From contig PBOZ01000069.1 of the NCBI GenBank assembly GCA_002724555.1, positions 1 through 64,000 on the forward strand: a stretch of DNA of 64,000 nucleotides, in the 5' to 3' direction. Each line of letters begins with the position of its first letter. Within the stretch, counting starts at the first letter, position 1. The notes beneath the pieces are model-generated. The model saw only the letters and a program-made list of their open reading frames with translations. It made no database searches and had not been told where the DNA came from. The stretch is from Rickettsiales bacterium. GTDB lineage: Bacteria; Pseudomonadota; Alphaproteobacteria; UBA8366. The translations under genes and the position numbers were made by a program. Below are positions 1-64,000 of this stretch, in pieces.

Positions 1-147
1 GCATCTCTGTGATGTAATAGAATTAGATCGAAAAGAATTGAGCATTGGCCAATTTCATCGGCAGATTACTGTCGTGTGTGATGCATTCATATTACTGAGA
101 CCCGCATGATCAATGGGAACTTTGTAAGCCAAATCGCGCAGAGACAT
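1..147 (-). other. Truncated unknown ORF at left edge, interrupted by in-frame TGA
   Basis: On the minus strand an ATG at 147 is preceded by a good ribosome binding site (GAGGA, about 7 nt away), 58 nt after the stop of the acyl-CoA dehydrogenase gene and on the same strand. The frame encodes 30 residues starting MSLRDLAYKVPIDHAG and ending VICR. It then meets TGA at 57-55 and stays open for 18 more codons to the window edge. I do not recognise the product. It may be a short protein, a broken gene, or (because selC lies 5.5 kb away) a recoded gene. An open run of 18 codons is expected by chance often enough that recoding cannot be argued from this alone. Confidence 0.25.
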
Positions 148-204
148 CTTATATCCTCAACGTCTCCATTGACGAACCCAACTCCGAGCAACGGAATAAA
201 AGAA

Positions 205-1419
205 TCAAAGTCCAAGTTCCGCTTTTGCGATTATATTGTGCTGAATTTCATTCGATCCGGAATAGATCGAGACCTTGCGAAAATGAAGATAATTTGGCGT
301 ACAACCATTCGCGTAATCCGCACCGATGGGCGCTTCATTCCAGCCCTGTGTTAAGGCGGTATAGAGATAAGGTTGGGCATAATAGCCGACAGCCTGCATT
401 TTTAACTCAGTCAATTGTTGCTGACTTTCGGTATTTCGAATTTTGAAGATATTTGCTTCGGCACCGAGCGGCTGTCCCCCGAGATCGCCACTGCGAGACA
501 ATGCGTCCACGGACCGAAGCATTAACGCTTCAAGCGTTTTAAGTTCAAGCTCAACAGCCGCAATCTTACGGGCAAACCCGCGGTCTTCCGATAGCGGTGC
601 GCCACCGGACATTTCATCTTCGGCGGCAATCATTTTGAGCTGGCTAAGTAGTTTCTTATGCGGGCCAAGGGAGCCACCCGACATCCGCTCATGTGCAAGT
701 AAGTATTTGCCAATGCCCCACCCATTGCCAATTTCGCCAACTGTATTTTCAACAGGAACACGAACATCGTCAAAAAAAACCATATTGGTTTCATGCAGAC
801 CATCCATTAGGACGATTGGGCTCATGGAAATTCCGGGCGTCTGGAGATCTAACAAAATAAACGTAATGCCCTGCTGCTTGCGATCTTCGTTAGAGGTTCG
901 TGCAAGTAAGAAACACCAATCAGACCAGTGCGCCTTGGTAGTCCAGGTCTTAGTCCCGTTTATAATCCAGTAATCGCCATCCCGCTTGGCAGTAGTGGTT
1001 AAGGAGGCGAGATCGGAACCCGAACCTGGCTCAGAATATCCCTGACACCAAACATCTTCGCCCGAAAGCATGCGTGGCAAGAATTTTTGCTTTTGCGCAT
1101 CCGTGCCAAAACCCATTAAAACTGGTCCACACATATTGATACCGAATGAGATCAAACGGGGTGCTGCTGCTAAGGCGTGTTCTTCATCAAAAATATACTT
1201 TTGCGCTAACGTCCAACCCGGCCCGCCAAATTCCGCGGGCCAGTTAGGGGCAACCCACCCTTTGGCATGCAGCATGCGGTGCCAATTCATAATGTCGTCC
1301 CGCTGCAGCTCGATGCCGTTTTCTACCTTGTGACGTAGACCCTTGGGCAGAGATGCTGCTAAGAAGCGGCGGACGTTCTGGCGAAATTCCTTATCCTCCG
1401 CACCGAATTCGATATCCAT
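205..1419 (-). CDS. Acyl-CoA dehydrogenase family protein
   Basis: A 404-residue flavoprotein that should oxidise an acyl-CoA thioester at the alpha-beta position and pass electrons to ETF. The N-terminal helical domain (about 1-120) is followed by the family signature GYSEPGSGSDLASL near residue 128, the middle beta-domain (INGTKTWTTKAHWSDWC) and the C-terminal helical domain ending SIYSGSNEIQHNIIAK, the usual FAD/substrate signature. Length is normal for the family. The start has GAGAG about 9 nt upstream. Substrate cannot be told from sequence; this subgroup often acts in branched-chain, steroid or aromatic acyl-CoA catabolism. The large plus-strand ORFs inside it are shadows. Confidence 0.93.
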   Translation of the reverse strand: MDIEFGAEDKEFRQNVRRFLAASLPKGLRHKVENGIELQRDDIMNWHRMLHAKGWVAPNWPAEFGGPGWTLAQKYIFDEEHALAAAPRLISFGINMCGPVLMGFGTDAQKQKFLPRMLSGEDVWCQGYSEPGSGSDLASLTTTAKRDGDYWIINGTKTWTTKAHWSDWCFLLARTSNEDRKQQGITFILLDLQTPGISMSPIVLMDGLHETNMVFFDDVRVPVENTVGEIGNGWGIGKYLLAHERMSGGSLGPHKKLLSQLKMIAAEDEMSGGAPLSEDRGFARKIAAVELELKTLEALMLRSVDALSRSGDLGGQPLGAEANIFKIRNTESQQQLTELKMQAVGYYAQPYLYTALTQGWNEAPIGADYANGCTPNYLHFRKVSIYSGSNEIQHNIIAKAELGL

Positions 1420-1501
1420 TATATAAACTCTCTACGCAGACCAAATAAGGCGAGTATACGATCATTAAGAGAGATTTGTCAGAAGAGAGGAAAAAGTTGG
1501 T

Positions 1502-2269
1502 TCAAAAGTTGTCTTTGCGCTTTCGGGTTTCAGCGAAAACCGCCACTAAATCTGCGCCGCTCAGTCCAACAGTTGATTGTAAATTTTCACTCATCGGGCG
1601 CAAAAATGGGTTGGTGGTACGTTCTAAACCAATTGTCGTGGGAACGGTTGGCAAGCCCTTTGCCCGCAAATCGTCAATTTCCTTGCTGCGTGCCACTAGG
1701 CGGTCGTTACCAGGCTCCACCGACAGCGCAAACTGCGCGTTTGCCTGTGTGTATTCATGCGCGCAGTAAACGGTTGTTTCATCGGGAAGATCCATAAGTT
1801 TCTGCAGGCTGTTCCACATCATCGCCGGTGTCCCTTCGAACAAACGCCCGCAGCCAAGCGCAAACAAAGTGTCTCCGACAAATGCAACGCCTTCACTCTC
1901 GAAGTAATACGCTATATGTCCGGTCGTATGACCGGGAACTTCGAATACCTTGGCTGTCATGGACCCAAACGCATAATCATCCCCCTCAGATACTCGCACG
2001 TCGATACCCGGAATGCGTTCTGCGTCGTTGGCGGCCCCTACAATGGTACACCCCCAACGCTCTTTGAGAGATAGATTTGCGCCAGTATGGTCGCCGTGGT
2101 GATGGGTATTAAGGATATGGGAAAGACGCCAGTTATTTTCCTCTAGTCCGGCGTTTACGGCGTCCGCGTCGGGTGTGTCGATGCTCGCAGTCAGCCCTGA
2201 AACAGTATCATGGGCGAGAAAACCGTAGTTGTCAGATCTACAAGGAAACTGATGAATTTGCAGGGGCAT
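1502..2269 (-). CDS. gloB: Hydroxyacylglutathione hydrolase (glyoxalase II)
   Basis: A 255-residue metallo-beta-lactamase-fold enzyme that hydrolyses S-lactoylglutathione to lactate and glutathione, completing methylglyoxal detoxification in the cytosol. The metal-binding motif THHHGDHTGA is at about residue 56, followed by PGHTTGHIAYY and the FVGDTLFALGCGRLFEG segment with the bridging Asp. YCAHEYTQANAQFAL carries the last His ligand. The C-terminal helical glutathione-binding region (NPFLRP) is present. Length and N-terminus (MPLQIHQFPCRSDNYGFL) match the family. It lies in the same direction as its neighbours but with wide spacing, so operon membership is uncertain. Confidence 0.94.
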   Translation of the reverse strand: MPLQIHQFPCRSDNYGFLAHDTVSGLTASIDTPDADAVNAGLEENNWRLSHILNTHHHGDHTGANLSLKERWGCTIVGAANDAERIPGIDVRVSEGDDYAFGSMTAKVFEVPGHTTGHIAYYFESEGVAFVGDTLFALGCGRLFEGTPAMMWNSLQKLMDLPDETTVYCAHEYTQANAQFALSVEPGNDRLVARSKEIDDLRAKGLPTVPTTIGLERTTNPFLRPMSENLQSTVGLSGADLVAVFAETRKRKDNF

Positions 2270-2374
2270 AAACTAATTCTCCGAAATTGCCGTGGTCGAT
2301 CATGACTATGAATCTAGACGTTTATCATTGATTTTTAAGCTAGCTGAAAGGTAGCAATTTGACATGCTTTCATA

Positions 2375-3502
2375 TCAAAACGACTCCCGTATCATTGCCT
2401 CATAGTCTTCGTCTGTCGCGTTGCGCGGATTGGTTAGGGCAGACAAATCTTTCTTAGCATATGCGATCAAATCCGGAATGTCCTCTTCCTCTAAGCCCAT
2501 TGCCTGTAATCCGGACGGCAGGCCTATATCGGCGTTCATTGCTGCGACCGCCTCCGCTATATCGGCACCCTGCGCCAATCCTATTACTTGGCGCAAACGT
2601 TCAAACTTCTCATCGCATTCGGACGCATTAAACCGAAGCACCGCGGGTAAAAATACAGCGTTCAAAGTTCCATGATGCAAATTTAGGCGTTCAATTCGAC
2701 CCGCCGCATGGCTCATCGCATGAACCGCACCCAGACCTTTTATAAAAGACATTGCCCCCTCAGTGGAGCACATCATCATTTGCCAACGAGCATCGCGATT
2801 ATTGCCATCCTTAACCGCTTGAGGGAGGTTGCGCCAACCCCTCCACAATCCGTCAAGCGCGATACCGTCAGCGGGCGGATTAACCGTGGGTGTCAAAAAC
2901 GCCTCTATGCAATGTGTTATCGCGTCCATACCAGTGGCCGCTGTCATCATTTGTGGTAAACCTAAAGTAAGTTCTGGATCGCAGATGGCAGCTTTTGGAA
3001 CAAAGAGTGGACTTGCGAAAGTCAACTTGCGGCCATCGTCCATTATGATGACAAACCCGACGGAGACCTCACTCCCCGTTCCGGCTGTGGTTGGCATGGC
3101 AATAAGAGGCGCGACGGATTGAACTCGTTTTGCACCTCCGGCCAATGGATCAAATTGCGCCAATGGACCACCGCTGCCAGCAAGTAGCGCGACGGCTTTA
3201 CCTAGGTCCATTGAAGAGCCACCGCCAATGGCGAGGATGCCATCGCAGCTATCTTCCTTAAACTGTTCAAAAGCCTTCAAGGCGGCGGATTCCGTTGGAT
3301 TACCAGGAGTTTCATCGAAAATCGAGATCGGCACATCAGAACCGATCGCCTCGATTGCTATTTCGACAAGCCCTGCCGCACGTACCCCATTGTCCGTTGC
3401 GATAAATGGTTTAGAAATTTCCGCGCGGCGGAGTTCGGTTGGAATTTTTTGGACCGCCCCGAAGTCGAAATGGGTTGTCGTCAAATACGTCAATGTCGCC
3501 AT
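2375..3502 (-). CDS. Iron-containing (group III) alcohol dehydrogenase
   Basis: A 375-residue NAD(P)-dependent alcohol dehydrogenase of the iron-activated family. The nucleotide-binding segment GGGSSMDLGKAVALL is near residue 93, and TTAGTGSEVS follows. The metal-binding region has D at GMDAITHCIEAFL and His residues in GAVHAMSHAAG and NLHHGTLNAVFLP, as expected for Fe/Zn coordination. Length is typical. The substrate (short alcohol, lactaldehyde, maleylacetate or other) cannot be assigned. The start is 23 nt downstream (in transcription) of a short hexamer repeat. Confidence 0.9.
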   Translation of the reverse strand: MATLTYLTTTHFDFGAVQKIPTELRRAEISKPFIATDNGVRAAGLVEIAIEAIGSDVPISIFDETPGNPTESAALKAFEQFKEDSCDGILAIGGGSSMDLGKAVALLAGSGGPLAQFDPLAGGAKRVQSVAPLIAMPTTAGTGSEVSVGFVIIMDDGRKLTFASPLFVPKAAICDPELTLGLPQMMTAATGMDAITHCIEAFLTPTVNPPADGIALDGLWRGWRNLPQAVKDGNNRDARWQMMMCSTEGAMSFIKGLGAVHAMSHAAGRIERLNLHHGTLNAVFLPAVLRFNASECDEKFERLRQVIGLAQGADIAEAVAAMNADIGLPSGLQAMGLEEEDIPDLIAYAKKDLSALTNPRNATDEDYEAMIRESF

Positions 3503-3524
3503 GTTGCATCCTAGGTTTTAATGC

Positions 3525-3548
3525 GGGTACGGGTACGGGTACGAGTAC
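3525..3548. repeat. Short hexanucleotide tandem repeat upstream of the alcohol dehydrogenase
   Basis: Three exact copies of GGGTAC are followed by a variant copy GAGTAC and then decaying GTGTGC. The tract sits in the 154-bp gap between the alcohol dehydrogenase start and hisI, inside the region where the dehydrogenase promoter should be. It is too short and has no spacers, so it is not a CRISPR. It may be a simple slippage-prone sequence. Confidence 0.75.
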
Positions 3549-3656
3549 GTGTGCGTTTACACGTTACCCACGGCATACCGATCGAGCCAAGTTTCTATGT
3601 TGAAACTAATTTGCTTAAAATACACAAGCGCGTTTCGGGTTGTCAGTTCTTAATAA

Positions 3657-4160
3657 TTACAAACGGGTGGGATTGGGCGCATTCCCGTAAACGTCGGCCG
3701 GTTCAAAAAGCTTTGTTGCCTCCTCAAACTTAAGTTGTGGAGCAAGATTTTCGGCTTGTCCTAGTGGTACAGAGCGATAAAAGCAGGAACGGTATCCAAC
3801 GTGACAGCTAGCTCCAGAGCCCCCAACTTGGACGCGTAACCAAAGGGCGTCCTGGTCGTCATCTATGCGCATCTCTATGACCCGCTGGATAAGGCCGCTA
3901 CTTGAACCCTTGTGCCAAAGGCATCCACGGCTTCTACTCCAATAGTGCGCTTCTTCGGTTTCAATTGTTCTTTTTAGCGCCTCATTATTCATATACCCGA
4001 GCATCAGAACGTCACCCGTAGCGGCGTCAGTTGTAATGCAGGGTATCAGGCCATCCGTACCGAACTTCGGTGCCAAGTCACTGCTCTCCTCGACTTGTTC
4101 GACAGACTTGCGGGCCTTAAACAGAGGAAAGCTCCTGCCATCGTCATTCTCAGGCGTCAT
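3657..4160 (-). CDS. hisI: Phosphoribosyl-AMP cyclohydrolase
   Basis: Catalyses opening of the adenine ring of phosphoribosyl-AMP in histidine synthesis. Family motifs are clear: [31 protein letters not shown] and [12 protein letters not shown], which carry the zinc and magnesium ligands. The start at 4160 is chosen over the longer ORF start (4187) because GGAAGGAG lies about 8 nt upstream. That gives 167 residues, with about 30 extra N-terminal residues relative to the family core. It overlaps the end of folE by 11 nt, so translation is probably coupled. No fused HisE domain is present. Confidence 0.93.
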
Positions 4161-4803
4161 CAATGCTGCTCCTTCCGCCACCAACAATCGACAGAAACTC
4201 TTGGCGGATCATTGGGTCGTCGCGGAATGAACCCAACATGCGGCTCGTGACCATGCTGACGCCCGGTTTGTGGATACCGCGCGTGGTCATACATTGATGC
4301 GCCGCCTCAATGACGACGCCGACTCCCCGCGGCTTCAAGACATCTTGGATTGTACCCGCAATTTGCGCGGTAAGCGTCTCTTGGATCTGCATCCGTTTTG
4401 CAAACACTTCGACGACGCGTGCCAATTTAGAAATTCCGACTACGCGGTTCGCCGGCAAGTAGCCGATATGTGCCTTGCCTAGGATAGGAACGATGTGATG
4501 CTCACAATACGATTCGAGACGAATATCGCGTATAACGATCATCTCGTTATAGTCAGCCGTCTCCTCAAATGTCGTTGTTAGCAACGAAACCGGGTCCTCG
4601 TGATATCCGGCAAAAAACTCTTCATAGGCCCGCACAACGCGATTTGGTGTATCGACGAGGCCTTCACGGTCGGGGTCATCACCGGCCCATTCAATCAGGG
4701 TTCGAACGGCTGCTTCCGCTTCAGCCTGGCTGGGTCTCTGTCGCCTTGTCGATTTTTTTTCCACCGCACTCTTAGGGCGACCCCCGACATTAGTTGAATT
4801 CAT
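4150..4803 (-). CDS. folE: GTP cyclohydrolase I (FolE type)
   Basis: Converts GTP to 7,8-dihydroneopterin triphosphate, the first step of folate (and queuosine) synthesis. Motifs include [20 protein letters not shown] (zinc Cys/His), [22 protein letters not shown] and [10 protein letters not shown] with the second zinc Cys. The tracked ORF starts at 4929, but the ATG at 4803 (MNSTNVGG) has AAAGGAA at the right distance and gives the usual 217 residues. It is divergent from a Zur-type regulator with a palindrome between them, so control by zinc is plausible because this enzyme uses Zn. Confidence 0.94.
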
Positions 4804-4869
4804 TGCAATTCCTTTCCCAAGACCAGCCTCGGTTCTTAAGGATATGTAATACTTGTAAATCAGAATTGA

Positions 4870-4883
4870 AACGTTATAACGTT
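4870..4883. promoter_or_regulatory. Candidate Zur/Fur-type operator
   Basis: AACGTTATAACGTT is a perfect 14-bp palindrome. It lies 66 bp upstream of the folE start and 30 bp upstream of the zur-like start. Fur-superfamily operators, and Zur boxes in particular, share a GTTATA-type AT-rich dyad. The site could serve both divergent genes. The assignment is inferred from position and form. Confidence 0.5.
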
Positions 4884-4913
4884 GCTTTTCGTGATTACAA
4901 GAAGGGATAGGAT

Positions 4914-5420
4914 ATGATGACTTCGTCACCTCAACCTAAACCCTGCTTTGATAATAATTGCGGCGAGCAGCATGAGCCATCTGAACGTTTGGCAATGGCC
5001 GCAGCTTTGTGCAAAAAACGTGGAACTCAGTTTACAAAATTACGGCGCCGAATTCTAGAGTTACTTTGGGATAACGGTCGTCCGATGGGGGCCTATGAGC
5101 TTATCGATGCCTTAACGCCGGATGATTCTCGCCGCGTCGGACCACCCACTGTATATCGCGGACTTGAATTTTTAACATCCCAGGGACTTGTGGCAAAAAT
5201 CGAGAGCCGAAACGCCTACGTCCCGCTAACGCATCCCGAGCGCCACCTTGATTGTCTTTTTTTTATTTGTATTAAGTGCGGCAAATCAGACCAGTTTGAA
5301 GACCAGCGCCTTGAAAGTTTAATCTCCGAATGTGCGGCGAGAATCGGTTTCCATACGCAACGCCGGGTTGTCGAAGTGGAAGGAACCTGTTCGAATTGCG
5401 CATTTGGCGCAACAATCTGA
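4914..5420 (+). CDS. zur: Fur-family transcriptional regulator, probably Zur
   Basis: A 168-residue metal-sensing repressor. The N-terminal winged helix (about 25-105) contains [13 protein letters not shown] and GAYELIDAL, and [13 protein letters not shown] is the DNA-recognition helix typical of the family. The C-terminal dimer domain carries HRH-like [11 protein letters not shown] and two Cys pairs, [10 protein letters not shown] and CSNCAFGA, which form the structural zinc site seen in Zur and Fur. The early Cys residues (CFDNNC) are unusual. I favour Zur over Fur because of sequence style (Q-F-T-K-L-R, C-terminal CSNCAF) and pairing with a zinc enzyme gene. Autoregulation through the 4870 palindrome is likely. 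Confidence 0.8.
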
Positions 5421-5598
5421 AAAGGCCAGTACTTCAAAGTCGAACGCAGCTTACTTTGAGGCGACCTCCATTTATAATACTCAGCATATTTAAGTCAGCA
5501 GTAGGGCGACTGTCCTGATAACTTTGTTGAATGTCTGCCCGTTTCCCTCATTTAGCGACATATCCGACCACAGGGCTACCAAGGAAACCAAAAGGTTT

Positions 5599-5693
5599 TG
5601 GCGGAAGAGAGTGAGAGTCGAACTCACCGGGACCGTTTAACGCCCCCCAACGGTTTTGAAGACCGCGCGCGACACCAGCCGCGATTCCCTTCC
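5599..5693 (-). tRNA. selC: tRNA-Sec (selenocysteine), anticodon TCA
   Basis: The minus strand reads GGAAGGGAATCGCGGC at the 5' end and ends in TCTCTTCCGCCA. It gives an 8-bp acceptor stem with one G-T wobble, an anticodon loop CTTCAAA (anticodon TCA), a long variable arm starting GTTGGGGGGCG and a T arm with GAGTTCGACTCTC. Length is 95 nt including encoded CCA, as in E. coli selC, which it closely resembles (shared GGTCCCGG and GTTGGGG blocks). It stands alone; selA, selB and selD are not in the window. Its presence means that UGA decoding as Sec should be considered for this genome. Confidence 0.95.
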
Positions 5694-5928
5694 AAAAACG
5701 ATATCAATAGATAGCCGGGCTCGATTGCAAATAAAATCCGGGAGTAGAAACAAAAAGTCCTCCAAAATTCTCTATTTTTTCGCACAAGCTGGTTTTCTGG
5801 CGATTTGGCAAATAAGCACCGTACTTTTCATAAACCAATCGTCTACAACCTCGGCATCGCTTGTTAGTAGTTAATTGCAAAATTGATTTTTTCCCCAATT
5901 ACAGCAAATTAACCGCTATTATCGTTTT
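5694..5928. other. Intergenic region between selC and the GST gene
   Basis: This 235-bp AT-rich stretch should hold the selC promoter (minus) and the GST/FAD-oxidoreductase promoter (plus). A 64-codon minus ORF (5704-5898) crosses most of it, but I see no ribosome binding site or recognisable motif, and I do not call it. The 178 bp on the other side of selC (5421-5598) also shows no gene. Confidence 0.5.
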
Positions 5929-6546
5929 ATGTCGTACCACCTTTACAATCGCCTGGGTTCTGGTGGGTTTGTTGTCGAAGCAGCCCTTACCCTCGCAAAA
6001 GTCGATTTTGAGCTCACGGAGCTAGACTCTAAAGTAGGCACGCCCCTACCGGAAAGTTTCCGAGAGACCAACCCCTGGGGACAGGTGCCAACATTGATCT
6101 TACCCGATGGGACGACGATGACAGAATCCACCGCGATACTGATCCATCTGGCAGCCTGTTTTCCGGAAAAGGCGCTTGCCCCTGCGCCTGGCACATCCGA
6201 GCATGCCCAATTTCTGCGCTGGACGGTTTTCGCAGGCGTAAACCTTTATGGATCTGTTGTTCGCCGCGGCTATCCCTTTCGATTTACAGACGACGAGGAG
6301 GGTCACAAAGCAATTCGCACCGCGGCTATCCGAAGGATGGGAGAAGCGTTGCTTGTGATAGAAGACCATATTAAAGGCCCATTCTTACTCGGCAAAAGTA
6401 TGAGTTTAGCCGATATCTATATTGCCATGTTTTTCATTTGGCATCGCGGAGAGATAGAAGCACCCAGGCTTTTTGCGCTTACTAATCAAGTTCGTTCGGA
6501 TCGGGTCATAGGACCGATATGGCGACGCCACTTCGGCGAACGTTGA
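5929..6546 (+). CDS. Glutathione S-transferase family protein
   Basis: A 205-residue cytosolic protein with the GST fold. The thioredoxin-like N-domain begins MSYHLYNRLGSGGFVVEAAL and contains the cis-Pro segment WGQVPTLIL, followed by TMTESTAILIHLA, the usual glutathione-binding Glu-Ser pair. The C-terminal helical domain has GPFLLGKSMSLADIYIAMF, the conserved N-capping and Asp motif. The catalytic residue is probably Ser in GSGG rather than Tyr or Cys. It precedes an FAD oxidoreductase by 9 nt, so the two are probably co-transcribed. The substrate is unknown. Confidence 0.9.
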   Translation: MSYHLYNRLGSGGFVVEAALTLAKVDFELTELDSKVGTPLPESFRETNPWGQVPTLILPDGTTMTESTAILIHLAACFPEKALAPAPGTSEHAQFLRWTVFAGVNLYGSVVRRGYPFRFTDDEEGHKAIRTAAIRRMGEALLVIEDHIKGPFLLGKSMSLADIYIAMFFIWHRGEIEAPRLFALTNQVRSDRVIGPIWRRHFGER

Positions 6547-6555
6547 GGCTATTTT

Positions 6556-7893
6556 ATGCAACGTGACCGCACGATATTTCATCCCGATTACAAGCCGGAG
6601 CCTTATTGGTGGGAGGCGGCACGGCCCAGCACCGATTATTCCACCAACCTGCCACGCGAGACGGAAATATTCGTCATTGGCAGCGGCTATTCTGGGCTTT
6701 CGGCCGCACTTGAATTAGCCAAAGAAGGCCGTTCCGTCACTGTAGTTGACGCTCTTACGTTTGGTGAGGCCGCTAGTAGTCGGAATGGCGGTGGCGTAAG
6801 CGCCGGCGTTAATATTGGCAAGGGCATTTCCGGCGGCCCAGGCCAATCATACCGTTCAGATAGTTTATTAAATGGCCTCCTTTCAGAGAGTGCTGCTGCT
6901 TTCGAGTTTATCAGCACCCTTATCCAACGCGAGGGCATTGAATGTCATTTTGAGAAGAGAGGCCGCTTCGTTGGCGCGGTTACACCCGACCACTTTAACG
7001 GGATGAAAGAAAAGGCAGAAACGCTCAACCGAACAATACAGGTTGGGGCAAAGATCATTCCCAAAGTAGATCAACGCCGAGAAATCGGTAGTGACTTTTA
7101 TTACGGTGGCATGACTATTGAGCGGGCCGGGAAACTTCACCCAGCTCTCCTTCATAAAGGAATGCTTAACGCTTGCCATCGAGCCGGCGTAACACTTTGC
7201 GCTCATTGCCGGGTCGAACAGATAGGCGGCAGTATTGGTAAGTTTCAAATTCAAACTACCAAGGGCGATTGCCGTGCTGAGCAGGTTATCGTTGCAACCA
7301 ACGGCTATACCGGTGACCTAACACCTAAGCTGCGACGACGGATCGTTCCGATTTCGAGTCAGATCATCGCTACAGAAGAAATACCGGAAGACCTTGCGCT
7401 CGAACTTATTCCAAATGGGCGTACGATTTCTGAAAGTCCGCGCGTTACCAGCTATTATCGATTACTCCCAGGCGACCGGCGCGTGATGTATGGGGGACGA
7501 GCCCGTTTTGAAAATGTCCACCCAGACGTCAGTGCCACGCTTCTCTATCAAATGATGACCGAACGATGGCCACAACTGCGAGGCGTTCGAATTACCCATT
7601 CTTGGTCCGGTTTCGTAGCAATGACGGTCGATGCGCTCCCCCATATGGGCCAGGAGGATGGATTATATTATTGTACCGGATGCAACGGCAGTGGCGTGGC
7701 AATGATGACCCATCTTGGCAGACAAGTCGCACAACGCATCCTACAAGATGGCCAACCCGTGAGTGCCTACGAAAATCTTGATTTTCAAACGGTCCCAGTT
7801 CCATTCTACACGGGCAATCCTTGGTTCTTACCAATTATCGGCAATTACTACCGCTATCTCGATAATCGGGAACGCCGTCGTGCTGCCAGATAG
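6556..7893 (+). CDS. FAD-dependent oxidoreductase (DAO family, PuuB-like)
   Basis: A 445-residue flavoenzyme of the D-amino-acid-oxidase/glycine-oxidase group. The Rossmann dinucleotide motif VIGSGYSGLSAALELAKEG starts near residue 39, followed by ASSRNGGGVSAG, typical of this family. The C-terminus has the second FAD contact region GLYYCTGCNGSGVAMM. The N-terminal segment SYWWEAA-like YWWEAARP resembles gamma-glutamylputrescine oxidoreductases, which oxidise amines to imines with release of peroxide. The exact substrate is not readable. It follows the GST gene closely and converges on map with 17 bp between stops. Confidence 0.88.
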   Translation: MQRDRTIFHPDYKPEPYWWEAARPSTDYSTNLPRETEIFVIGSGYSGLSAALELAKEGRSVTVVDALTFGEAASSRNGGGVSAGVNIGKGISGGPGQSYRSDSLLNGLLSESAAAFEFISTLIQREGIECHFEKRGRFVGAVTPDHFNGMKEKAETLNRTIQVGAKIIPKVDQRREIGSDFYYGGMTIERAGKLHPALLHKGMLNACHRAGVTLCAHCRVEQIGGSIGKFQIQTTKGDCRAEQVIVATNGYTGDLTPKLRRRIVPISSQIIATEEIPEDLALELIPNGRTISESPRVTSYYRLLPGDRRVMYGGRARFENVHPDVSATLLYQMMTERWPQLRGVRITHSWSGFVAMTVDALPHMGQEDGLYYCTGCNGSGVAMMTHLGRQVAQRILQDGQPVSAYENLDFQTVPVPFYTGNPWFLPIIGNYYRYLDNRERRRAAR

Positions 7894-7910
7894 GGGATCG
7901 ATCGCCACGA

Positions 7911-8759
7911 TCAGTCGTAAGGTGGACAGGTCCAACCATTTGGCGAGAGAGTAAAGATTTCAAATCCATCGGCTGTCACACCAATACTGTGCTCGAATTG
8001 TGCTGACAATGAACGATCTTTCGTGACAGCGGTCCAACCGTCTTGCAAAATTTTAGTCGGATATTTCCCGGCGTTAATCATAGGCTCTATGGTGAAAAAC
8101 ATACCTTCTACCAAGCGTGGCCCGGTTCCCGGCGCGCCAAAGTGCATAATGCTTGGCGGCGAATGAAAAATCTTACCAAGCCCGTGACCGCAAAAATCGC
8201 GCACGACCGAAAAGCCTTGTTGTTCGGCGTAGAATTGGATCGCATGCCCGATGTCGCCAAGCGTTGTTCCAGGCCTCACAATTTCAATCGCCCGCATCAT
8301 ACTATCGTATGTGACCCTTACTAAATTCTTCGCCCTAATTTTTACCTTATCCCCTACCAGAAACATGCGGCTAGTATCACCGTGCCAACCATCGACAATG
8401 ACTGTGATATCGATATTGATGATGTCGCCATTGACTAAACGTTTCTTCTCATCTGGAATGCCATGACAAACAACATGATTTACCGATGTGCAGATAGACT
8501 TTGGAAAACCGCGATAATTTAATGGCGCCGGGACCGCATCGCGCTCGATAATATATTCGTGACAAAGTTGATCGAGTCGTTCGGTACTCACACCCGGGAC
8601 GACGTGCGGCGTGATGAAATCAAGAACTTCGGCAGCTAAATGCCCGGCTTTTCTCATCCCTTCGAATTCTTCCGGTCCATGAAGCTGCACACCAGCCAAT
8701 TCCGGGTCTAACATTGCCAATGCTTGCGATTGCGGATTATTCATTATGCCCTGCCTCAT
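7911..8759 (-). CDS. map: Methionine aminopeptidase type I
   Basis: Removes the initiator methionine from nascent proteins. The pita-bread metalloprotease motifs are present: SICTSVNHVVCHGIPD (substrate His), NIDITVIVDGWHGDTSRMF (two metal Asp), FCGHGLGKIFHSPP (metal His) and MFFTIEPMI (metal Glu), plus a final Glu in SAQFEHSIGVT. Length is 282 residues from 8759, whose ATG overlaps the sfsA stop as ATGA; an internal ATG at 8744 is an alternative. Coupling to sfsA is therefore likely. No N-terminal zinc finger extension is present. Confidence 0.95.
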   Translation of the reverse strand: MRQGIMNNPQSQALAMLDPELAGVQLHGPEEFEGMRKAGHLAAEVLDFITPHVVPGVSTERLDQLCHEYIIERDAVPAPLNYRGFPKSICTSVNHVVCHGIPDEKKRLVNGDIINIDITVIVDGWHGDTSRMFLVGDKVKIRAKNLVRVTYDSMMRAIEIVRPGTTLGDIGHAIQFYAEQQGFSVVRDFCGHGLGKIFHSPPSIMHFGAPGTGPRLVEGMFFTIEPMINAGKYPTKILQDGWTAVTKDRSLSAQFEHSIGVTADGFEIFTLSPNGWTCPPYD

Positions 8760-9496
8760 AAATAGGCTGCCTCTAACTCCAATGGCAGTCTACGAGCGAC
8801 CGATATTCCAAAGACGCTGATATCACAATCATAACATATTGTCTCCACACCGCACGCCCGCGCCGCCACTAAGGTTTCCGCGTATTTCGGATCGACATCG
8901 TCCGCTACCCTGAAGTGGTCGCAGTCACCCCGTTGAACAAGATATACCATGACTGCTCGCGCGCCTGCACGGACCATATTGGACATTTCGACTAAGTGCT
9001 TTGTTCCTCGTTTCGTCACAGAATCAGGGAACTCTGCCGCATTTCTGCGACCGGGCAAATCGCGCTTTAAATGGACATTCTTAACTTCAACGTAACAAGG
9101 CGGACGATCATCATGCTCCAACAAAATATCAATTCGGCTGTTCTGCCCATATTTCACTTCCCGGCGAAGGTTGTCGTACCCCTTTAACGTTTCAATTTGC
9201 CCGGCTTTTATCGCTTCCGTCAAAATTCCATTCGGATGTGAAGTATTTATACCAACAAGATTATCGCCAACCCGAATTAATTCCCACCGCCAATTAAGTT
9301 TTGCCTTTGGATTTCTATTCGCCGACAACCAAACCTCTGAGCCGGGCAGATTAAGACCCGTCATTGCACCCGGATTCGCGCAATGGGCGACCACGGTTTC
9401 ACCGTTTAAATCGATATCGGATAAAAACCGTTTATAGCGACGGATCAGCATCCCTTTAAACAAAGGTTCGGAAAACTTCATCAAGACCATTACCAA
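8756..9496 (-). CDS. sfsA: SfsA family protein (sugar fermentation stimulation homologue)
   Basis: A 246-residue protein of the SfsA family, which has an OB-like DNA-binding N-domain and a nuclease-like C-domain. Seen here are FKGMLIRRYKRFLSDI, VVAHCANPGAMTGLNLPGS, NLVGINTSHPNG, the RIDILLEHDDRPPCYVEVKN block with putative metal-binding Asp/Glu/Lys, and FPDSVTKRGTKHL. Its physiological role is uncertain even in model species. It overlaps map by 4 nt (ATGA), an arrangement that suggests a two-gene operon. Confidence 0.93.
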   Translation of the reverse strand: MVMVLMKFSEPLFKGMLIRRYKRFLSDIDLNGETVVAHCANPGAMTGLNLPGSEVWLSANRNPKAKLNWRWELIRVGDNLVGINTSHPNGILTEAIKAGQIETLKGYDNLRREVKYGQNSRIDILLEHDDRPPCYVEVKNVHLKRDLPGRRNAAEFPDSVTKRGTKHLVEMSNMVRAGARAVMVYLVQRGDCDHFRVADDVDPKYAETLVAARACGVETICYDCDISVFGISVARRLPLELEAAYL

Positions 9497-9589
9497 AATT
9501 TACGTATAACCAACAAACCATACGTAGCCGATGATTTTAAAGCAATAATCAGCTCAGGCACAACAAGGTGGTTGTAAAAGGTTTCCAAA

Positions 9590-10861
9590 TCATCTGAAAA
9601 AATATTGGCGAAGAGGAACAGCCAAGGCGGGGTCCAAATCTTCCAATCTCTGCAGTGCATCTCGAGCAAATTGAAGGTTGCCGCCACGCTTGCCTGCCTG
9701 AACCGCGAGCCTTAATACTTTTTTATCGCGGGGAAGCATCTCAACTAGCCACCTCAAGTGGGGTATCGTCTCTTCAGTGCCCCCACTGAGCAAAAGTGTT
9801 ACCACCAATCCAATCCGGTTACTCAGGGCATGTGGATCCAATTCCAATGCCTGGGAGAAAATATCTTTGCCTGCATTCATGTGTCCGGCACGTCCCAACA
9901 CCTGTCCCGCATCATCCAATAGGTGCGTATTTTGCGTCTTACCACATGAACGTACTAGATAGTCAACAGCACGCCTTGCCAAACGGGCACGGCGTTTTGG
10001 CATTCGCCTCAAGGTCTCCAAGCAGGTCCTATAATCACGGCCAATCGCGCGATGCACAACACGATGTTGTTCGCCCGAACGCGCGTCTAGATGCCCTACT
10101 CGGCTGACCGGAATCGCATCACCACGTTGGTCATAACCAGAGGTCGCAATACCAATCAATCGGCCGTCCGCTGCTACCAACGCCGCTCCACTGCTTCCCG
10201 CTGCAGCTTTGGCGACATGCTGTATTCGGGACAACGGTTTGTTAACTGCGGGCGGTAAGGTGACGGTGCCGCGTGGAAATACTTTTATTGCGTTAGCTAT
10301 CTGATCATAGCCAATTATATAGACAGTCTCTCCCTGAGAGGCAGCTTTTGATCGCCAAGGCAAAGGTCCACGGTCTAGATTGCCCGCTTCAAGTAACACT
10401 AGATCCTCACGTTGGTCATTTGGAATGACCCGCGCCGCATAAGTTTGCCCATTCTCGTCACTAATCCGCGCCAAGTCATCGGCTAACACAATGTGCCGAT
10501 TGGTGGCTACAATTTTTGGCCCAACATAAACTGCACTTCCAACACGACCGCCGATTTCGAGCTTAAAGACAAATCTCGAAAATGCGCAGACCTGCTTGTC
10601 AGCGGCGCAGTAGTCAGCTGCAAATCCCGTTGATCCTATTGAAGGCAAGCAAACTGTGACCGCAAGCATCAGCACCCAGGCAAAAACTCGATACGAAAAA
10701 GCCGATGGACAGCCTTCATCCAAAGAATGCAGGCAGAAAAATGCATCAGCGATTGTTTTCCTATGACCCTTCCAGATTCTGGAGCTTAGCAGCGAACTTA
10801 CATAATATTCCAAAAGGTTGAATACTTTTCGGTCGATCCTCCATTTGACATAATTGCGCAT
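9590..10861 (-). CDS. Trypsin-like serine protease with C-terminal TPR-like repeats
   Basis: A predicted exported protease. A chymotrypsin-type domain shows the triad: His in ATNRHIV, Asp in REDLVLLEAG and Ser in GSSGAALVAADGRLIGIA. The hydrophobic segment YRVFAWVLMLAVTVCLPS followed by FAADYC is a likely signal or anchor, but it lies about 70 residues from the first ATG. The true start may therefore be a later non-ATG codon; the track starts at 10915, and I give the ATG at 10861. The C-terminal 170 residues are helical with TPR-like ALELDPHALSNRIGL. Substrate and partner are unknown. It is divergent from the CoA-transferase gene. Confidence 0.75.
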   Translation of the reverse strand: MRNYVKWRIDRKVFNLLEYYVSSLLSSRIWKGHRKTIADAFFCLHSLDEGCPSAFSYRVFAWVLMLAVTVCLPSIGSTGFAADYCAADKQVCAFSRFVFKLEIGGRVGSAVYVGPKIVATNRHIVLADDLARISDENGQTYAARVIPNDQREDLVLLEAGNLDRGPLPWRSKAASQGETVYIIGYDQIANAIKVFPRGTVTLPPAVNKPLSRIQHVAKAAAGSSGAALVAADGRLIGIATSGYDQRGDAIPVSRVGHLDARSGEQHRVVHRAIGRDYRTCLETLRRMPKRRARLARRAVDYLVRSCGKTQNTHLLDDAGQVLGRAGHMNAGKDIFSQALELDPHALSNRIGLVVTLLLSGGTEETIPHLRWLVEMLPRDKKVLRLAVQAGKRGGNLQFARDALQRLEDLDPALAVPLRQYFFR

Positions 10862-10931
10862 GGCTATATGACCGTTAGTTCTTGCCGATGAACTAAACCC
10901 AAGTCTGTGCTCCAACTAACAAGGAACAGAT

Positions 10932-12161
10932 ATGCCTTACGAAAAACCAACCGATCCTACTCTTCCTCTTTCCGGAATACGCGTCATCGACCTCGCAAAT
11001 TTTCTAGCAGGTCCGATTACCTCAATGTTCCTGGCTGATTTTGGAGCCGATGTCATCAAAGTCGAGCGTCCGGAAACCGGCGACGAAGTGCGATTTTGGG
11101 GAAATAACAAAGACGGCGTCGGCTTGATGTACAAGCTAATAAATCGCAACAAGCGGTCGATTACAGCAGATCTCAAATCCCCGATCGGCGCCGAAATCGT
11201 TAAGCGATTGGTGAAAGATGCGGATGTGGTCATTGAAAACTTTCGCAAAGGCACCTTGGAAAAATGGGGTCTGAGCTATGACGTACTCAGTAAAATAAAT
11301 CCATCCCTCGTTATGGTACGCATTACTGGATTTGGTCAAACCGGTCCGAATTCGCACCGCCCCGGATTTGGAACACTTGCTGAGGGTTATTCCGGATTCG
11401 CATATATAAACGGCTTTAAGGATCGCCCGCCACTTTTGCCTGGATTTGGAATGGCCGACGACACAGCCGGTCTCATGGGAGCGTACCTCACTCTCGTTGG
11501 TATACAGGCACGCGAACGAAACGGCGGCAAAGGACAGGTCGTCGATTTCGGCATCTATGAGCCACTTTTCACGCTCCTTGGGCCCCAGGTGGTGGATTAC
11601 GATCAACTTGGCATTATCCAGGAACGAAATGGCAGTCGGCTGTCCTTTACGGCTCCACGTAACACCTACCGGACAAAGGATGACAAGTGGCTGTCCATTT
11701 CCGGTTCTGCGCAATCAACGTTTGAGCGAATGTGCGAGGCTCTGGAAATTACCGATGTGCCAAATAGACCGCAATTTCTCGACAACCGCCTTCGCATTCA
11801 AAATGCGGAGGAGTTAGACGACGAATTGCAGGCAGCCATAGAACAATTTGACTATGAAGAAATAATGCGCCGTTTCGAGGCCATCGGCGCAACTGCAGCC
11901 CCCTGCTACAATGTTGCCGAAATATTCGAGGACGAGCATTACGCCGCGCGGGAAAACATCGTTCCAATCGAAGACGATGAATTAGGTGGCCCCATCCGGA
12001 TGCAAAATGTTGTTGGTAAGCTTTCTGAAAATCCTGGGCATATTCGTCACGCCGGACCGCCGCTCGGCGAACATAATCGCGAAGTGCTACGGGATATGTT
12101 AGGGTTTACCGAGGAAGAGCTTATAGCCGCCGGGTACAAATTCGTCGATAAAAAACTCTGA
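10932..12161 (+). CDS. CaiB/BaiF family (class III) CoA-transferase
   Basis: A 409-residue enzyme that moves CoA between an acyl-CoA and a carboxylic acid by way of an aspartyl intermediate. Typical segments are IRVIDLANFLAGPITSM, LADFGADVIKVERPETGD, NRNKRSITADL, VRITGFGQTGP and FGMADDTAGLMGAYL with the likely catalytic Asp. The C-terminal GPPLGEHNREVL is also a family mark. AAGGAAC sits upstream of the ATG. The substrate is not predictable. It converges on pssA with an 8-bp gap. Confidence 0.92.
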   Translation: MPYEKPTDPTLPLSGIRVIDLANFLAGPITSMFLADFGADVIKVERPETGDEVRFWGNNKDGVGLMYKLINRNKRSITADLKSPIGAEIVKRLVKDADVVIENFRKGTLEKWGLSYDVLSKINPSLVMVRITGFGQTGPNSHRPGFGTLAEGYSGFAYINGFKDRPPLLPGFGMADDTAGLMGAYLTLVGIQARERNGGKGQVVDFGIYEPLFTLLGPQVVDYDQLGIIQERNGSRLSFTAPRNTYRTKDDKWLSISGSAQSTFERMCEALEITDVPNRPQFLDNRLRIQNAEELDDELQAAIEQFDYEEIMRRFEAIGATAAPCYNVAEIFEDEHYAARENIVPIEDDELGGPIRMQNVVGKLSENPGHIRHAGPPLGEHNREVLRDMLGFTEEELIAAGYKFVDKKL

Positions 12162-12169
12162 TTATTAGT

Positions 12170-13009
12170 CTATACTTCTCGCAAGTGGGTCCCTGTAGCA
12201 TCCTCTTCACTCGCCTCATCTGCTTCCGTTTGGTTATCCTTTAGCCCTTCCGCTTCCGCTTGACGCTGCAGTTTCTTAAAAGACCTATAAGACAAAGGAA
12301 AACTGCCAATATAGACAAAACTAAGGATTAATAGAGTATGCCAAGGTGCACCGGCTAAACCGGCAGCCAAAAGACCAATGAGAACAAGCATTGGTAAGAA
12401 AAACCGCTGCGGTACGTGCAGGCGTTTCAATGAATACGTGGGTATCTGACTAACCATTAACAACGCGATTAAAACGACCCAGGGGCCCGTAACCGCGGGG
12501 TGTTGAAAGATTGCAACATTCAATTCCCTGCTCACCAAGATTGGCAACAAGGCCAGTAGCGCGCCACCCGGCGCTGGGACCCCCATGAAGAAGTCATTTG
12601 CAAATCGTGGGCGCGTCTCCAAAGTGCTGTTGAAACGAGCAAGACGCAGTGCGCAACACACCGCAAAAAACAATCCCGCTGCCCATCCGACACCACCTAT
12701 GTCGGATAAGCTCCAAAAATAAATAATCAATCCAGGCGCCACCCCGAATGCGATGACATCAGACAGTGAATCGAGTTCAGCACCAAAATTACTAGATGCT
12801 TTAAGCAATCTCGCAATGGTACCATCTAATGCATCCAAGATCGCGGCAATCAGAATGGCAACCATTGCAAATTCCCATTGTTCAGAAATTGCGAACCGAA
12901 CAGCCGTAAGTCCCGCACACAGTGCACCAACCGTGATAACGTTTGGAATAAGCCTGTTAAAGGTTTGCGATTTGGCTCTGCCATTTAGTTTGTGGCGACT
13001 TTTAAGCAT
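12170..13009 (-). CDS. pssA: CDP-diacylglycerol-serine O-phosphatidyltransferase
   Basis: An inner-membrane enzyme that condenses CDP-diacylglycerol with serine to form phosphatidylserine. The CDP-alcohol phosphatidyltransferase signature is complete: DALDGTIARLL followed by GAELDSLSDVIAFG, with the conserved Asp residues. Multiple membrane segments follow (LLALLPILV, PWVVLIALLMV, LPMLVLIGLLAAGLAG, HTLLILSFVYIGS). The C-terminal tail is charged. Its start touches the psd stop (TGATG arrangement), so psd-pssA form a phosphatidylethanolamine synthesis operon. Confidence 0.94.
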   Translation of the reverse strand: MLKSRHKLNGRAKSQTFNRLIPNVITVGALCAGLTAVRFAISEQWEFAMVAILIAAILDALDGTIARLLKASSNFGAELDSLSDVIAFGVAPGLIIYFWSLSDIGGVGWAAGLFFAVCCALRLARFNSTLETRPRFANDFFMGVPAPGGALLALLPILVSRELNVAIFQHPAVTGPWVVLIALLMVSQIPTYSLKRLHVPQRFFLPMLVLIGLLAAGLAGAPWHTLLILSFVYIGSFPLSYRSFKKLQRQAEAEGLKDNQTEADEASEEDATGTHLREV

Positions 13010-13722
13010 CAGCGAGCGTTTCCTTTGCGTTGTGCTTCGTCTGACTTCATGTCAGCCAATACGGTTTCACCAGCCACAGCTTTTTGGCCGACAACGACCA
13101 AAGGCGACACCCCCTTAGGCAAATAAACGTCGACACGACTGCCAAATCTTATCATACCAAAACGCTCCCCAACACGGATTGGCTGGTCGCGCTCCACCCA
13201 GCAAAGTATTCGCCGTGCAATTAAACCGGCTATTTGCACTAAAACGATATCAATTCCGTCGGCAGTCGTTATTTTAACCGCTTGACGCTCATTCTGTTCA
13301 CTGGCTTTGTCCAAAGAAGCATTAAAAAAGGCTCCGGAACGATATCCCAAACCTGAAATTTGACCATCGACCGGCGACCGATTTACGTGAACATCAAAAA
13401 CATTCATGAATACACTGATTCGCGTCAGTGCTTCGATTGGCATCTCCACATCGCTCGGTGGTGAAGCCTCTGTGATCATCTGCACAACGCCATCAGCAGG
13501 ACTTATAACCAATCCTTCGCGTGTCGGTGTGTGTCTAACAGGATCACGAAAAAAGTAAGTACACCACACTGTTAGTACTCCCCCGACAACAAAAATGGGG
13601 GTCCATAAGAGGCCTAACGCTAAGGTTGCTGCCGCAAACATAATAATGAACGGCCAACCTGCTGAATGGATCGGCACTAATACTTGTTTCAGAAAATTCG
13701 GCATTTCCCTAACGTTATTCAT
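13009..13722 (-). CDS. psd: Phosphatidylserine decarboxylase (short type)
   Basis: Decarboxylates phosphatidylserine to phosphatidylethanolamine in the inner membrane. Two hydrophobic stretches near the N-terminus (WPFIIMFAAATLALGLLW, PIFVVGGVLTVWCTYF) precede FRDPVRHTP, VISPADGVVQ, ISVFMNVFDVHVNRSPVDG and the self-cleavage site RFGSRVDVYLP, where Ser becomes the pyruvoyl group. The ATG at 13722 (MNNVREMPNF) matches family N-termini better than the tracked start at 13785. It is the first gene of psd-pssA. Confidence 0.92.
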   Translation of the reverse strand: MNNVREMPNFLKQVLVPIHSAGWPFIIMFAAATLALGLLWTPIFVVGGVLTVWCTYFFRDPVRHTPTREGLVISPADGVVQMITEASPPSDVEMPIEALTRISVFMNVFDVHVNRSPVDGQISGLGYRSGAFFNASLDKASEQNERQAVKITTADGIDIVLVQIAGLIARRILCWVERDQPIRVGERFGMIRFGSRVDVYLPKGVSPLVVVGQKAVAGETVLADMKSDEAQRKGNAR

Positions 13723-13806
13723 TTTGAGAAACGGATACTGCCAACCGCAAGCGGAAGAGTGTAGAAAGAGCACATAGAATAACATTTTGGAATTAAAAAA
13801 TACGTC

Positions 13807-13935
13807 ATGTTGAAAGTTAAAAGCCTCGCTGACGCATCTTGCATTCCCGAAGAATTACCCTCACTCGACGGTTACCAAACGATCGGGGTAAAAGAAAAAC
13901 AATTAAAAGTATTTTTTAGTTTTGCACATATATAA
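13807..13935 (+). CDS. Possible 42-residue small protein (unrecognised)
   Basis: An ORF below the track's length cut runs from ATG 13807 to TAA 13933-13935, beginning MLKVKSLADASC and containing IPEELPSLDGYQTIGVKEKQ. Composition looks protein-like, but there is no convincing ribosome binding site and no hydrophobic segment. It lies in the gap between psd (minus) and the LysM gene (minus), overlapping where the psd promoter should be. It could be chance or a gene remnant. Confidence 0.2.
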   Translation: MLKVKSLADASCIPEELPSLDGYQTIGVKEKQLKVFFSFAHI

Positions 13936-14005
13936 AACTAAATCTGGCCAACGAATGCTCATATCTTGCTACTTTCCTTTTTTTTCCGTTGATTTTTATA
14001 ACTAA

Positions 14006-15064
14006 CTAATTTGGTTTCGTGATGGCGAAGACTTGTCCCGGGTAAATTAAATCAGCATCCCTGATTTGATTTTTATTGGCTTCATAAATTACGGTATACT
14101 TCGTCCCTTGGCCTAATATTCGGCGCGAAATCCGCCACAAACTATTCCCGGGCTGCACAGTCACGTATTTCTCTTTCGTTAAACCGGTTGGTGGCTCCGC
14201 CCGTGTAAAGGGCAGTTCGATCCGGGCGATTACTTTCCTGTCCTTAACTTCATCTATACGCAAGGTATATACGCCTCGCGCAAGAGCATCTGCCGGACGA
14301 AGCTCCCAAGTTCCTTCTACCGTAGCGACCGTCCGGCCGATGGAGTTGTTGTTTATATAAACAAGCACAGTATGAGCTGGATTAGCATAGCCGCTGAGAC
14401 GCAGCCGACCGGCCTCATCGTAATCAACAAACTCCAACGACAAATAGTTAGACCGCTCTTCTTGCGAAATACTCGGCTTTTGCAAGACCCTCTCAGTGGC
14501 CAAGCCCTCGCGCGGAACTATAACAGCAAGTGTCTTATTTCTATGCGTATTACTTTCTGGTACAGCCAGTATTACAATCCCATCAGATTTAAGTTCATCA
14601 CCATTCACATTTTTTGCGATAACACTGAGGGCCCGATCTCCGGACGGCAGCGGCTTCGCCGGAACCATTACCCACTCACCTTTTTGATCGGCTACAATCG
14701 TTCCGATAATGGTCTTACCATCAAATACCGTAACTATTGCTTCGGGTTCAGCTCGCCCAGCTATGACAGCATCGCCTTCTTGATTAACGCGAACGATATC
14801 AAAACTTGGCAAAACTGGTTTCCATTGAGCCGGTTTCATCACACTTGTCGCTTCGGACGAATTGATGTGAGCTGCCTCTTTCTGCGCAGCGGGCGCACCC
14901 TCGTAAACCGATTTTTCCACCAACGCGCTTTGGGGCACCGTTGCTGGTAGCCGATTAGGATCGTTCAGCGGCATTTCTACTGTTAAATCCCACCAAAATG
15001 TGAGTGCTACCGCCATCGCAATAGCTGCGAACCCTAAAAGACCGATAACGACAGTCCGATGCAC
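14006..15064 (-). CDS. LysM domain-containing exported or anchored protein
   Basis: A 352-residue protein with one N-terminal hydrophobic segment (VVIGLLGFAAIAMAVALTFWW), a likely membrane anchor. The middle contains two Ig-like or carboxypeptidase-regulatory-like beta repeats: GDAVIAGRAEPEAIVTVF followed by GEWVMVPAKPLPSGDRALSV, and GRLRLSGYANPAHTVLVY followed by GTWELRPADALARGVYTLR. The C-terminal LysM domain has QPGNSLWRISRRILGQG and LIYPGQVFAI, which should bind peptidoglycan. The architecture is common in Rhodospirillales. Its exact role at the cell wall is unknown. Confidence 0.85.
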   Translation of the reverse strand: MHRTVVIGLLGFAAIAMAVALTFWWDLTVEMPLNDPNRLPATVPQSALVEKSVYEGAPAAQKEAAHINSSEATSVMKPAQWKPVLPSFDIVRVNQEGDAVIAGRAEPEAIVTVFDGKTIIGTIVADQKGEWVMVPAKPLPSGDRALSVIAKNVNGDELKSDGIVILAVPESNTHRNKTLAVIVPREGLATERVLQKPSISQEERSNYLSLEFVDYDEAGRLRLSGYANPAHTVLVYINNNSIGRTVATVEGTWELRPADALARGVYTLRIDEVKDRKVIARIELPFTRAEPPTGLTKEKYVTVQPGNSLWRISRRILGQGTKYTVIYEANKNQIRDADLIYPGQVFAITKPN

Positions 15065-15144
15065 CGTCTGAGCCTCAACAAAATTATGTTCTAACGTTAA
15101 TACGGCCTAATACTTCTCGCAATGCCGCATTATAGAAGGAGGTC

Positions 15145-16056
15145 TTAATCAAGTGATTTAAGAAAAATCACAACTGCTTTACGATCGGCAGCAGTCATTT
15201 TAGCAGTGGAATGATCGATGACTTCAGCCATCTCACCGCCAGCAAAGTCACCTTCTGGTGTCATGCCGCTAGAGAGATATTCAATAACATCGTTCGCGGA
15301 CCAGTTCACGATACCATTCCGATTTCGCGCCGTAAGATCTGGAATTTTTCCACCTGGGCCCGACGGATTTCCAGCAAGCTCATGGTTCCAATCCATAGCA
15401 CCCATTGAATTGCGCCGCGTATGGCATTCCCCACAATGCGCCAAAACACGGATCAGATATGCACCTCGGTTCCATTCGGCCGATTGAGTGCTCTCAAAAT
15501 ATCCCGTAGACCCCTCATCAAAAAATAATGCGCGCCAAATGTATAATAGGCCACGCATATTAAAAGGAAAATGCAGTTTATGGCGATCATTTTTGCGGTC
15601 ATATGACGGCTGCACCGTCAAATAAGCCCACAAGTCGCGAAGATTTTTTTCGCTCATACCTGTATAAGATGTGTAAGGAAATGCTGGATAGTAAGGCGCG
15701 GTATTAGGCCCTTTTCCTTGCACCATCGAACGCCGGAAGTCTTCGAAATTCCAAGAACCAATGCCAAACTTTTTATTAGTGGTTATATTCGGTGAGTAGA
15801 ACGTACCAAATGGTGTTTCCAGCGGCCTCCCACCTGCAAGAGGATCACCCTTTGGTCTACCGTCTTTGCCGTTCTTTCCTGGATCCGTATGGCAACTACC
15901 GCAACCCGCCACTTGGAAAATATATTTGCCATTTTTTAAGTTTGCAGCCGAGACGGATGATAACGGATTGAGAAGCACAATTGTAACCAAAAATACAAAC
16001 AATGTCTTCAGGAAATGAAGTGCCTGTATGGATCTCTTAATCTGCGCGTTATCCAA
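15145..16056 (-). CDS. Diheme c-type cytochrome
   Basis: A periplasmic electron carrier of 303 residues with a signal region (LFVFLVTIVLLNPLSSVSA) and two heme c sites: CGSCH near residue 53 and CGECH near residue 215. The segment between (GTFYSPNITTNKKFGIGSW, DLWAYLTVQPS) resembles the cytochrome subunits of membrane alcohol/aldehyde dehydrogenases. The start appears to be TTG, 3 nt after the stop of the upstream cytochrome gene, so the two are co-transcribed. No dehydrogenase subunit is adjacent; the electron donor is unknown. Confidence 0.88.
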   Translation of the reverse strand: MDNAQIKRSIQALHFLKTLFVFLVTIVLLNPLSSVSAANLKNGKYIFQVAGCGSCHTDPGKNGKDGRPKGDPLAGGRPLETPFGTFYSPNITTNKKFGIGSWNFEDFRRSMVQGKGPNTAPYYPAFPYTSYTGMSEKNLRDLWAYLTVQPSYDRKNDRHKLHFPFNMRGLLYIWRALFFDEGSTGYFESTQSAEWNRGAYLIRVLAHCGECHTRRNSMGAMDWNHELAGNPSGPGGKIPDLTARNRNGIVNWSANDVIEYLSSGMTPEGDFAGGEMAEVIDHSTAKMTAADRKAVVIFLKSLD

Positions 16057-16058
16057 TT

Positions 16059-16550
16059 TTATTTGGCCTTGGGGCCCCGAAAATACTTATGACAACTACC
16101 ACAACCTTCCTTACCCATTATTCTAAAACTCTTTTTGATGCCATCCAAATTATTGTCGGTAGCGTGTTCAAAAATTGCAGCAGCTTGAGAGGCCATCGCA
16201 TTATTTGCCTTCTCGAAGGTTGCCCAATCGTCCCAAATCTTGCTCAAAGAGCGAGTTTCCTGGTTACTATAGTTCGATCGTCCAGTCCCTTCCGGAAAAA
16301 GTGACAACAACTTTCCGGATGCCGCTTCGAGAGATTTGGCGGCGTTACCGACATCTGCCATCGAACCTTTACCACCTTTGACGTGGGCTAAGATCACTTT
16401 AAAATTGCCAAGCACATCCTTACGCATAAGCTCTATTCGCTTCTGGATCACCACTTGGTTATCCGCTTTGGCCGGCAATGTAACCATAAAAATAATCGCA
16501 ACACTGTTGATCATTATCACTGATATGGCATTTATTACTAACCGCATCAT
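16059..16550 (-). CDS. Cytochrome c' / c556-type protein
   Basis: A small periplasmic cytochrome with the single heme site CGSCHKYFRG at the extreme C-terminus, as in the cytochrome c' four-helix family. The signal peptide is VINAISVIMINSVAIIFMV...PAKA. The ATG at 16550 is preferred over the tracked 16601 because GGAGG lies about 9 nt upstream; this gives 163 residues. Cytochromes c' bind NO or carry electrons, and c556 forms are six-coordinate electron carriers; which applies here is not readable. It is the first gene of a pair with the diheme cytochrome. Confidence 0.87.
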   Translation of the reverse strand: MMRLVINAISVIMINSVAIIFMVTLPAKADNQVVIQKRIELMRKDVLGNFKVILAHVKGGKGSMADVGNAAKSLEAASGKLLSLFPEGTGRSNYSNQETRSLSKIWDDWATFEKANNAMASQAAAIFEHATDNNLDGIKKSFRIMGKEGCGSCHKYFRGPKAK

Positions 16551-16736
16551 TAGTCTCTCCCTCCAGGTCCCATTGAACCAAATAGTCATGAAGCAACGCA
16601 AATTAAGAATTTTTATATATAAAATTCAACAATCAAGCATAAAAATTAGATTGTAAGCCTGTCGAATATTCACAATTCTGTGGAGGTACATAAAGAGTCA
16701 CAGAGATGTCAGTAAATAACTAAATTTTGAGATTAA

Positions 16737-17321
16737 ATGGCAGATATTAATTCAATTTGTATTTACTGCGGATCCTCCTCTAATACACGCGCCTCCCACC
16801 GCCAAGCAGCTGTCGAATTTGGCGCGCTGTTAGCGGCTGAAGGTGTTTCCTTGATCTTCGGAGGAGGACGCGTTGGAATCATGGGACTGACAGCCGATGC
16901 AGCCTTAAGGGCTGGCGGGCACGTTGTTGGCGTTATTCCGGCGTTTCTGGCAGCTCGCGAAGTCGCTCATACGAACTGCACTGAATTACAAACAACCGTA
17001 ACAATGCACGAACGTAAACAACAGATGGCTGATTTATCTGACGCGTTCGTTATATTACCTGGCGGATTCGGTACACTTGACGAGATGTTCGAAATTGTCA
17101 CTTGGCGACAATTAAATTTACATAAAAAGCCTATCATCATCGCAAATATCGATGGATATTGGGATCCTTTAAAAAAACTTATACAACATATGTCTTCTGA
17201 GAATTATATCCCGAGCAACGATAACGATCTTATCACATTTGTGTCTTGCATTGGAGAAATTTTGCCCATTTTAAAAGCGATGCCACCTACAGTGAAGCAT
17301 ATTGAAGGTGACTCGCCCTAA
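16737..17321 (+). CDS. LOG family protein (TIGR00730-type nucleotide 5'-monophosphate phosphoribohydrolase)
   Basis: A 194-residue Rossmann-like protein. The family marks are ICIYCGSSS, LIFGGGRVGIMG, VVGVIPAFL, the MHERKQQMADLSDAFVILP stretch and PGGFGTLDEMFEI, which binds the nucleotide phosphate and contributes the catalytic Glu. Members cleave the N-glycosidic bond of nucleoside monophosphates; in plants and some bacteria they release cytokinins, and others act on AMP or IMP. It is monocistronic here by spacing. Confidence 0.9.
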   Translation: MADINSICIYCGSSSNTRASHRQAAVEFGALLAAEGVSLIFGGGRVGIMGLTADAALRAGGHVVGVIPAFLAAREVAHTNCTELQTTVTMHERKQQMADLSDAFVILPGGFGTLDEMFEIVTWRQLNLHKKPIIIANIDGYWDPLKKLIQHMSSENYIPSNDNDLITFVSCIGEILPILKAMPPTVKHIEGDSP

Positions 17322-17502
17322 CGAATTTTTTTTGGGTTCTTGCTTGTATAGAATCCAGTGATATTGTGCCCGCAACCAGGTTGCGGCGCTTATTCGTTCC
17401 AAATACGGCCAAAGCCCTGAAAGTAGCTTTATCCATGTAACTACGGCAATACTGCCAACATGGTTGCACGCAGAAAACAAAACAAAGCAGGAAGATTTCG
17501 AT

Positions 17503-18873
17503 ATGCTGGATCTCATGAATATTGCGCGAACGGAAGCCGATGGCGGTGACCTCAAAGGCTTACTTGAGAGCCTTTTCGACGCAACTGATATGCGTCCTAA
17601 TGGTTATCCGGATGCCATCGTTTGGCAAGGTGGAAACCATAACAGCGCAGTTAATCCGATTGCGCATTCATTAACGGACGCCTACGCGCTTGTCGGCACG
17701 ATTGCTGCGATCGATATTCTCGGTCTGCCCTACTACGCAGTACCGATGTGGTCTCAAATCCGCCATGACTTAAAGCTCGAGCCTCTCAGCTGGTTTGGCA
17801 ATATGCCAGTCACTTCGATCAAGTGGTCAACCGCAGGCGATGCGTACGTTAATGATGGAAAAGGCAGCAAAGTGGTTGTGATGGGTAAGTCTGGTAATGC
17901 ACCATTGCGCACTCAAGCGGGCGTCTATTGTAACGTTCGCCCTTACGGCCCGATCACTGTAGTGCGCTGCATGCCTTGCTTGCCTTACTCACAAGATCGC
18001 CCAAAGTTCAACATCAGCGCTGAAACTGGCATCATTCACTCGGAAATGAACACGCCAGGTGTTCAGATGGCGTACGCGGGCCGCTTGTTCCTTAAGATGA
18101 TAAACGACACGGGTAAACTGGGCCGCGTAGCATTCAAGCCTACACAAGCTATGGAAGACGGCATCAATGCTGGCCTCCTTACATGGATGCTCGAGGGCAC
18201 CAAATTCAATATTGGTCGTAAATGGGCAGTGAACGCCTATGACGAGCATAAAGAAAACGTTGACCGGATCGTTGCACTATTACCCGAGAATTTCAAAGAT
18301 GGGATGGAAAACTGGACTGGTCAGGTCGAGCAACACATTTCCGATACCAACTACGGATTGTTGTTGTGGGACCTAATTGAACATCAAGATTGCGTGGTGC
18401 TCGCGACTGACCTCGACGGCGACCGCCTGACCGATCTTTTAGCTGACGTTTCTGACCCACTCCGCGCCTTTGGCCAAAGAGTTCTCGACCACGTTGGCGC
18501 GGATCAAAGCATGCGCGATCTCTGGGGCGACATGGGTTACACTACTGGTAACGGCCGGGATATGACTTCCGTTATGCACCGAATGGATGGCCCGCCAATC
18601 CATGAACAAACACTTGGCTCTGCTGATGCCATGCTGCTGCGTTTACTTGACGGTGACGAATCGATGGGAGGCACCAAACAACCGTACGACCCCCGCATTC
18701 ACTTTGTACTAATCCGCGATGCTTATCTTGACGCCAATCCGGGGAACCAAGCTTTGACTGACTGGTTAAATGCAGCTCTGGCAACATTTGACGAAGTCTA
18801 TTCACCAAATCGCCCCGGGTTTTTGGAGGGTTATGCTCAACTAAAGGAAGCTATTAAGCCTTGGGGCAGCTAA
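17503..18873 (+). CDS. Unrecognised conserved-looking protein, 456 residues
   Basis: I do not recognise this family. The ATG at 17503 (MLDLMNIARTEADGG) has AGGAAG about 8 nt upstream and is preferred to the tracked 17464. The protein has no signal peptide or membrane segment and should be cytosolic. Visible segments include AIVWQGGNHNSAVNP, LGLPYYAVPMWSQIRHDL, KVVVMGKSGNAPLRTQ, a Cys-rich stretch YCNVRPYGPITVVRCMPCL, and LATDLDGDRLTDLL. A strong terminator follows directly, and codon choice looks regular, so it is probably a real, well-expressed, single-gene unit. Confidence 0.85.
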   Translation: MLDLMNIARTEADGGDLKGLLESLFDATDMRPNGYPDAIVWQGGNHNSAVNPIAHSLTDAYALVGTIAAIDILGLPYYAVPMWSQIRHDLKLEPLSWFGNMPVTSIKWSTAGDAYVNDGKGSKVVVMGKSGNAPLRTQAGVYCNVRPYGPITVVRCMPCLPYSQDRPKFNISAETGIIHSEMNTPGVQMAYAGRLFLKMINDTGKLGRVAFKPTQAMEDGINAGLLTWMLEGTKFNIGRKWAVNAYDEHKENVDRIVALLPENFKDGMENWTGQVEQHISDTNYGLLLWDLIEHQDCVVLATDLDGDRLTDLLADVSDPLRAFGQRVLDHVGADQSMRDLWGDMGYTTGNGRDMTSVMHRMDGPPIHEQTLGSADAMLLRLLDGDESMGGTKQPYDPRIHFVLIRDAYLDANPGNQALTDWLNAALATFDEVYSPNRPGFLEGYAQLKEAIKPWGS

Positions 18874-18894
18874 TTCATTTAAAATTACGAGGAA

Positions 18895-18921
18895 AAGGCG
18901 TCCCAATAATTGGGGCGCCTT
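18895..18921 (+). terminator. Rho-independent terminator after the 17503 gene
   Basis: AAGGCGTCCCAA pairs over 12 bp (one G-T) with TTGGGGCGCCTT around a TAA loop and is followed by a run of T. It ends the plus-strand transcript 22 nt after the stop codon. Confidence 0.92.
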
Positions 18922-18926
18922 TTTTT

Positions 18927-19226
18927 TTATTTTAGCTCAGGAATGCAATAAAAACTCACACGAGATTTCGCAAAAATTGGGCACTCATTATATAATTTTT
19001 CATGATGAAAAAATTCAAGTGATGACCCTTCAACCTCACATTCTTTAGCAGCAATTTTATAAATTTCTTCGCGTGTCGTCGAATTAGCAGTATGGCAGAT
19101 AGAGACAACTTGGCGATTACTGCTCGAAAACACTTTCGGCGCATTTATCACAAACGGTTCTTGCCCGCAGCCAGTCAAGATACTCAATACTGCGCCTAAA
19201 ATTAGTATCTGTTGAAGACCGAACAT
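18927..19226 (-). CDS. Small predicted lipoprotein (unrecognised)
   Basis: From the ATG at 19226 the product has 99 residues with a lipoprotein signal: MFGLQQILILGAVLSILTGC, where LTGC is a good lipobox. The mature part contains four more Cys (SICHTAN, AKECEVEG, NECPIF, FYCIPEL), suggesting disulfide bonding in the periplasm. The tracked start at 19253 would add nine residues from a non-ATG codon. I do not recognise the family. The gene converges on the 17503 gene, and its 3' end sits against that gene's terminator. Confidence 0.65.
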   Translation of the reverse strand: MFGLQQILILGAVLSILTGCGQEPFVINAPKVFSSSNRQVVSICHTANSTTREEIYKIAAKECEVEGSSLEFFHHEKLYNECPIFAKSRVSFYCIPELK

Positions 19227-19272
19227 CGAAGCGTTGTCGCACTCAAGAGCCAATTTTTAAAAAACCTCGTTA

Positions 19273-20451
19273 CTAACGGCTTAACTCTCTAATTCCATTT
19301 TCAAGACCTTCGATGGTCATTGGAAACATACGATCTTCCATAAGCTCATTAACAACACGTATCGACTCATAATAATCCCATACATCTTTCGGTTGTGGAT
19401 TAAACCAAATAGCCCTGGGATAGGTCGACAATACACGCCGCATCCAATCGGCACCTGCTTCTTCATTCCAATGTTCGACACTACCACCCGGATAAACAAT
19501 TTCATATGGGCTCATCGTAGCATCGCCAACAAAAATCACTTTATAATCTTGTGGATAGGTACGTAGCACCTCCCAAAGGTCCGTTTTCTCGGTGTGACGG
19601 CGTCGATTATCTTTCCATACACTTTCATACATGCAGTTATGAAAATAAAAATATTCGAGATGCTTAAATTCCGTCCGACACGCAGAAAACATCTCCTCGC
19701 AAACACGAATATGATCATCCATGGATCCACCGACATCAAAAAACAGCAGGACCTTCACCTGATTATGCCGCTCCGGCACCAACTTTAGATCAAGGTAACC
19801 CCCATTATTGGCAGTCGATTTTATAGTATCCGGCAAATCAAGTTCAGTCGGTGCTCCTTCGCGCGCAAATTTACGAAGACGCCTAAGTGCAACCTGAATG
19901 TTTCGGATACCAATCTCGATACTGTCATCAAAATTCTTGAATTCACGCTTATCCCATACCTTTACAGCTCGACGGTTACGGGATTCACTCTGTCCAATGC
20001 GCACACCCTCCGGGTTGTAACCATAGGCTCCAAAAGGCGAAGTACCTGCAGTCCCAATCCATTTACTCCCACCTTGGTGCCGGCCTTTTTGTTCTTTAAG
20101 GCGTTCTTGCAGCGTCTCCATTAGTTTTTGCCAACCACCGATTGCTTCAATTTTCTGACGTTCTTCTTCTGTCAAATAAAGTTCGGCCATTTTACGAAGC
20201 CATTCTTCAGGTAGTTCGACTTCTTCTTCACCTTCAATGGGCTCAAGCCCCTTGAATACATGACCAAAAACACGATCAAACTTATCAATATGCCGTTCAT
20301 CTTTGACCATGGCGGAACGCGATAGATAGTAAAAGTCGTCAATCGAAAATTCGATTACCTTTGCTTCCATCGCTTCGAGCAACGTCAAATACTCACGTAG
20401 GGACGTTGGAATTCCCGCCTTCTTAACTTCAAAAAAGAAATTCACGAACAT
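19273..20451 (-). CDS. VWA domain protein (CoxE-like), partner of MoxR ATPase
   Basis: A 392-residue cytosolic protein with a C-terminal von Willebrand A domain. The metal-site motif reads LLFFDVGGSMDDHI (DxGxS instead of the usual DxSxS), and FVGDATMSPYEI supplies a later acidic position. The N-terminal part is charged and helical (EEWLRKMAELYLTEEERQK). Such proteins act with MoxR AAA+ ATPases in assembly or metal insertion of target enzymes, as CoxD/CoxE do for CO dehydrogenase. It follows the MoxR gene by 22 nt on the same strand. No obvious target enzyme is adjacent. Confidence 0.9.
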   Translation of the reverse strand: MFVNFFFEVKKAGIPTSLREYLTLLEAMEAKVIEFSIDDFYYLSRSAMVKDERHIDKFDRVFGHVFKGLEPIEGEEEVELPEEWLRKMAELYLTEEERQKIEAIGGWQKLMETLQERLKEQKGRHQGGSKWIGTAGTSPFGAYGYNPEGVRIGQSESRNRRAVKVWDKREFKNFDDSIEIGIRNIQVALRRLRKFAREGAPTELDLPDTIKSTANNGGYLDLKLVPERHNQVKVLLFFDVGGSMDDHIRVCEEMFSACRTEFKHLEYFYFHNCMYESVWKDNRRRHTEKTDLWEVLRTYPQDYKVIFVGDATMSPYEIVYPGGSVEHWNEEAGADWMRRVLSTYPRAIWFNPQPKDVWDYYESIRVVNELMEDRMFPMTIEGLENGIRELSR

Positions 20452-20473
20452 CGGATCGTAGTCCTTTCGACCG

Positions 20474-21325
20474 TCAGTTTCCGCGTTGCTCCCGACGCGC
20501 CATAAACGCTAGACGTTCAAACAACTGCACGTCTTGTTCATTTTTGAGAAGCGCACCATGCAGGGGCGGTATCAATTTGTTCGGATCATTGCTTCGAAGA
20601 ACCTCTAACGGAATTTCCTCTATCATGAGGAGCTTAATCCAATCCAACAGTTCAGATGTTGATGGACGTTTTTTCATTCCTGGCACATCACGGATATCAT
20701 AGAACAGCTTTAATGCATCACGAACCAGCGCGGCCTGGATCGATGGAAAATGAACGTCGACAATCCGCTTCATAGTTTCGTCATCTGGAAACTGGATATA
20801 ATGGAAAAAGCAACGACGCAGAAATGCGTCTGGTAATTCTTTCTCGTTATTAGAGCTAATAACAACGATCGGCCGCACCTTCGCTAGCACGGTTTCTTGA
20901 GTTTCATAAACAAAAAATTCCATGCGATCGAGTTCAAGTAGTAGATCATTTGGAAATTCAATATCCGCCTTGTCGATTTCGTCAATCAACAAAACGGGTC
21001 GTTCTTCACTAACAAATGCGTCCCAAAGCTTACCTCGCACAATGTAATTCTTAATGTCATGAACCCTGTCATCTCCTAGCTGGCTATCGCGCAGACGTTT
21101 CACCGCGTCATATTCGTAGAGGCCATGCTGGGCTTTAGTTGTCGATTTTATATGCCACTGGATCAACGGCGCATTGAGGGCTGCGGCAATTTCGTGGGCC
21201 AATACCGTTTTACCGGTCCCTGGTTCACCCTTAACAAGCAATGGCCGTTCGAGATTTATTGAAGCATTTACCGCAACCATCAAATCGTCGGTCGCGACAT
21301 AGCTTTCGGTGCCTTCAAATCGCAT
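20474..21325 (-). CDS. MoxR-family AAA+ ATPase
   Basis: A 283-residue ATPase. Walker A is GEPGTGKTVLAHEIA at about residue 36, Walker B is PVLLIDEIDKADIEF, sensor 1 is in RPIVVISSNNEKELPDAFLRRC with the arginine finger, and the lid domain follows. MoxR proteins remodel or mature client complexes together with a VWA protein, and that partner is the next gene. Length is typical for the CoxD-like branch. alaS lies upstream on the same strand 82 nt away. Confidence 0.92.
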   Translation of the reverse strand: MRFEGTESYVATDDLMVAVNASINLERPLLVKGEPGTGKTVLAHEIAAALNAPLIQWHIKSTTKAQHGLYEYDAVKRLRDSQLGDDRVHDIKNYIVRGKLWDAFVSEERPVLLIDEIDKADIEFPNDLLLELDRMEFFVYETQETVLAKVRPIVVISSNNEKELPDAFLRRCFFHYIQFPDDETMKRIVDVHFPSIQAALVRDALKLFYDIRDVPGMKKRPSTSELLDWIKLLMIEEIPLEVLRSNDPNKLIPPLHGALLKNEQDVQLFERLAFMARREQRGN

Positions 21326-21407
21326 CGTCAGTATGTTTCCTATTTTACCATGAAGTTTAGAGTGAACCTAGAGCGCTGCGCTCGGACTATCAAGGGCAGG
21401 ACAACGG

Positions 21408-24071
21408 TCAGCGCATTGCTGCGATGGCCTGTTCGATTGCCTTAATCGCCGCTTCGGCGGCAGCACCGTCAGGACCGCCAGCCTGCGCCATATCCGGACG
21501 ACCACCTCCCCCCTTCCCGCCAACAGACGCCGACCCAACGCGAACCAAGTCCACAGCATTTAACCGATCGGTTAGGTCTTCCGTGACACCAACAACTAGC
21601 GACGCCTTACCATCAATAACGGAAACAACCGCGACGACACCGGAACCAACTTGCCCTTTGATGGCATCAACCAACGGCTTCAATTCTTTCGCGGGCACAT
21701 CAATCAGCACGCGCGTCGCAACGGATACACCATTTAAATCCAACAATTCCGGGGCAACACTCCCGCCACCAACTTCCCCCAATTTGCGGCGAAGGGTGCT
21801 CATCTCACGCTCCATTTCACGACGCTCTTGCAGAAGCGCCGTAACACGTGCCGGTATCTCTGAAGGAGCCGTATTCAAAGCCTTAGCAGCCGCGTCTACA
21901 ATTGCGTCCCGTGCTTCGACCTGCCGTACCGCCGCCTCCCCGGTAACTGCCTCAACCCGGCGAACACCCGATGCAACAGCAGATTCGGAAATTATCTTAA
22001 AGAAACCTATGTCGCCGGTCTGGCTTACATGGGTGCCACCGCAAAGCTCCATGGAATAAGGGATATCAGGTTTTAACGATTTTCCTCCCTTCCCCATTGA
22101 TACAACTCTGACCTCCTCACCATACTTCTCGCCAAACAATGCTACCGCCCCAGCCTTCTGGGCGTCATCCGGCGTCATCTGCAGCGTAACTACTGGCGCA
22201 TTTTCACGCACACGGCTGTTAACGTCCGACTCAATCCGAGACATCTCATCGACGGACACGGGCTTTGGGTTGCTAAAATCAAAACGGAGATAATCCGGCG
22301 CGACCAAAGAGCCCTTCTGAGCGACATGCTCTCCAAGATGTTGCCGCAGCGCTGCGTGTAATAGGTGTGTCACGGAATGGTTCGCCCGAAGCTTTCTCCT
22401 CCTGTCGCAATCGACCCGCATCTCCACCGAGGCACCAATTGATAGGGCGGCTCCCCTAAGCGTGCCTATATGGACGTGCAAATCCTCCAATCGTTTGACT
22501 GTATCTTCAACAATAAATTCGGCCCCTTCTACAGAAGATAAAATGCCTTGATCTCCCATTTGCCCTCCTGATTCAGCATAAAACGGCGTCTGATTTACAA
22601 TCAGCATAGCCTTCATACCTGTCTCAAGAGTTTCTCTGCATTTTCCGTCAACTACGATTGCCACCAGGATCCCTTCTGCGCTTTCTGTATCGTAACCGAG
22701 GAATTCTGAACTTCCCGTTTCCTCTCGAATGTCAAACCATACTTCGTCAGTCGCCGCCTCACCGGAACCCGCCCAGGCTTTACGCGCAGCCTCGCGTTGG
22801 CGCTGCATAGCATTATCGAAACCCACTTCGTCCACAGTCCGACCTTGGCCGCGCAAAATATCTTGTGTTAAATCAAGTGGAAATCCGAAAGTATCATATA
22901 AACGAAAGGCAACGTCTCCGGCCAAGGTCCCGCCGTCGCCAAGTTTTTGCGTTTCCTGTTCGAGTAATCGCAAACCGCGCCCGAGCATTTCCTTGAATCG
23001 GGTCTCTTCGAGTTTGAAGGTCTCTTCGATCAACGCCTTAGCCCGCACCAATTCGGGAAATGCCTGGCCCATTTCATTCACTAGTGCCGGTACCAACTGC
23101 CACAAAAGAGGTTCTTCGCACCCCAAGAGATGCGCATGACGCATCCCGCGGCGCATGATACGACGGAGGACATATCCACGCCCTTCGTTCGAAGGCAAAA
23201 CGCCATCTGCCACCAGAAAACTACAGGCCCTCAAATGGTCGGCAATGACACGATGCGATATTGCACACTCCCCATCTGGATCAGAATTTGAAGCTTCCGC
23301 CGACGCTTTAATAAGTGCTCGGATAAGGTCCGTTTCATAGTTGTCGTGCTTACCCTGTAACAATGCTGAAACGCGCTCTAAACCCATCCCCGTGTCAATT
23401 GACGGTTTTGGAAGGTTTGTACGCTCCTGGGCAGAAACTTGCTCATACTGCATAAAAACCAGATTCCAAATCTCAATGAATCGGTCACCGTCTTCATCTG
23501 GGCTACCGGGTGGACCGCCTGAAACGGAAGGTCCATGATCATAAAAGATTTCAGAACACGGCCCACAAGGTCCAGTATCGCCCATCGCCCAAAAATTATC
23601 AGATGTCGGTATACGTATGATCCTATCATCTGTCAGCCCGGCAATCTTGCGCCAAAGATCCGCCGCATCTTCATCCTCTGAATAGACCGTCACCAATAAC
23701 CTAGCAGGGTCGAGATCATATTCCTTTGTTACCAAGTTCCACGCTAATTCGATCGCGACATCCTTGAAATAATCGCCAAAAGAAAAATTCCCAAGCATTT
23801 CAAAAAACGTATGATGCCGCGCCGTGTAACCAACATTTTCGAGATCATTGTGCTTGCCACCCGCTCGTACACATTTCTGCGAGGTAGTAGCACGATCATA
23901 TGGCCGCTGCTCAGCGCCTACAAAGACGTTCTTAAATTGGACCATGCCTGCGTTCGTAAACAAAAGCGTTGGATCGTTACGCGGCACCAATGGCGACGAT
24001 GAGACAATCTCGTGGCCGTGTTTCCCAAAGTAATTCAGGAACCCACTTCGAATTTCGCTTGTGCTAGTCAT
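21408..24071 (-). CDS. alaS: Alanine-tRNA ligase
   Basis: Charges tRNA-Ala and edits mischarged Ser/Gly. The class II catalytic domain begins [19 protein letters not shown] and includes [13 protein letters not shown], motif 2 [20 protein letters not shown] and motif 3. The editing domain has the zinc-type sites [13 protein letters not shown] and [15 protein letters not shown]. The C-terminal oligomerisation/C-Ala domain ends in a glycine-rich [15 protein letters not shown]. The ATG at 24071 ([11 protein letters not shown]) is preferred to the tracked 24149. It follows recA, but a terminator lies between them. Confidence 0.96.
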
Positions 24072-24182
24072 CAAAATCGTCTCTGCAATAAATAGACGCT
24101 TTAAAGTACGCCCGCGTTCTACCTCGCCGCCAATTTTAAGTCTAGACAATGGCTAGCATCATTCCATTCAAATTTATTTAAA

Positions 24183-24217
24183 TAAAATAAAAAAAACGGC
24201 GCCATAAAGGCGCCGTC
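24183..24217 (-). terminator. Rho-independent terminator of recA
   Basis: ACGGCGCC and GGCGCCGT form an 8-bp GC-rich stem with a 5-nt loop, 25 nt after the recA stop on the minus strand. It is followed there by a T-rich run (complement of the A tract at 24183-24196). Confidence 0.9.
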
Positions 24218-24241
24218 ATAAGGTAAGTATCCTGTAAGCAT

Positions 24242-25354
24242 TTAGTCGGCATTACCTTCAACCGAGGCAGTCTCTGTAGATGACTCTTCATCGCTTTGCT
24301 CGTTTTGGGCACCCTCCAGCATCTGATCTGAAATCAAACCGGCATTCTCACGAATCTTGCGTTCGATCTGTTCAGCAACTTCCAAGTTCTCTTTAAGAAA
24401 TATCTTGGCATTTTGCCGACCTTGCCCAATTCGCTGCCCATCATAGGAAAACCAAGAACCGGATTTTTCAACGATACCCGCGGAAACACCCAAATCAAGC
24501 AATTCGCCCATTTTCGATATTCCCTCACCGTACATAATATCGAATTCAATCATTTTGAACGGTGGCGCCATCTTATTTTTAACGACTTTGACCCGTGTCT
24601 GATTACCTACCACATCATCACGATCCTTGATCGCTCCAATCCGCCGAATATCTAAGCGAACACTTGAATAAAACTTCAACGCGTTTCCGCCGGTTGTGGT
24701 TTCCGGGCTGCCAAACATAACACCAATTTTCATCCGAATTTGATTTATAAATACCACCATGCAACGAGAACGGTTAATTGAGCCTGTTAGCTTTCTCAAA
24801 GCTTGGCTCATCAGGCGTGCCTGCAGTCCGACGTGCGTGTCGCCCATCTCACCTTCCAATTCAGCGCGAGGGACCAGTGCGGCAACAGAATCAACTACAA
24901 GAACATCAACCGCACCCGAACGAACCAAGGTATCCGAAATTTCTAAGGCCTGCTCGCCCGCATCCGGCTGCGAGATCAATAGGTCATCAATATTTACCCC
25001 TAATTTTTTTGCATAGCCCGGATCAAGTGCGTGTTCAGCATCAACAAAAGCACAAGTTCCGCCGGTTTTCTGGGCTTCCGCAATAACATGCAATGCCAAG
25101 GTGGTTTTGCCTGAACTTTCTGGCCCATAAATTTCAATAATGCGGCCACGTGGCAACCCACCGATCCCTAAACCAATATCCAGACCCAGAGAGCCTGTTG
25201 ATACAGCCTCGATATCAACTGCCTGTTCTCGCTGGCCGAGTTTCATAATCGACCCTTTGCCGAAAGAACGCTCTATTTGACCCAGGGCCGCTTCAAGGGC
25301 TTTCTCTTTATCCATGACGTCCTTTTCGACAATTTGGAGTGAGCTGACCGACAT
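24242..25354 (-). CDS. recA: Recombinase RecA
   Basis: The strand-exchange protein and co-protease for LexA. From the ATG at 25354 ([12 protein letters not shown]) with GAGGAAAG upstream it has 370 residues. Walker A is [19 protein letters not shown]; the core includes [22 protein letters not shown] and [21 protein letters not shown] (L2 loop). The tail is acidic ([18 protein letters not shown]), as usual. The tracked start at 25450 adds an implausible N-terminus. An SOS-type direct repeat lies about 100 bp upstream. Confidence 0.97.
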
Positions 25355-25450
25355 ACTGCTTTCCTCTTTCCTTTTGCTCAAGGCTCCCCTTGGAACCTCA
25401 ATTACAACTAACAAGACAATCATTTGTACGCATTTTGTTCCTATGTGCAA

Positions 25451-25465
25451 GTTCTATTTTTGTTC
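25451..25465. promoter_or_regulatory. Alphaproteobacterial SOS box (LexA site) upstream of recA
   Basis: GTTC-TATTTTT-GTTC fits the GTTC-N7-GTTC direct repeat bound by LexA in alphaproteobacteria. It lies 97 bp upstream of the recA ATG. A third GTTC at 25437-25440 precedes it with a spacing of 10. The position and form support LexA control of recA. Confidence 0.75.
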
Positions 25466-26111
25466 TCTTATTATAATTTTAAAATCAATGCATTAAGGAA
25501 ACAAAGCCGATTTATACTAACGCTATGCCGAAAATGGATTTCAAGGTGGCACCAAATACCTCAGATTACTCAGTTTGGTGGAGAAAATTCGAAAAGTTTA
25601 TCGATTCGACGTATTACGCGTCCGATTCTTATAAATGATTTATACCTTTAAAAACCTGAAATCTGGCCCCTTAATTAGTTCCGCCATCAAAAGGAATATT
25701 TTTTGAAAAGTTGACCGAAACCTTAATCACCAAAAAATTTTACCAGCAAGCTCGCCACTTTTGACTTAAATAAATTAGTAGTTCTGATTTTTGAATACCA
25801 ACGCGCCAAACAAGCTTATTCGCTATTCATCCTTAATTCTCCCAACACTACCTTCTTCTCTAATCTAGCCAAACATTCCATCATCAATGCCCGGATCAAA
25901 GAGAAGTTATTTCCAAGGTCTGCTTTTTATTCACGAATTGTTGCCGGCTTTTGTATCGAAGCACTCCAAAATAGTTCTCGATAGCATTGAAGGCGCAAAT
26001 TACAAAATACCGATTTAAGATTCGGCCATTGATGGCTGGCTTGGAGAATTTTTAAAATCAAAACACGGCTCAATAATTTTGAGTACATAAGGTGATTAAA
26101 AATTTAGCTCC
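25466..26111. other. 646-bp AT-rich gap between recA and flhB
   Basis: No intact gene is visible. One plus-strand frame from ATG 25887 reads MPGSKRSYFQGLLFIHELLP and onward for 43 codons, hits TAA at 26016-26018, and continues open for 23 codons (DSAIDGWLGEFLKSKHGS) to TAA at 26088-26090. It has a protein-like look and may be a decayed gene fragment, but I cannot name a family. The rest is AT-rich with no clear hairpin. An end signal for the flgB-flhB operon would have to lie here, but I did not find a strong one. Confidence 0.3.
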
Positions 26112-27221
26112 TTATTCGGCGGCGGCTGCGGGCTGCTGTAATTCCTCAGCTGGCATCATGCGTCCCTTCAAGTTCCAGACATAACTAATTATTTCAGCAA
26201 CAGCCTTGTAATGTTCTTCCGGAACTTCCTCGTCAATATCAACGCCAAAATAGAGCGCCTGCGCTAACGGCTTATTTTCGATAATTGTAATATCGTTCTC
26301 CTCTGCAATTTCACGAATTTTAAACGCGATCAAATCTTGCCCTTTAGCAACAACAACCGGGGCACTCATTTCTTCCGGATTATATTTCATCGCCACAGCA
26401 AAATGAGTCGGGTTTGTTATAACCACATCAGCTTCGGGCACGGCCTGAATCATACGCCGCTGCGCGCGTTCAAGCCTTACTTTACGCAAGCGCTGCTTGG
26501 CAGTTGGATCACCTTCCGTTGTTTTGTGCTCATCTTTTACTTCTTGCTTTGTCATTCGCAGAGAACGCGTATGTTCCCAACGTTGATACAGAAGATCGAT
26601 TATCGCGATTACAGCGAGAACCGCTAAAACACCTGTGAACAAGATGAAGACCAGCTCATGTAGCTGTCCAGGCAAAGTTACAACATCGTAGGTCGGCAAC
26701 GCATCAATCCGCTTGAATGTTGGAATCAACGGTATCGCAGCTACCGTCCCGACAATTGCAATTTTAAATATCCCTTTAAGAAACTCTATAACCTGCCGTC
26801 CTGAAAAAATTCTCTTTACACCAGTCTTGATACTGAATTTTTCCAATTTGGGCTCGATAGCTTTTGGCGAAAAATTAACACCATTTTGAAGAACACCCGA
26901 CCCAATAGAAACAACCAAAAACAATATGAAAGGGACCGATAATATTCGGAGGAAGTCCATTAAAACTTTGGAGATAACTTCATGCATATTGCCTTGGTCA
27001 AACGAGATATCATGCGGCTGTTCAACAAATTTAATCAGCATAATTCTGAAGTCGTTTGCTATATCGGGTAAAAACATCACCAGCATAATCGCGCCTGCCA
27101 TCAAAATCATCCAAGTATTGACTTCACGGCTAACGGCTACCGATCCCCGTTCTTTCGCGTCCGCTAATTTTTTAACGGTCGGCTCCTCGGTTTTTGATGA
27201 CTTGTCTGCGTCTTCGGACAT
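26112..27221 (-). CDS. flhB: Flagellar export switch protein FlhB
   Basis: A 369-residue inner-membrane protein of the flagellar type III export gate. The N-terminal half has four membrane segments (WMILMAGAIMLVMFL, FILFLVVSIGSGVL, FKIAIVGTVAAIPLI, LVFILFTGVLAVLAVIAII). The cytoplasmic domain carries the autocleavage motif NPTH in VVITNPTHFAVAMKYN, which switches export from rod/hook to filament substrates. ENKPLAQALYFGVDIDEEVPEEHYKAVAEII is the usual C-terminal domain. It is the last gene of flgB-flgC-fliE-fliQ-fliR-flhB. Confidence 0.97.
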   Translation of the reverse strand: MSEDADKSSKTEEPTVKKLADAKERGSVAVSREVNTWMILMAGAIMLVMFLPDIANDFRIMLIKFVEQPHDISFDQGNMHEVISKVLMDFLRILSVPFILFLVVSIGSGVLQNGVNFSPKAIEPKLEKFSIKTGVKRIFSGRQVIEFLKGIFKIAIVGTVAAIPLIPTFKRIDALPTYDVVTLPGQLHELVFILFTGVLAVLAVIAIIDLLYQRWEHTRSLRMTKQEVKDEHKTTEGDPTAKQRLRKVRLERAQRRMIQAVPEADVVITNPTHFAVAMKYNPEEMSAPVVVAKGQDLIAFKIREIAEENDITIIENKPLAQALYFGVDIDEEVPEEHYKAVAEIISYVWNLKGRMMPAEELQQPAAAAE

Positions 27222-27226
27222 TCGCC

Positions 27227-27991
27227 CTATCCCGGCACGAAAAGGAAATTAAGGGAAGCCTCCAAACGGTCTACAAACAAAAGTAATATGGCTGGTATGA
27301 CTAATGACATGATCACCAATGATATCATAATTTGCAGCGGCAAGGCGACAAAGAAAACCGGCATTTGAGGCTGGAGACGAGCAAGTAGCCCCATGCCAGT
27401 ATAGAACACGATGGCAAATACGATGAACGGTGCAGCAAATTGAATTGCCATTGCGAAGCTGTTGGCTATCAACCTGGCAAAAGAATCAGCTGTATCGCCG
27501 AAAGCAGGAATTTCGCCAGGAACAAAGAGTGTATAGCTATCGGCAATCGCGAAGAACATTAGGTGATGCGTATCTGTCGCATAAACCAATAAAACGCCGC
27601 CTAAAGTAAAAATTACTGCAGGAAGCGTACCTTGCTCAGCCAGCAATGGGTTGAATACCTGTGCTGCTGAAAGCCCGCTCAAAAACGATATGATTGTCCC
27701 ACCCCACGAAAGTGCAGTAACGAGGAACCGCACCATCATTCCGATAACAAGACCATAAAAGATTTCGCCTGAAATCAATATCAATAAATCACTAGTCTTT
27801 TCAGGTATTTCTGGCAGTCGATCAAGCAGAACTGGCGTTATGACAACGGTAAATGCGAGCGCGAACAGCAACCTAATTCGCGTGGAGATATACTGTTCAC
27901 CAACCCCTGGGAGCACCAATAAAGCCCCGCCCAATCGGCTGAATACGAAAAGGTACGCGAATACTTCGGCCGCGATGGGTTGATAAAACAT
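27227..27991 (-). CDS. fliR: Flagellar biosynthesis protein FliR
   Basis: A 254-residue, six-segment inner-membrane component of the export gate core (FliP5-FliQ4-FliR1). Recognisable parts are FLFVFSRLGGALLVLPGVGEQY, RIRLLFALAFTVVITPVL, GEIFYGLVIGMMVRFLVTAL, GLSAAQVFNPLL and the C-terminal LLARLQPQMPVFFVALPLQI with the family's conserved P-Q-M-P-V-F segment. It lies between fliQ and flhB with 5-10 bp gaps, the usual order. Confidence 0.96.
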   Translation of the reverse strand: MFYQPIAAEVFAYLFVFSRLGGALLVLPGVGEQYISTRIRLLFALAFTVVITPVLLDRLPEIPEKTSDLLILISGEIFYGLVIGMMVRFLVTALSWGGTIISFLSGLSAAQVFNPLLAEQGTLPAVIFTLGGVLLVYATDTHHLMFFAIADSYTLFVPGEIPAFGDTADSFARLIANSFAMAIQFAAPFIVFAIVFYTGMGLLARLQPQMPVFFVALPLQIMISLVIMSLVIPAILLLFVDRLEASLNFLFVPG

Positions 27992-28001
27992 TTAATTTTC
28001 G

Positions 28002-28274
28002 TCAGCCGGCACCAAGTCCGATAATCTTATCGGCCACACCCTCCATAAACAAACGCATCGTCTCCATCATGAATGGCAGAAAGATCACCAACGACAAGAA
28101 AACCAAAAGGATCTTTGGAACGAATGTCAATGTCATTTCTTGAATAGATGTAAGCGCTTGAAAAAGCGATATTATGAGGCCGACAACCAAACCCACTAAC
28201 ATGATTGGCGCAGTCACAATAATTAACGTCCAAATCGCTTCGCGCATAAAATCAAGCGCTTGGGCTTCATTCAT
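28002..28274 (-). CDS. fliQ: Flagellar biosynthesis protein FliQ
   Basis: A 90-residue hairpin membrane protein of the export gate. It has two membrane helices (LIIVTAPIMLVGLVVGLIIS and ILLVFLSLVIFLPFMMETM) joined by the conserved loop QALTSIQEMTLTFVPK, a hallmark of FliQ/SctS. Length and gene order (fliE-fliQ-fliR) match the family. Confidence 0.96.
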   Translation of the reverse strand: MNEAQALDFMREAIWTLIIVTAPIMLVGLVVGLIISLFQALTSIQEMTLTFVPKILLVFLSLVIFLPFMMETMRLFMEGVADKIIGLGAG

Positions 28275-28282
28275 AACTTGGC

Positions 28283-28597
28283 CTAAATTGGCATTCGCAA
28301 AATTTCTTGATAGGCGGCAACAACGCGGTCTCTAACCGTCACCACGGTTTGAAGGGTTACTTCGGCATTAGATACCGCCGTCACGACATCGGTCAAGTCA
28401 GCTTCACCAGCAACCGCAGATGCGGTGGCCAACTCCGCGGCCTTTCCAGCTTCCACAGATTTTTGCGCGACTTCCTTCACAAGATCCACAAAGCTACTCT
28501 TTGATGTCGGTGTTGATCTCGCATCCAGACCGGCATTTCCGCCAAGCTGAGCTGCCTTGTTGAAGGCTTGAGCGGCATCAACCGGATTAATAGCCAT
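28283..28597 (-). CDS. fliE: Flagellar hook-basal body complex protein FliE
   Basis: A 104-residue rod-base protein that links the MS ring/export gate to the rod. The conserved C-terminal helix region reads VTAVSNAEVTLQTVVTVRDRVVAAYQEILRMPI, ending in the RMPI typical of FliE. The N-terminal part (SSFVDLVKEVAQKSVEAGKAAE) also fits. It lies between flgC and fliQ. Confidence 0.96.
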   Translation of the reverse strand: MAINPVDAAQAFNKAAQLGGNAGLDARSTPTSKSSFVDLVKEVAQKSVEAGKAAELATASAVAGEADLTDVVTAVSNAEVTLQTVVTVRDRVVAAYQEILRMPI

Positions 28598-28620
28598 GCA
28601 TCTGTTCCTCGTTTGGTTCT

Positions 28621-29034
28621 CTAGCGCAACAATCCGATGGTTTTAGACATCATATTTTTTGAGGCTTCAATCATATTCAAATTTGCTTCGTAACTTCGTT
28701 GCGCTTCTCTCATATCCATCATCTCGACGAGAGCATTTACGTTAGGCATTTCGACAAATCCCTCTTTATTCGCCGACGGATGGTTAGGGTCGTACTTGAG
28801 TCTGAAGTCAGACTTATCTTCCTTCAGATTCTTAATCTCAACAAGACGCGCTCCCAACTCTTTATCAAGTACGTTCGCGAATGTGATTATCTTGCGACGA
28901 TACGGATCGCCGCCAGTCTTATCTGCAGTCGACGAAGCATTTGCTATATTTTGCGCAACAATCTTCAGGCGCGTACCTTGGGCCTTCATTCCTGAGGCTG
29001 ATATTGCTAGTGCACTAGCGAGATCATTTGGCAT
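28621..29034 (-). CDS. flgC: Flagellar basal-body rod protein FlgC
   Basis: A 137-residue proximal rod protein. The N-terminal rod signature is SASGMKAQGTRLKIVAQNIANASST and the C-terminal helix is MPNVNALVEMMDMREAQRSYEANLNMIEASK. Both terminal coiled-coil regions are complete and length is typical. It is exported by the flagellar apparatus without a signal peptide. It lies 14 bp after flgB. Confidence 0.96.
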   Translation of the reverse strand: MPNDLASALAISASGMKAQGTRLKIVAQNIANASSTADKTGGDPYRRKIITFANVLDKELGARLVEIKNLKEDKSDFRLKYDPNHPSANKEGFVEMPNVNALVEMMDMREAQRSYEANLNMIEASKNMMSKTIGLLR

Positions 29035-29048
29035 ATCAAATCCTCCAA

Positions 29049-29453
29049 CTAACCCTTACCGCCACCTAAAGCAATTTTAAACATTGAAACATGCTTTCGG
29101 TACAAATTGGTCATAAGTTCAAAGTCGGCATTTGTTTCTGCCGTTTTGATCATTTGCTGCTCCAAAATAACAGCGTTTCCAGACGGTGCCGTCTCGTACC
29201 CTTTGCTATGCTCAGTATCAAATTTAAGGCGTTCATTACCCAGCGACATATGAGACTTATGCGTACGATACAGGGCAACACTGCGGGTATTGCGTTTCAC
29301 AAGTTTTCGGAAATCAACTTCCTTCATGTCCTGGGGCTTGTATTTAGGCGTATCGGAGTTCGCTATGTTTTGCGAGAGAACACGCTGCCGTTCCGTCAAC
29401 CAGCTCATTTTGCCAGTCGTCATACGGAATACGGCTACTTTGCTCAAATCCAT
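29049..29453 (-). CDS. flgB: Flagellar basal-body rod protein FlgB
   Basis: A proximal rod protein of 134 residues from the ATG at 29453 (the track starts three residues earlier at 29462). Features are LTERQRVLSQNIANSDTPKYKPQDM, the rod-family N-terminal signature, and the C-terminal EQQMIKTAETNADFELMTNLYRKHVSMFKIALG. It is the first gene of the operon running to flhB and has a sigma-54-type promoter about 55 bp upstream. Confidence 0.95.
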   Translation of the reverse strand: MDLSKVAVFRMTTGKMSWLTERQRVLSQNIANSDTPKYKPQDMKEVDFRKLVKRNTRSVALYRTHKSHMSLGNERLKFDTEHSKGYETAPSGNAVILEQQMIKTAETNADFELMTNLYRKHVSMFKIALGGGKG

Positions 29454-29507
29454 TTTTTCCATCCTCCGGCCTTAAAGACCGTCCTCATCCATCCGCCATA
29501 ATTTAAT

Positions 29508-29522
29508 GCACATTACATGCCA
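29508..29522 (-). promoter_or_regulatory. Candidate sigma-54 promoter of the flgB operon
   Basis: The minus strand reads TGGCATGTAATGTGC with GG and GC exactly 10 nt apart, as in the -24/-12 consensus. The -12 GC is 46-55 bp upstream of the flgB start. The first nine bases TGGCATGTA are identical to those of the site in front of flgF. Confidence 0.7.
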
Positions 29523-29947
29523 TTATTTCCCAGGGTTTTGATTAAGTGTAATATAAGATATTAGACAAATTATGAAAGTGATAGCAAATATTTTTAAATA
29601 CGCCTAATATAAAAATAATTGATTATAAAATAAAAAACACCTAAAATCTCATTTAATGGAATAAATAACCTAACTTTTCATGATCGTATCAAAATATCAT
29701 TCAATATGTGCTGTTCTATTATTTAATTATGGAAAATTGTACGGCGTAGATTTTTCTTGTGTTAGACTAAGTCTTCAAAAAGGAATTAGAGGTAACAATA
29801 ACTCATTGTAATAATGTTTTATTCCAATCAATTTAGCACCGAGAACATCTTGAAAACCGCTCGAGCTTTTAATGTTCTGCGGGATCCTCTAGCCATTGCC
29901 AGTTCGCAATCAAACCTATCGAAAGTCAATTTTATTGGAAAGATATC
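29523..29947. other. Gene-free AT-rich region between the divergent flgB and FlhB-like operons
   Basis: About 425 bp of very AT-rich sequence with no ORF that has a ribosome binding site. It should hold the promoter for the plus-strand operon starting at 29948; I saw no GG-N10-GC site facing that way, so that operon may use a different sigma factor or an unrecognised site. Confidence 0.5.
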
Positions 29948-30283
29948 TTGAAGAAGATTTCCCGCTCCCAGACCACTAAGCAAAAAAAACACGGCAAGCC
30001 GGAAAATTCTGCCATCGCCGTTGCGATAGAGCATCGTCCAACAGTGTCTGCTTCTCTGCCGAAGATTGTCGCTTCGGGAAAAGGTAATATTGCTGAGAGA
30101 ATTTTAGACATTGCGTTTGCCGAAGGTGTCCGGGTTCGCAAGGATGCCGATTTAGCTGAGATGCTCGCCGCAGCCGACATAGAAACGGAAATTCCTGTAG
30201 AAGCGTTCATCGCGGTAGCCGAAATCTTAAGGTATGTGTACGCCGCGAACGATTTAACAACGCAAGAGGTCAGCAAATCATGA
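29948..30283 (+). CDS. Stand-alone FlhB C-terminal-domain-like protein
   Basis: A 111-residue protein resembling only the cytoplasmic part of FlhB after the cleavage site. SAIAVAIEHRPTVSASLPKIVASGKGNIAERILDIA, DLAEMLAAADIETEIPVEAFIAVAEILRYVY corresponds to the PLAQALYFGVDIDEEVPEEHYKAVAEII region of FlhB in this window. It has no membrane segment and no NPTH motif. The start looks like TTG with GGAAAG about 6 nt upstream. FlhX-type proteins in other bacteria can partly replace the FlhB C-domain in export. It overlaps the next gene by 4 nt. Confidence 0.82.
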   Translation: MKKISRSQTTKQKKHGKPENSAIAVAIEHRPTVSASLPKIVASGKGNIAERILDIAFAEGVRVRKDADLAEMLAAADIETEIPVEAFIAVAEILRYVYAANDLTTQEVSKS

Positions 30284-30561
30284 CAAAAGACGAAATTCTG
30301 GAGACTGTCGAAGCTTTAAGAAGCATTATTGCGACAGGCAAAGATAAACTCGCAGACGGACAATATCTTGAAATGGAATTGATGCAGACAAAAATCGACG
30401 AAATTTGTCAGGAAATCGCGGAATTAACGCCGGAAGAAGCAGAAGAAGTTCGTGAACCCTTGAAGGATTTCCTCGAAGACCTTCAAACCTACTCGTCCCA
30501 TATTGACGGAATGGCAAATACAGCCGATTCAGACACGACGGTCACCGCTGACAAAGAATAA
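30280..30561 (+). CDS. Small helical protein in the flagellar operon (unrecognised)
   Basis: A 93-residue acidic, almost wholly helical protein (ILETVEALRSIIATGKDKLA, MQTKIDEICQEIAELTPEEAEEV, LKDFLEDLQTYSSHIDGM). It starts inside the stop of the FlhB-like gene (ATGA overlap), so it is translationally coupled to it. Size, acidity and context are those of a flagellar export chaperone (FliT/FlgN-like), but there is no signature, and I do not assign one. Confidence 0.75.
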   Translation: MTKDEILETVEALRSIIATGKDKLADGQYLEMELMQTKIDEICQEIAELTPEEAEEVREPLKDFLEDLQTYSSHIDGMANTADSDTTVTADKE

Positions 30562-30616
30562 ACGTCATGCGTTCACAAATTCGCCTTGGTGAACAATACA
30601 AGTTGTTTTTACCCTA

Positions 30617-30988
30617 ATGGACTTAGACTATTCAAATTACCTGCAATTCTTTTTTGCGCTGATATTTGTTTTAGGCCTCATTGGAGCTGTTGCACTCCTG
30701 CTTCGCCATTTTGGTTTTGGGGGAGCGGTTCGCCTGCAGCGACGCCTAACGGGTGGACGCCGGCGCCTTGAAGTCACGGATGTCTTGGCGGTTGATGCAC
30801 GCCGCCGGCTGGTACTCGTGCGCAGAGATAATACAGAACACTTAATATTGCTCGGTGCGAATGAAGATATTCTAATTGAAGGCTGCATTTCTGCGCCGGA
30901 AATGCCCACAGAAATGGAAGATCAAGGACAAAGCGTTAAGTCCGGAGAAGCCAGTGTTGAAACTATCGTGACGACTCCCAAGGGCTAA
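30617..30988 (+). CDS. fliO: Flagellar biosynthetic protein FliO
   Basis: A 123-residue protein with one N-terminal membrane helix (YLQFFFALIFVLGLIGAVALLL), a basic stretch (RLQRRLTGGRRR) and the small beta-domain LEVTDVLAVDARRRLVLVRRDNTEHLILLG that defines FliO. It assists assembly of FliP during export gate formation. It is directly followed by fliP with a 4-bp gap, the usual order. Confidence 0.92.
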   Translation: MDLDYSNYLQFFFALIFVLGLIGAVALLLRHFGFGGAVRLQRRLTGGRRRLEVTDVLAVDARRRLVLVRRDNTEHLILLGANEDILIEGCISAPEMPTEMEDQGQSVKSGEASVETIVTTPKG

Positions 30989-30992
30989 CCGA

Positions 30993-31751
30993 ATGAAATT
31001 TAACAAAATAGCCCTAGTCGCATGGATATCTATTTTGGCCGGCGCTTCTCTTCTGATTTGGGGGGGGGCACCCGCTTTCGCGCAGAGCGTAAATTTGGAT
31101 TTCGGAGAGGGTGGGAGTTCAACTGCGCGTATAGTGCAACTTGTTGTTCTTCTCACAGTCATTACACTTGCGCCATCCATACTTGTGATGGTGACCTCCT
31201 TTGCAAGAATCGTTATTGTACTATCTCTTCTGCGAACAGCATTGGGAACGCAAGGTGCACCGCCAAATTCCGTTATGGTGAGTTTAGCGCTTTTCCTTAC
31301 ATTCTTTATAATGCAGCCGACCCTCGAGACGGCTTATGAGCAAGGCGTCGCCCCTCTCATCGAAGAACAAATAACGGAAGAACAAGCCTTCGACCGCACG
31401 GTTGCACCTTTAAAAAGCTTTATGCTTAGGCACGTCCGTGAAAAAGACATCGATTTATTTCGAAAAATTGCGAACGTTGGCAATATTGAAAACCTATCGG
31501 ACACGCCCCTTCGCGTGTTGGTACCAGCATTTATGATTTCCGAACTGAAGCGTGCATTCGAAATAGGGTTTTTAATTTTCATTCCGTTTCTAATAATCGA
31601 CATGGTAGTTGCATCTGTTCTAATGTCGATGGGTATGATGATGCTCCCACCAGTAATGATCTCGTTGCCGTTCAAGCTCATTTTTTTCGTTTTAGTTGAT
31701 GGCTGGTACCTCGTCGTTGGAAGTCTAGTGCAAAGCTTCGGCGAGTTATAG
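30993..31751 (+). CDS. fliP: Flagellar biosynthesis protein FliP
   Basis: A 252-residue export gate core protein. It has a cleavable signal (LVAWISILAGASLLIWGG...AFAQ), then membrane segments IVQLVVLLTVITLAPSILVM, MVSLALFLTFFIMQPTL, and the conserved C-terminal part PAFMISELKRAFEIGFLIFIPFLIIDMVVASVLMSMGMMMLPP. MVTSFARIVIVLSLLRTALG is the family's signature segment. It is the last gene of the plus-strand unit and converges on the large TPR gene. Confidence 0.97.
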   Translation: MKFNKIALVAWISILAGASLLIWGGAPAFAQSVNLDFGEGGSSTARIVQLVVLLTVITLAPSILVMVTSFARIVIVLSLLRTALGTQGAPPNSVMVSLALFLTFFIMQPTLETAYEQGVAPLIEEQITEEQAFDRTVAPLKSFMLRHVREKDIDLFRKIANVGNIENLSDTPLRVLVPAFMISELKRAFEIGFLIFIPFLIIDMVVASVLMSMGMMMLPPVMISLPFKLIFFVLVDGWYLVVGSLVQSFGEL

Positions 31752-31765
31752 CAAAGTTAATTCGT

Positions 31766-34700
31766 CTAGCCAGTAGTTGACGGATCTGACTGAGCAGGTT
31801 TCGCACCAGTCTGATCCTTTGGCTTCCCCTTAGACTTGAGTAACCGCTCACGATAATTTTTCATAAAAGCCTGGAATTGATCAACATCAGCAATTTGTTT
31901 TTGAATCGAACCTGCGTCAAAGCCGGCACCTTCAGATGGCTTAGCAATATAATCGAAAGTCGCCGATAGCGGGCTTGCGCGCATGGCGGCTCCGTACAAT
32001 TCAAATAATTGTCTGAGAGCATCCTCATCCTTGTGAAGTTTTAACGCGACAGCCCAGAGTAATACCGTTCGTCCAAACTCATCATCGATGGATGCACCGT
32101 CTGCAGGTGGGTCGCCAACCAAGCGCTGATAAACTTTAGCCGCTTCGGCCCAATTTTTTTCTCGGAAATAAATTGCACTTCTAAGTAAGTCAGCCTCACG
32201 GCTGACATCACCAGCGAGCAATGCAATTGCGTCGTTCGCTTTACCCAGTTCAAATTCGGCTTTCGCACGTATGCGCCGACGGTCATTTTCAATTTCAAGC
32301 GAGACATTAGGATAAAAACTATCACGGAGTGCTACTAGCGCCCCTTCCGGGTCTCGGGCAATTAAGCGAATTAATGCCAACTTCGTGCCGACTGCAGCTT
32401 TTTCTTCACCACGCAGCCTAAACTTAACCTGATGACCTAATACTTCCGACGCTTTATCAAGCAAATCCACATCTATGAGTCGCTCGGCTAGTTTCTGAAT
32501 AATAAGATTACTATCCGGACCAGCGGGTGTCAGTTCGCGAAATTCGTCATACAGAGCCAATGCTTTTAAAGGTGATATATTATCCGCCTCACCTTCAAGA
32601 TAGAGGCGTCGGAAGACACCCCTCATTCGTTCTGCCGCATTCTTTGCATCTGAATGTTTTGGGAAATATGCGACAATTACCTTCAGAGTATTCAGCGCAT
32701 TACGATAGTCACCTTCCGCTAGATACAACTCACCTAAGCGATTTAAGACCTGTCGTTCAAATGCATCTCCACGCCATGCATAACGCAGCCTTTCATAGCG
32801 CTGAATAGCCTCCTCTAGTTCAATAGTTTCTTGTTGAAGGTTGATATCAATTAAATTGTATTCAGCACGCACAGAGCTGTAATGATCACCACTATCCTTC
32901 GCGCTTTGAAATGACGCGACTGCATTATCAAAATCCAACTCCATTCTGTACAATCGACCAAAAAGGTTTTCCAAACGGGCTTTATAGGTTGGACCATACG
33001 CTTCAATTTCCCCCAAGGTTTGATCCCGCCACTCCTTGGCAAGCTCTATCTGCTCAGCGTCCAGCGCAACCTTTAATCTTCTGACAAGGAGTTTAGGTTT
33101 CAACGAAATGGGGTAACCAAAAAGCGACGGATCACCGGTATTAAAATTATTGACCGCTGATTTTTGAGCTCCGGTCAGATCATCCGCTGCACCTCGCCAA
33201 AGAGCAATATCTTGAAAACCATCTAATCTTGGATCACTGAGCGTTTTTCGTGCCGCCAATCCACGTTCCGCTAAAACCAAGGCTGCACCTTTTAAGGCTG
33301 AGTAATCTTCTGAAGATGCCACCTCAAGATCGGAAAGCCCGACAAGTGACAAAACACCAAGCGCTTCCTGAGCCAATCCATGTGAAAAGTTATAACGCGC
33401 AAGTTCCATTCGAGATTTAGATCTTTGATTGGATGGCTGCTTCGCAATCTCAGCCATTAACTCCTGACGGGTATCCGTTAACTCATCCAACGATCCCCGC
33501 TGCCATTTAATAGGTTGCAAAATTTGTGATCCAACTACACCAAACGGAACTGATGACTTAACTGCATCAGCCGTATCCATCTTTGTCGGCACGGAGACTA
33601 TCTCAGAAACGTACAATCCCCTTGGACCACTAAGGACAATCTCTTTTTCTTGCTTCTTTAAACCTAAATCATCGTTAAACGTCTCTATTGCGACGCCCTG
33701 TGCCGATGCAAGTATCTGAAACTCAGGATACGCTCGCTCGCCGTTAATCCCCAAGCCAGGTTCTGTTATTGCAACAACTTGTATCGTATCTCCAATATCA
33801 GGGTCTTGGAATTCGAGTAATCGCCCGGTTGCTTCCAATGGCATAAGCAATTCTGGTCCAGTACTGCCGGTAATATTAATCCCAAAGGGAATAGGCAACA
33901 TTGGCTGCATTGGAGATCGTGAAAATTCGATTAGCCAATTTGTACCGTCTAACTGCACCTTAGAAACATTGATGCTATCATCTTTGGTTTGAATACGGAG
34001 GATGGTGGCTTGACCAGATGGAATTTGGTCAATCCGGTCTAAAAGGGTACTACTTTGTTGTTGAAGCAGCGCCGTCTTGATTGGTGAGCGAGATCCAAAG
34101 ACAATCCAAACATGTTTATTCCTGCGGAACGTTGCCATACTCACTTCTTGTGGCCATTCGAACACTAGTGTCACAGGATCCGGCGGAAGCTCATCCTGCT
34201 CGGGCCTATTCTCGTCAGCTTTCTTACGTTTTTGTGATTTTGCCTCTTTCAAATCCGTTTTAACTGAGGATTTCCCCATTGAAGTGGCGGCATCTGGTTT
34301 TAGCGGCGTGCCATCCTGTTTCTTATTTTCTGGACGCGTATCCCGCACTTTACCAGTGCTAACAACTTGTTTTTTATTTTGTTCTTTAGATTTACTCGTT
34401 TCTTGCGCTTGTTTCTCATCAGGTTTCGCAAGAAGTCTTATGGGCTTGTCAGTCTGCGACGGCGATACGGAGGCGACAGGCGCTTCTGGCGAGGTCTTAA
34501 TCTTTTGCTTTTTCTTGGGTAAATTTGTTGCTGTTGTGGCTTGCGAACCGCGAAATACATCCAATACTATTTTTGTTCCCGACCGAAAATGACGAATACG
34601 GGCTCCTTTAGTGACATCAACCGAAAACATAAGTTTATCACCTTCGATTGAGGTAGATGGATTGCTAAAACCGCGATTCAAATTTGCATGTAGGTCTGCG

Positions 34701-35239
34701 ATATTAATTCGAGCGGGTCGATTAAATCTTACCTTCACCCGAATACCATCTCGCGATACTTCATACTCAACGGGACGAGTCCAATCAAACACAAGACGGG
34801 CGTATTTGTTATGCTGCCCTTTGCGCACGCGCAATAAAGGTATAGACTCATTCGTTTCTGATACTGGCACGACGCCCTGTCGACGCACAACGTCCAAAAC
34901 AATCGAAGTCCCAATTTTAAATGTCTTGAGATCAAAATCATCCTTCAGCGATATTTTGACTATGCTGTTATCTTTGGAAATACGTGCACTAGAAATATAG
35001 TCGCGCAAAATCTTGATAGTTTGGGAAAAATTGGCTTTTAACGGACGTTCAAAGCGAACGGTTAAAGTTCTTCCGTTGATATTGGCATTATATCCCACGG
35101 GCGAAGTCCAATCGAAAACGATACGTCCAAATCCTAAATGCCCACCACCGCGTACCCGAACAACTTCCTGTGCAATCGCTGGCAGCTGCACAGCAATTAT
35201 CAGCACAACAATCGCAAAAAGACGGAAAAGTTGCATCAA
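31766..35239 (-). CDS. Large exported TPR protein with repeated N-terminal beta domains, motor operon
   Basis: A 1157-residue predicted periplasmic protein with signal peptide LFRLFAIVVLIIAVQLPAIAQ. Two N-terminal repeats look alike: GFGRIVFDWTSPVGYNANIN...VRFERPL (about 36-95) and YARLVFDWTRPVEYEVSRD...VRFNRPA (about 143-200). A third, degenerate copy begins VTLVFEWPQEVSMATF near residue 355. A Lys/Gln/Ser-rich linker (about 235-350) separates them. The C-terminal half (about 600-1110) is TPR-like helical hairpins (LGELYLAEGDYRNALNTLKVIVAYFP). It overlaps the motB gene by 4 nt. The beta repeats may be AMIN-like. A structural role around the stator, comparable to PflA/PflB in epsilonproteobacteria, is inference. 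Confidence 0.85.
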   Translation of the reverse strand: MMQLFRLFAIVVLIIAVQLPAIAQEVVRVRGGGHLGFGRIVFDWTSPVGYNANINGRTLTVRFERPLKANFSQTIKILRDYISSARISKDNSIVKISLKDDFDLKTFKIGTSIVLDVVRRQGVVPVSETNESIPLLRVRKGQHNKYARLVFDWTRPVEYEVSRDGIRVKVRFNRPARINIADLHANLNRGFSNPSTSIEGDKLMFSVDVTKGARIRHFRSGTKIVLDVFRGSQATTATNLPKKKQKIKTSPEAPVASVSPSQTDKPIRLLAKPDEKQAQETSKSKEQNKKQVVSTGKVRDTRPENKKQDGTPLKPDAATSMGKSSVKTDLKEAKSQKRKKADENRPEQDELPPDPVTLVFEWPQEVSMATFRRNKHVWIVFGSRSPIKTALLQQQSSTLLDRIDQIPSGQATILRIQTKDDSINVSKVQLDGTNWLIEFSRSPMQPMLPIPFGINITGSTGPELLMPLEATGRLLEFQDPDIGDTIQVVAITEPGLGINGERAYPEFQILASAQGVAIETFNDDLGLKKQEKEIVLSGPRGLYVSEIVSVPTKMDTADAVKSSVPFGVVGSQILQPIKWQRGSLDELTDTRQELMAEIAKQPSNQRSKSRMELARYNFSHGLAQEALGVLSLVGLSDLEVASSEDYSALKGAALVLAERGLAARKTLSDPRLDGFQDIALWRGAADDLTGAQKSAVNNFNTGDPSLFGYPISLKPKLLVRRLKVALDAEQIELAKEWRDQTLGEIEAYGPTYKARLENLFGRLYRMELDFDNAVASFQSAKDSGDHYSSVRAEYNLIDINLQQETIELEEAIQRYERLRYAWRGDAFERQVLNRLGELYLAEGDYRNALNTLKVIVAYFPKHSDAKNAAERMRGVFRRLYLEGEADNISPLKALALYDEFRELTPAGPDSNLIIQKLAERLIDVDLLDKASEVLGHQVKFRLRGEEKAAVGTKLALIRLIARDPEGALVALRDSFYPNVSLEIENDRRRIRAKAEFELGKANDAIALLAGDVSREADLLRSAIYFREKNWAEAAKVYQRLVGDPPADGASIDDEFGRTVLLWAVALKLHKDEDALRQLFELYGAAMRASPLSATFDYIAKPSEGAGFDAGSIQKQIADVDQFQAFMKNYRERLLKSKGKPKDQTGAKPAQSDPSTTG

Positions 35240-35943
35240 AGGCGCCCCGAATGCGGATGAATGACTATATCAACGCGGCGTGCCAACTCATATCTCAACG
35301 TTTCAGGAATTTGAACGTCCAAATCATTAAATCTGGTATCTGCGAGACCATAGATCGGAAGCTGACGCGCATACCCCGTTCGCCTTAACTCATTAGCAAC
35401 CGCGGCAGCGCGTGCCAAAGAAATTGCCCACTTGGAATCAAAATGCTTATCAGACAATAACCCGGGGTCTGTATGTCCCCGAACATCAATTCTATTGCCA
35501 ATTGATGCGATCACATCACCCATTCGGAACAATGCATCCTTTGCATCTTTTTGCAGTTCTATTTCGCCGCTCGCAAACATCGTATCACTCGGCAATGAGA
35601 CAACGACCAAACCATCAAGACGATGTACAAACGCCGATGCTAACAGAATATCACCTGCCAAATGCTCCGTTAATACGTTAGCGAGATAATCAAGAGACAA
35701 CGCTGGTTTTAATGTGACGTTCGATACATTAAGAGTCGCATTCGGCTGCGGTTGAACGTACTTTTTGGGTTTCTCCAGTGGCGGTGTTACAGAGACCATT
35801 TGATCCCACTTTTCCATCTCTATATCGCTCATCGAAAAAAGCATAACAAAGAATGCTAACAAAAGCGCAGTCACATCCGTAAATGTGACCAACCATGTGC
35901 CAACTGGAGCTGCTCCTTCGACAGTTCGATCTCCCACAATCAT
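35236..35943 (-). CDS. motB: Flagellar motor protein MotB (OmpA-like C-domain)
   Basis: A 235-residue stator subunit with a single N-terminal membrane helix reading WLVTFTDVTALLLAFFVML; the Asp in TFTD is at the position of the proton-binding Asp of MotB. The periplasmic OmpA-like domain has RIDVRGHTDPGLLSDKHFDSKWAISLARAAAVANELRR, the peptidoglycan-binding motif. It is 3 nt after the paralogous gene 35947-36645 and overlaps the TPR gene by 4 nt. A MotA partner is not encoded intact in this operon. Confidence 0.92.
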   Translation of the reverse strand: MIVGDRTVEGAAPVGTWLVTFTDVTALLLAFFVMLFSMSDIEMEKWDQMVSVTPPLEKPKKYVQPQPNATLNVSNVTLKPALSLDYLANVLTEHLAGDILLASAFVHRLDGLVVVSLPSDTMFASGEIELQKDAKDALFRMGDVIASIGNRIDVRGHTDPGLLSDKHFDSKWAISLARAAAVANELRRTGYARQLPIYGLADTRFNDLDVQIPETLRYELARRVDIVIHPHSGRL

Positions 35944-35946
35944 GGA

Positions 35947-36645
35947 TTATTCCGTATATTTTTGAAAATCAGTTTTAGTCAATGCATTCCTCCGAACAAA
36001 AAATCGCAACTCAAATTCTTTACCATCTCCTTCATGCACGCCAATAGATACTGAAGCACGGGGAGCTCCGCTGGATATCAAGTTTTCTGCAATTTCAACC
36101 GCGCGTTGAATTTCCAAATTATTCTTTCTCAAATTAAATTCCTTACCAGCTCTCCAATCTGCCCCAACTAATAATTCAAGTTCGTTTGAAAAACCCGGCA
36201 CTTCCGTCCCAAGAACGGTTGCGACGTTTCGGATTAAGTCGCTGCGGTCTTTTCGGATTAACGCTACGCCGCCAACAAAAAGCATGTTAGCGGGCAAACG
36301 AAACTGCAAAGATTTCCCGTCTGTTAATATTTTAAACTCAGCAATTGGAATCGCATTTACCCAAAGACGGCGCATTTCATCTAAAAGGTCTTCCGGCTCT
36401 AGTATCGCGCCTAGAAGGGGCGAATATTTCTTTGCAGAATCGCCCGAATCTTCGGTCGTCCTAAATGTCGAGAGTAAAGAGTCCATAACCACTCGAGATT
36501 TTATCTCAGTTCTATTTGAAATCGCATTTAATAATATAAAGAATGCAAGTAATAAAATAAATAAGCTTAAAACTAAATAACCACCAGACATCGTTTTCTG
36601 GTTAGTATTATCTTCTAGTTCGGTTTGTTTAAAAAAATCAGTCAA
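35947..36645 (-). CDS. MotB/OmpA-like paralogue lacking the proton-binding Asp
   Basis: A 232-residue protein with a MotB-like membrane helix GGYLVLSLFILLLAFFILLNAIS followed by an OmpA-like periplasmic domain. At the position where MotB has Asp (TFTD in the neighbour), this protein has VLSL with no acidic residue, so it should not carry protons itself. The OmpA part is degenerate: ELLVGADWRAGKEFNLRKNNLEIQRAVEIAENL replaces the GHTD...R core. It may pair with MotB as a structural or regulatory stator subunit. It is immediately upstream of motB in the operon. Confidence 0.82.
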   Translation of the reverse strand: MTDFFKQTELEDNTNQKTMSGGYLVLSLFILLLAFFILLNAISNRTEIKSRVVMDSLLSTFRTTEDSGDSAKKYSPLLGAILEPEDLLDEMRRLWVNAIPIAEFKILTDGKSLQFRLPANMLFVGGVALIRKDRSDLIRNVATVLGTEVPGFSNELELLVGADWRAGKEFNLRKNNLEIQRAVEIAENLISSGAPRASVSIGVHEGDGKEFELRFFVRRNALTKTDFQKYTE

Positions 36646-36884
36646 AACTTGGGACAGATTTGTCTATACCATCTTCGATATTGGCTCTACTTTTAGCCTG
36701 ATGCCTCATCAACAAAACGCATCTGAATGCTATTATCTCCAGACCTAATATTACAGACCATTCATTGGTTCGTATTGGCCAAACATTAATACAATCAAGC
36801 CACAGAATCCGTAACTGAAAACACCAATAATAAATCAGTATCCAACTGATGTTTAATAGCGTACCCACTTTAGCGTTAAGGAAT
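36646..36884 (-). pseudogene. Possible motA remnant between motE and the motB pair
   Basis: In related alphaproteobacteria a MotA/TolQ/ExbB-type gene of roughly 0.8 kb is expected between motE and the OmpA/MotB genes. Here only 239 bp remain. The minus strand has hydrophobic pieces split between two frames: FIIGVFSYGFCGLIVLMFG...NGL in one, then ILGLEIIAFRCVLLMRHQ in the next. This would join to a membrane-protein-like stretch if one base were shifted. The GTG ORF in the track (36638-36868) has no ribosome binding site. I read the stretch as a decayed fragment, but the link to motA rests on position and hydrophobicity only. Confidence 0.4.
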
Positions 36885-37580
36885 CTATTTTGGCAAAGTT
36901 GGAAGCCTACGTTGATCGGCCAACTCTTTCGTCAAAATCCGTGCTTTTTCCGCATTCATTGATGCAATAACAGGAGCAACTTTACGTTCTTTCATATTAT
37001 TGATTACCTGCAAGAGAATAGGCATTTCCAATTCATTGAAGATATTCGCTGCATCTTTTGGTTTCATGTTTTCATAGATGGCAACAAGCTGGTTTACTTT
37101 GGCCTTCTCTTCCTTATTCTGTTTCTTAAGAAGAACCTTGATTTCGTCTTTCGTAGAGTTCAATTCGGTCTGCTTCTCAAGCAACTTCTGCTCGGCTGCC
37201 TTTAAGAGGACTTCACGTTCCTCTAATTGCTGCTCCCTGGCATCCAATACGTTTCGGCGTTCCGCCAATTCCTGCAACAGTTGAACCTCTCTTTCACTAA
37301 AGCGATTGGGATCGCCAACAATTGGCGTTTCGTCTTTCGTTTCTGACAAAGGCCGAGAGCCAGGCGGTAATTTTTGATTGCCGTTCGCGGTTTCATCTGC
37401 AGGTGCCAACGTTTGCGGGTCATCGGAACCCTCAGGTTGTTGCGCTAATGCCGGTTTAATTTCAATTCCACCTCTAAAATCAACGTCTGAAGCACCCTGC
37501 CAAATATTCAACGCCTTTTCTGAAAACATAAGAAACATGACGATGATCATTAATGGTAGAACTCTTACACGACCCTTCAT
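36885..37580 (-). CDS. motE: MotE-type protein (MgtE intracellular N domain), motor operon
   Basis: A 231-residue protein with an N-terminal hydrophobic signal/anchor (VLPLMIIVMFLMFSEKAL), a Pro/Gln-rich linker, a long coiled coil (VQLLQELAERRNVLDAREQQ... and on to LLKKQNKEEKAK) and a C-terminal domain LVAIYENMKPKDAANIFNELEMPILLQVINNMKERKVAPVIASM like the MgtE N domain. MotE is a periplasmic chaperone for MotC in Rhizobium. This product has the same layout and is common in alphaproteobacterial motor operons. Confidence 0.8.
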   Translation of the reverse strand: MKGRVRVLPLMIIVMFLMFSEKALNIWQGASDVDFRGGIEIKPALAQQPEGSDDPQTLAPADETANGNQKLPPGSRPLSETKDETPIVGDPNRFSEREVQLLQELAERRNVLDAREQQLEEREVLLKAAEQKLLEKQTELNSTKDEIKVLLKKQNKEEKAKVNQLVAIYENMKPKDAANIFNELEMPILLQVINNMKERKVAPVIASMNAEKARILTKELADQRRLPTLPK

Positions 37581-37583
37581 CGC

Positions 37584-38078
37584 TTAACGCATCCCTTCCA
37601 ATGCTCTCAAGAGATCAGACTTAGTCTTCCTCTGGGTAGCATCTTCTTCATTCGCTTCTTTAGACTGATTAGAATCGTCGGTCACCATCTCATCACTCAC
37701 CCGTGAGTCCCTCAACGATGCGCGTTGGCCATGTTCAGGGCGAGCTTCTCGAATTCCAGTCTCAAGACGGCTTGCCAGTTCGTCCGCCCGTTCGACCAAA
37801 AAACCCAAATCATCGCGTAATGCATTCGCACGGGTGACACTTTCCTGCAAAGATTGCGCCGTATCGGTGGCGCTAACCTTTAATCGCGCGACGCTTGTCT
37901 CGGCGTGGTTTGTTGATTCCGTAAAACTAACTAACAGTCGTTCAAACTCTGCTTTATCTTCTTGGAGTGTAGACAAACGACGGTTCAGCCTGAACGCATA
38001 CACGATCATTACGACTAATAGCGTCGCCCCTAATAACTCCAAAAAAAATGAAAACTCGGGAGACAGCATTCGTACCAC
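37584..38078 (-). CDS. DUF6468-type flagellar operon protein
   Basis: A 164-residue protein with an N-terminal membrane helix (FFLELLGATLLVVMIVYAF) followed by a long coiled coil (RLSTLQEDKAEFERLLVSFTESTNHAETSVARLK, LGFLVERADELASRLETGIRE) and a charged C-terminus. The layout matches a family regularly found between fliM and motE in Rhodospirillales; I name it DUF6468 from memory of that context. No function is known to me. It is 5 bp after fliM and 3 bp before motE. Confidence 0.75.
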   Translation of the reverse strand: MVRMLSPEFSFFLELLGATLLVVMIVYAFRLNRRLSTLQEDKAEFERLLVSFTESTNHAETSVARLKVSATDTAQSLQESVTRANALRDDLGFLVERADELASRLETGIREARPEHGQRASLRDSRVSDEMVTDDSNQSKEANEEDATQRKTKSDLLRALEGMR

Positions 38079-38083
38079 CTCAG

Positions 38084-39226
38084 TTACTCCGCTTGAGCGC
38101 GGTCCAATTTTTGATCAATGCGGACCGCAATCGCCCCGCCTTTGCGTCCCATACGACCTCTGAACATAGAATTTTCACCGCAACGCAAGTCGACAGTCGT
38201 ATCAGGTGTAACCTGTAACTCCAAGCGGGAACCCACTTCCCAATTCAAGACATCCTTCAGTGACACCGTCACCTCATCGAGAACCGCATCCAGCTCTACA
38301 TCAGTGAACCAGAGTTCTGTGGCAAGGTGATTCTCCCATATTGAATCTCTGCCAAATTTTTCGCCCATGAACATCTGTAAAAGTAGTTCACGAACGGGTT
38401 CCAACGTTGCGTAGGGTAACAATAACTCCAAGCAACCGCCACGATCCTCCATATCAATCCGAAAGCGGGCAACGATCGCCGCATTTGCAGGACGGGCGAT
38501 AGTTGCAAACCGAGGATTAGTTTCCAGACGGTCAAAGCGGAACGTGACCGAGGCCAATGGGTCGAAAGCACCCCCGAGGTCGGTCAAGACAACATTAATA
38601 AGCCGCTCGACTAAATTTCTTTCAATCGTAGTATACGGTCGACCTTCTATCCGCATCGCCGACGTCCCGCGACGGCCGCCGAGTAACACATCCACAATTG
38701 AGTATATTAGAGAACTGTCAACCGTGATTAGGCCAAAATTATCCCATTCTTCTACCTTGAATACCGTTAACATCGCCGGCAATGGTGTGGAATTTAAATA
38801 ATCGCCAAAGCGGATAGATGCAATGTCATCCAGACTGACTTCGACATTATCCGACGTAAAATTACGAAGAGAGGTTGACATCATTCTGACAAGCCGATCG
38901 AAAACCACCTCCAACATCGGAAGTCGTTCATAAGAAACCATTCCGCTGTCAATGATGGCCTCAATACCAGAACGTTCCGTTTCAGATTCTTCACCTTCTT
39001 GAATACCGAGCAGGCTGTCGATTTCTGACTGATCAAGAACGCGAGAACTTTCGGAACTACTATCCTCGCCAGCGCCACCAGCAGAGGCGGCCCATTCCGC
39101 ATCGAGGTTATCGACTTGTTCCTCGCCGCCATCGTCGTCGCTGGGCTCTTGCCCTGTCGAGGCCTCGTCTTCAGCTAAATCTTCGTCGTCATCATCTATC
39201 ATCATGGCGATACCCGGTGGGCTCAT
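38084..39226 (-). CDS. fliM: Flagellar motor switch protein FliM
   Basis: A C-ring protein that binds CheY-P and sets rotation direction. The 380-residue product has an unusual acidic N-terminal extension of about 65 residues (DDDDEDLAEDEAS...) before VLDQSEIDSLLGI, which corresponds to the CheY-binding EIDALL motif normally at the extreme N-terminus. The middle domain has MVSYERLPMLEVVFDRLVRM and the GGRRGT loop; the C-terminal SPOA domain ends near LQVTPDTTVDLRCGE...GRMGRKGGAIAVRI. The start could be 39226, 39205 or 39202. It lies 9 bp after fliL. Confidence 0.94.
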   Translation of the reverse strand: MSPPGIAMMIDDDDEDLAEDEASTGQEPSDDDGGEEQVDNLDAEWAASAGGAGEDSSSESSRVLDQSEIDSLLGIQEGEESETERSGIEAIIDSGMVSYERLPMLEVVFDRLVRMMSTSLRNFTSDNVEVSLDDIASIRFGDYLNSTPLPAMLTVFKVEEWDNFGLITVDSSLIYSIVDVLLGGRRGTSAMRIEGRPYTTIERNLVERLINVVLTDLGGAFDPLASVTFRFDRLETNPRFATIARPANAAIVARFRIDMEDRGGCLELLLPYATLEPVRELLLQMFMGEKFGRDSIWENHLATELWFTDVELDAVLDEVTVSLKDVLNWEVGSRLELQVTPDTTVDLRCGENSMFRGRMGRKGGAIAVRIDQKLDRAQAE

Positions 39227-39235
39227 TCACCAACA

Positions 39236-39748
39236 CTATTGCACCAACATTTCTTTAAACAAAACATCTTTGACTTTACCTGGACTTGCCGCCACGTTTG
39301 CGCGAAACAACAACTCCTCCTTAACTCGATATAATCCGTGCGACCCTTGTAACTCCTCTATACGCAATCCCCGCAAAAAAACCTGAAAGCTATCAACAAT
39401 ACGTGGCATGACCGCCTGGATGCGAACCTCATCCTCTTTTCTTTCAAGCTCAAGACTAATTCGCAATTTAAGAAAACTCGATTTTCGGCCAGTCCGCCCC
39501 AAACTCACTAGCATTTCCTCCAATTCGAAGAAATGGCCTAACGTGTCTGTTTGCTGCTCCTCTGATTGTAATTCCTCTTCTGAAGGGCCGAGCAGATCGT
39601 CAAAAACCCCGAAGAAATACGCCACTGCGCCGCCAATCGCGAGAAGTAGTACGACGACGCCAACGATGATTAGGATTCTTCTCAATCCACCGCCGGCCCC
39701 ATCTTCACCAATGTCACCTAGTTCATCGTCATCCAGTTCATCGGCCAT
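39236..39748 (-). CDS. fliL: Flagellar basal body-associated protein FliL
   Basis: A 170-residue protein with an N-terminal acidic cytosolic part (ELDDDELGDIGEDG), one membrane helix (RILIIVGVVVLLLAIGGAVAYFF) and a periplasmic stomatin-like domain with FELEEMLVSLGRTGRKSSFLKLRISLEL and VMPRIVDSFQVFLRGLRIEELQG. FliL forms rings around the stator and raises torque. It is the first gene of the motor operon running to 31766. Confidence 0.94.
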   Translation of the reverse strand: MADELDDDELGDIGEDGAGGGLRRILIIVGVVVLLLAIGGAVAYFFGVFDDLLGPSEEELQSEEQQTDTLGHFFELEEMLVSLGRTGRKSSFLKLRISLELERKEDEVRIQAVMPRIVDSFQVFLRGLRIEELQGSHGLYRVKEELLFRANVAASPGKVKDVLFKEMLVQ

Positions 39749-40068
39749 TTACTACTTCTCTGTAATATTAAACCAGCGCCGAAACTAATATCACCTTTAT
39801 CTTCACATAAGGAATACTTGAACAACAGTAATAAATAAAACAAAAAAAGGCAAAAAAAATGATATGTATAACTAATATATTTGCCCGAAAAATTTTGCCT
39901 CTTTGTGGAAAGTCCTGCCTGGTTTGATCAAATATCAAAGAATTTAATTACGTCATTGGACTACCCATAATTTATTAAATTGTTGAAATAAAACTAAAAA
40001 ACAGAATGGCATGTATTCTGCTTAACTTACATTCGGATGAGTTTAAGTGAGGAAGGGTATTCTAGGTT
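39749..40068. other. Divergent promoter region between fliL and flgF
   Basis: A 320-bp AT-rich gap. It contains a sigma-54-type site facing flgF (40007-40021). I found no equivalent GG-N10-GC site facing fliL, so the motor operon may be controlled differently. No ORF is supported. Confidence 0.6.
40007..40021 (+). promoter_or_regulatory. Candidate sigma-54 promoter of flgF-flgG-flgA-flgH
   Basis: TGGCATGTATTCTGC has GG and GC 10 nt apart. The -12 element lies 47 bp upstream of the flgF ATG. It shares TGGCATGTA with the flgB site on the other strand at 29.5 kb. Confidence 0.7.
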
Positions 40069-40803
40069 ATGGAGACACCAACCTATATCGCATTATCACG
40101 CCAATTAGGTTTGCGACGCCATATGGATATCGTCGCCAACAATATGGCGAATATGAACACACCGGCTTATAAGGCCGAAAGACTAATTTTCATTGAATAT
40201 CTACAAAAGCCATCGGATTCCGACAAACAATCCTTCACGCAAGATATCGGCACCATGCGCGACACTTCAGAAGGACCGCTCGTTAAAACTGACAACCCTT
40301 TCGACCTTGCCATTTCTGGCGAGGGTTTCTTCACAATCGAAACACCACTCGGAAACCGATATACTCGTCATGGTCGGTTTCAATTAGATGCGGAAAATCG
40401 TTTAGTAACGGGTCAAGGAAATCCTGTCCTTGATAATGGTGGTAATCAAATCAACATCCCGCCCATTGGTGGCCGGGTCGAAATTAGCTCCGACGGCACG
40501 ATTTCAGCTGAAAACGGTACAATCGCACAATTCGGATTGGTAAAATTCGAAAATGAGCAGTTGCTGCGGCGAACCGCCAATAACTTGTATAAAACGCCTG
40601 ACGATCAGCAGCCCCAAGATGTTGAAAAACCGAATATTGCCCAGGGGATGTTAGAAAAATCCAACGTAAAGGCAATCGCTGAACTTTCTGAGATGATCAA
40701 AATTCACCGTCAGTACCAAAGCCTTGGGCGTTCAATCCAACAAGAACACGAACGGCAAATGAAGGCTATAAATCGACTGTCGCGCCGTCCAAGCGCAACA
40801 TAG
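40069..40803 (+). CDS. flgF: Flagellar basal-body rod protein FlgF
   Basis: A 244-residue proximal rod protein. It begins METPTYIALSRQLGLRRHMDIVANNMANMNTPAYKAER, the rod/hook N-terminal signature, contains DLAISGEGFFTIETPLGNRYTRHGRFQLDAENRLV, the FlgE/F/G core, and ends with KSNVKAIAELSEMIKIHRQYQSLGRSIQQEHE. Length fits FlgF rather than FlgG. It is the first gene of a four-gene plus-strand operon. Confidence 0.95.
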   Translation: METPTYIALSRQLGLRRHMDIVANNMANMNTPAYKAERLIFIEYLQKPSDSDKQSFTQDIGTMRDTSEGPLVKTDNPFDLAISGEGFFTIETPLGNRYTRHGRFQLDAENRLVTGQGNPVLDNGGNQINIPPIGGRVEISSDGTISAENGTIAQFGLVKFENEQLLRRTANNLYKTPDDQQPQDVEKPNIAQGMLEKSNVKAIAELSEMIKIHRQYQSLGRSIQQEHERQMKAINRLSRRPSAT

Positions 40804-40815
40804 AGGAGGTAAGCA

Positions 40816-41601
40816 ATGAGATCCCTAAATATCGGCGCTACCGGGATGCTGGCACAGCAGCTCAACGTTGAGGTTATTTCTCACAATATCGCGAACATGA
40901 ACACCACCGCATTCCAACGCCGTCGAGTAGAATTTCAGGATCTACTTTATCAGAACATACGGCGTGTCGGTTCGGATTCATCGGATGCTGGCACCATCGT
41001 GCCAGCCGGTGTTCAGATCGGCCTTGGTGTTAAAACCGCCGCAGTATACCGAATTACAGAACAAGGTAATTTATCCTTAACAGAAAACACGCTTGATTTA
41101 GCGATCAATGGTGAAGGGTATTTTGAAGTTCAGCTACCAGACGGCGAGACAGGTTACACTAGATCGGGTGCGTTCCAACTGAGCCAAAACGGCGAAATCG
41201 TGACAGTTGATGGATTTACCGTCCTGCCGGGCCTAACAATTCCAGATGGCGCGATCGACGTAACTGTTAATCCCAGCGGGGAAGTACTCGTTCAACTTGA
41301 TGGTCAAGTTGCACCGCAGAATATTGGGCAACTCAACCTTGCCACCTTCTCGAACGAAGCCGGCCTCTTAGCTGTCGGCGATAATTTATTCCTCGAAACA
41401 CCAGCCTCAGGCGGTGCAACAGTTGGAAATCCAGATACGGCTGGTTTTGGTCGCCTTCAGCAAGGATTTCTTGAAACCTCAAATGTGAACGTCGTTGAGG
41501 AAATTACCAATCTAATCACAGCCCAGCGCGCTTATGAGATGAATTCCAAGGTCATTGAGACTTCGGACCAAATGATGGCCACTATGTCAAATGTTCGGTA
41601 A
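40816..41601 (+). CDS. flgG: Flagellar basal-body rod protein FlgG (distal rod)
   Basis: A 261-residue distal rod protein. It begins MRSLNIGATGMLAQQLNVEVISHNIANMNTTAFQRRRVEFQDL, typical of FlgG. The core has LDLAINGEGYFEVQLPDGETGYTRSGAFQLSQNGEIV, and the C-terminus is FLETSNVNVVEEITNLITAQRAYEMNSKVIET. GAGGAGG lies upstream of the ATG. It is followed by flgA after 6 bp. Confidence 0.96.
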   Translation: MRSLNIGATGMLAQQLNVEVISHNIANMNTTAFQRRRVEFQDLLYQNIRRVGSDSSDAGTIVPAGVQIGLGVKTAAVYRITEQGNLSLTENTLDLAINGEGYFEVQLPDGETGYTRSGAFQLSQNGEIVTVDGFTVLPGLTIPDGAIDVTVNPSGEVLVQLDGQVAPQNIGQLNLATFSNEAGLLAVGDNLFLETPASGGATVGNPDTAGFGRLQQGFLETSNVNVVEEITNLITAQRAYEMNSKVIETSDQMMATMSNVR

Positions 41602-41607
41602 TCAGCT

Positions 41608-42582
41608 ATGAAAAACCGAAGTATATTTGCCTTGCTAGGAATACTCGGATTTGCGGTGGTTCTCTTAATTGGGAATTCGGCAACAAATGAGTGCCTTGCC
41701 ACGTCGTTGAAACAGCAGGCTATCGTTAAAGATGATGTTGTAAAACTTTCAGACCTTTTCCACGATGCTGGTCGCCACGGTGAGCGAGTGGTGTTGCAAT
41801 CCCCCGATCCCGGTCGGCGGATGGTTTTAAATGCTAAATGGCTCTATCGAACCGCAAAATCATTTCGACTTAATTGGAAACCGATGAGTGCTATGGACCA
41901 TGTAGTGGTCGAACGCGCTACACACTATATCTCCACCGAACAGATTCAGGAGACCTTGGCAGCTGGCATTCGTTCTGAGCTAGAAAAATCCGATAAATTC
42001 GAGATTGACCTCGATAACCGTCTCTTACAAATGCACTTGCCTGGCGAGGCTCTGCCAACTGTAGAAATCCAAACGCTTAGAATTGAACGCCAAAACAACC
42101 GTTTTTCCGCCATTTTGGTAGGTGCCGGAGGCAGGCATAGGGGCACTCGGATTACCGTTACTGGAAAGTACTATCGGATCATCGATGTGCCCGTCTTAAT
42201 TCGTCGCATGTCGAGCAAAGAAATCATCAAACCGCATGATATTCGGCTCGTTACGCGTAGGGCAGATAAGGTAGATATGAATGGTCTGCGTGACGTTTCC
42301 GAACTGATAGGAATGAGCCCACTTCGGACACTATCCGCAGATCGTCCTGTAAAACGCAGCGAAATCCGCAGACCGGTGCTAGTTGGAAAAGGATCGATCG
42401 TGACTATGGTCTTTCGTTCAGAACGGATGATGCTGACAGCACAAGGGAAAGCGCTTCAAAACGGATCAAAAGGTGACATTATACGCATCTTGAATACCAA
42501 AACGCATAAAGTCATCGACGGCACTGTCCATGATTCCGGCACTGTCACTGTCAGTCCACTTGGGCGGTTGGCTTTGCGTTAG
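41608..42582 (+). CDS. flgA: Flagellar P-ring assembly chaperone FlgA
   Basis: A periplasmic chaperone (324 residues) for the P-ring protein FlgI. It has a signal peptide (FALLGILGFAVVLLIGNSA), then an alphaproteobacterial-type N-terminal part with VKDDVVKLSDLFHDAG, and the C-terminal SAF-like domain VPVLIRRMSSKEIIKPHDIRLV followed by SELIGMSPLRTLSADRPVKRSEI and GSIVTMVFRSERMMLTAQGKAL. Length is at the long end, as usual in this class. Confidence 0.9.
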   Translation: MKNRSIFALLGILGFAVVLLIGNSATNECLATSLKQQAIVKDDVVKLSDLFHDAGRHGERVVLQSPDPGRRMVLNAKWLYRTAKSFRLNWKPMSAMDHVVVERATHYISTEQIQETLAAGIRSELEKSDKFEIDLDNRLLQMHLPGEALPTVEIQTLRIERQNNRFSAILVGAGGRHRGTRITVTGKYYRIIDVPVLIRRMSSKEIIKPHDIRLVTRRADKVDMNGLRDVSELIGMSPLRTLSADRPVKRSEIRRPVLVGKGSIVTMVFRSERMMLTAQGKALQNGSKGDIIRILNTKTHKVIDGTVHDSGTVTVSPLGRLALR

Positions 42583-42591
42583 GAATAGAAG

Positions 42592-43353
42592 ATGAAAAAG
42601 TTCAACATAAAATCCATACATAAATTAGCAATCTTGACGTTGGCAGTGGCGCTGTTAGGTGGATGCAATACGCTGGAACGTCTATCGAAAGTTGGCGAAA
42701 ACCCGGAGCTATCACGCGTACAAAACCCAAAGCATCGAGCTGGCTATCGCCCAGTTTCCATGCCTATGCCAGCGCCCATTCGATATGCTAAATCACCAAA
42801 CTCACTTTGGCGTGCCGGTTCTCGTGCCTTTTTCAAGGATCTCCGCGCAAGTCAAGTTGGAGACATTCTAACAGTGACAGTAGCAATTGCTGATACTGTC
42901 GATTTTGATAATAAGATTGAACGATCGCGCACCAACAGCGAAGGCGCCGCTCTTCCGCAGTTTCTAGGATATGAGCAAGCTTTAAACGCTATATTTCCAG
43001 AGACCGTTAATCCCGCCAACGCCGTAACAGGAAACAGCACTTCGTCAATACTCGGAGACGGTAAGATTGATCGAACGGACAAAGTGACTACCAAAGTTGC
43101 AGCGATTGTTGTGCAAGTTCTATCAAACGGTAATCTTGTGATTGAAGGGCGTCAGGAAACACGCGTAAACGCAGAGGTACGCGAACTGTCAATAACTGGC
43201 ATCGTGCGGCCACAAGACATAACCACTAACAATACGATTAACTACGAACAAGTCGCTGAAGCACGACTTGCGTATGGCGGACGGGGAATCCTGACAGACG
43301 TGCAACGGCCGCGCTACGGACAAGAAATTTTCGACGTTCTTTTCCCATTTTAA
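42592..43353 (+). CDS. flgH: Flagellar L-ring protein FlgH
   Basis: An outer-membrane lipoprotein that forms the L ring. The signal peptide ends in the lipobox LLGGC (ILTLAVALLGGC). Conserved parts are SLWRAGSRAFFKDLRASQVGDILTVTVAIADTVDF, VQVLSNGNLVIEGRQETRVNAEVRELSITGIVRPQDI and EARLAYGGRGILTDVQRPRYGQEIFDVLFPF at the C-terminus. A strong terminator follows 90 nt downstream. Confidence 0.96.
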   Translation: MKKFNIKSIHKLAILTLAVALLGGCNTLERLSKVGENPELSRVQNPKHRAGYRPVSMPMPAPIRYAKSPNSLWRAGSRAFFKDLRASQVGDILTVTVAIADTVDFDNKIERSRTNSEGAALPQFLGYEQALNAIFPETVNPANAVTGNSTSSILGDGKIDRTDKVTTKVAAIVVQVLSNGNLVIEGRQETRVNAEVRELSITGIVRPQDITTNNTINYEQVAEARLAYGGRGILTDVQRPRYGQEIFDVLFPF

Positions 43354-43442
43354 AACGCCGGAACACACGATTAGAAAACGAATTGCAGCGGCCGTCGTCT
43401 CCATCCTCCTCATCCAACTCCAAGACGGTCACTGTTTAAGAA

Positions 43443-43477
43443 GGGGCCGATGTCGAAAGACATCGGCCCCCTTTTTT
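43443..43477 (+). terminator. Rho-independent terminator after flgH
   Basis: GGGGCCGATGTC and GACATCGGCCCC form a perfect 12-bp stem with a GAAA tetraloop, followed by CTTTTTTT. It ends the flgF-flgH transcript between convergent flgH and dksA. Confidence 0.95.
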
Positions 43478-43504
43478 TAACAACCGCTGCAACCCGGAAG
43501 ACAG

Positions 43505-43933
43505 TTAATCGTCTCGGCGTGTCCGCTCCATGCGTTCGTGGCGTTCCTGCGCCTCGACACTCAAAGTCGCAATCGGCCTGGCTTCTAAGCGTTTCAGCGA
43601 AATTGGCTCACCAGTTTCTTCACAATAGCCAAACTCGCCGCTCTCAATGCGCTCAAGAGCCTCGTCGATCTTCGAGATCAGTTTCCGTTGACGATCTCTT
43701 GTCCGCAGTTCAAGCGCACGATCGGCCTCCAGCGAAGCTCTATCCGCCATATCAGGCTCCGCCAAGCTTTCTTCCTGCATATTTTTAAGTGTTTCACTCG
43801 ATCCACTGAGCAACTCTTCGCGCCAACTTAGTAATTTGCGGCGAAAATACTCGCGCTGACGCGCGCTCATAAAGTTTTCTTTTTCCGTCGGCTTATAATT
43901 CTTCGGAAGCGAAGGTCGTTTTTTTGGCGCCAT
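43505..43933 (-). CDS. dksA: DksA/TraR family RNA polymerase-binding regulator
   Basis: A 142-residue DksA-like protein that should act through the RNA polymerase secondary channel with ppGpp. The coiled coil includes LSWREELLSGSSETLKNMQ and the tip DMADRASLEADRALELRTRDR with the functional Asp pair. The zinc-finger region GYCEETGEPISLKRLEARPIATLSVEAQE keeps only one Cys of the usual four. This is a recognised low-Cys or zinc-independent form in alphaproteobacteria. It lies between flagellar operons on the opposite strand. Confidence 0.92.
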   Translation of the reverse strand: MAPKKRPSLPKNYKPTEKENFMSARQREYFRRKLLSWREELLSGSSETLKNMQEESLAEPDMADRASLEADRALELRTRDRQRKLISKIDEALERIESGEFGYCEETGEPISLKRLEARPIATLSVEAQERHERMERTRRDD

Positions 43934-44063
43934 CGTTAATCCCCGCTTGGGTGCCCCCTAAATCCAAGGCGCGCGGAGTATATGGAGTGGTTAACGCTCC
44001 CGCAAGCCTTTGAATTTACCTTTAGAATGAATTTTGTGTTTCAAGTAAAAATTTCACAGAATT

Positions 44064-44489
44064 TTAAGAGTCGCGCTCAAATTTGGCTAATTCTACTCGC
44101 GCTCGAAGCTCAATTTCATCAAGCAATGACTGCAGTGCTGGGTCCGTTACAATTTCTCTTTGGCGTTCGACTAGTTCAGCAATAGCCTGCAACTCGCTTA
44201 TCGGTATGGCGCCCCCCAAAATACCGAGACGGATAGTTTCTAATCTATCCAACACCTCGCCACCCCACTGACGACCCTGGGCGTTTCCGCCATTTGTTGT
44301 CGCGTCGTCAACCTCCTGAATTGCTAACAGAGCATCAACAGCGTGAACCGGTGCCGCAGCACTCACCGGGTCACCACTATTACCTTTTACCGTCACTTCT
44401 TTAGCGAACTTGCCAGAGCCGGATTTCTGCGAACGTTCGCTCCGCTTTATAGGTGAAGAGCTTACGGAAGATGTTCGATCGATTTTCAT
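44064..44489 (-). CDS. fliX: Flagellar assembly regulator FliX
   Basis: A 141-residue protein matching the FliX family: a disordered, Ser/Lys-rich N-terminus (SVSSSPIKRSERSQKSGSG), VHAVDALLAIQEVDD, VLDRLETIRLGILGGAIPISELQAI and the terminal LLDEIELRARVELAKFE. In Caulobacter FliX controls the sigma-54 activator FlbD and links flagellar gene expression to basal body assembly. The sigma-54-type sites in this window agree with that role. It is divergent from flgI. Confidence 0.88.
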   Translation of the reverse strand: MKIDRTSSVSSSPIKRSERSQKSGSGKFAKEVTVKGNSGDPVSAAAPVHAVDALLAIQEVDDATTNGGNAQGRQWGGEVLDRLETIRLGILGGAIPISELQAIAELVERQREIVTDPALQSLLDEIELRARVELAKFERDS

Positions 44490-44675
44490 AAGGGAAATCT
44501 TAGTATCTTTTAAGGAATGAAGAAACCATTAAGCGAAACCTTACAATTCCTATTGCTGGGCAATCTTTTCCAATCGCTCGGCATGCCTTGCCTTCCTATC
44601 TTTCTCCCCATCTTCTTAATCTAGAAAACTTTCAAATCCTCCTTTCTTTTCAATATCTTAAAATATTTTCTGATA

Positions 44676-44690
44676 TGGCATGCGGTTCGC
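44676..44690 (+). promoter_or_regulatory. Candidate sigma-54 promoter of the flgI operon
   Basis: TGGCATGCGGTTCGC has GG and GC 10 nt apart, with GC 44 bp upstream of the preferred flgI ATG. It shares TGGCATG with the flgB and flgF sites. The surrounding gap has no other clear promoter. Confidence 0.65.
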
Positions 44691-44734
44691 AGTAATCGTT
44701 ATGGAAAATTCCTTTGGCGGGAGAAATGGTGGAG

Positions 44735-45886
44735 ATGAAGAACTCAGCTAACCATCTCAAAACAATAACTCCGCTCCGACGCATTATATTTGCATTCGGG
44801 TTGATCGCGGCTGTGCTGACGTGGACAAACGCAGCCTTCGCGCAATCCCGTATAAAAGATATCGTCGACATTGAAGGCGTTCGTGAAAATATTCTCATCG
44901 GGTATGGCTTAGTCGTCGGTTTGAATGGCACTGGCGACACCCTTGCAAGTAACGTGTTCACCAAGCAAAGCTTGATCGGCATGTTGGAGCGGCTCGGTGT
45001 CAATGCCAATGACAATGCGCTCGATGCCAAGAACGTTGCTGCTGTTATGGTTACAGCACAACTTCCTGCATTTGCCCGCCAGGGTGTTAAAATCGACGTT
45101 TCTGTCTCCGCCCTCGGTAATTCCAGTAGTCTCCTTGGCGGAACCCTATTAGTCACGCCGATGCTCGGCGCTGATGGTGAAGTCTATGCAGTCGCGCAAG
45201 GTACGCTTGCGGTCGGTGGCTTCAGCGCTGCCGGCCAGGCGGAAACTATAGTTAAAGGGGTTCCAACAAGCGGACGCATTCCAAACGGTGCGATCGTAGA
45301 ACGAGAACTGCCGTTCCAATTAGGCGATTTAAAACGCGTTCGCTTATCATTGCGTAACCCAGATTTCACAACGGCACGCCGTATTTCACGTGCGATTAAC
45401 GCGTTTGTTGGCGTCAAAACCGCTAAAGCATCTGATAACGCAACTGTAATTCTTGACATTCCCAAGACCTATAAAGGAGAGCTTGTGGAACTCCTAACGG
45501 ATATCGAGCAACTCCAAGTTCAACCGGACCAAATAGCCAAGGTGATAATCGACGAACAATCCGGCGTGATTGTTATGGGGGAGAATGTACGGATCAGCAC
45601 TGTAGCAATTGCGCAAGGCAACTTGACCATACGTATCACCGAATCTCAACAAGTCTCACAACCAGCTCCTTTCTCAAACACCGGAACGACTGAAACTGTA
45701 AACCGAACCGCGGTTGAAGTCGAAGAAGGTGACGATCGCAAGTTTGCCGTTTTGCCGAACGGTGTGACGTTACAGGAATTGGTTAACGGTCTAAATGCGC
45801 TCGGAATTGGTCCCCGCGACATGATCACCATCCTTCAAGCGGTCAAAGCATCAGGCGCTATGCAAGCCGACATCGAGGTGCTGTGA
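44735..45886 (+). CDS. flgI: Flagellar P-ring protein FlgI
   Basis: A periplasmic P-ring subunit. The signal peptide is ITPLRRIIFAFGLIAAVLTW...AAFA, then SRIKDIVDIEGVRENILIGYGLVVGLNGTGD, the family's N-terminal signature. Later parts include SALGNSSSLLGGTLLVTPM and a C-terminal LPNGVTLQELVNGLNALGIGPRDMITILQAVKASGAMQAD. The tracked start at 44714 is TTG; the ATG at 44735 (MKNSANHLK) gives a normal signal peptide, with 44726 as an alternative. It overlaps the next gene by 4 nt. Confidence 0.96.
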   Translation: MKNSANHLKTITPLRRIIFAFGLIAAVLTWTNAAFAQSRIKDIVDIEGVRENILIGYGLVVGLNGTGDTLASNVFTKQSLIGMLERLGVNANDNALDAKNVAAVMVTAQLPAFARQGVKIDVSVSALGNSSSLLGGTLLVTPMLGADGEVYAVAQGTLAVGGFSAAGQAETIVKGVPTSGRIPNGAIVERELPFQLGDLKRVRLSLRNPDFTTARRISRAINAFVGVKTAKASDNATVILDIPKTYKGELVELLTDIEQLQVQPDQIAKVIIDEQSGVIVMGENVRISTVAIAQGNLTIRITESQQVSQPAPFSNTGTTETVNRTAVEVEEGDDRKFAVLPNGVTLQELVNGLNALGIGPRDMITILQAVKASGAMQADIEVL

Positions 45887-46230
45887 TGCTGGACAGCAGT
45901 GCATTGGTTGATCAGGCCCTAACAGGTTATCAAGCTTCTCAGCAGCCTGCAGGGGGAAAAACTACCGACAAAACTACAAAAAAAATGAGCCTGGAGCAGA
46001 TCAAAGCGGTCGCGCAGGATTTCGAAGCCTTCTTCGTCTCTATGATGATGGAATCGATGATGTCCGGTATCAAGACAGATGGTCCTTTTGGCGGGGGCCA
46101 AGGCGAGAAAGTCTTCCGCTCTATCATGGTACAGGAATATGGCAAAGAAGTGGTCAAACAGGGCGGCTTTGGGTTTGCCGATGCGGTTCAGCAACAGCTG
46201 CTGAAATTGCAAGAAGTGCACGGAGAATAG
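45883..46230 (+). CDS. flgJ: Rod-binding protein (FlgJ N-domain / CheL type)
   Basis: A 115-residue protein corresponding to the rod-binding half of FlgJ only; there is no muramidase domain, as usual in alphaproteobacteria (CheL). The conserved part is SLEQIKAVAQDFEAFFVSMMMESMM followed by GGGQGEKVFRSIMVQEYGKEVVKQGGFGFADAV. It caps the growing rod. Its ATG overlaps the flgI stop (ATGATG...TGA), so translation is coupled. Confidence 0.92.
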   Translation: MMLDSSALVDQALTGYQASQQPAGGKTTDKTTKKMSLEQIKAVAQDFEAFFVSMMMESMMSGIKTDGPFGGGQGEKVFRSIMVQEYGKEVVKQGGFGFADAVQQQLLKLQEVHGE

Positions 46231-46234
46231 GAAC

Positions 46235-46678
46235 ATGGATCCAACAGCACGCGCACATGAATTGATAGATGTCACCGAATCGCTCACCACGCTCATCGAT
46301 CAAGAAAACGAGCTATTAGGAGAATTACGGGTAAAGGAAATCGGTGCCCTTCAGCAAGAGAAAACCTCGCTTTCGGGCCTCTACGAACTCCGTATGCGGG
46401 AAGCCACACAAGACAACGGGGTATTCGACAACATCGCCCCTGAAACACGAGCGCGTCTGCGCCATGCGAGCGAAGCCTTTGATCGGTCAGCAAAACGTAA
46501 CGCGAACGTCCTTCGCGCCGCGCTCGAAATGAACACACGAATGGTTCACAAAATCGCAAACTTAGCTACTAGACAGGAGACGCGCCCCAATGGCTATGGC
46601 GCTACCGGCACCACCCCATACCCAACCCGTCGGGCAAAAATATCGGTCACGCCTATGACCTTAGACAAGCAATTATGA
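46235..46678 (+). CDS. FlgN-like flagellar export chaperone
   Basis: A 147-residue, mostly helical protein (HELIDVTESLTTLIDQENELLGELRVKEIGALQQEKTSL) in the position and size range of FlgN, the export chaperone for the hook-filament junction proteins FlgK and FlgL, which are the next two genes. The C-terminal 30 residues are basic and Thr/Pro-rich. Primary sequence similarity in this family is low, so the call rests on helical pattern and context. Confidence 0.75.
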   Translation: MDPTARAHELIDVTESLTTLIDQENELLGELRVKEIGALQQEKTSLSGLYELRMREATQDNGVFDNIAPETRARLRHASEAFDRSAKRNANVLRAALEMNTRMVHKIANLATRQETRPNGYGATGTTPYPTRRAKISVTPMTLDKQL

Positions 46679-46688
46679 GTGATTTGAG

Positions 46689-48800
46689 ATGACACTAACC
46701 CTCGCACTCAGAACAGCGCTGAGCGGGCTCTCGGCAACACAGACTGCCCTTCAGGCCGCGTCAAGCAACATCACGAACGTCAATACCGAGGGGTATTCGC
46801 GGAAGGATGTAACCTTCTCTACAAACAACCTAGATGGCACGGGCGCCGGCGTTAATGTCGCGACGGTCGATCGAGTAGTGGATGAGTTTCTCATCCGTGA
46901 AATTCGTGACCAGCAGGCTATTATCGGAAACTTAGATGTTCGCGAGAAATTCTTGGGTCAACTTGAGGCATTATTCGCCTCTCCCGACAATAATCGCAGC
47001 ATCACCAGTGGCTTAGATGCAGTACGCGATGCGTTAGAAGCCTTCTCTGTCACACCAGAATCATCGGCAACGGCATTTAACGCCGTCAATGAACTACGGA
47101 AGATGGTTCTTCAGATTCAAGAACTGAGCAACAATATCCAGGATCTACGATTGCGAGCCGATCAGGATATTAGTCGCACGGCGACAAAAATTAACAACGA
47201 ACTAAATATTATTCACGATCTCAACACGCGGGTCGCCAGGTCAGAAAGTTTAAACCAACCAAGTGGTGAAGAACGCGACGAGCGAGACCGCGCTGTAAAA
47301 CGACTATCCCAAACCATGGACCTTCGGGTCATTGAAGATTCGAATAGTTTATTAACGATCCTAACTAAATCCGGTCGGAACCTGCTTAGCGGCTCAGTCG
47401 TAGAAACAGCGAGCCATGTGTCGGCCGTGCAGATGAGCGCCAGCCTATCGTATTTAGAACCAGCTGATGCAGGATATCCTGGCGGTATTGGCGGTATTTT
47501 CCTAGGCACGCCGGATACAGCGAATGGAACAAATGACATTACTGCAGAGATCACAACAGGCAAATTGAAAGGTCTAGTGGATTTGCGCGATGGTATACTG
47601 CCGAATATCCAGGCCGAACTTGATACGCTTATCCATAAACTTACCGTACAACTAAATGAACAGCATAACTCGGGTTCCGCCTCACCACCCCCAAACACGT
47701 TGAATGGCTCTCAAACATTTGCCACCGGTGATTTAGTCTCAGGAACTGGCGCCGTGGATATCGTGGTTATAAACCGAACAACTGGCGCTGTTGTTGAGAC
47801 GTTAAACATTGCTAACCTAGGTTCAACCGCTGTCGATACCGCTGGTGAGGTCGCGACGACAATCAATGGTATGACAAACGCAAGTGCATCTTTTGATAGT
47901 AATGGAAAATTGGTTATTACCGCAGATAATACCGCCAACGGAATTGCTATCGCGAACAGAAACAGCTCGTATACCGTCGTTCAAGGGGAGACACGAAGTT
48001 TTTCACATTTCTTCGGCTTGAATGACCTTATCGTTCAAGAAAGCGATTCAAGCGACTACAATTCCTATGCAGCATCACAAGTCACAAGTAGTACGACGGC
48101 TCTGGGAATAGCCGGCAATCTTACTTTTACCGGAAATTTCACAAATTCTCCACGAACAATAGCCTATACGGCTGGCCAATCTCTTGACACGATCGCAGCA
48201 AATATTACTAGCGACACGCATTTGGCGAACGCTAATATCTCTGCGACCGTTGTCAATGACGGGGCGGGGCGCCGGCTCGTGATATCTGATGCAGACGGCA
48301 ATAATTTTACTATTACTGATAGCGGCTCTTTGGTATCACAAATCGGCCTTACAACAGACAATCGATCGCTTTCGGGCCGTTTTCAGGTCAATAGCGAAAT
48401 TGTCAGAGACCCTTCCCGCTTGGCCCATGGTACTGTTAGCACCACCACCGGTGTTTCTCCGGGCGATGCCACAGCTGCAACTAATATGGCAGGTGTCTTA
48501 GGCTCATCCCAAACATTTGGATCATCTGGTGGTATATCAGGCGTTACAACGACATTTGCCGATTATTCCGCTCAAATGCTCGGGCTTCAAGCTGCACAAA
48601 CAAATGATGCGCGGGTGGAACTCGAATTTACGACACAGTTCACTGAGACGCTCGAGTTTCGTGCCTCGGCGGTCTCCGGCGTGAATTTGGACGAAGAACT
48701 GGCAAACCTCGTCGTCCTGGAACAATCATTTAATGCCGCCGCCCGCATCATCACAACAGCATCTGACATGTTGCAAGAATTGATGGACGCGGTCAGATAG
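46689..48800 (+). CDS. flgK: Flagellar hook-associated protein 1, FlgK
   Basis: A 703-residue hook-filament junction protein. The N-terminal signature is LRTALSGLSATQTALQAASSNITNVNTEGYSRKDV. The C-terminal helical end is SAVSGVNLDEELANLVVLEQSFNAAARIITTASDMLQELMDAV, both typical. The middle, with repeated Asn/Thr-rich beta segments (INGMTNASASFDSNGKLVITADN and GNLTFTGNFTNSPRTIAYTAGQSLDTIAANI), is surface-exposed and longer than in enterics. Confidence 0.95.
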   Translation: MTLTLALRTALSGLSATQTALQAASSNITNVNTEGYSRKDVTFSTNNLDGTGAGVNVATVDRVVDEFLIREIRDQQAIIGNLDVREKFLGQLEALFASPDNNRSITSGLDAVRDALEAFSVTPESSATAFNAVNELRKMVLQIQELSNNIQDLRLRADQDISRTATKINNELNIIHDLNTRVARSESLNQPSGEERDERDRAVKRLSQTMDLRVIEDSNSLLTILTKSGRNLLSGSVVETASHVSAVQMSASLSYLEPADAGYPGGIGGIFLGTPDTANGTNDITAEITTGKLKGLVDLRDGILPNIQAELDTLIHKLTVQLNEQHNSGSASPPPNTLNGSQTFATGDLVSGTGAVDIVVINRTTGAVVETLNIANLGSTAVDTAGEVATTINGMTNASASFDSNGKLVITADNTANGIAIANRNSSYTVVQGETRSFSHFFGLNDLIVQESDSSDYNSYAASQVTSSTTALGIAGNLTFTGNFTNSPRTIAYTAGQSLDTIAANITSDTHLANANISATVVNDGAGRRLVISDADGNNFTITDSGSLVSQIGLTTDNRSLSGRFQVNSEIVRDPSRLAHGTVSTTTGVSPGDATAATNMAGVLGSSQTFGSSGGISGVTTTFADYSAQMLGLQAAQTNDARVELEFTTQFTETLEFRASAVSGVNLDEELANLVVLEQSFNAAARIITTASDMLQELMDAVR

Positions 48801-48811
48801 GGAATTAAAAA

Positions 48812-49786
48812 ATGGTCACAATTCGGGCTGCCACCCTCGCACAACATCAAATGATAAAAAGCAGTACGTTGCGGACACAAGGCAACATTAACGAGCTGCA
48901 AGTTCAGGTCGCTTCTGGCAAAAAAGCACAAGCTTTCTCTGGCATTGCCGACGATGCGACTCGTCTGGTGAATCTGAAGAGTGAGCTAGCCCAAACTGAA
49001 CAGTTTCTCCAAAACATTACCATAACAGAGAAACGCCTCGATCTTATGGCACTTGCGCTGGACCAACTTGAAGATATCGCGCGTAAAGCGCGCACCGACA
49101 TCGCGACGGCTTTCAACGGCAGCCAAGCCGACGATAAAAAACTTGCGTCCCTCATGCAATTTAATCTCGACCAGGTCGTCGAGATTTTAAATATTGAAGA
49201 TGACAGCCGCTTCCTATTTGCAGGCGGCCAGGTTAATAATCGGCCCGTTGATTTAAACAACGGTATTTACACAACCCCGGTAATTACTGGCCCGCCAAAT
49301 CCGACATTCAGCCAAGCGACTGATACGGGTTACTACGGTGGCGACGCAACAATCCAGTCGACACGTATCGATGACAATTTTAATGTTTCATATGGTGTTG
49401 TTGCAACGGAACCGGCCTTTGAGAAACTCATTAGAACCCTTGATAACGTATCCAATGTAACCTTCACGGATCCGATTACTGATAACGAGCGAACATTTCT
49501 AACTGCGGCTATCGCCGAACTAACAGAGCTAATAGACGACAACGGTGTGGACAATACGCTCGCGGAGCTAAGGGCCGATCTCGGCCTTGACCAGAACGCG
49601 CTTGAAAGCATCAAAGGCAAACACATAAATTTTTTGAAATTTGCACAAGACTCGATTGCCAAAATTGAGAATATTGACGTGGCGGAAGCAGTCACATTAT
49701 TACATTTCGAGCAAATTCAATTAGAAGCCTCTTTCACGACAATTGCGCGATTACAAACGCTCTCGCTATCAAATTTCTTGAGATAG
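48812..49786 (+). CDS. flgL: Flagellar hook-associated protein 3, FlgL
   Basis: A 324-residue flagellin-like junction protein. The N-terminal helix reads LAQHQMIKSSTLRTQGNINELQVQVASGKKAQAFSGIADDATRLVNL, and the C-terminal helix is VAEAVTLLHFEQIQLEASFTTIARLQTLSLSNFL, both with the flagellin superfamily pattern. The central domain contains ILNIEDDSRFLFAGGQ, the FlgL mark. It lies 11 bp after flgK and is followed after about 60 bp by a TPR glycosyltransferase on the same strand. Confidence 0.94.
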   Translation: MVTIRAATLAQHQMIKSSTLRTQGNINELQVQVASGKKAQAFSGIADDATRLVNLKSELAQTEQFLQNITITEKRLDLMALALDQLEDIARKARTDIATAFNGSQADDKKLASLMQFNLDQVVEILNIEDDSRFLFAGGQVNNRPVDLNNGIYTTPVITGPPNPTFSQATDTGYYGGDATIQSTRIDDNFNVSYGVVATEPAFEKLIRTLDNVSNVTFTDPITDNERTFLTAAIAELTELIDDNGVDNTLAELRADLGLDQNALESIKGKHINFLKFAQDSIAKIENIDVAEAVTLLHFEQIQLEASFTTIARLQTLSLSNFLR

Positions 49787-49847
49787 CCATTCAATTGTAT
49801 AACGTGGATTGACAGCGCCGCTATCAATCCCGGATAAACCTTCGAGT

Positions 49848-51638
49848 ATGAACCCTAAAAAATACGAGTTATCCGAAAAACTTGTCGGATCGCTGGGGGA
49901 TGTTCTCGCCAGCGCACAAACAGCATACAATGCGGGTGATTGCGAACGTGCGGAAAAGATATTACAACAAGTTTTAGAGTTGCACCCTCAAATCAGCGCC
50001 GCCTGGAAGTTACGCGGGCTTAACGCATTCAAACAGGGTCATCTTACGGAATCGAGTAACTACCTGCATCAATCGCTCAGCCTGGCACCTGATGATGCAG
50101 GCACATTATTCTATCTCGCTAATGCTTCTTTGAGAGATTTGGACTGTGCGCAAGCAATTCGACTCTACGAGCGCAGCATTGATTTAAAGCCTGACGTCCC
50201 AGAAGCACACAACAATCTGTCCACCGCCTTGCGCCTTGCCGGACGTCCTTCAGATGCCGTTGTAGCTGCCCGACAGGCCACCCAACTCAAACAAAGTTAC
50301 GGCGAAGCTAAAAATAATCTCGGTCTCGCCTTCTGCGATTTGAGACGGTACCCGGAAGCTATTAATTGCTTCGAAAAAGCGATTGAAATTAATCCGAATA
50401 ATTTGGAGGCACTCAATAATTTAGGGGTTGCCCTCGATGCTAAAGGCGAAATGGAGAAGTCTCTTATAGTTTTCGAACGTGCTCTTACTCTCTCTCCCCA
50501 AAACGTCGATGCGAAAATAAATCTAGGAAACGTATTCAGAAAAATTGGTCAACTAGATGATGCTGCCGCACTATTTTCTGAAGTACTTGACGAAAACCCA
50601 GCGGACTTGCGCGCACAGGCAAATCTCGGCCTGGTCTTACTCAACAAAAACAAACCAGCGGATGCCATCGTACGCTATAAGAAAGCCCTCGCGCATACAC
50701 CCAACAGCCCAGATATTCAGATGAGCCTTGGTATTGCACAATTGTTATTGGGAGACTTCGAAGCCGGCTGGCAGAATTACGAAGCTCGATGGCTCGCGCC
50801 ATCATTTGCGATCAAGCGACGAAGTTTTAATAGCCAACTTTGGACCGGACAACCACTCAAGGGAAAATCAATCCTTGTGTACGCGGAGCAGGGTTTCGGC
50901 GATACTATTCAGTTTGTCCCCTATGCCCCAATCATTGCAAAACAAGCGAGCGAAGTCATACTCGAATGCCAGAGGGACCTTTTGCGTATTTGTTCGAATT
51001 TGGAAGGCGTGTCTGAAGTAATTGCCCGCGGAGAATTTTTGCCGGAAACAGACTTTCATATTCCCTTAATGAGCCTGCCCCATCAAATGGGTACAAGGCT
51101 AGAGAACTTGCCGCTTGCAGAGCGCTATCTAACCCCCTCGATTTCTGCCACTCAACGTTTCCATGACCAACTAGAATCAACTAAAACATCCATTGGCTTA
51201 GTTTGGAGCGGCAACCCGGAACGCCAAGATGATAGAATGCGCAGCTGTCCACCGGAAGCGTTGATCCCATTACTTGGTTTAGACAGTTACGAGTTTGTTA
51301 GCCTTCAAGTTGGGACCTCAGCGGGAGACCTTCCCTCAGACATATTAGACTTTGGCGCAGAGTGCCGTGATTTTGCCGACACGGCCGCCGCCATTGAAGC
51401 GCTAGATCTCATTATTACCGTCGATACTGCAACAGCGCATCTCGCGGGGGCACTCTCAAAAGATGTTTGGGTAATGCTCGGTCATCACGCTGATTGGCGT
51501 TATTTAATGAACCGGACGGACTCGCCTTGGTATCCATCAATGCGATTGTATCGCCAACAAAAAATTGGCGATTGGGAAGGTGTCGTTGGGGAAATTTTGG
51601 ATGATCTAAACTCTGGTATTAGGATTGCTCGCACTTGA
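49848..51638 (+). CDS. TPR protein with GT9-like glycosyltransferase domain
   Basis: About 596 residues from the ATG at 49848 (the track starts at a TTG, 49809). The N-terminal 300 residues are at least seven TPR units (AINCFEKAIEINPNNLEALNNLGVAL and similar). The C-terminal part resembles heptosyltransferase-like (GT9-fold) domains: SILVYAEQGFGDTIQFVPY, SIGLVWSGNPERQDDR, and ALDLIITVDTATAHLAGALSKDVWVML near the end, followed by SPWYPSMRLYRQ. It probably glycosylates a protein bound by the TPRs. Position right after flgL and TTGA overlap with a second TPR glycosyltransferase suggest flagellin or FlgK/L modification (inference). Confidence 0.85.
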   Translation: MNPKKYELSEKLVGSLGDVLASAQTAYNAGDCERAEKILQQVLELHPQISAAWKLRGLNAFKQGHLTESSNYLHQSLSLAPDDAGTLFYLANASLRDLDCAQAIRLYERSIDLKPDVPEAHNNLSTALRLAGRPSDAVVAARQATQLKQSYGEAKNNLGLAFCDLRRYPEAINCFEKAIEINPNNLEALNNLGVALDAKGEMEKSLIVFERALTLSPQNVDAKINLGNVFRKIGQLDDAAALFSEVLDENPADLRAQANLGLVLLNKNKPADAIVRYKKALAHTPNSPDIQMSLGIAQLLLGDFEAGWQNYEARWLAPSFAIKRRSFNSQLWTGQPLKGKSILVYAEQGFGDTIQFVPYAPIIAKQASEVILECQRDLLRICSNLEGVSEVIARGEFLPETDFHIPLMSLPHQMGTRLENLPLAERYLTPSISATQRFHDQLESTKTSIGLVWSGNPERQDDRMRSCPPEALIPLLGLDSYEFVSLQVGTSAGDLPSDILDFGAECRDFADTAAAIEALDLIITVDTATAHLAGALSKDVWVMLGHHADWRYLMNRTDSPWYPSMRLYRQQKIGDWEGVVGEILDDLNSGIRIART

Positions 51639-53459
51639 ATAAAGATTTGCAAACTGACCATCAGTCCGATCCGCTTGAATTACTGCAAACAGCGTCCGAA
51701 CTGGCTGAGAGCGAGCGATGGGAAGACGTGTTGTCTTTTTGCGAAAAAGTACTCGAGACGGATCAGGGCATCGACTTGGCCGCTTATCTGGCAGGAATTG
51801 CTTGCGCTAAACTCAAAAGGCCAAATGAGGCAGTCCGCTATCTTACGGCAGTAATTTCTGTCGATGAACACGATGCCTCTAGGCTCTCAATACTGATTAG
51901 CCTTTTGCACGATATCGGTAAAACTGCCGACGCAATTCCCTATCTAGAACGTCATATTGAGTTGTCGCCCAACATCGATAACCTAAACCAACTTGCCGCC
52001 ATTTATGCCCGCAACGGACGCCTTAGTGAGGCGATCAATACATTCCGAAAGTCCTTAAGACTGGCGCCAGAGAACAATGTAGCAAGCGCAGGCCTTTACC
52101 CCCTTCTCCGTATTACATGCGACTGGGGTGATGCCCTCGATACATTGTCTAAACAAATCGATACGCTCAACAAAAATGCAATATCGCGCGGGGAGATGGC
52201 TCCAGAACCACCGTTCGACAACGTTCACCGTTGCGAAGATGAAAAGATGAACTTTGCGATCGCTCATTCATGGAGCCAATCACTGATCAACAGTGTCGGA
52301 GATGTGCCTGCGTTTACAAGAACATCAAAATCAAAGAAAACGGACGTTATCAAAATCGGTTACCTAAGCGCAGACTTTCATGATCATGCAACCGCCCACT
52401 TGATGCGAGGCGTTTTTCAAGCGCATGATAAAGGCGGTTTTCAGGTTTTCGCTTATTCATACGGCCCCAATGATCGCAGTGATTATCGGTCTGATATCCG
52501 TGCTGCCTGCAGCGAATTTGTCGATATTACTAAACTTACAGATCAAGAAGCCGCCACAAGGATATTCAACGATAAAATTGATATTCTCGTCGATTTAAAG
52601 GGGTATACTCGCCGCAATCGATTAGCCATTTGCGCCATGCGGCCAGCGCCTATTCAAGTCACCTATTTGGGCTATCCGGGTACAAGCGGCGCTTCATTTT
52701 TTGATTATGCGGTTACCGACGCCACAGTTACACCTGTGGATTCGCATAAATATTATCAAGAAAACCTGGTCATTCTACAAAACTCATATCAGTGCAACGA
52801 TAATAGACAAGAAGTACCTATAAAACCTTTAAACAATAATTTAAATAATTTTGATTTTATATTTTGTTCTTTTAATAACCCAATAAAGATAGAAAAATCG
52901 TTTTTTGAAATATGGTTGAATATAATTTCCTCCATACCAAATTCGTGCTTATGGTTACTTAAAAATAACGATGCTGCCGAATATAATCTTCGAAAATTCG
53001 CCAATAAATTTGGCATGGAGAAACGCCTAGTATTTTCCGAAATGTTGCCTCGTCAGCAACATCTTAGACGTGTGGCATATGCCGACCTAGCGCTAGATAC
53101 ACGTTATTATAATGGACACACCACAACTAGCGATGCGCTATGGGCAGGCGTGCCCGTTGTAACTCTAGAGGGAAGACACTTTGCCTCTCGTGTTTCTGCG
53201 AGCCTGCTCAGAGCAATGGGTCTTCCAGAATTAATAACGTCAACAACTAATGAATATAAAACTCGTATCATCGAACTGGCCACCAATACAAAAAAACGCG
53301 AGACGATCCAAAAAAAAAATTAATGAAAATCGGCTCAATACACCGCTTTTTGACACGATAAAATCCACACGTGAACTGGAGGCAGCATACAATGAAATGT
53401 ATCGCCGCCACTGCGCAGATGAACCACCAAGACTGCTAGAACTTTCGAAACTTGGTTGA
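51635..53459 (+). CDS. TPR SPINDLY/O-GlcNAc-transferase-like protein (GT41), frame broken at an A10 run
   Basis: A short TPR region (about 1-150) is followed by a full GT41 catalytic domain: IKIGYLSADFHDHATAHLM, VDLKGYTRRNRLAICAMRPAPIQVTYLGYPGTSG and YNGHTTTSDALWAGVPVVTLEGRHFASRVSASLLRAMG. The annotated ORF ends at 53323, but the usual family C-terminus (RLNTPLFDTIKSTRELEAAYNEMYRR) is in another frame up to 53459. Removing one A from the run at 53310-53319 joins them into 607 residues. The start is TTG overlapping the previous stop. The section near 52.8 kb is markedly AT-rich. Slippage, phase variation, mutation or assembly error are all possible. Confidence 0.85.
53310..53319 (+). repeat. 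A10 homopolymer at the frame break of the GT41 gene
   Basis: Ten consecutive A residues sit at codons CAA AAA AAA AAT just before TAA. With nine As the frame reads ...QKKINENRLNTPLF and continues to a normal C-terminus. Runs of this length are prone to polymerase slippage. Confidence 0.9.
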
Positions 53460-53472
53460 GTTGAAGCTTATC

Positions 53473-53913
53473 TTAGGCAACCACATCGCCACCACCGCTG
53501 ACCCCTCCAATTGGTGGTTGTGGTGGCACAGGTGGCGTATCTCCAGCATCTGGCGGATTCGCCATTAAACCGCTAGCAATATTACGATTTATATCAATTA
53601 GAACTTTTAGTTTGCGGCCCTCAGGAACGGCTAATGCATCTACTGTATGTTTGTCTATAAAGACGCTCAAATTCAAAATATTTTGCTTAATTTCCTCCGG
53701 CAAAGGGTTTTCCGTAGCCGAAACGTCGGACTGAAATATCGTCCAAAGGCGCCAATTAAGTCGCAATGCGGCTCGATAAGCCGAGATGTCCTCCATATTG
53801 TCCTGAGCATCCGCTAATGCCCGAGCCGTCTCCATCAGAGCCCGCGCTTCAGTCTGGCGAGCACCAGCCCCCAATTTTTGCGAGGAGCGATAGGGATCAC
53901 TGCTCGCTGACAT
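53473..53913 (-). CDS. flaF: Flagellin synthesis regulator FlaF
   Basis: A 146-residue protein of the FlaF family: TEARALMETARALADAQ, YRAALRLNWRLWTIFQSDVS, LPEEIKQNILNLSVFIDKHTVDAL and LKVLIDINRNIASGL are the family's conserved segments. FlaF is needed for flagellin production and export and works against FlbT. The C-terminal tail is Pro/Gly-rich (DTPPVPPQPPIGGVSGGG). It overlaps flbT by 17 nt. Confidence 0.93.
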   Translation of the reverse strand: MSASSDPYRSSQKLGAGARQTEARALMETARALADAQDNMEDISAYRAALRLNWRLWTIFQSDVSATENPLPEEIKQNILNLSVFIDKHTVDALAVPEGRKLKVLIDINRNIASGLMANPPDAGDTPPVPPQPPIGGVSGGGDVVA

Positions 53914-54292
53914 GCGTTAGCACCTCTTCTTCATATTGCATCAACTTTTTACAGTCCTTCATTGCGCTATAAAGGTTACCTTCAATAACTTTTCGTCCAA
54001 TATCAAGTAAAATTGGTGTCGAACTTGGTACTGCTTCAATGAAAGAACCCACTAACTCATTAAATTTACCTTGATGGTGACGTTCCCTATCTGGAAACAT
54101 GTACATCAATTGCACAGCAAAATAAATTCTTTTTGCCGGACTATCTGCCCCCTCTTCAGTCATTATATCGCGTTCTCGCAACACACTAGCTTTATTCTGA
54201 AGAACGAGTTCGGTCTTTTCACCACCATTCAGAACAACCGCCTGATTTATTATTACTTTTTCACCAGGCTTCAGTATTAATTTAAGAGGCAT
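53897..54292 (-). CDS. flbT: Flagellin mRNA regulator FlbT
   Basis: A 131-residue FlbT-family protein: MPLKLILKPGEKVIINQAVVLNGGEKTELVLQNKASVLRE is the characteristic N-terminal beta region, followed by AKRIYFAVQLMYMFPDRERHHQGKFNELVGSFIEAVPSS. FlbT binds the 5' leader of flagellin mRNA and limits its translation or stability until the hook is complete. Both flagellin genes upstream have predicted leaders of about 100 nt, which fits. It lies downstream of the flagellin terminator, so it should have its own promoter. Confidence 0.94.
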   Translation of the reverse strand: MPLKLILKPGEKVIINQAVVLNGGEKTELVLQNKASVLRERDIMTEEGADSPAKRIYFAVQLMYMFPDRERHHQGKFNELVGSFIEAVPSSTPILLDIGRKVIEGNLYSAMKDCKKLMQYEEEVLTHVSEQ

Positions 54293-54424
54293 TTCACACC
54301 GTCGCGCAGAATATTTGTGGGTTAAAATAACAGAGGACTACGGCCCATTAAATGAACTCTTCAATTTACTCTTTAAAATAAACAGTAATATTTCAGGATA
54401 GTCAATGAATACTTGTTACTACTA

Positions 54425-54455
54425 ATTAAAAAGGCGGGGGCCAAAGCCCCCGCCT
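54425..54455 (-). terminator. Rho-independent terminator of the first flagellin gene
   Basis: On the minus strand AGGCGGGGGC and GCCCCCGCCT form a 10-bp stem with a TTTG loop, followed by TTTTTAATTAG. It lies 26 nt after the flagellin stop. Confidence 0.93.
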
Positions 54456-54480
54456 GGGTTCCAACGAACCCAAATGGGTA

Positions 54481-55308
54481 TTAACCAAAAAGCGCCAGAA
54501 TTGACCGCTCGCTCTGCGCGGCGAGGGCCAATGAGTTAATACCCAGCTGCTGCCTGGTCTGAAGAGCCAGCAGTTTCGCACTTTCCTCGTTAAGGTCGGC
54601 TAGGGTCAGTTTACCCTCACCACTATTAAGGTTAGCAACGAGATTTTCGGTGAAATCCAAACGCGTTCCAAGGATCGTATTTTTCGAGCCCATTGTCGCC
54701 GCATTCGTACGTAGCTCTGACAATGCAGCAGAAATTGCCGTCAAAGCTGTATCAATATTGGCATTTAGGCCGAAATTATTGGCTGCAACGGCAATGTTAA
54801 TGCCGTCCGATCCAGTCGTGGAATCCAGACCAGTGATGGTCAGGTTACTCGTATTATCATCATTGAATGCAACCGCCAGATTATCAGGTGTCGCCTTAAG
54901 CAGGTTTGACCCGTTAAAGGTGGCGTCGTTTGCGATCAAATTGATTTGACTAAGTAATTCATTGAACTGAACAGCCAAAGTTGACCGCTCATTCGTATTA
55001 CCAGTCGACTTAGCATTAGTAGCAAGACCCTTGGCTTGAACAACCAGTTCAGTAATTGCATCAATACCATCGATCGCAGATTGAATGGTACTAATCGCCA
55101 AGTCAATTTCAGACTTCAGCAATTCGAAATCTGCTGCTGTGTTACTCAATGCTTTTGCAGTGAAAAACGCAGGAGCGTCATCAATAGCTGTATTAACCAC
55201 CTTACCCGTCGACAAACGCGTTTGCGTCAGAGCAATTAAATCAGTGGATCGCTGGAGGGTCAGTAGGTTTGACCTAACTGACGAAGATAGATTGACAGCA
55301 TCTGCCAT
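54481..55308 (-). CDS. fliC: Flagellin (copy A)
   Basis: A 275-residue short flagellin with N-terminal helices VNLSSSVRSNLLTLQRSTDLIALTQTRLSTGKVVNTAIDDAPAFFTA and C-terminal helix EESAKLLALQTRQQLGINSLALAAQSERSILALFG. The central domain is small, as in alphaproteobacterial flagellins, and rich in Asn/Thr/Ser, offering O-glycosylation sites. It is paralogous to copy B with the same length. TAGGAG precedes the ATG. A sigma-54-type promoter lies about 115 bp upstream, leaving a leader of about 100 nt that could be the FlbT target. Confidence 0.96.
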   Translation of the reverse strand: MADAVNLSSSVRSNLLTLQRSTDLIALTQTRLSTGKVVNTAIDDAPAFFTAKALSNTAADFELLKSEIDLAISTIQSAIDGIDAITELVVQAKGLATNAKSTGNTNERSTLAVQFNELLSQINLIANDATFNGSNLLKATPDNLAVAFNDDNTSNLTITGLDSTTGSDGINIAVAANNFGLNANIDTALTAISAALSELRTNAATMGSKNTILGTRLDFTENLVANLNSGEGKLTLADLNEESAKLLALQTRQQLGINSLALAAQSERSILALFG

Positions 55309-55421
55309 GTCAAAACTCCTATTCTAGGACACATGGGTACAACCGCCTTCTGCGGTCGCTATGAAAAGGCTACAATTATTACGATATTCTATCGACCTAA
55401 TTTTAACCAACCGTTGCACTC

Positions 55422-55437
55422 GCAACGGCCATGCCAA
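55422..55437 (-). promoter_or_regulatory. Sigma-54 promoter of flagellin copy A
   Basis: The minus strand reads TTGGCATGGCCGTTGC, very close to the -24/-12 consensus TTGGCAC-N5-TTGC, with GG-N10-GC spacing. The predicted transcript has a leader of about 100 nt before the ATG at 55308. Confidence 0.82.
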
Positions 55438-55592
55438 TCATTATAAATCAATAAAAACAGGTAACTTAGCACTCCTAAAGTCAGTAAAATGCTCGGCAAT
55501 TTTTGTCTAACAGGCAAATTTTACCCGTTTTGCCAGGCAAATATTACCCAGCAGAACTAACATATTTAATTTATGCAACCGAATTTATCATC

Positions 55593-56420
55593 TTAACCGA
55601 AGAGACTAAGGATCGAGCGTTCACTCTGAGAAGCGAGCGCCAACGAGTTAAGACCCAGTTGCTGACGTGTCTGCAGTGCCAGTAGGTTGGCACTCTCCTC
55701 ATTAAGGTCGGCGAGAGTTAATTTTCCAGATCCGGCCTCAAATGTATTCGACAAGTTTTCAGTGAAGTCTAGCCGGGTTTTTAAGATGGTATTGGTCGAA
55801 CCAAAAGTGGCTGCATTACTACGCAACTCCGTCAAGGCGGAAGAAATCGCAGTCAAGGCCGTATCAATATTTGCATTGAGACCAAAGTTATTGGCAGCCG
55901 CAGCAATATTGATGCCTGTTGAGGCAGTCGTGGCGTCCAGACCTGTGATCGTTAGGTTCGAAGTATTGTCCGCATTGAAAACAACAGCGAGATTGTCGGG
56001 TGAAGCCTTTAGTAGGTTCGTGCCATTAAACGTTGAATCATTTGCCAACTGATTAATCTGGCTCAACAGCTCATTGAACTGAATTGCAAGTGTAGACCGC
56101 TCGTTGGTATTTCCCGATGACCTTGCGTTACTTGCTAGGCCTTTGGCCTGCTCCACAAGAGCAGAAATCGATTCGATACCATCGATAGCCGCTTGGACTG
56201 CACTTATCCCTAAATCAATATTGGTTTTAAGGTTCGTTAAATCGGACGCCCGATCGTCAAATGCTCGTGCAGTGAAAAATGCAGCCGCATCGTCAAGCGG
56301 TGAATTAACTCGGAGACCTGTTGAAAGACGCGTCTGTGTCTGATCGATTGATCGACCCGTGGCTTGCAATGCTAAGAGGTTGCTGCGCACGGATTCTGTC
56401 AAGCTAATTTTATCTGCCAT
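55593..56420 (-). CDS. fliC: Flagellin (copy B)
   Basis: A 275-residue flagellin paralogous to copy A: the N-terminus has SLTESVRSNLLALQATGRSIDQTQTRLSTGLRVNSPLDDAAAFFTAR and the C-terminus EESANLLALQTRQQLGLNSLALASQSERSILSLFG. Several differences fall in the DxxS/A-rich N-terminal helix and around residues 65-95. AAAGGAG precedes the ATG. It has its own consensus sigma-54 promoter. No clear terminator separates it from the copy A promoter region, only a weak 6-bp hairpin near 55513-55534. Confidence 0.96.
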   Translation of the reverse strand: MADKISLTESVRSNLLALQATGRSIDQTQTRLSTGLRVNSPLDDAAAFFTARAFDDRASDLTNLKTNIDLGISAVQAAIDGIESISALVEQAKGLASNARSSGNTNERSTLAIQFNELLSQINQLANDSTFNGTNLLKASPDNLAVVFNADNTSNLTITGLDATTASTGINIAAAANNFGLNANIDTALTAISSALTELRSNAATFGSTNTILKTRLDFTENLSNTFEAGSGKLTLADLNEESANLLALQTRQQLGLNSLALASQSERSILSLFG

Positions 56421-56528
56421 TTTGACAACTCCTTTTCTGCCTTACTTGGCTCCTTGGCTTCGCGCTACCGTCTACAAACGACCTTTGGCGTTCACTCTTG
56501 ACAGCACGGAACTTCAGAAAGGAGGGTG

Positions 56529-56544
56529 GCAACCACAGTGCCAA
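56529..56544 (-). promoter_or_regulatory. Sigma-54 promoter of flagellin copy B
   Basis: The minus strand reads TTGGCACTGTGGTTGC, an essentially perfect -24/-12 match. The -12 GC lies 109 bp from the ATG at 56420. The element is almost palindromic, so the plus strand also shows GG-N10-GC, but nothing obvious lies downstream of it on that strand. Confidence 0.88.
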
Positions 56545-56658
56545 AAAATAAATTATGCTTAACTTACTGAAAAATATAAGTTATTTTTTCTTCTGGGTTC
56601 TTCGCAAGGTACCCGAGAACATTAATTACCCGGTAACATTTGCAAAAAGGGGAAAAAA

Positions 56659-57765
56659 CTACCGGCTCATAACACTTTCTATAGCGTCACGAATTCTAAT
56701 AATCGCTGGCCTGTTAAGCTCTTCAAAAAAGGGCAAACCGACAACCCTATCAGCTAGAAATTGGGTAACTTGCAACTCTTCTCCCGAACATCCCAAAAAA
56801 TTTGGTTCGTTATGACAGCCATTGTTCCACCATTTTCGAGATTCTATACCCATGGAGTCTAAACGCTTAATAACACGATTTGCTATTGGCGCTTCAAATT
56901 GCACATTGCAGGTCGAATTTGCTGCCCCTTTTGAAAATCCGGGCCCGAATCTCAAACCGCTAACGCCGGAAAATACATCGAGATATTCCCGGGCAACCAT
57001 TACATTTGCTTGACGTTTAACTTTCCAGCGATCCAATGCCGCTAGTCCGACCGCAGCATTGTATTCACTCAATTTTGCATTGGTTCCCGGTAAATTTGCC
57101 GAACGGCCTTCTAAGAAACCAAAATTTCGGCCAGCACGAATTTTTTTTATCAGTTCTTCGTTTGTGCAGAGCACAACACCACCTTCGCCGATGCCAAGTA
57201 CCTTTGTCGCGTGCAAACTCAGCACAAGTGGAATTCTGCCCCCCTTAGCTTTGTCAAAACTCGCAGCTGCATCGAGAACAACCGGTATACTTGTTTTTCT
57301 GGTGAAAGTTGTCCACCGACTAATTTCAACAGGAGCTCCAAATGGTGCGACAGGCATGATCGCCGCTATGGGACCTTGAATCCTTGACAACCGATTGCAT
57401 ATCGCCTCGGGGTCCAGCGCCCATGTGTTTGGATCTACATCGAGGAAATATGGTTCGAACCCTGCTGACACTGCTGCGTGTGCGGTTGCAACGAAAGTAA
57501 ACGAAGGCATCAAGCAGTAGCCCGAAGGATAGCGGGCCGTCATTCTAAGAGAAACTTCCAACCCCAACGTGCAGTTTGAAACACAAACAGCCTGGTGCTC
57601 AGCTAGATCAAAATGACCTGCGAGCCGCGCCTCAAACAGGCGCTCCATAGGCCCGAAATTGCTATACCGTCGATTTCGATCGATTTCTTCCAAATACGGA
57701 AAAATCGAAGTTGCATCTGGCAATTTTGGCCTCATGAGAGGAATTCGGGACGCAGGAACGGACAT
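56659..57765 (-). CDS. DegT/DnrJ/EryC1/StrS-family sugar aminotransferase
   Basis: A 368-residue PLP enzyme. PYFLDVDPNTWALDPEAI, IPVVLDAAASFD and SLHATKVLGIGEGGVVL, with the PLP-binding Lys in HATK, are family marks, as is the C-terminal CNVQFEAP...LDSMGIESRKWW...LPFFEELNRPAI. These enzymes aminate keto-sugar nucleotides such as precursors of pseudaminic or legionaminic acid, bacillosamine or viosamine. GAGGAA precedes the ATG. Location next to flagellins and TPR glycosyltransferases suggests a donor sugar for glycosylation; the exact product is not readable. Confidence 0.9.
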   Translation of the reverse strand: MSVPASRIPLMRPKLPDATSIFPYLEEIDRNRRYSNFGPMERLFEARLAGHFDLAEHQAVCVSNCTLGLEVSLRMTARYPSGYCLMPSFTFVATAHAAVSAGFEPYFLDVDPNTWALDPEAICNRLSRIQGPIAAIMPVAPFGAPVEISRWTTFTRKTSIPVVLDAAASFDKAKGGRIPLVLSLHATKVLGIGEGGVVLCTNEELIKKIRAGRNFGFLEGRSANLPGTNAKLSEYNAAVGLAALDRWKVKRQANVMVAREYLDVFSGVSGLRFGPGFSKGAANSTCNVQFEAPIANRVIKRLDSMGIESRKWWNNGCHNEPNFLGCSGEELQVTQFLADRVVGLPFFEELNRPAIIRIRDAIESVMSR

Positions 57766-58269
57766 ATTTCCTCAATCAAAAGGTTAATAGTCTATCCATA
57801 ATTCGCTTGTTCTGCCATTGCCCTAAAAATTATTTTTTTAAAAAAATAATTCCCCTCAAACGCTATTGATTGTGGCTCTACAATCACAGTTCAACACTTG
57901 ACGAAACAGACAAATCGTTCAACAGAAAGAATTTTGTTCTTCGTTCCAAAACCGCCAAGCCGCCAGTCTGAATGATACAACACGACGAGAACAGCTTTAA
58001 ACGGCTCTTCTATCTTTCCCATATCGCGAAAATTCATGGAAAAAGTTATAAAAATTTGAAAATCTGTCTATTAATCGAAAGTGCTACCCGTTAACGCTTC
58101 GAGTGCCTGACCGCGCCCAGACGCCTGTCGAATAACGATCACTGAGTTATTACTATTTCATGCAAATTCGGTAGCAAAGTCGTAAACGCCACCTAAAATT
58201 TCTTGCACATCATGACTGGGAACAAGAGGAGCAACCTAATATGATTTCTCCAACGCATCGGGATTTTTC
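57766..58269. other. 504-bp divergent gap between the aminotransferase and wbqC genes
   Basis: No gene is supported. It contains a 24-bp all-AT perfect palindrome (57828-57851) about 63 bp upstream of the aminotransferase start and a short inverted repeat GATTGT...ACAATC near 57868. Promoters for both genes should be here, but I saw no sigma-54-type match. Confidence 0.5.
57828..57851. repeat. 24-bp perfect AT palindrome
   Basis: AATTATTTTTTT is followed directly by its reverse complement, giving seven T then seven A at the centre. It could extrude, bend DNA or bind a regulator such as an H-NS-like or MucR/Ros-type protein. It lies upstream of the sugar aminotransferase gene. Confidence 0.7.
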
Positions 58270-58920
58270 ATGACGACCATCGCGGTTATGCAGCCTTACT
58301 TCCTGCCTTATGCAGGTTACTTTCGGCTCTTCGCTGAAGCTGATGTCGTTTGTATTTTCGACTGCGTACAGTTTCCACGGCGCGGATGGGTCCATCGCAA
58401 CAAGTTACCTGGAGTGGCGGGGCAAGCACAATGGCTTACACTACCCCTTGAAAAAGGACCAATTAATGAACGAATAGCAGACCTCAAATTCGCCGAAAAC
58501 GCGAGAGAGTTATTAGAGGCACGGCTTAAAATTTTTCCCGCATTACGGGCCCCCCGCCACCCGCTACTTGATGCTATGCGCAAGACGGATGGTGACGTTG
58601 TCTCATACTTACTGAAACTGCTCTCAATCTCGTGCCAGGAACTGTGCTTGCCGTTTGAAATTATTCGGACGACAACCCTAAAGATACCGAACTCATTTAC
58701 TGGCCAGAGCCGTGTTTTGGAGGTTTGTCGTCAACTAAACGCCGACCGCTATATCAACCTCTCGGGCGGACGTTTGCTATACAGTGCCCGAGAATTTGAG
58801 CGCAAAGGCATCAAACTGGCACTCTTCGACGAATGGCGCGGCTCCCAATGGAGTATTTTATACCGCCTACTGACAGAGCGAGCGATGCAAGTCGCCACCG
58901 AAATTAAGTGCCAGACCTGA
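58270..58920 (+). CDS. WbqC-family protein
   Basis: A 216-residue WbqC-like protein: TTIAVMQPYFLPYAGYFRLFAEADVVCIFDCVQFPRRGWVHRNKL is the family N-terminus, and CRQLNADRYINLSGGRLLYSAREFERKGIKL the C-terminal block. WbqC proteins occur in O-antigen and other polysaccharide loci and are thought to be enzymes of sugar modification, but the reaction is not established to my knowledge. It overlaps the convergent GT41 gene by 17 nt at the 3' ends. Confidence 0.9.
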   Translation: MTTIAVMQPYFLPYAGYFRLFAEADVVCIFDCVQFPRRGWVHRNKLPGVAGQAQWLTLPLEKGPINERIADLKFAENARELLEARLKIFPALRAPRHPLLDAMRKTDGDVVSYLLKLLSISCQELCLPFEIIRTTTLKIPNSFTGQSRVLEVCRQLNADRYINLSGGRLLYSAREFERKGIKLALFDEWRGSQWSILYRLLTERAMQVATEIKCQT

Positions 58921-61090
58921 TACGCCCTACAAGAAATTCATACAAGGCGTCGACGTGAACCCTATCCGCAAAGATAAACGGCGCTGCCTCCGCTACTCGT
59001 CGATTGAAATTCTCAGAAAACGCACTGTCAGTTCCAAATTTCACAGCAAGTTCGATATATTGTTCAGCCGACCCAGCGACAGCGTCCGTAACATTGAGTA
59101 ATCTGTAAAGAGCCTGCGTATAGCGGCCCCGGAGATACTCCCCCGGCCAGGTCACCATTGGTGTGCCGGCGGTAATGGCTTGCCAACTTGTATTCCCTCC
59201 CCCGAAAGGCCGTGTATCGAGCGAAACATCTGCCAAGGTCATGACGTTCATGTAATCCATGTGGCTCATAGCCGGCAAAAACCGCACTCTTGAAAAATTT
59301 TCACCTAGGTTTTGCCGCAATCGATACTTCAAAATCTCGGCTAGCTCCGGCGTATATCCCTCCAGGAAAACAAGAGTACCTGTAATATCTCTAGAAAGAA
59401 TACCCAAAAACAGCTCGTCCATATTTGGATGGATCTTTACAAGCGTCTGGCCACAAAAATAGAGCGCTCCATCACTCGGCAAATTAAAAAACTCGCGAGG
59501 CTTGACGGGACTGGGCATTTCTGGCTGTTCGTAATAGGTGGGCGCACCCGGTAGACGAATCAGCGGTATCGAGTAATGAGTCACCGCATCCTCTGGTTCT
59601 TGAAGATCGCAACTAATATAAGCGTCTATATTTCCTGTATCGACTGAATCTGGATGTCCGCCCAAAACATATTGAAATGGAGCCAGCCTTGCGAAGGCAA
59701 GAAAATATGTCAGCGGGTCCATTCCAATATCTGTAAAGACCAAAACGTCAAGCCGTTCTTCCTCAATCGCACGTCGCGCCGCATCCAAATTCTTGGGCAA
59801 GATAATTGTTTTTTCCACGTCTTGCGCAATCGAAGCCCACAGAGGGTCCTCTCTTTGCGTGAAGGTGAATGCGATAATCGAAACGTCGTCACGTTTGTGA
59901 AACCTGAGCACACCATGAAAGCACCGACCGACCGAATTGCTTTGGAAGTATCGGGAAATGAAGCCTATTCGGACACGGCTGCCTATCCGGCGACTGTCCT
60001 CTTTATCCTCTTTACAATGAGAAGCCCTGTAAGAAAGGGATGGGCATGCTCCTAGATACATCAACTTTAAATTCTCTATGATGGCGCGATTATTTTCATC
60101 CTGATAGGAAAGATTGAAGGTTGGTACGCCCACTTCCTCAAATGGGTCCTGCAAATCAAGGATCGAAGATACCAAATTTTCGATGCGTATCGTTAGTTCA
60201 CAACGTGCAACCTCCATAGACTTTTTGGAGGTCGCAACAACCGGAAGTAATAACGCCTTTTTAACGCGGGTCCCATCATCATCGGCCTTTAGGGATAACG
60301 CTGTCTCGTAGGCCACCGCCGCGCCGATGGTATCACCAATTTTATACAAGGCATTTCCAAGGTTGGAATATGTTTCAAAAACGGCAATGCCTTTATCAAT
60401 TAGCCGGCGCAAAACTGCTACTGCTTCACCTGATCGCCCTTTATCCAGCAAAGCGACACCCAAATTATTAGCTGCTTCAACTTGATGCGGCTCTGCTTGA
60501 ATTGCGCGTTCGTAAAGCACTAATGCCTCGTCCGTAAATCCCTGTTCCGCCTTGAGAATACCAAGGTTTACTAGCGCTCCCGCGTTGTGTGGATCGATAA
60601 TGATTGCGCGTTCAAAAAAATTTTCCGCCTGCGCAGGTTGTTTATATTTCAAACAACAAATTCCAAGGTTATTTAACGCACCCGCATGGTCTGGAATTTC
60701 TCTAATGACCGCTTCGAAGTGACGGATCGCTTCATCGAGATGCCCCTGCTCCATTCTAATATTTCCAAGAGCAAAATTTCCCGTCGCGACACGTGGATCC
60801 AATTGAAGCGCTCTCGACAACGCTAAAGACGCTGCTTCGGTTTTATTCAAGGCACGCAAGGTTAGACCAAGATTTAGCGGGGCTGTTGCCAATCCTGGCG
60901 CCAATCGTTCCGCAATTTCAAAATGGGCTACTGCAGCGTTAAGGTTGCCGTTTTTATTGGCTGCCACCCCGCAAAGCATTGCGGCTTCCGCATGATGAGG
61001 TGCGTCACTGATCAACAATTCTTGTGCGTCAGAAAACCTAGACTGGGAAATCAAGGCATGCGCCCTCGACAAGAGTTGCTCCAAACTCAT
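58904..61090 (-). CDS. TPR protein with SPINDLY-like (GT41-type) glycosyltransferase domain, copy 2
   Basis: A 728-residue protein. The first 270 residues are about eight TPR units (AIRHFEAVIREIPDHAGALNNLGICCLKYKQPAQAENFFERAI). The catalytic-like half has RIGFISRYFQSNSVGRCFHGVL, DVLVFTDIGMDPLTYFLAFARLAPFQYVLGGHPDSVDTGNIDAYI, ALYFCGQTLVKIHPNMDELF and FGGGNTSWQAITAGTPMVTWPGEYLRGRYTQALYRLL. It differs from classical OGT (GGGNTSWQ in place of GHTTTSD) but matches a bacterial branch of the fold. Its ATG overlaps the stop of copy 3 by 4 nt. Confidence 0.86.
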   Translation of the reverse strand: MSLEQLLSRAHALISQSRFSDAQELLISDAPHHAEAAMLCGVAANKNGNLNAAVAHFEIAERLAPGLATAPLNLGLTLRALNKTEAASLALSRALQLDPRVATGNFALGNIRMEQGHLDEAIRHFEAVIREIPDHAGALNNLGICCLKYKQPAQAENFFERAIIIDPHNAGALVNLGILKAEQGFTDEALVLYERAIQAEPHQVEAANNLGVALLDKGRSGEAVAVLRRLIDKGIAVFETYSNLGNALYKIGDTIGAAVAYETALSLKADDDGTRVKKALLLPVVATSKKSMEVARCELTIRIENLVSSILDLQDPFEEVGVPTFNLSYQDENNRAIIENLKLMYLGACPSLSYRASHCKEDKEDSRRIGSRVRIGFISRYFQSNSVGRCFHGVLRFHKRDDVSIIAFTFTQREDPLWASIAQDVEKTIILPKNLDAARRAIEEERLDVLVFTDIGMDPLTYFLAFARLAPFQYVLGGHPDSVDTGNIDAYISCDLQEPEDAVTHYSIPLIRLPGAPTYYEQPEMPSPVKPREFFNLPSDGALYFCGQTLVKIHPNMDELFLGILSRDITGTLVFLEGYTPELAEILKYRLRQNLGENFSRVRFLPAMSHMDYMNVMTLADVSLDTRPFGGGNTSWQAITAGTPMVTWPGEYLRGRYTQALYRLLNVTDAVAGSAEQYIELAVKFGTDSAFSENFNRRVAEAAPFIFADRVHVDALYEFLVGRIRSGT

Positions 61091-63168
61091 GTCTTGGCTC
61101 TCAAACTCAAGAAAAATTCAGCGAAGGCGGCTGCGCAGACTTCGTCTTCCAAAACCGCTCCAGATCGAGCTTCGATTTGGTCTGCAACTTTTTTACGGTA
61201 CTTGCGATCCGTTCCAAGTCGGATAGCGATTTCAACGTAATTATCTGGGGATTCAGCAATGCATTCGCTGATCCCCATATGTTGATAATGTGCGAGCGTA
61301 CCGCGCCCCCTTATCCATCGACCAGGCAACGTGACCACCGGCACTCCCATCGCAAAACTCTGATAGTTCGTATTCCCGGCACCAAATGGCCAAGTGTCTA
61401 GGACCACATTGGACACAGCAATCGTATCGATGAAGGTTTGAAGCGGCACCTTCGGCAAAACGACCACACGTTCAAAATTTTGCCTGAAAATTGGTTTCCA
61501 ACGAGCTAACAATAATCGGGTCCAGTTTGGGTCGTTTGCGGTGAAGATTACGAGGTAACCTTCCGTATCCAGCACTAATAATTTTGCCAGATAAGTGTCC
61601 ATTTCAGGATGGATCTTGATTAGGTTATGCGGACAAAGATAAACGTTACCCTTACTGGGCAGGTTAAGATCTAAACGCGAAGGCATCGGATCTGAACGCA
61701 ATAACCTCGGATACCAACTCTGCACACCGGCTAGCCGAACAATTGGTTCTGTATAACTTTTCTGAGCATCTTCCGGTTCTGCAATATCATTGCTGATAAA
61801 ATAATCGATCGTATTCAGTCCTGTGGTATCGGGGTGCCCCCATGTCACGCACTGCAGTGGTGCCAGCCGGGAATAGGCCAAAAAGTAACTGAAAGGCTCC
61901 ATTCCGATATCGGCATAGAGCAGAATATCAAAACGCTCGTCCGCAATTTCCTGCCGGGCGGTCCGTATACTCGGAGATATATGAATCACGTTGTCAACGG
62001 CATTATCGATCCGCGCAGAGACATTCCTTTCCGCACCGGAGGGCGTGATTGCGGTGACGCAGAATTGGTCCCTTGGTAATTTGGCCAATAGTCCAAATAT
62101 CATCCAAGCGACCGCATGTTCTCCGAAATTCTTAGACACAACACCCAATCGAATTTTGCCGCCGTTTCGTTTAACCGACGATCTACAATGCGGCGCCGTC
62201 CACAGTAGGTCAGGAAATAATTGCGCATAAAATACCGCGAGTTGTTCCATGTGATCACGGTCATTTTCGCCATGATAGGCAAGATAAAAATTCATCGCGC
62301 CTACTTGCTGTGGATCACCGCCAACAGGTTGAAGTTCTTCTGACAAAGACTGAAATTTTCTTTTAAATCGTTCCCGCCAATGACTAATTTCTGTAATCGA
62401 AGCGGGTATTACAGGCATCAGTCCAGCGTCCGCTATCAAAAACCGATGATCCCGCCGCAAGTCGTATGCCTTTGCAAGATTATCTGCGGCGAGAACGGTC
62501 TCTCCTTGCGCGGCTTGTGTCATCGCTCGATTGAAATATGCGTCCGCATAATCAGGATCGAGTTCGATCGCCTGATCAAAGCATTTGATAGCCTCAACGT
62601 TTCGGTTCAATTGCCTTTGTAAATTGCCAAGACCGTTGTGTGCCGCAGCCAATTCAGGCGCGATCAGGATTGCATTTTGATATTCCGTGATTGCACGATC
62701 AAGTAATCCGAGCGCCCGAAGTACATTACCGTGATTTGCATATGCCATGGCAAAATCGGGCTTAAACATAATAGCTTTTTCAAGCAGGCTTGCGGCTTCT
62801 TCCAAACGTCCTTGGCGTTCCCGAACCAAAGCCAGATTATTAAGCGATTCCACATGGCTTGCATTAACTGTAACTGCACGCTGCAAGTATGCTTCCGCAC
62901 GATCCATCAACCCACAGGTAAAAGCGATCATGCCAGCGTTTGACAAAAACACGACTTCTTCTGGTTTTTGATCAATCGCCTTTTCTAGCCACTCAAGAGC
63001 CATCTCATGTTGTTCTGTCTCATGATAACAAAGCGCCATTAAGTGATGACCGTCTGCACTAAGCGGATTGATCTTCATATGCTCACGCAATGAGCTTTGC
63101 GCTGAACCAAAGTTGCCTTGTTGAAAAAAATTTTGCGCTTCTTCAAACGCAGAGCTACTTTCTGACAT
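61087..63168 (-). CDS. TPR protein with SPINDLY-like (GT41-type) glycosyltransferase domain, copy 3
   Basis: A 693-residue paralogue of the next gene. About seven TPRs (about 1-240; AIKCFDQAIELDPDYADAYFNRAMTQA) precede a GT41-like half: IRLGVVSKNFGEHAVAWMIFGLL, DILLYADIGMEPFSYFLAYSRLAPLQCVTWGHPDTTGLNTIDYFI, VYLCPHNLIKIHPEMDTYL and PFGAGNTNYQSFAMGVPVVTLPGRWIRGRGTLAHYQHMG. It is the first gene of a two-gene minus-strand unit. Target and donor sugar are unknown; TPR plus GT41 proteins (FlmG in Caulobacter) glycosylate flagellin with nonulosonic acid, a likely parallel. Confidence 0.86.
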   Translation of the reverse strand: MSESSSAFEEAQNFFQQGNFGSAQSSLREHMKINPLSADGHHLMALCYHETEQHEMALEWLEKAIDQKPEEVVFLSNAGMIAFTCGLMDRAEAYLQRAVTVNASHVESLNNLALVRERQGRLEEAASLLEKAIMFKPDFAMAYANHGNVLRALGLLDRAITEYQNAILIAPELAAAHNGLGNLQRQLNRNVEAIKCFDQAIELDPDYADAYFNRAMTQAAQGETVLAADNLAKAYDLRRDHRFLIADAGLMPVIPASITEISHWRERFKRKFQSLSEELQPVGGDPQQVGAMNFYLAYHGENDRDHMEQLAVFYAQLFPDLLWTAPHCRSSVKRNGGKIRLGVVSKNFGEHAVAWMIFGLLAKLPRDQFCVTAITPSGAERNVSARIDNAVDNVIHISPSIRTARQEIADERFDILLYADIGMEPFSYFLAYSRLAPLQCVTWGHPDTTGLNTIDYFISNDIAEPEDAQKSYTEPIVRLAGVQSWYPRLLRSDPMPSRLDLNLPSKGNVYLCPHNLIKIHPEMDTYLAKLLVLDTEGYLVIFTANDPNWTRLLLARWKPIFRQNFERVVVLPKVPLQTFIDTIAVSNVVLDTWPFGAGNTNYQSFAMGVPVVTLPGRWIRGRGTLAHYQHMGISECIAESPDNYVEIAIRLGTDRKYRKKVADQIEARSGAVLEDEVCAAAFAEFFLSLRAKT

Positions 63169-63479
63169 GGTGGCTAGTCTAATTTGATTCTGAGATTTGC
63201 ATAACTTTTTCGTGGATCATAAAGAACATAGAAAAAGTCCTATAACCATTCCTCCGAGCAAAGGCGACAAAAACGCGTGCCTCGAGCTTTCAAGCTACAA
63301 AAAAATTGTGCCCATAAAAATGCAATGTATCAAAATAAAAAGGAATTTGCCCAAACCTTCGCACACTGACCGAAATAAAAATTCTCCACATTTGCTTCGT
63401 TGCTTTTTTGCGGGATATTCGGCATTCCGGTTGCATGGCACAACGCCAGAAACCATCAAAACGGGACCTGCGGTTCACA
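63169..63479. other. 311-bp divergent gap before the acyltransferase gene
   Basis: No gene is supported; the tracked 63197-63544 ORF runs out of frame into the acyltransferase. A small AGCTT..AAGCT inverted repeat is near 63288. TGGCAC occurs at 63435-63440 but lacks a GC at the correct -12 distance, so I do not call a sigma-54 site. Confidence 0.5.
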
Positions 63480-64000
63480 ATGAAACGCCTTATCATATTC
63501 GGCATCGGCCAAATCGCCGAAGTCGCACATTATCTCTTCACTGAAGATAGCGCGTTTGAGGTTTCGGGATTCACTGTCGATGCCAACTATTGCGACCGTT
63601 CGGAACATCTCGGGATCCCAGTCGTTCCCTTCGAAACCGTGACAGAAGCATTCCCTCCTGATGAATACTCTATTTTCGTCGCCATAGGCTACGGGGACCT
63701 GAACAAAAAACGCTCTGCCAAAGTAGTAGAAGCACGTCGGAAGGGATACGAATTAGCAAGCTATGCGTCGAGCCGAGCCTGGCTATGGAAAGGTTTTAGA
63801 GTAGAACCAAACACTATGATTATGGAACACAATACAATTCAACCATATGTTACCATTGGTGCAAATTGCATTCTGTGGAGCGGTAATCACATCGGACACC
63901 ACACCCGAATTGGCGAAAATGTTTTCATTGCCAGCCATGCCGTCATTTCTGGTTCTGTCGTAGTTGGCGACAATAGCTTCATCGGAGTAAATGCGACGCT
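63480..64000 (+). CDS. NeuD/PglD-type sugar acyltransferase, truncated by window end
   Basis: Not in the ORF track because no stop is reached. From ATG 63480 at least 173 codons are open. The N-terminal Rossmann-like part begins MKRLIIFGIGQIAEVAHYLF and includes YSIFVAIGYGDLNKKRSA. The left-handed beta-helix hexapeptide repeats start at NTIQPYVTIGANCILWSG and run through HHTRIGENVFIASHAVISGSVVVGDNSFIG. The His in GNHIGHH is at the catalytic-His position of PglD-like N-acetyltransferases. A GATCGG-type ribosome binding site is weak. It likely acetylates an amino-sugar made by the nearby pathway. Confidence 0.88.
   Translation, partial: MKRLIIFGIGQIAEVAHYLFTEDSAFEVSGFTVDANYCDRSEHLGIPVVPFETVTEAFPPDEYSIFVAIGYGDLNKKRSAKVVEARRKGYELASYASSRAWLWKGFRVEPNTMIMEHNTIQPYVTIGANCILWSGNHIGHHTRIGENVFIASHAVISGSVVVGDNSFIGVNAT

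Follow-up and report, generated by a model that had tools for sequence, protein, structure and literature searches.

The window analysed here, a 64,000-nucleotide stretch of a Rickettsiales bacterium draft genome (assembly GCA_002724555.1, contig PBOZ01000069.1, positions 1 to 64,000), carries a gene for a glycosyltransferase of the GT41 (OGT-like) type that is broken at a run of ten A residues. The question raised by this locus is whether the run acts as a switch, is decoded through slippage, has inactivated the gene, or has been given the wrong length in the assembly.

The GT41 reading frame is interrupted at an A10 tract

The break is described by three features:

51635..53323, forward strand: 562-codon ORF of a GT41 (OGT-like) glycosyltransferase, TPR repeats N-terminal to the GT41 catalytic domain, premature TAA
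53310..53319, forward strand: A10 tract, one base beyond the reading frame of the orthologues, with the stop TAA directly 3′ of it
53322..53459, forward strand: out-of-frame GT41 C-terminus, 45 conserved codons and TGA, in the +1 frame

A match to the Pfam profile PF13844 (Glyco_transf_41) over the ORF (E 3e-93) bore out the GT41 identity proposed in the preliminary description of this DNA. Like XcOGT (PDB 2jlb), the predicted protein combines TPR repeats with a Glyco_transf_41 domain, and the HTTTSD..WAG motif is kept in the window ORF; unlike in XcOGT, the last C-terminal segment is out of frame. The break was also as described: the ORF meets a TAA (53321–53323) directly after the tract, and the truncated product ends in ETIQKKN. 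The match of the C-terminal part of the ORF to PF13844 (E 2e-43) stops at position 523 of 543, compared to 542 for the intact orthologue of a relative from the same genus (G001), whose similarity to XcOGT and human OGT extends almost to the C-terminal end. The truncation thus removes the last C-terminal segment and spares the HTTTSD donor-binding region.

Rather than completing a single reading frame, the conserved C-terminus sits in the +1 frame, where positions 53322–53456 encode NENRLNTPLFDTIKSTRELEAAYNEMYRRHCADEPPRLLELSKLG, followed by TGA. This tail opens with the usual GT41 C-terminal sequence NENRLNTPLFDTIKSTRELEAAYNEMYRRH. With one A less, the N-terminal part, one Ile codon and the tail join into an enzyme of 607 residues, in agreement with the preliminary description. 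The tract is located at 92% of the gene length, and no lesion besides the A10 excess was found in the GT41 gene. A −1 ribosomal frameshift at the A run was considered and rejected, as it yields the third frame, which is closed after 12 codons.

The GT41 gene belongs to a conserved flagellar locus

The flagellar setting of the gene was confirmed, with FlaF, FlbT and two flagellin genes adjoining it:

49809..51638, forward strand: intact upstream gene for a TPR protein of 609 residues whose C-terminus is GT-B-like (layout resembling that of FlmG)
53473..53913, reverse strand: FlaF, convergent with the GT41 gene (PF07309, E 3e-30)
53897..54292, reverse strand: FlbT (PF07378, E 3e-40)
54481..55308, reverse strand: flagellin 1
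55593..56420, reverse strand: flagellin 2

The order flgI, flgK, flgL (names assigned by reading of the sequences), TPR-glycosyltransferase, GT41, convergent FlaF, FlbT and flagellins is common to three species. By this synteny the GT41 gene, like a gene of the FlmG type, has its place in a conserved flagellin locus. FlmG of Caulobacter crescentus, a characterised flagellin glycosyltransferase of 596 residues, consists of a TPR N-terminus and a GT-B C-terminus (PMC7591256). The GT41 gene resembles it in the TPR and GT-B layout and in the alphaproteobacterial flagellar context with FlaF and FlbT, but encodes a separate enzyme type. By size and layout alone, the nearer match to FlmG is the neighbour at 49809–51638 (609 versus 596 residues), in which profiles match the TPR part only and the glycosyltransferase part was judged by eye. 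From its position, the GT41 enzyme may glycosylate flagellin.

In both congeners another TPR-glycosyltransferase gene lies between the genes of a DegT aminotransferase and a WbqC-like protein. It is absent in the window, and no remnant of it was detectable in the corresponding 504-bp gap (57766–58269). Given this absence, the glycosylation locus may be shrinking.

The long A run is found in the window lineage alone and the tail has not decayed

Intact, syntenic GT41 orthologues are present in both relatives of the same genus (G001, 64% identity, 608 codons; G002, 54% identity, 651 codons). Both window fragments align to the G001 orthologue without gaps, the sole indel being one surplus base in the window; the earlier claims of a conserved C-terminus in a different frame and of one extra A in a slippage-prone tract thus stand. 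At the tract site G001 reads AGA CAA AAA ATT GAA (A6) and G002 reads AGC AAA ATT GAA (A4), which makes the long run a feature of the window lineage alone. The preliminary description had proposed comparison of the tract in relatives as a check, and by this comparison the long run is not conserved.

Tail identity between the window and G002 is 18/42 (43%), and between G001 and G002 20/42 (48%); over the first 30 codons the values are 17/30 (57%) and 16/30 (53%), respectively. The window and G001 tails differ at 12, 10 and 28 first, second and third codon positions (pN 0.27, pS 0.77). The identities, together with this pattern, indicate that selection acted on the tail, in its own frame, until very recently or continues to do so. 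A decayed tail is ruled out by the identity with G002 and the low pN relative to pS. Since the tail is as conserved as it is between the intact relatives, either the lesion arose very recently, or it is a miscall, or it is bypassed in part.

One reading of the break is a fresh pseudogene, in which the frameshift is real and inactivating and the gene is about to decay. The open frame does end about 45 residues early, and the absence of the neighbouring TPR-glycosyltransferase gene that both congeners have points in the same direction. However, the gene has no further lesion and its tail is not relaxed, and we regard this reading as improbable.

Alternatively, the A10 may be fixed and RNA polymerase slippage may routinely yield in-frame mRNA, so that truncated and full-length enzyme coexist. 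Purifying selection still acting on the tail and the presence of an A/T run of at least 9 at the frame transition (A10, 53310–53319) are consistent with this. Slippage at runs of at least 9 A is known and rescue of interrupted ORFs by slippage has been proposed; Baranov and colleagues, who describe this class of interrupted ORFs, caution against labelling them as pseudogenes (PMC1088944). The window gene resembles their ORFs interrupted at A9/T9 (Baranov 2005, PMC1088944) in having a single-base change in a run of at least 9 A and one-ORF orthologues. It differs in that its frame is restored by losing one A or gaining two, whereas gaining one A is the commoner event, and in that it is known from draft-assembly sequence alone. 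One-A insertions predominate in transcriptional slippage (PMC5574713), but at this site the gain of one A leads to the third frame, which closes quickly. Moreover, the frame transition is not conserved, both congeners having one uninterrupted ORF without the tract, and no sign of selection for the tract was seen. Slippage decoding of the GT41 gene is, in our judgement, unlikely.

Long homopolymer runs occur near chance frequency and rarely break genes

The draft genome comprises 2.56 Mb in 110 contigs, with 65% completeness, and the length of the A10 is that called in this assembly. A10 is the longest class of A run in it, with three A10 runs and none longer (runs of 14 were searched for too). 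There are 28 A/T runs of at least 9 genome-wide, against about 24 expected, by our own estimate, in random sequence at 47% GC; G/C runs of at least 9 number 7, and by our own arithmetic the A/T and G/C totals are near random expectation. Genes hosting long runs include lpd, acyl-CoA dehydrogenases, cfa and bamB. Long A runs are less frequent in the relatives (9 in 4.8 Mb of G001; six distinct tracts inspected in G002), and the window lineage is more AT-rich than its two congeners.

Twelve of 27 inspected A/T tracts of at least 9 are within intact ORFs (of at least 200 codons). An in-frame A10 was found in an LpoA-like gene (named by eye), with homology to G001 and G002 on both sides of the run. 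Roughly 2 of 14 coding long runs are frameshifted, those of the GT41 gene and lpd. No split gene was revealed in a sample of 30 A8 sites, where two candidates flagged by a script turned out to be starts of neighbouring genes, and none of 12 sampled A8 tracts inside ORFs was associated with a break. For 52 window genes a counterpart is present on two G001 contigs; of these window genes 51 are unbroken and the GT41 gene is the sole split one. A generally indel-prone assembly is ruled out by these unbroken genes and by the lack of breaks at the sampled A8 tracts inside ORFs. With so few frameshifts overall, a generally error-prone assembly is hard to maintain, which leaves room for real slippage. 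The surplus single A is limited to runs of at least 9, a pattern compatible with run-length miscalling and with real slippage alike but not with selection for switches among surface genes.

The latter point bears on the earlier suggestion of a phase-variable contingency locus, at which replication slippage between A9 and A10 would toggle the enzyme and alter flagellin or surface glycans. A glycosyltransferase gene of a flagellar locus containing the genome's longest class of A run agrees with such a role. However, the 28 A/T runs do not amount to an excess over the number estimated for random sequence, long runs are also found in core genes (lpd), and the tract is absent in both relatives, which have A6 and A4. 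In addition, the run is so late in the gene that the product of the off state would still reach PF13844 position 523. A 5′ bias of poly-A/T is reported only for runs of 5 to 8 bases (Orsi and colleagues, PMC2831843), and the late position alone is therefore weak evidence. Cj1295 of Campylobacter jejuni, an example of homopolymer phase variation in flagellin glycosylation (PMC3068675), is similar in having a homopolymer in a glycosylation gene; the window tract differs from it in being poly-A, late in the gene, not conserved and not accompanied by a genome-wide excess of tracts. With the run near the 3′ end and long A runs near chance frequency, the proposal of a dedicated phase-variable locus was not upheld, and we consider it very unlikely.

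Two other runs were noticed in the genome. On contig C12 (L065, minus strand, 1198–1200 reverse-complement) an in-frame stop splits what by eye is an apparent GAF-domain protein, and a G9 run lies 33 bases further on. The longest G run detected, a G10 on contig C54 at 74332 (L067 1501–1510), is situated a short way 5′ of a glycosyltransferase-like ORF with a weak match of the MJ1255 type; the run is possibly a promoter-type tract.

A second gene, lpd, is split by one surplus A

The second frameshifted gene is on another contig:

contig C82, A9 at 36969 (stretch L059 1132–2593): lpd (dihydrolipoyl dehydrogenase), split, one surplus A at the A9

Its parts match TIGR01350 positions 1–101 and 98–461 in two frames, joined at the A9. 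The lpd gene is intact in G001, G002 and G004, where FKKNKVDY is encoded with AAG codons and no long run is present. At the site of the run the relatives have AAG AAG AAT AAG, and the window genome has all A save one T. That a core enzyme is in the same state as the GT41 gene favours slippage decoding of the latter, and the occurrence of a lesion of the same kind in lpd speaks against a fresh GT41 pseudogene. Miscalled run lengths in this draft assembly account for the lpd lesion at least as well as slippage decoding does. A distant lpd paralogue (38% identical) is present on contig C21, and the cell might therefore tolerate losing the split copy.

An AT-rich patch within the gene is conserved in the genus

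Within the GT41 gene another feature was delineated:

52711..53020, forward strand: AT-rich patch at the junction of the two catalytic lobes, its composition kept in all three genus members

The contrast of this stretch with its neighbours had been remarked on and was substantiated. GC in 150-bp segments drops to about 0.21–0.23 at about 52.71–53.02 kb, the lowest among the window's coding segments, and on the contigs of both relatives, too, no coding segment is lower in GC than the homologous patch. GC3 of the patch compared to the contig mean is 0.22 versus 0.46 in the window (z −3.3), 0.13 versus 0.60 in G001 (z −5.4) and 0.23 versus 0.59 in G002 (z −4.3). The patch is missing from GT41 genes elsewhere in the order and class. 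It is unconnected with the frameshift, because both relatives have the patch and an intact gene.

Synonymous sites of the patch are saturated across the three species yet AT-rich. The fraction of synonymous codons shared within it is 0.52, compared to 0.54 predicted by regional codon usage; since sharing is no higher than predicted, composition persists while the sequence turns over. This value, together with the lack of a second copy in the three genomes, disfavours a recent or frozen ancestral import. A conserved rare-codon pause is also disfavoured: rare codons cluster in the patch of G001 (codon-rarity minimum −58) and of G002 (−54), whereas in the window species its codons are common. A promoter in the patch was rejected, no excess of promoter-like sites being found. 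A constraint at the DNA or RNA level is possible, for example through a nucleoid protein with a preference for AT-rich DNA that would bind close to the convergent flagellar genes. The conserved patch is an oddity in its own right, and a better-supported one.

All three species also have an AT-rich FlbT gene (53897–54292 in the window), about 1 kb from the patch; its GC3 falls to 0.10 in G001. The FlbT protein is 87–89% identical among genus members.

Origin of the A10 run and its implications

At such lengths homopolymer runs are prone to change during replication, transcription and library preparation. We conclude that the A10 is probably a miscalled run length or a very recent slip in a full-length gene under selection, and not a switch. 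On this explanation the gene would encode a full-length GT41 enzyme of roughly 607 residues, kept by selection up to the present. In an AT-drifting lineage, stretches of lysine codons may turn into A8–A9 runs by ordinary substitution, most clearly in lpd, and the A tract of the GT41 gene would have grown in the window lineage where the relatives keep A6 or A4. The assembled A10, one base out of frame, would then reflect either a miscall of the length or a replication-slippage allele that arose very recently and is possibly mixed. Should the A10 be real, RNA polymerase slippage would still produce some in-frame mRNA, with one A lost or two gained. The sequences directly show the lesion, the intact orthologues, the constrained tail and the like lesion in lpd; we infer both the transience of the lesion and any such leaky expression.

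Slippage rescue of frameshifted genes has been reported for AT-rich insect endosymbionts. A comparable account for this organism, to which we assign a low probability, is that an AT-drifting flagellated alphaproteobacterium gathers A9–A10 runs, as in lpd and the GT41 gene, and RNA polymerase slippage keeps the genes working. If the runs are miscalls, the case would be a caution: a lone homopolymer that is out of frame in a draft genome says little about phase variation unless the other long runs of the assembly are checked. If the GT41 A10 and the lpd A9 are real and fixed, they would provide a test of slippage rescue of core genes outside endosymbionts.
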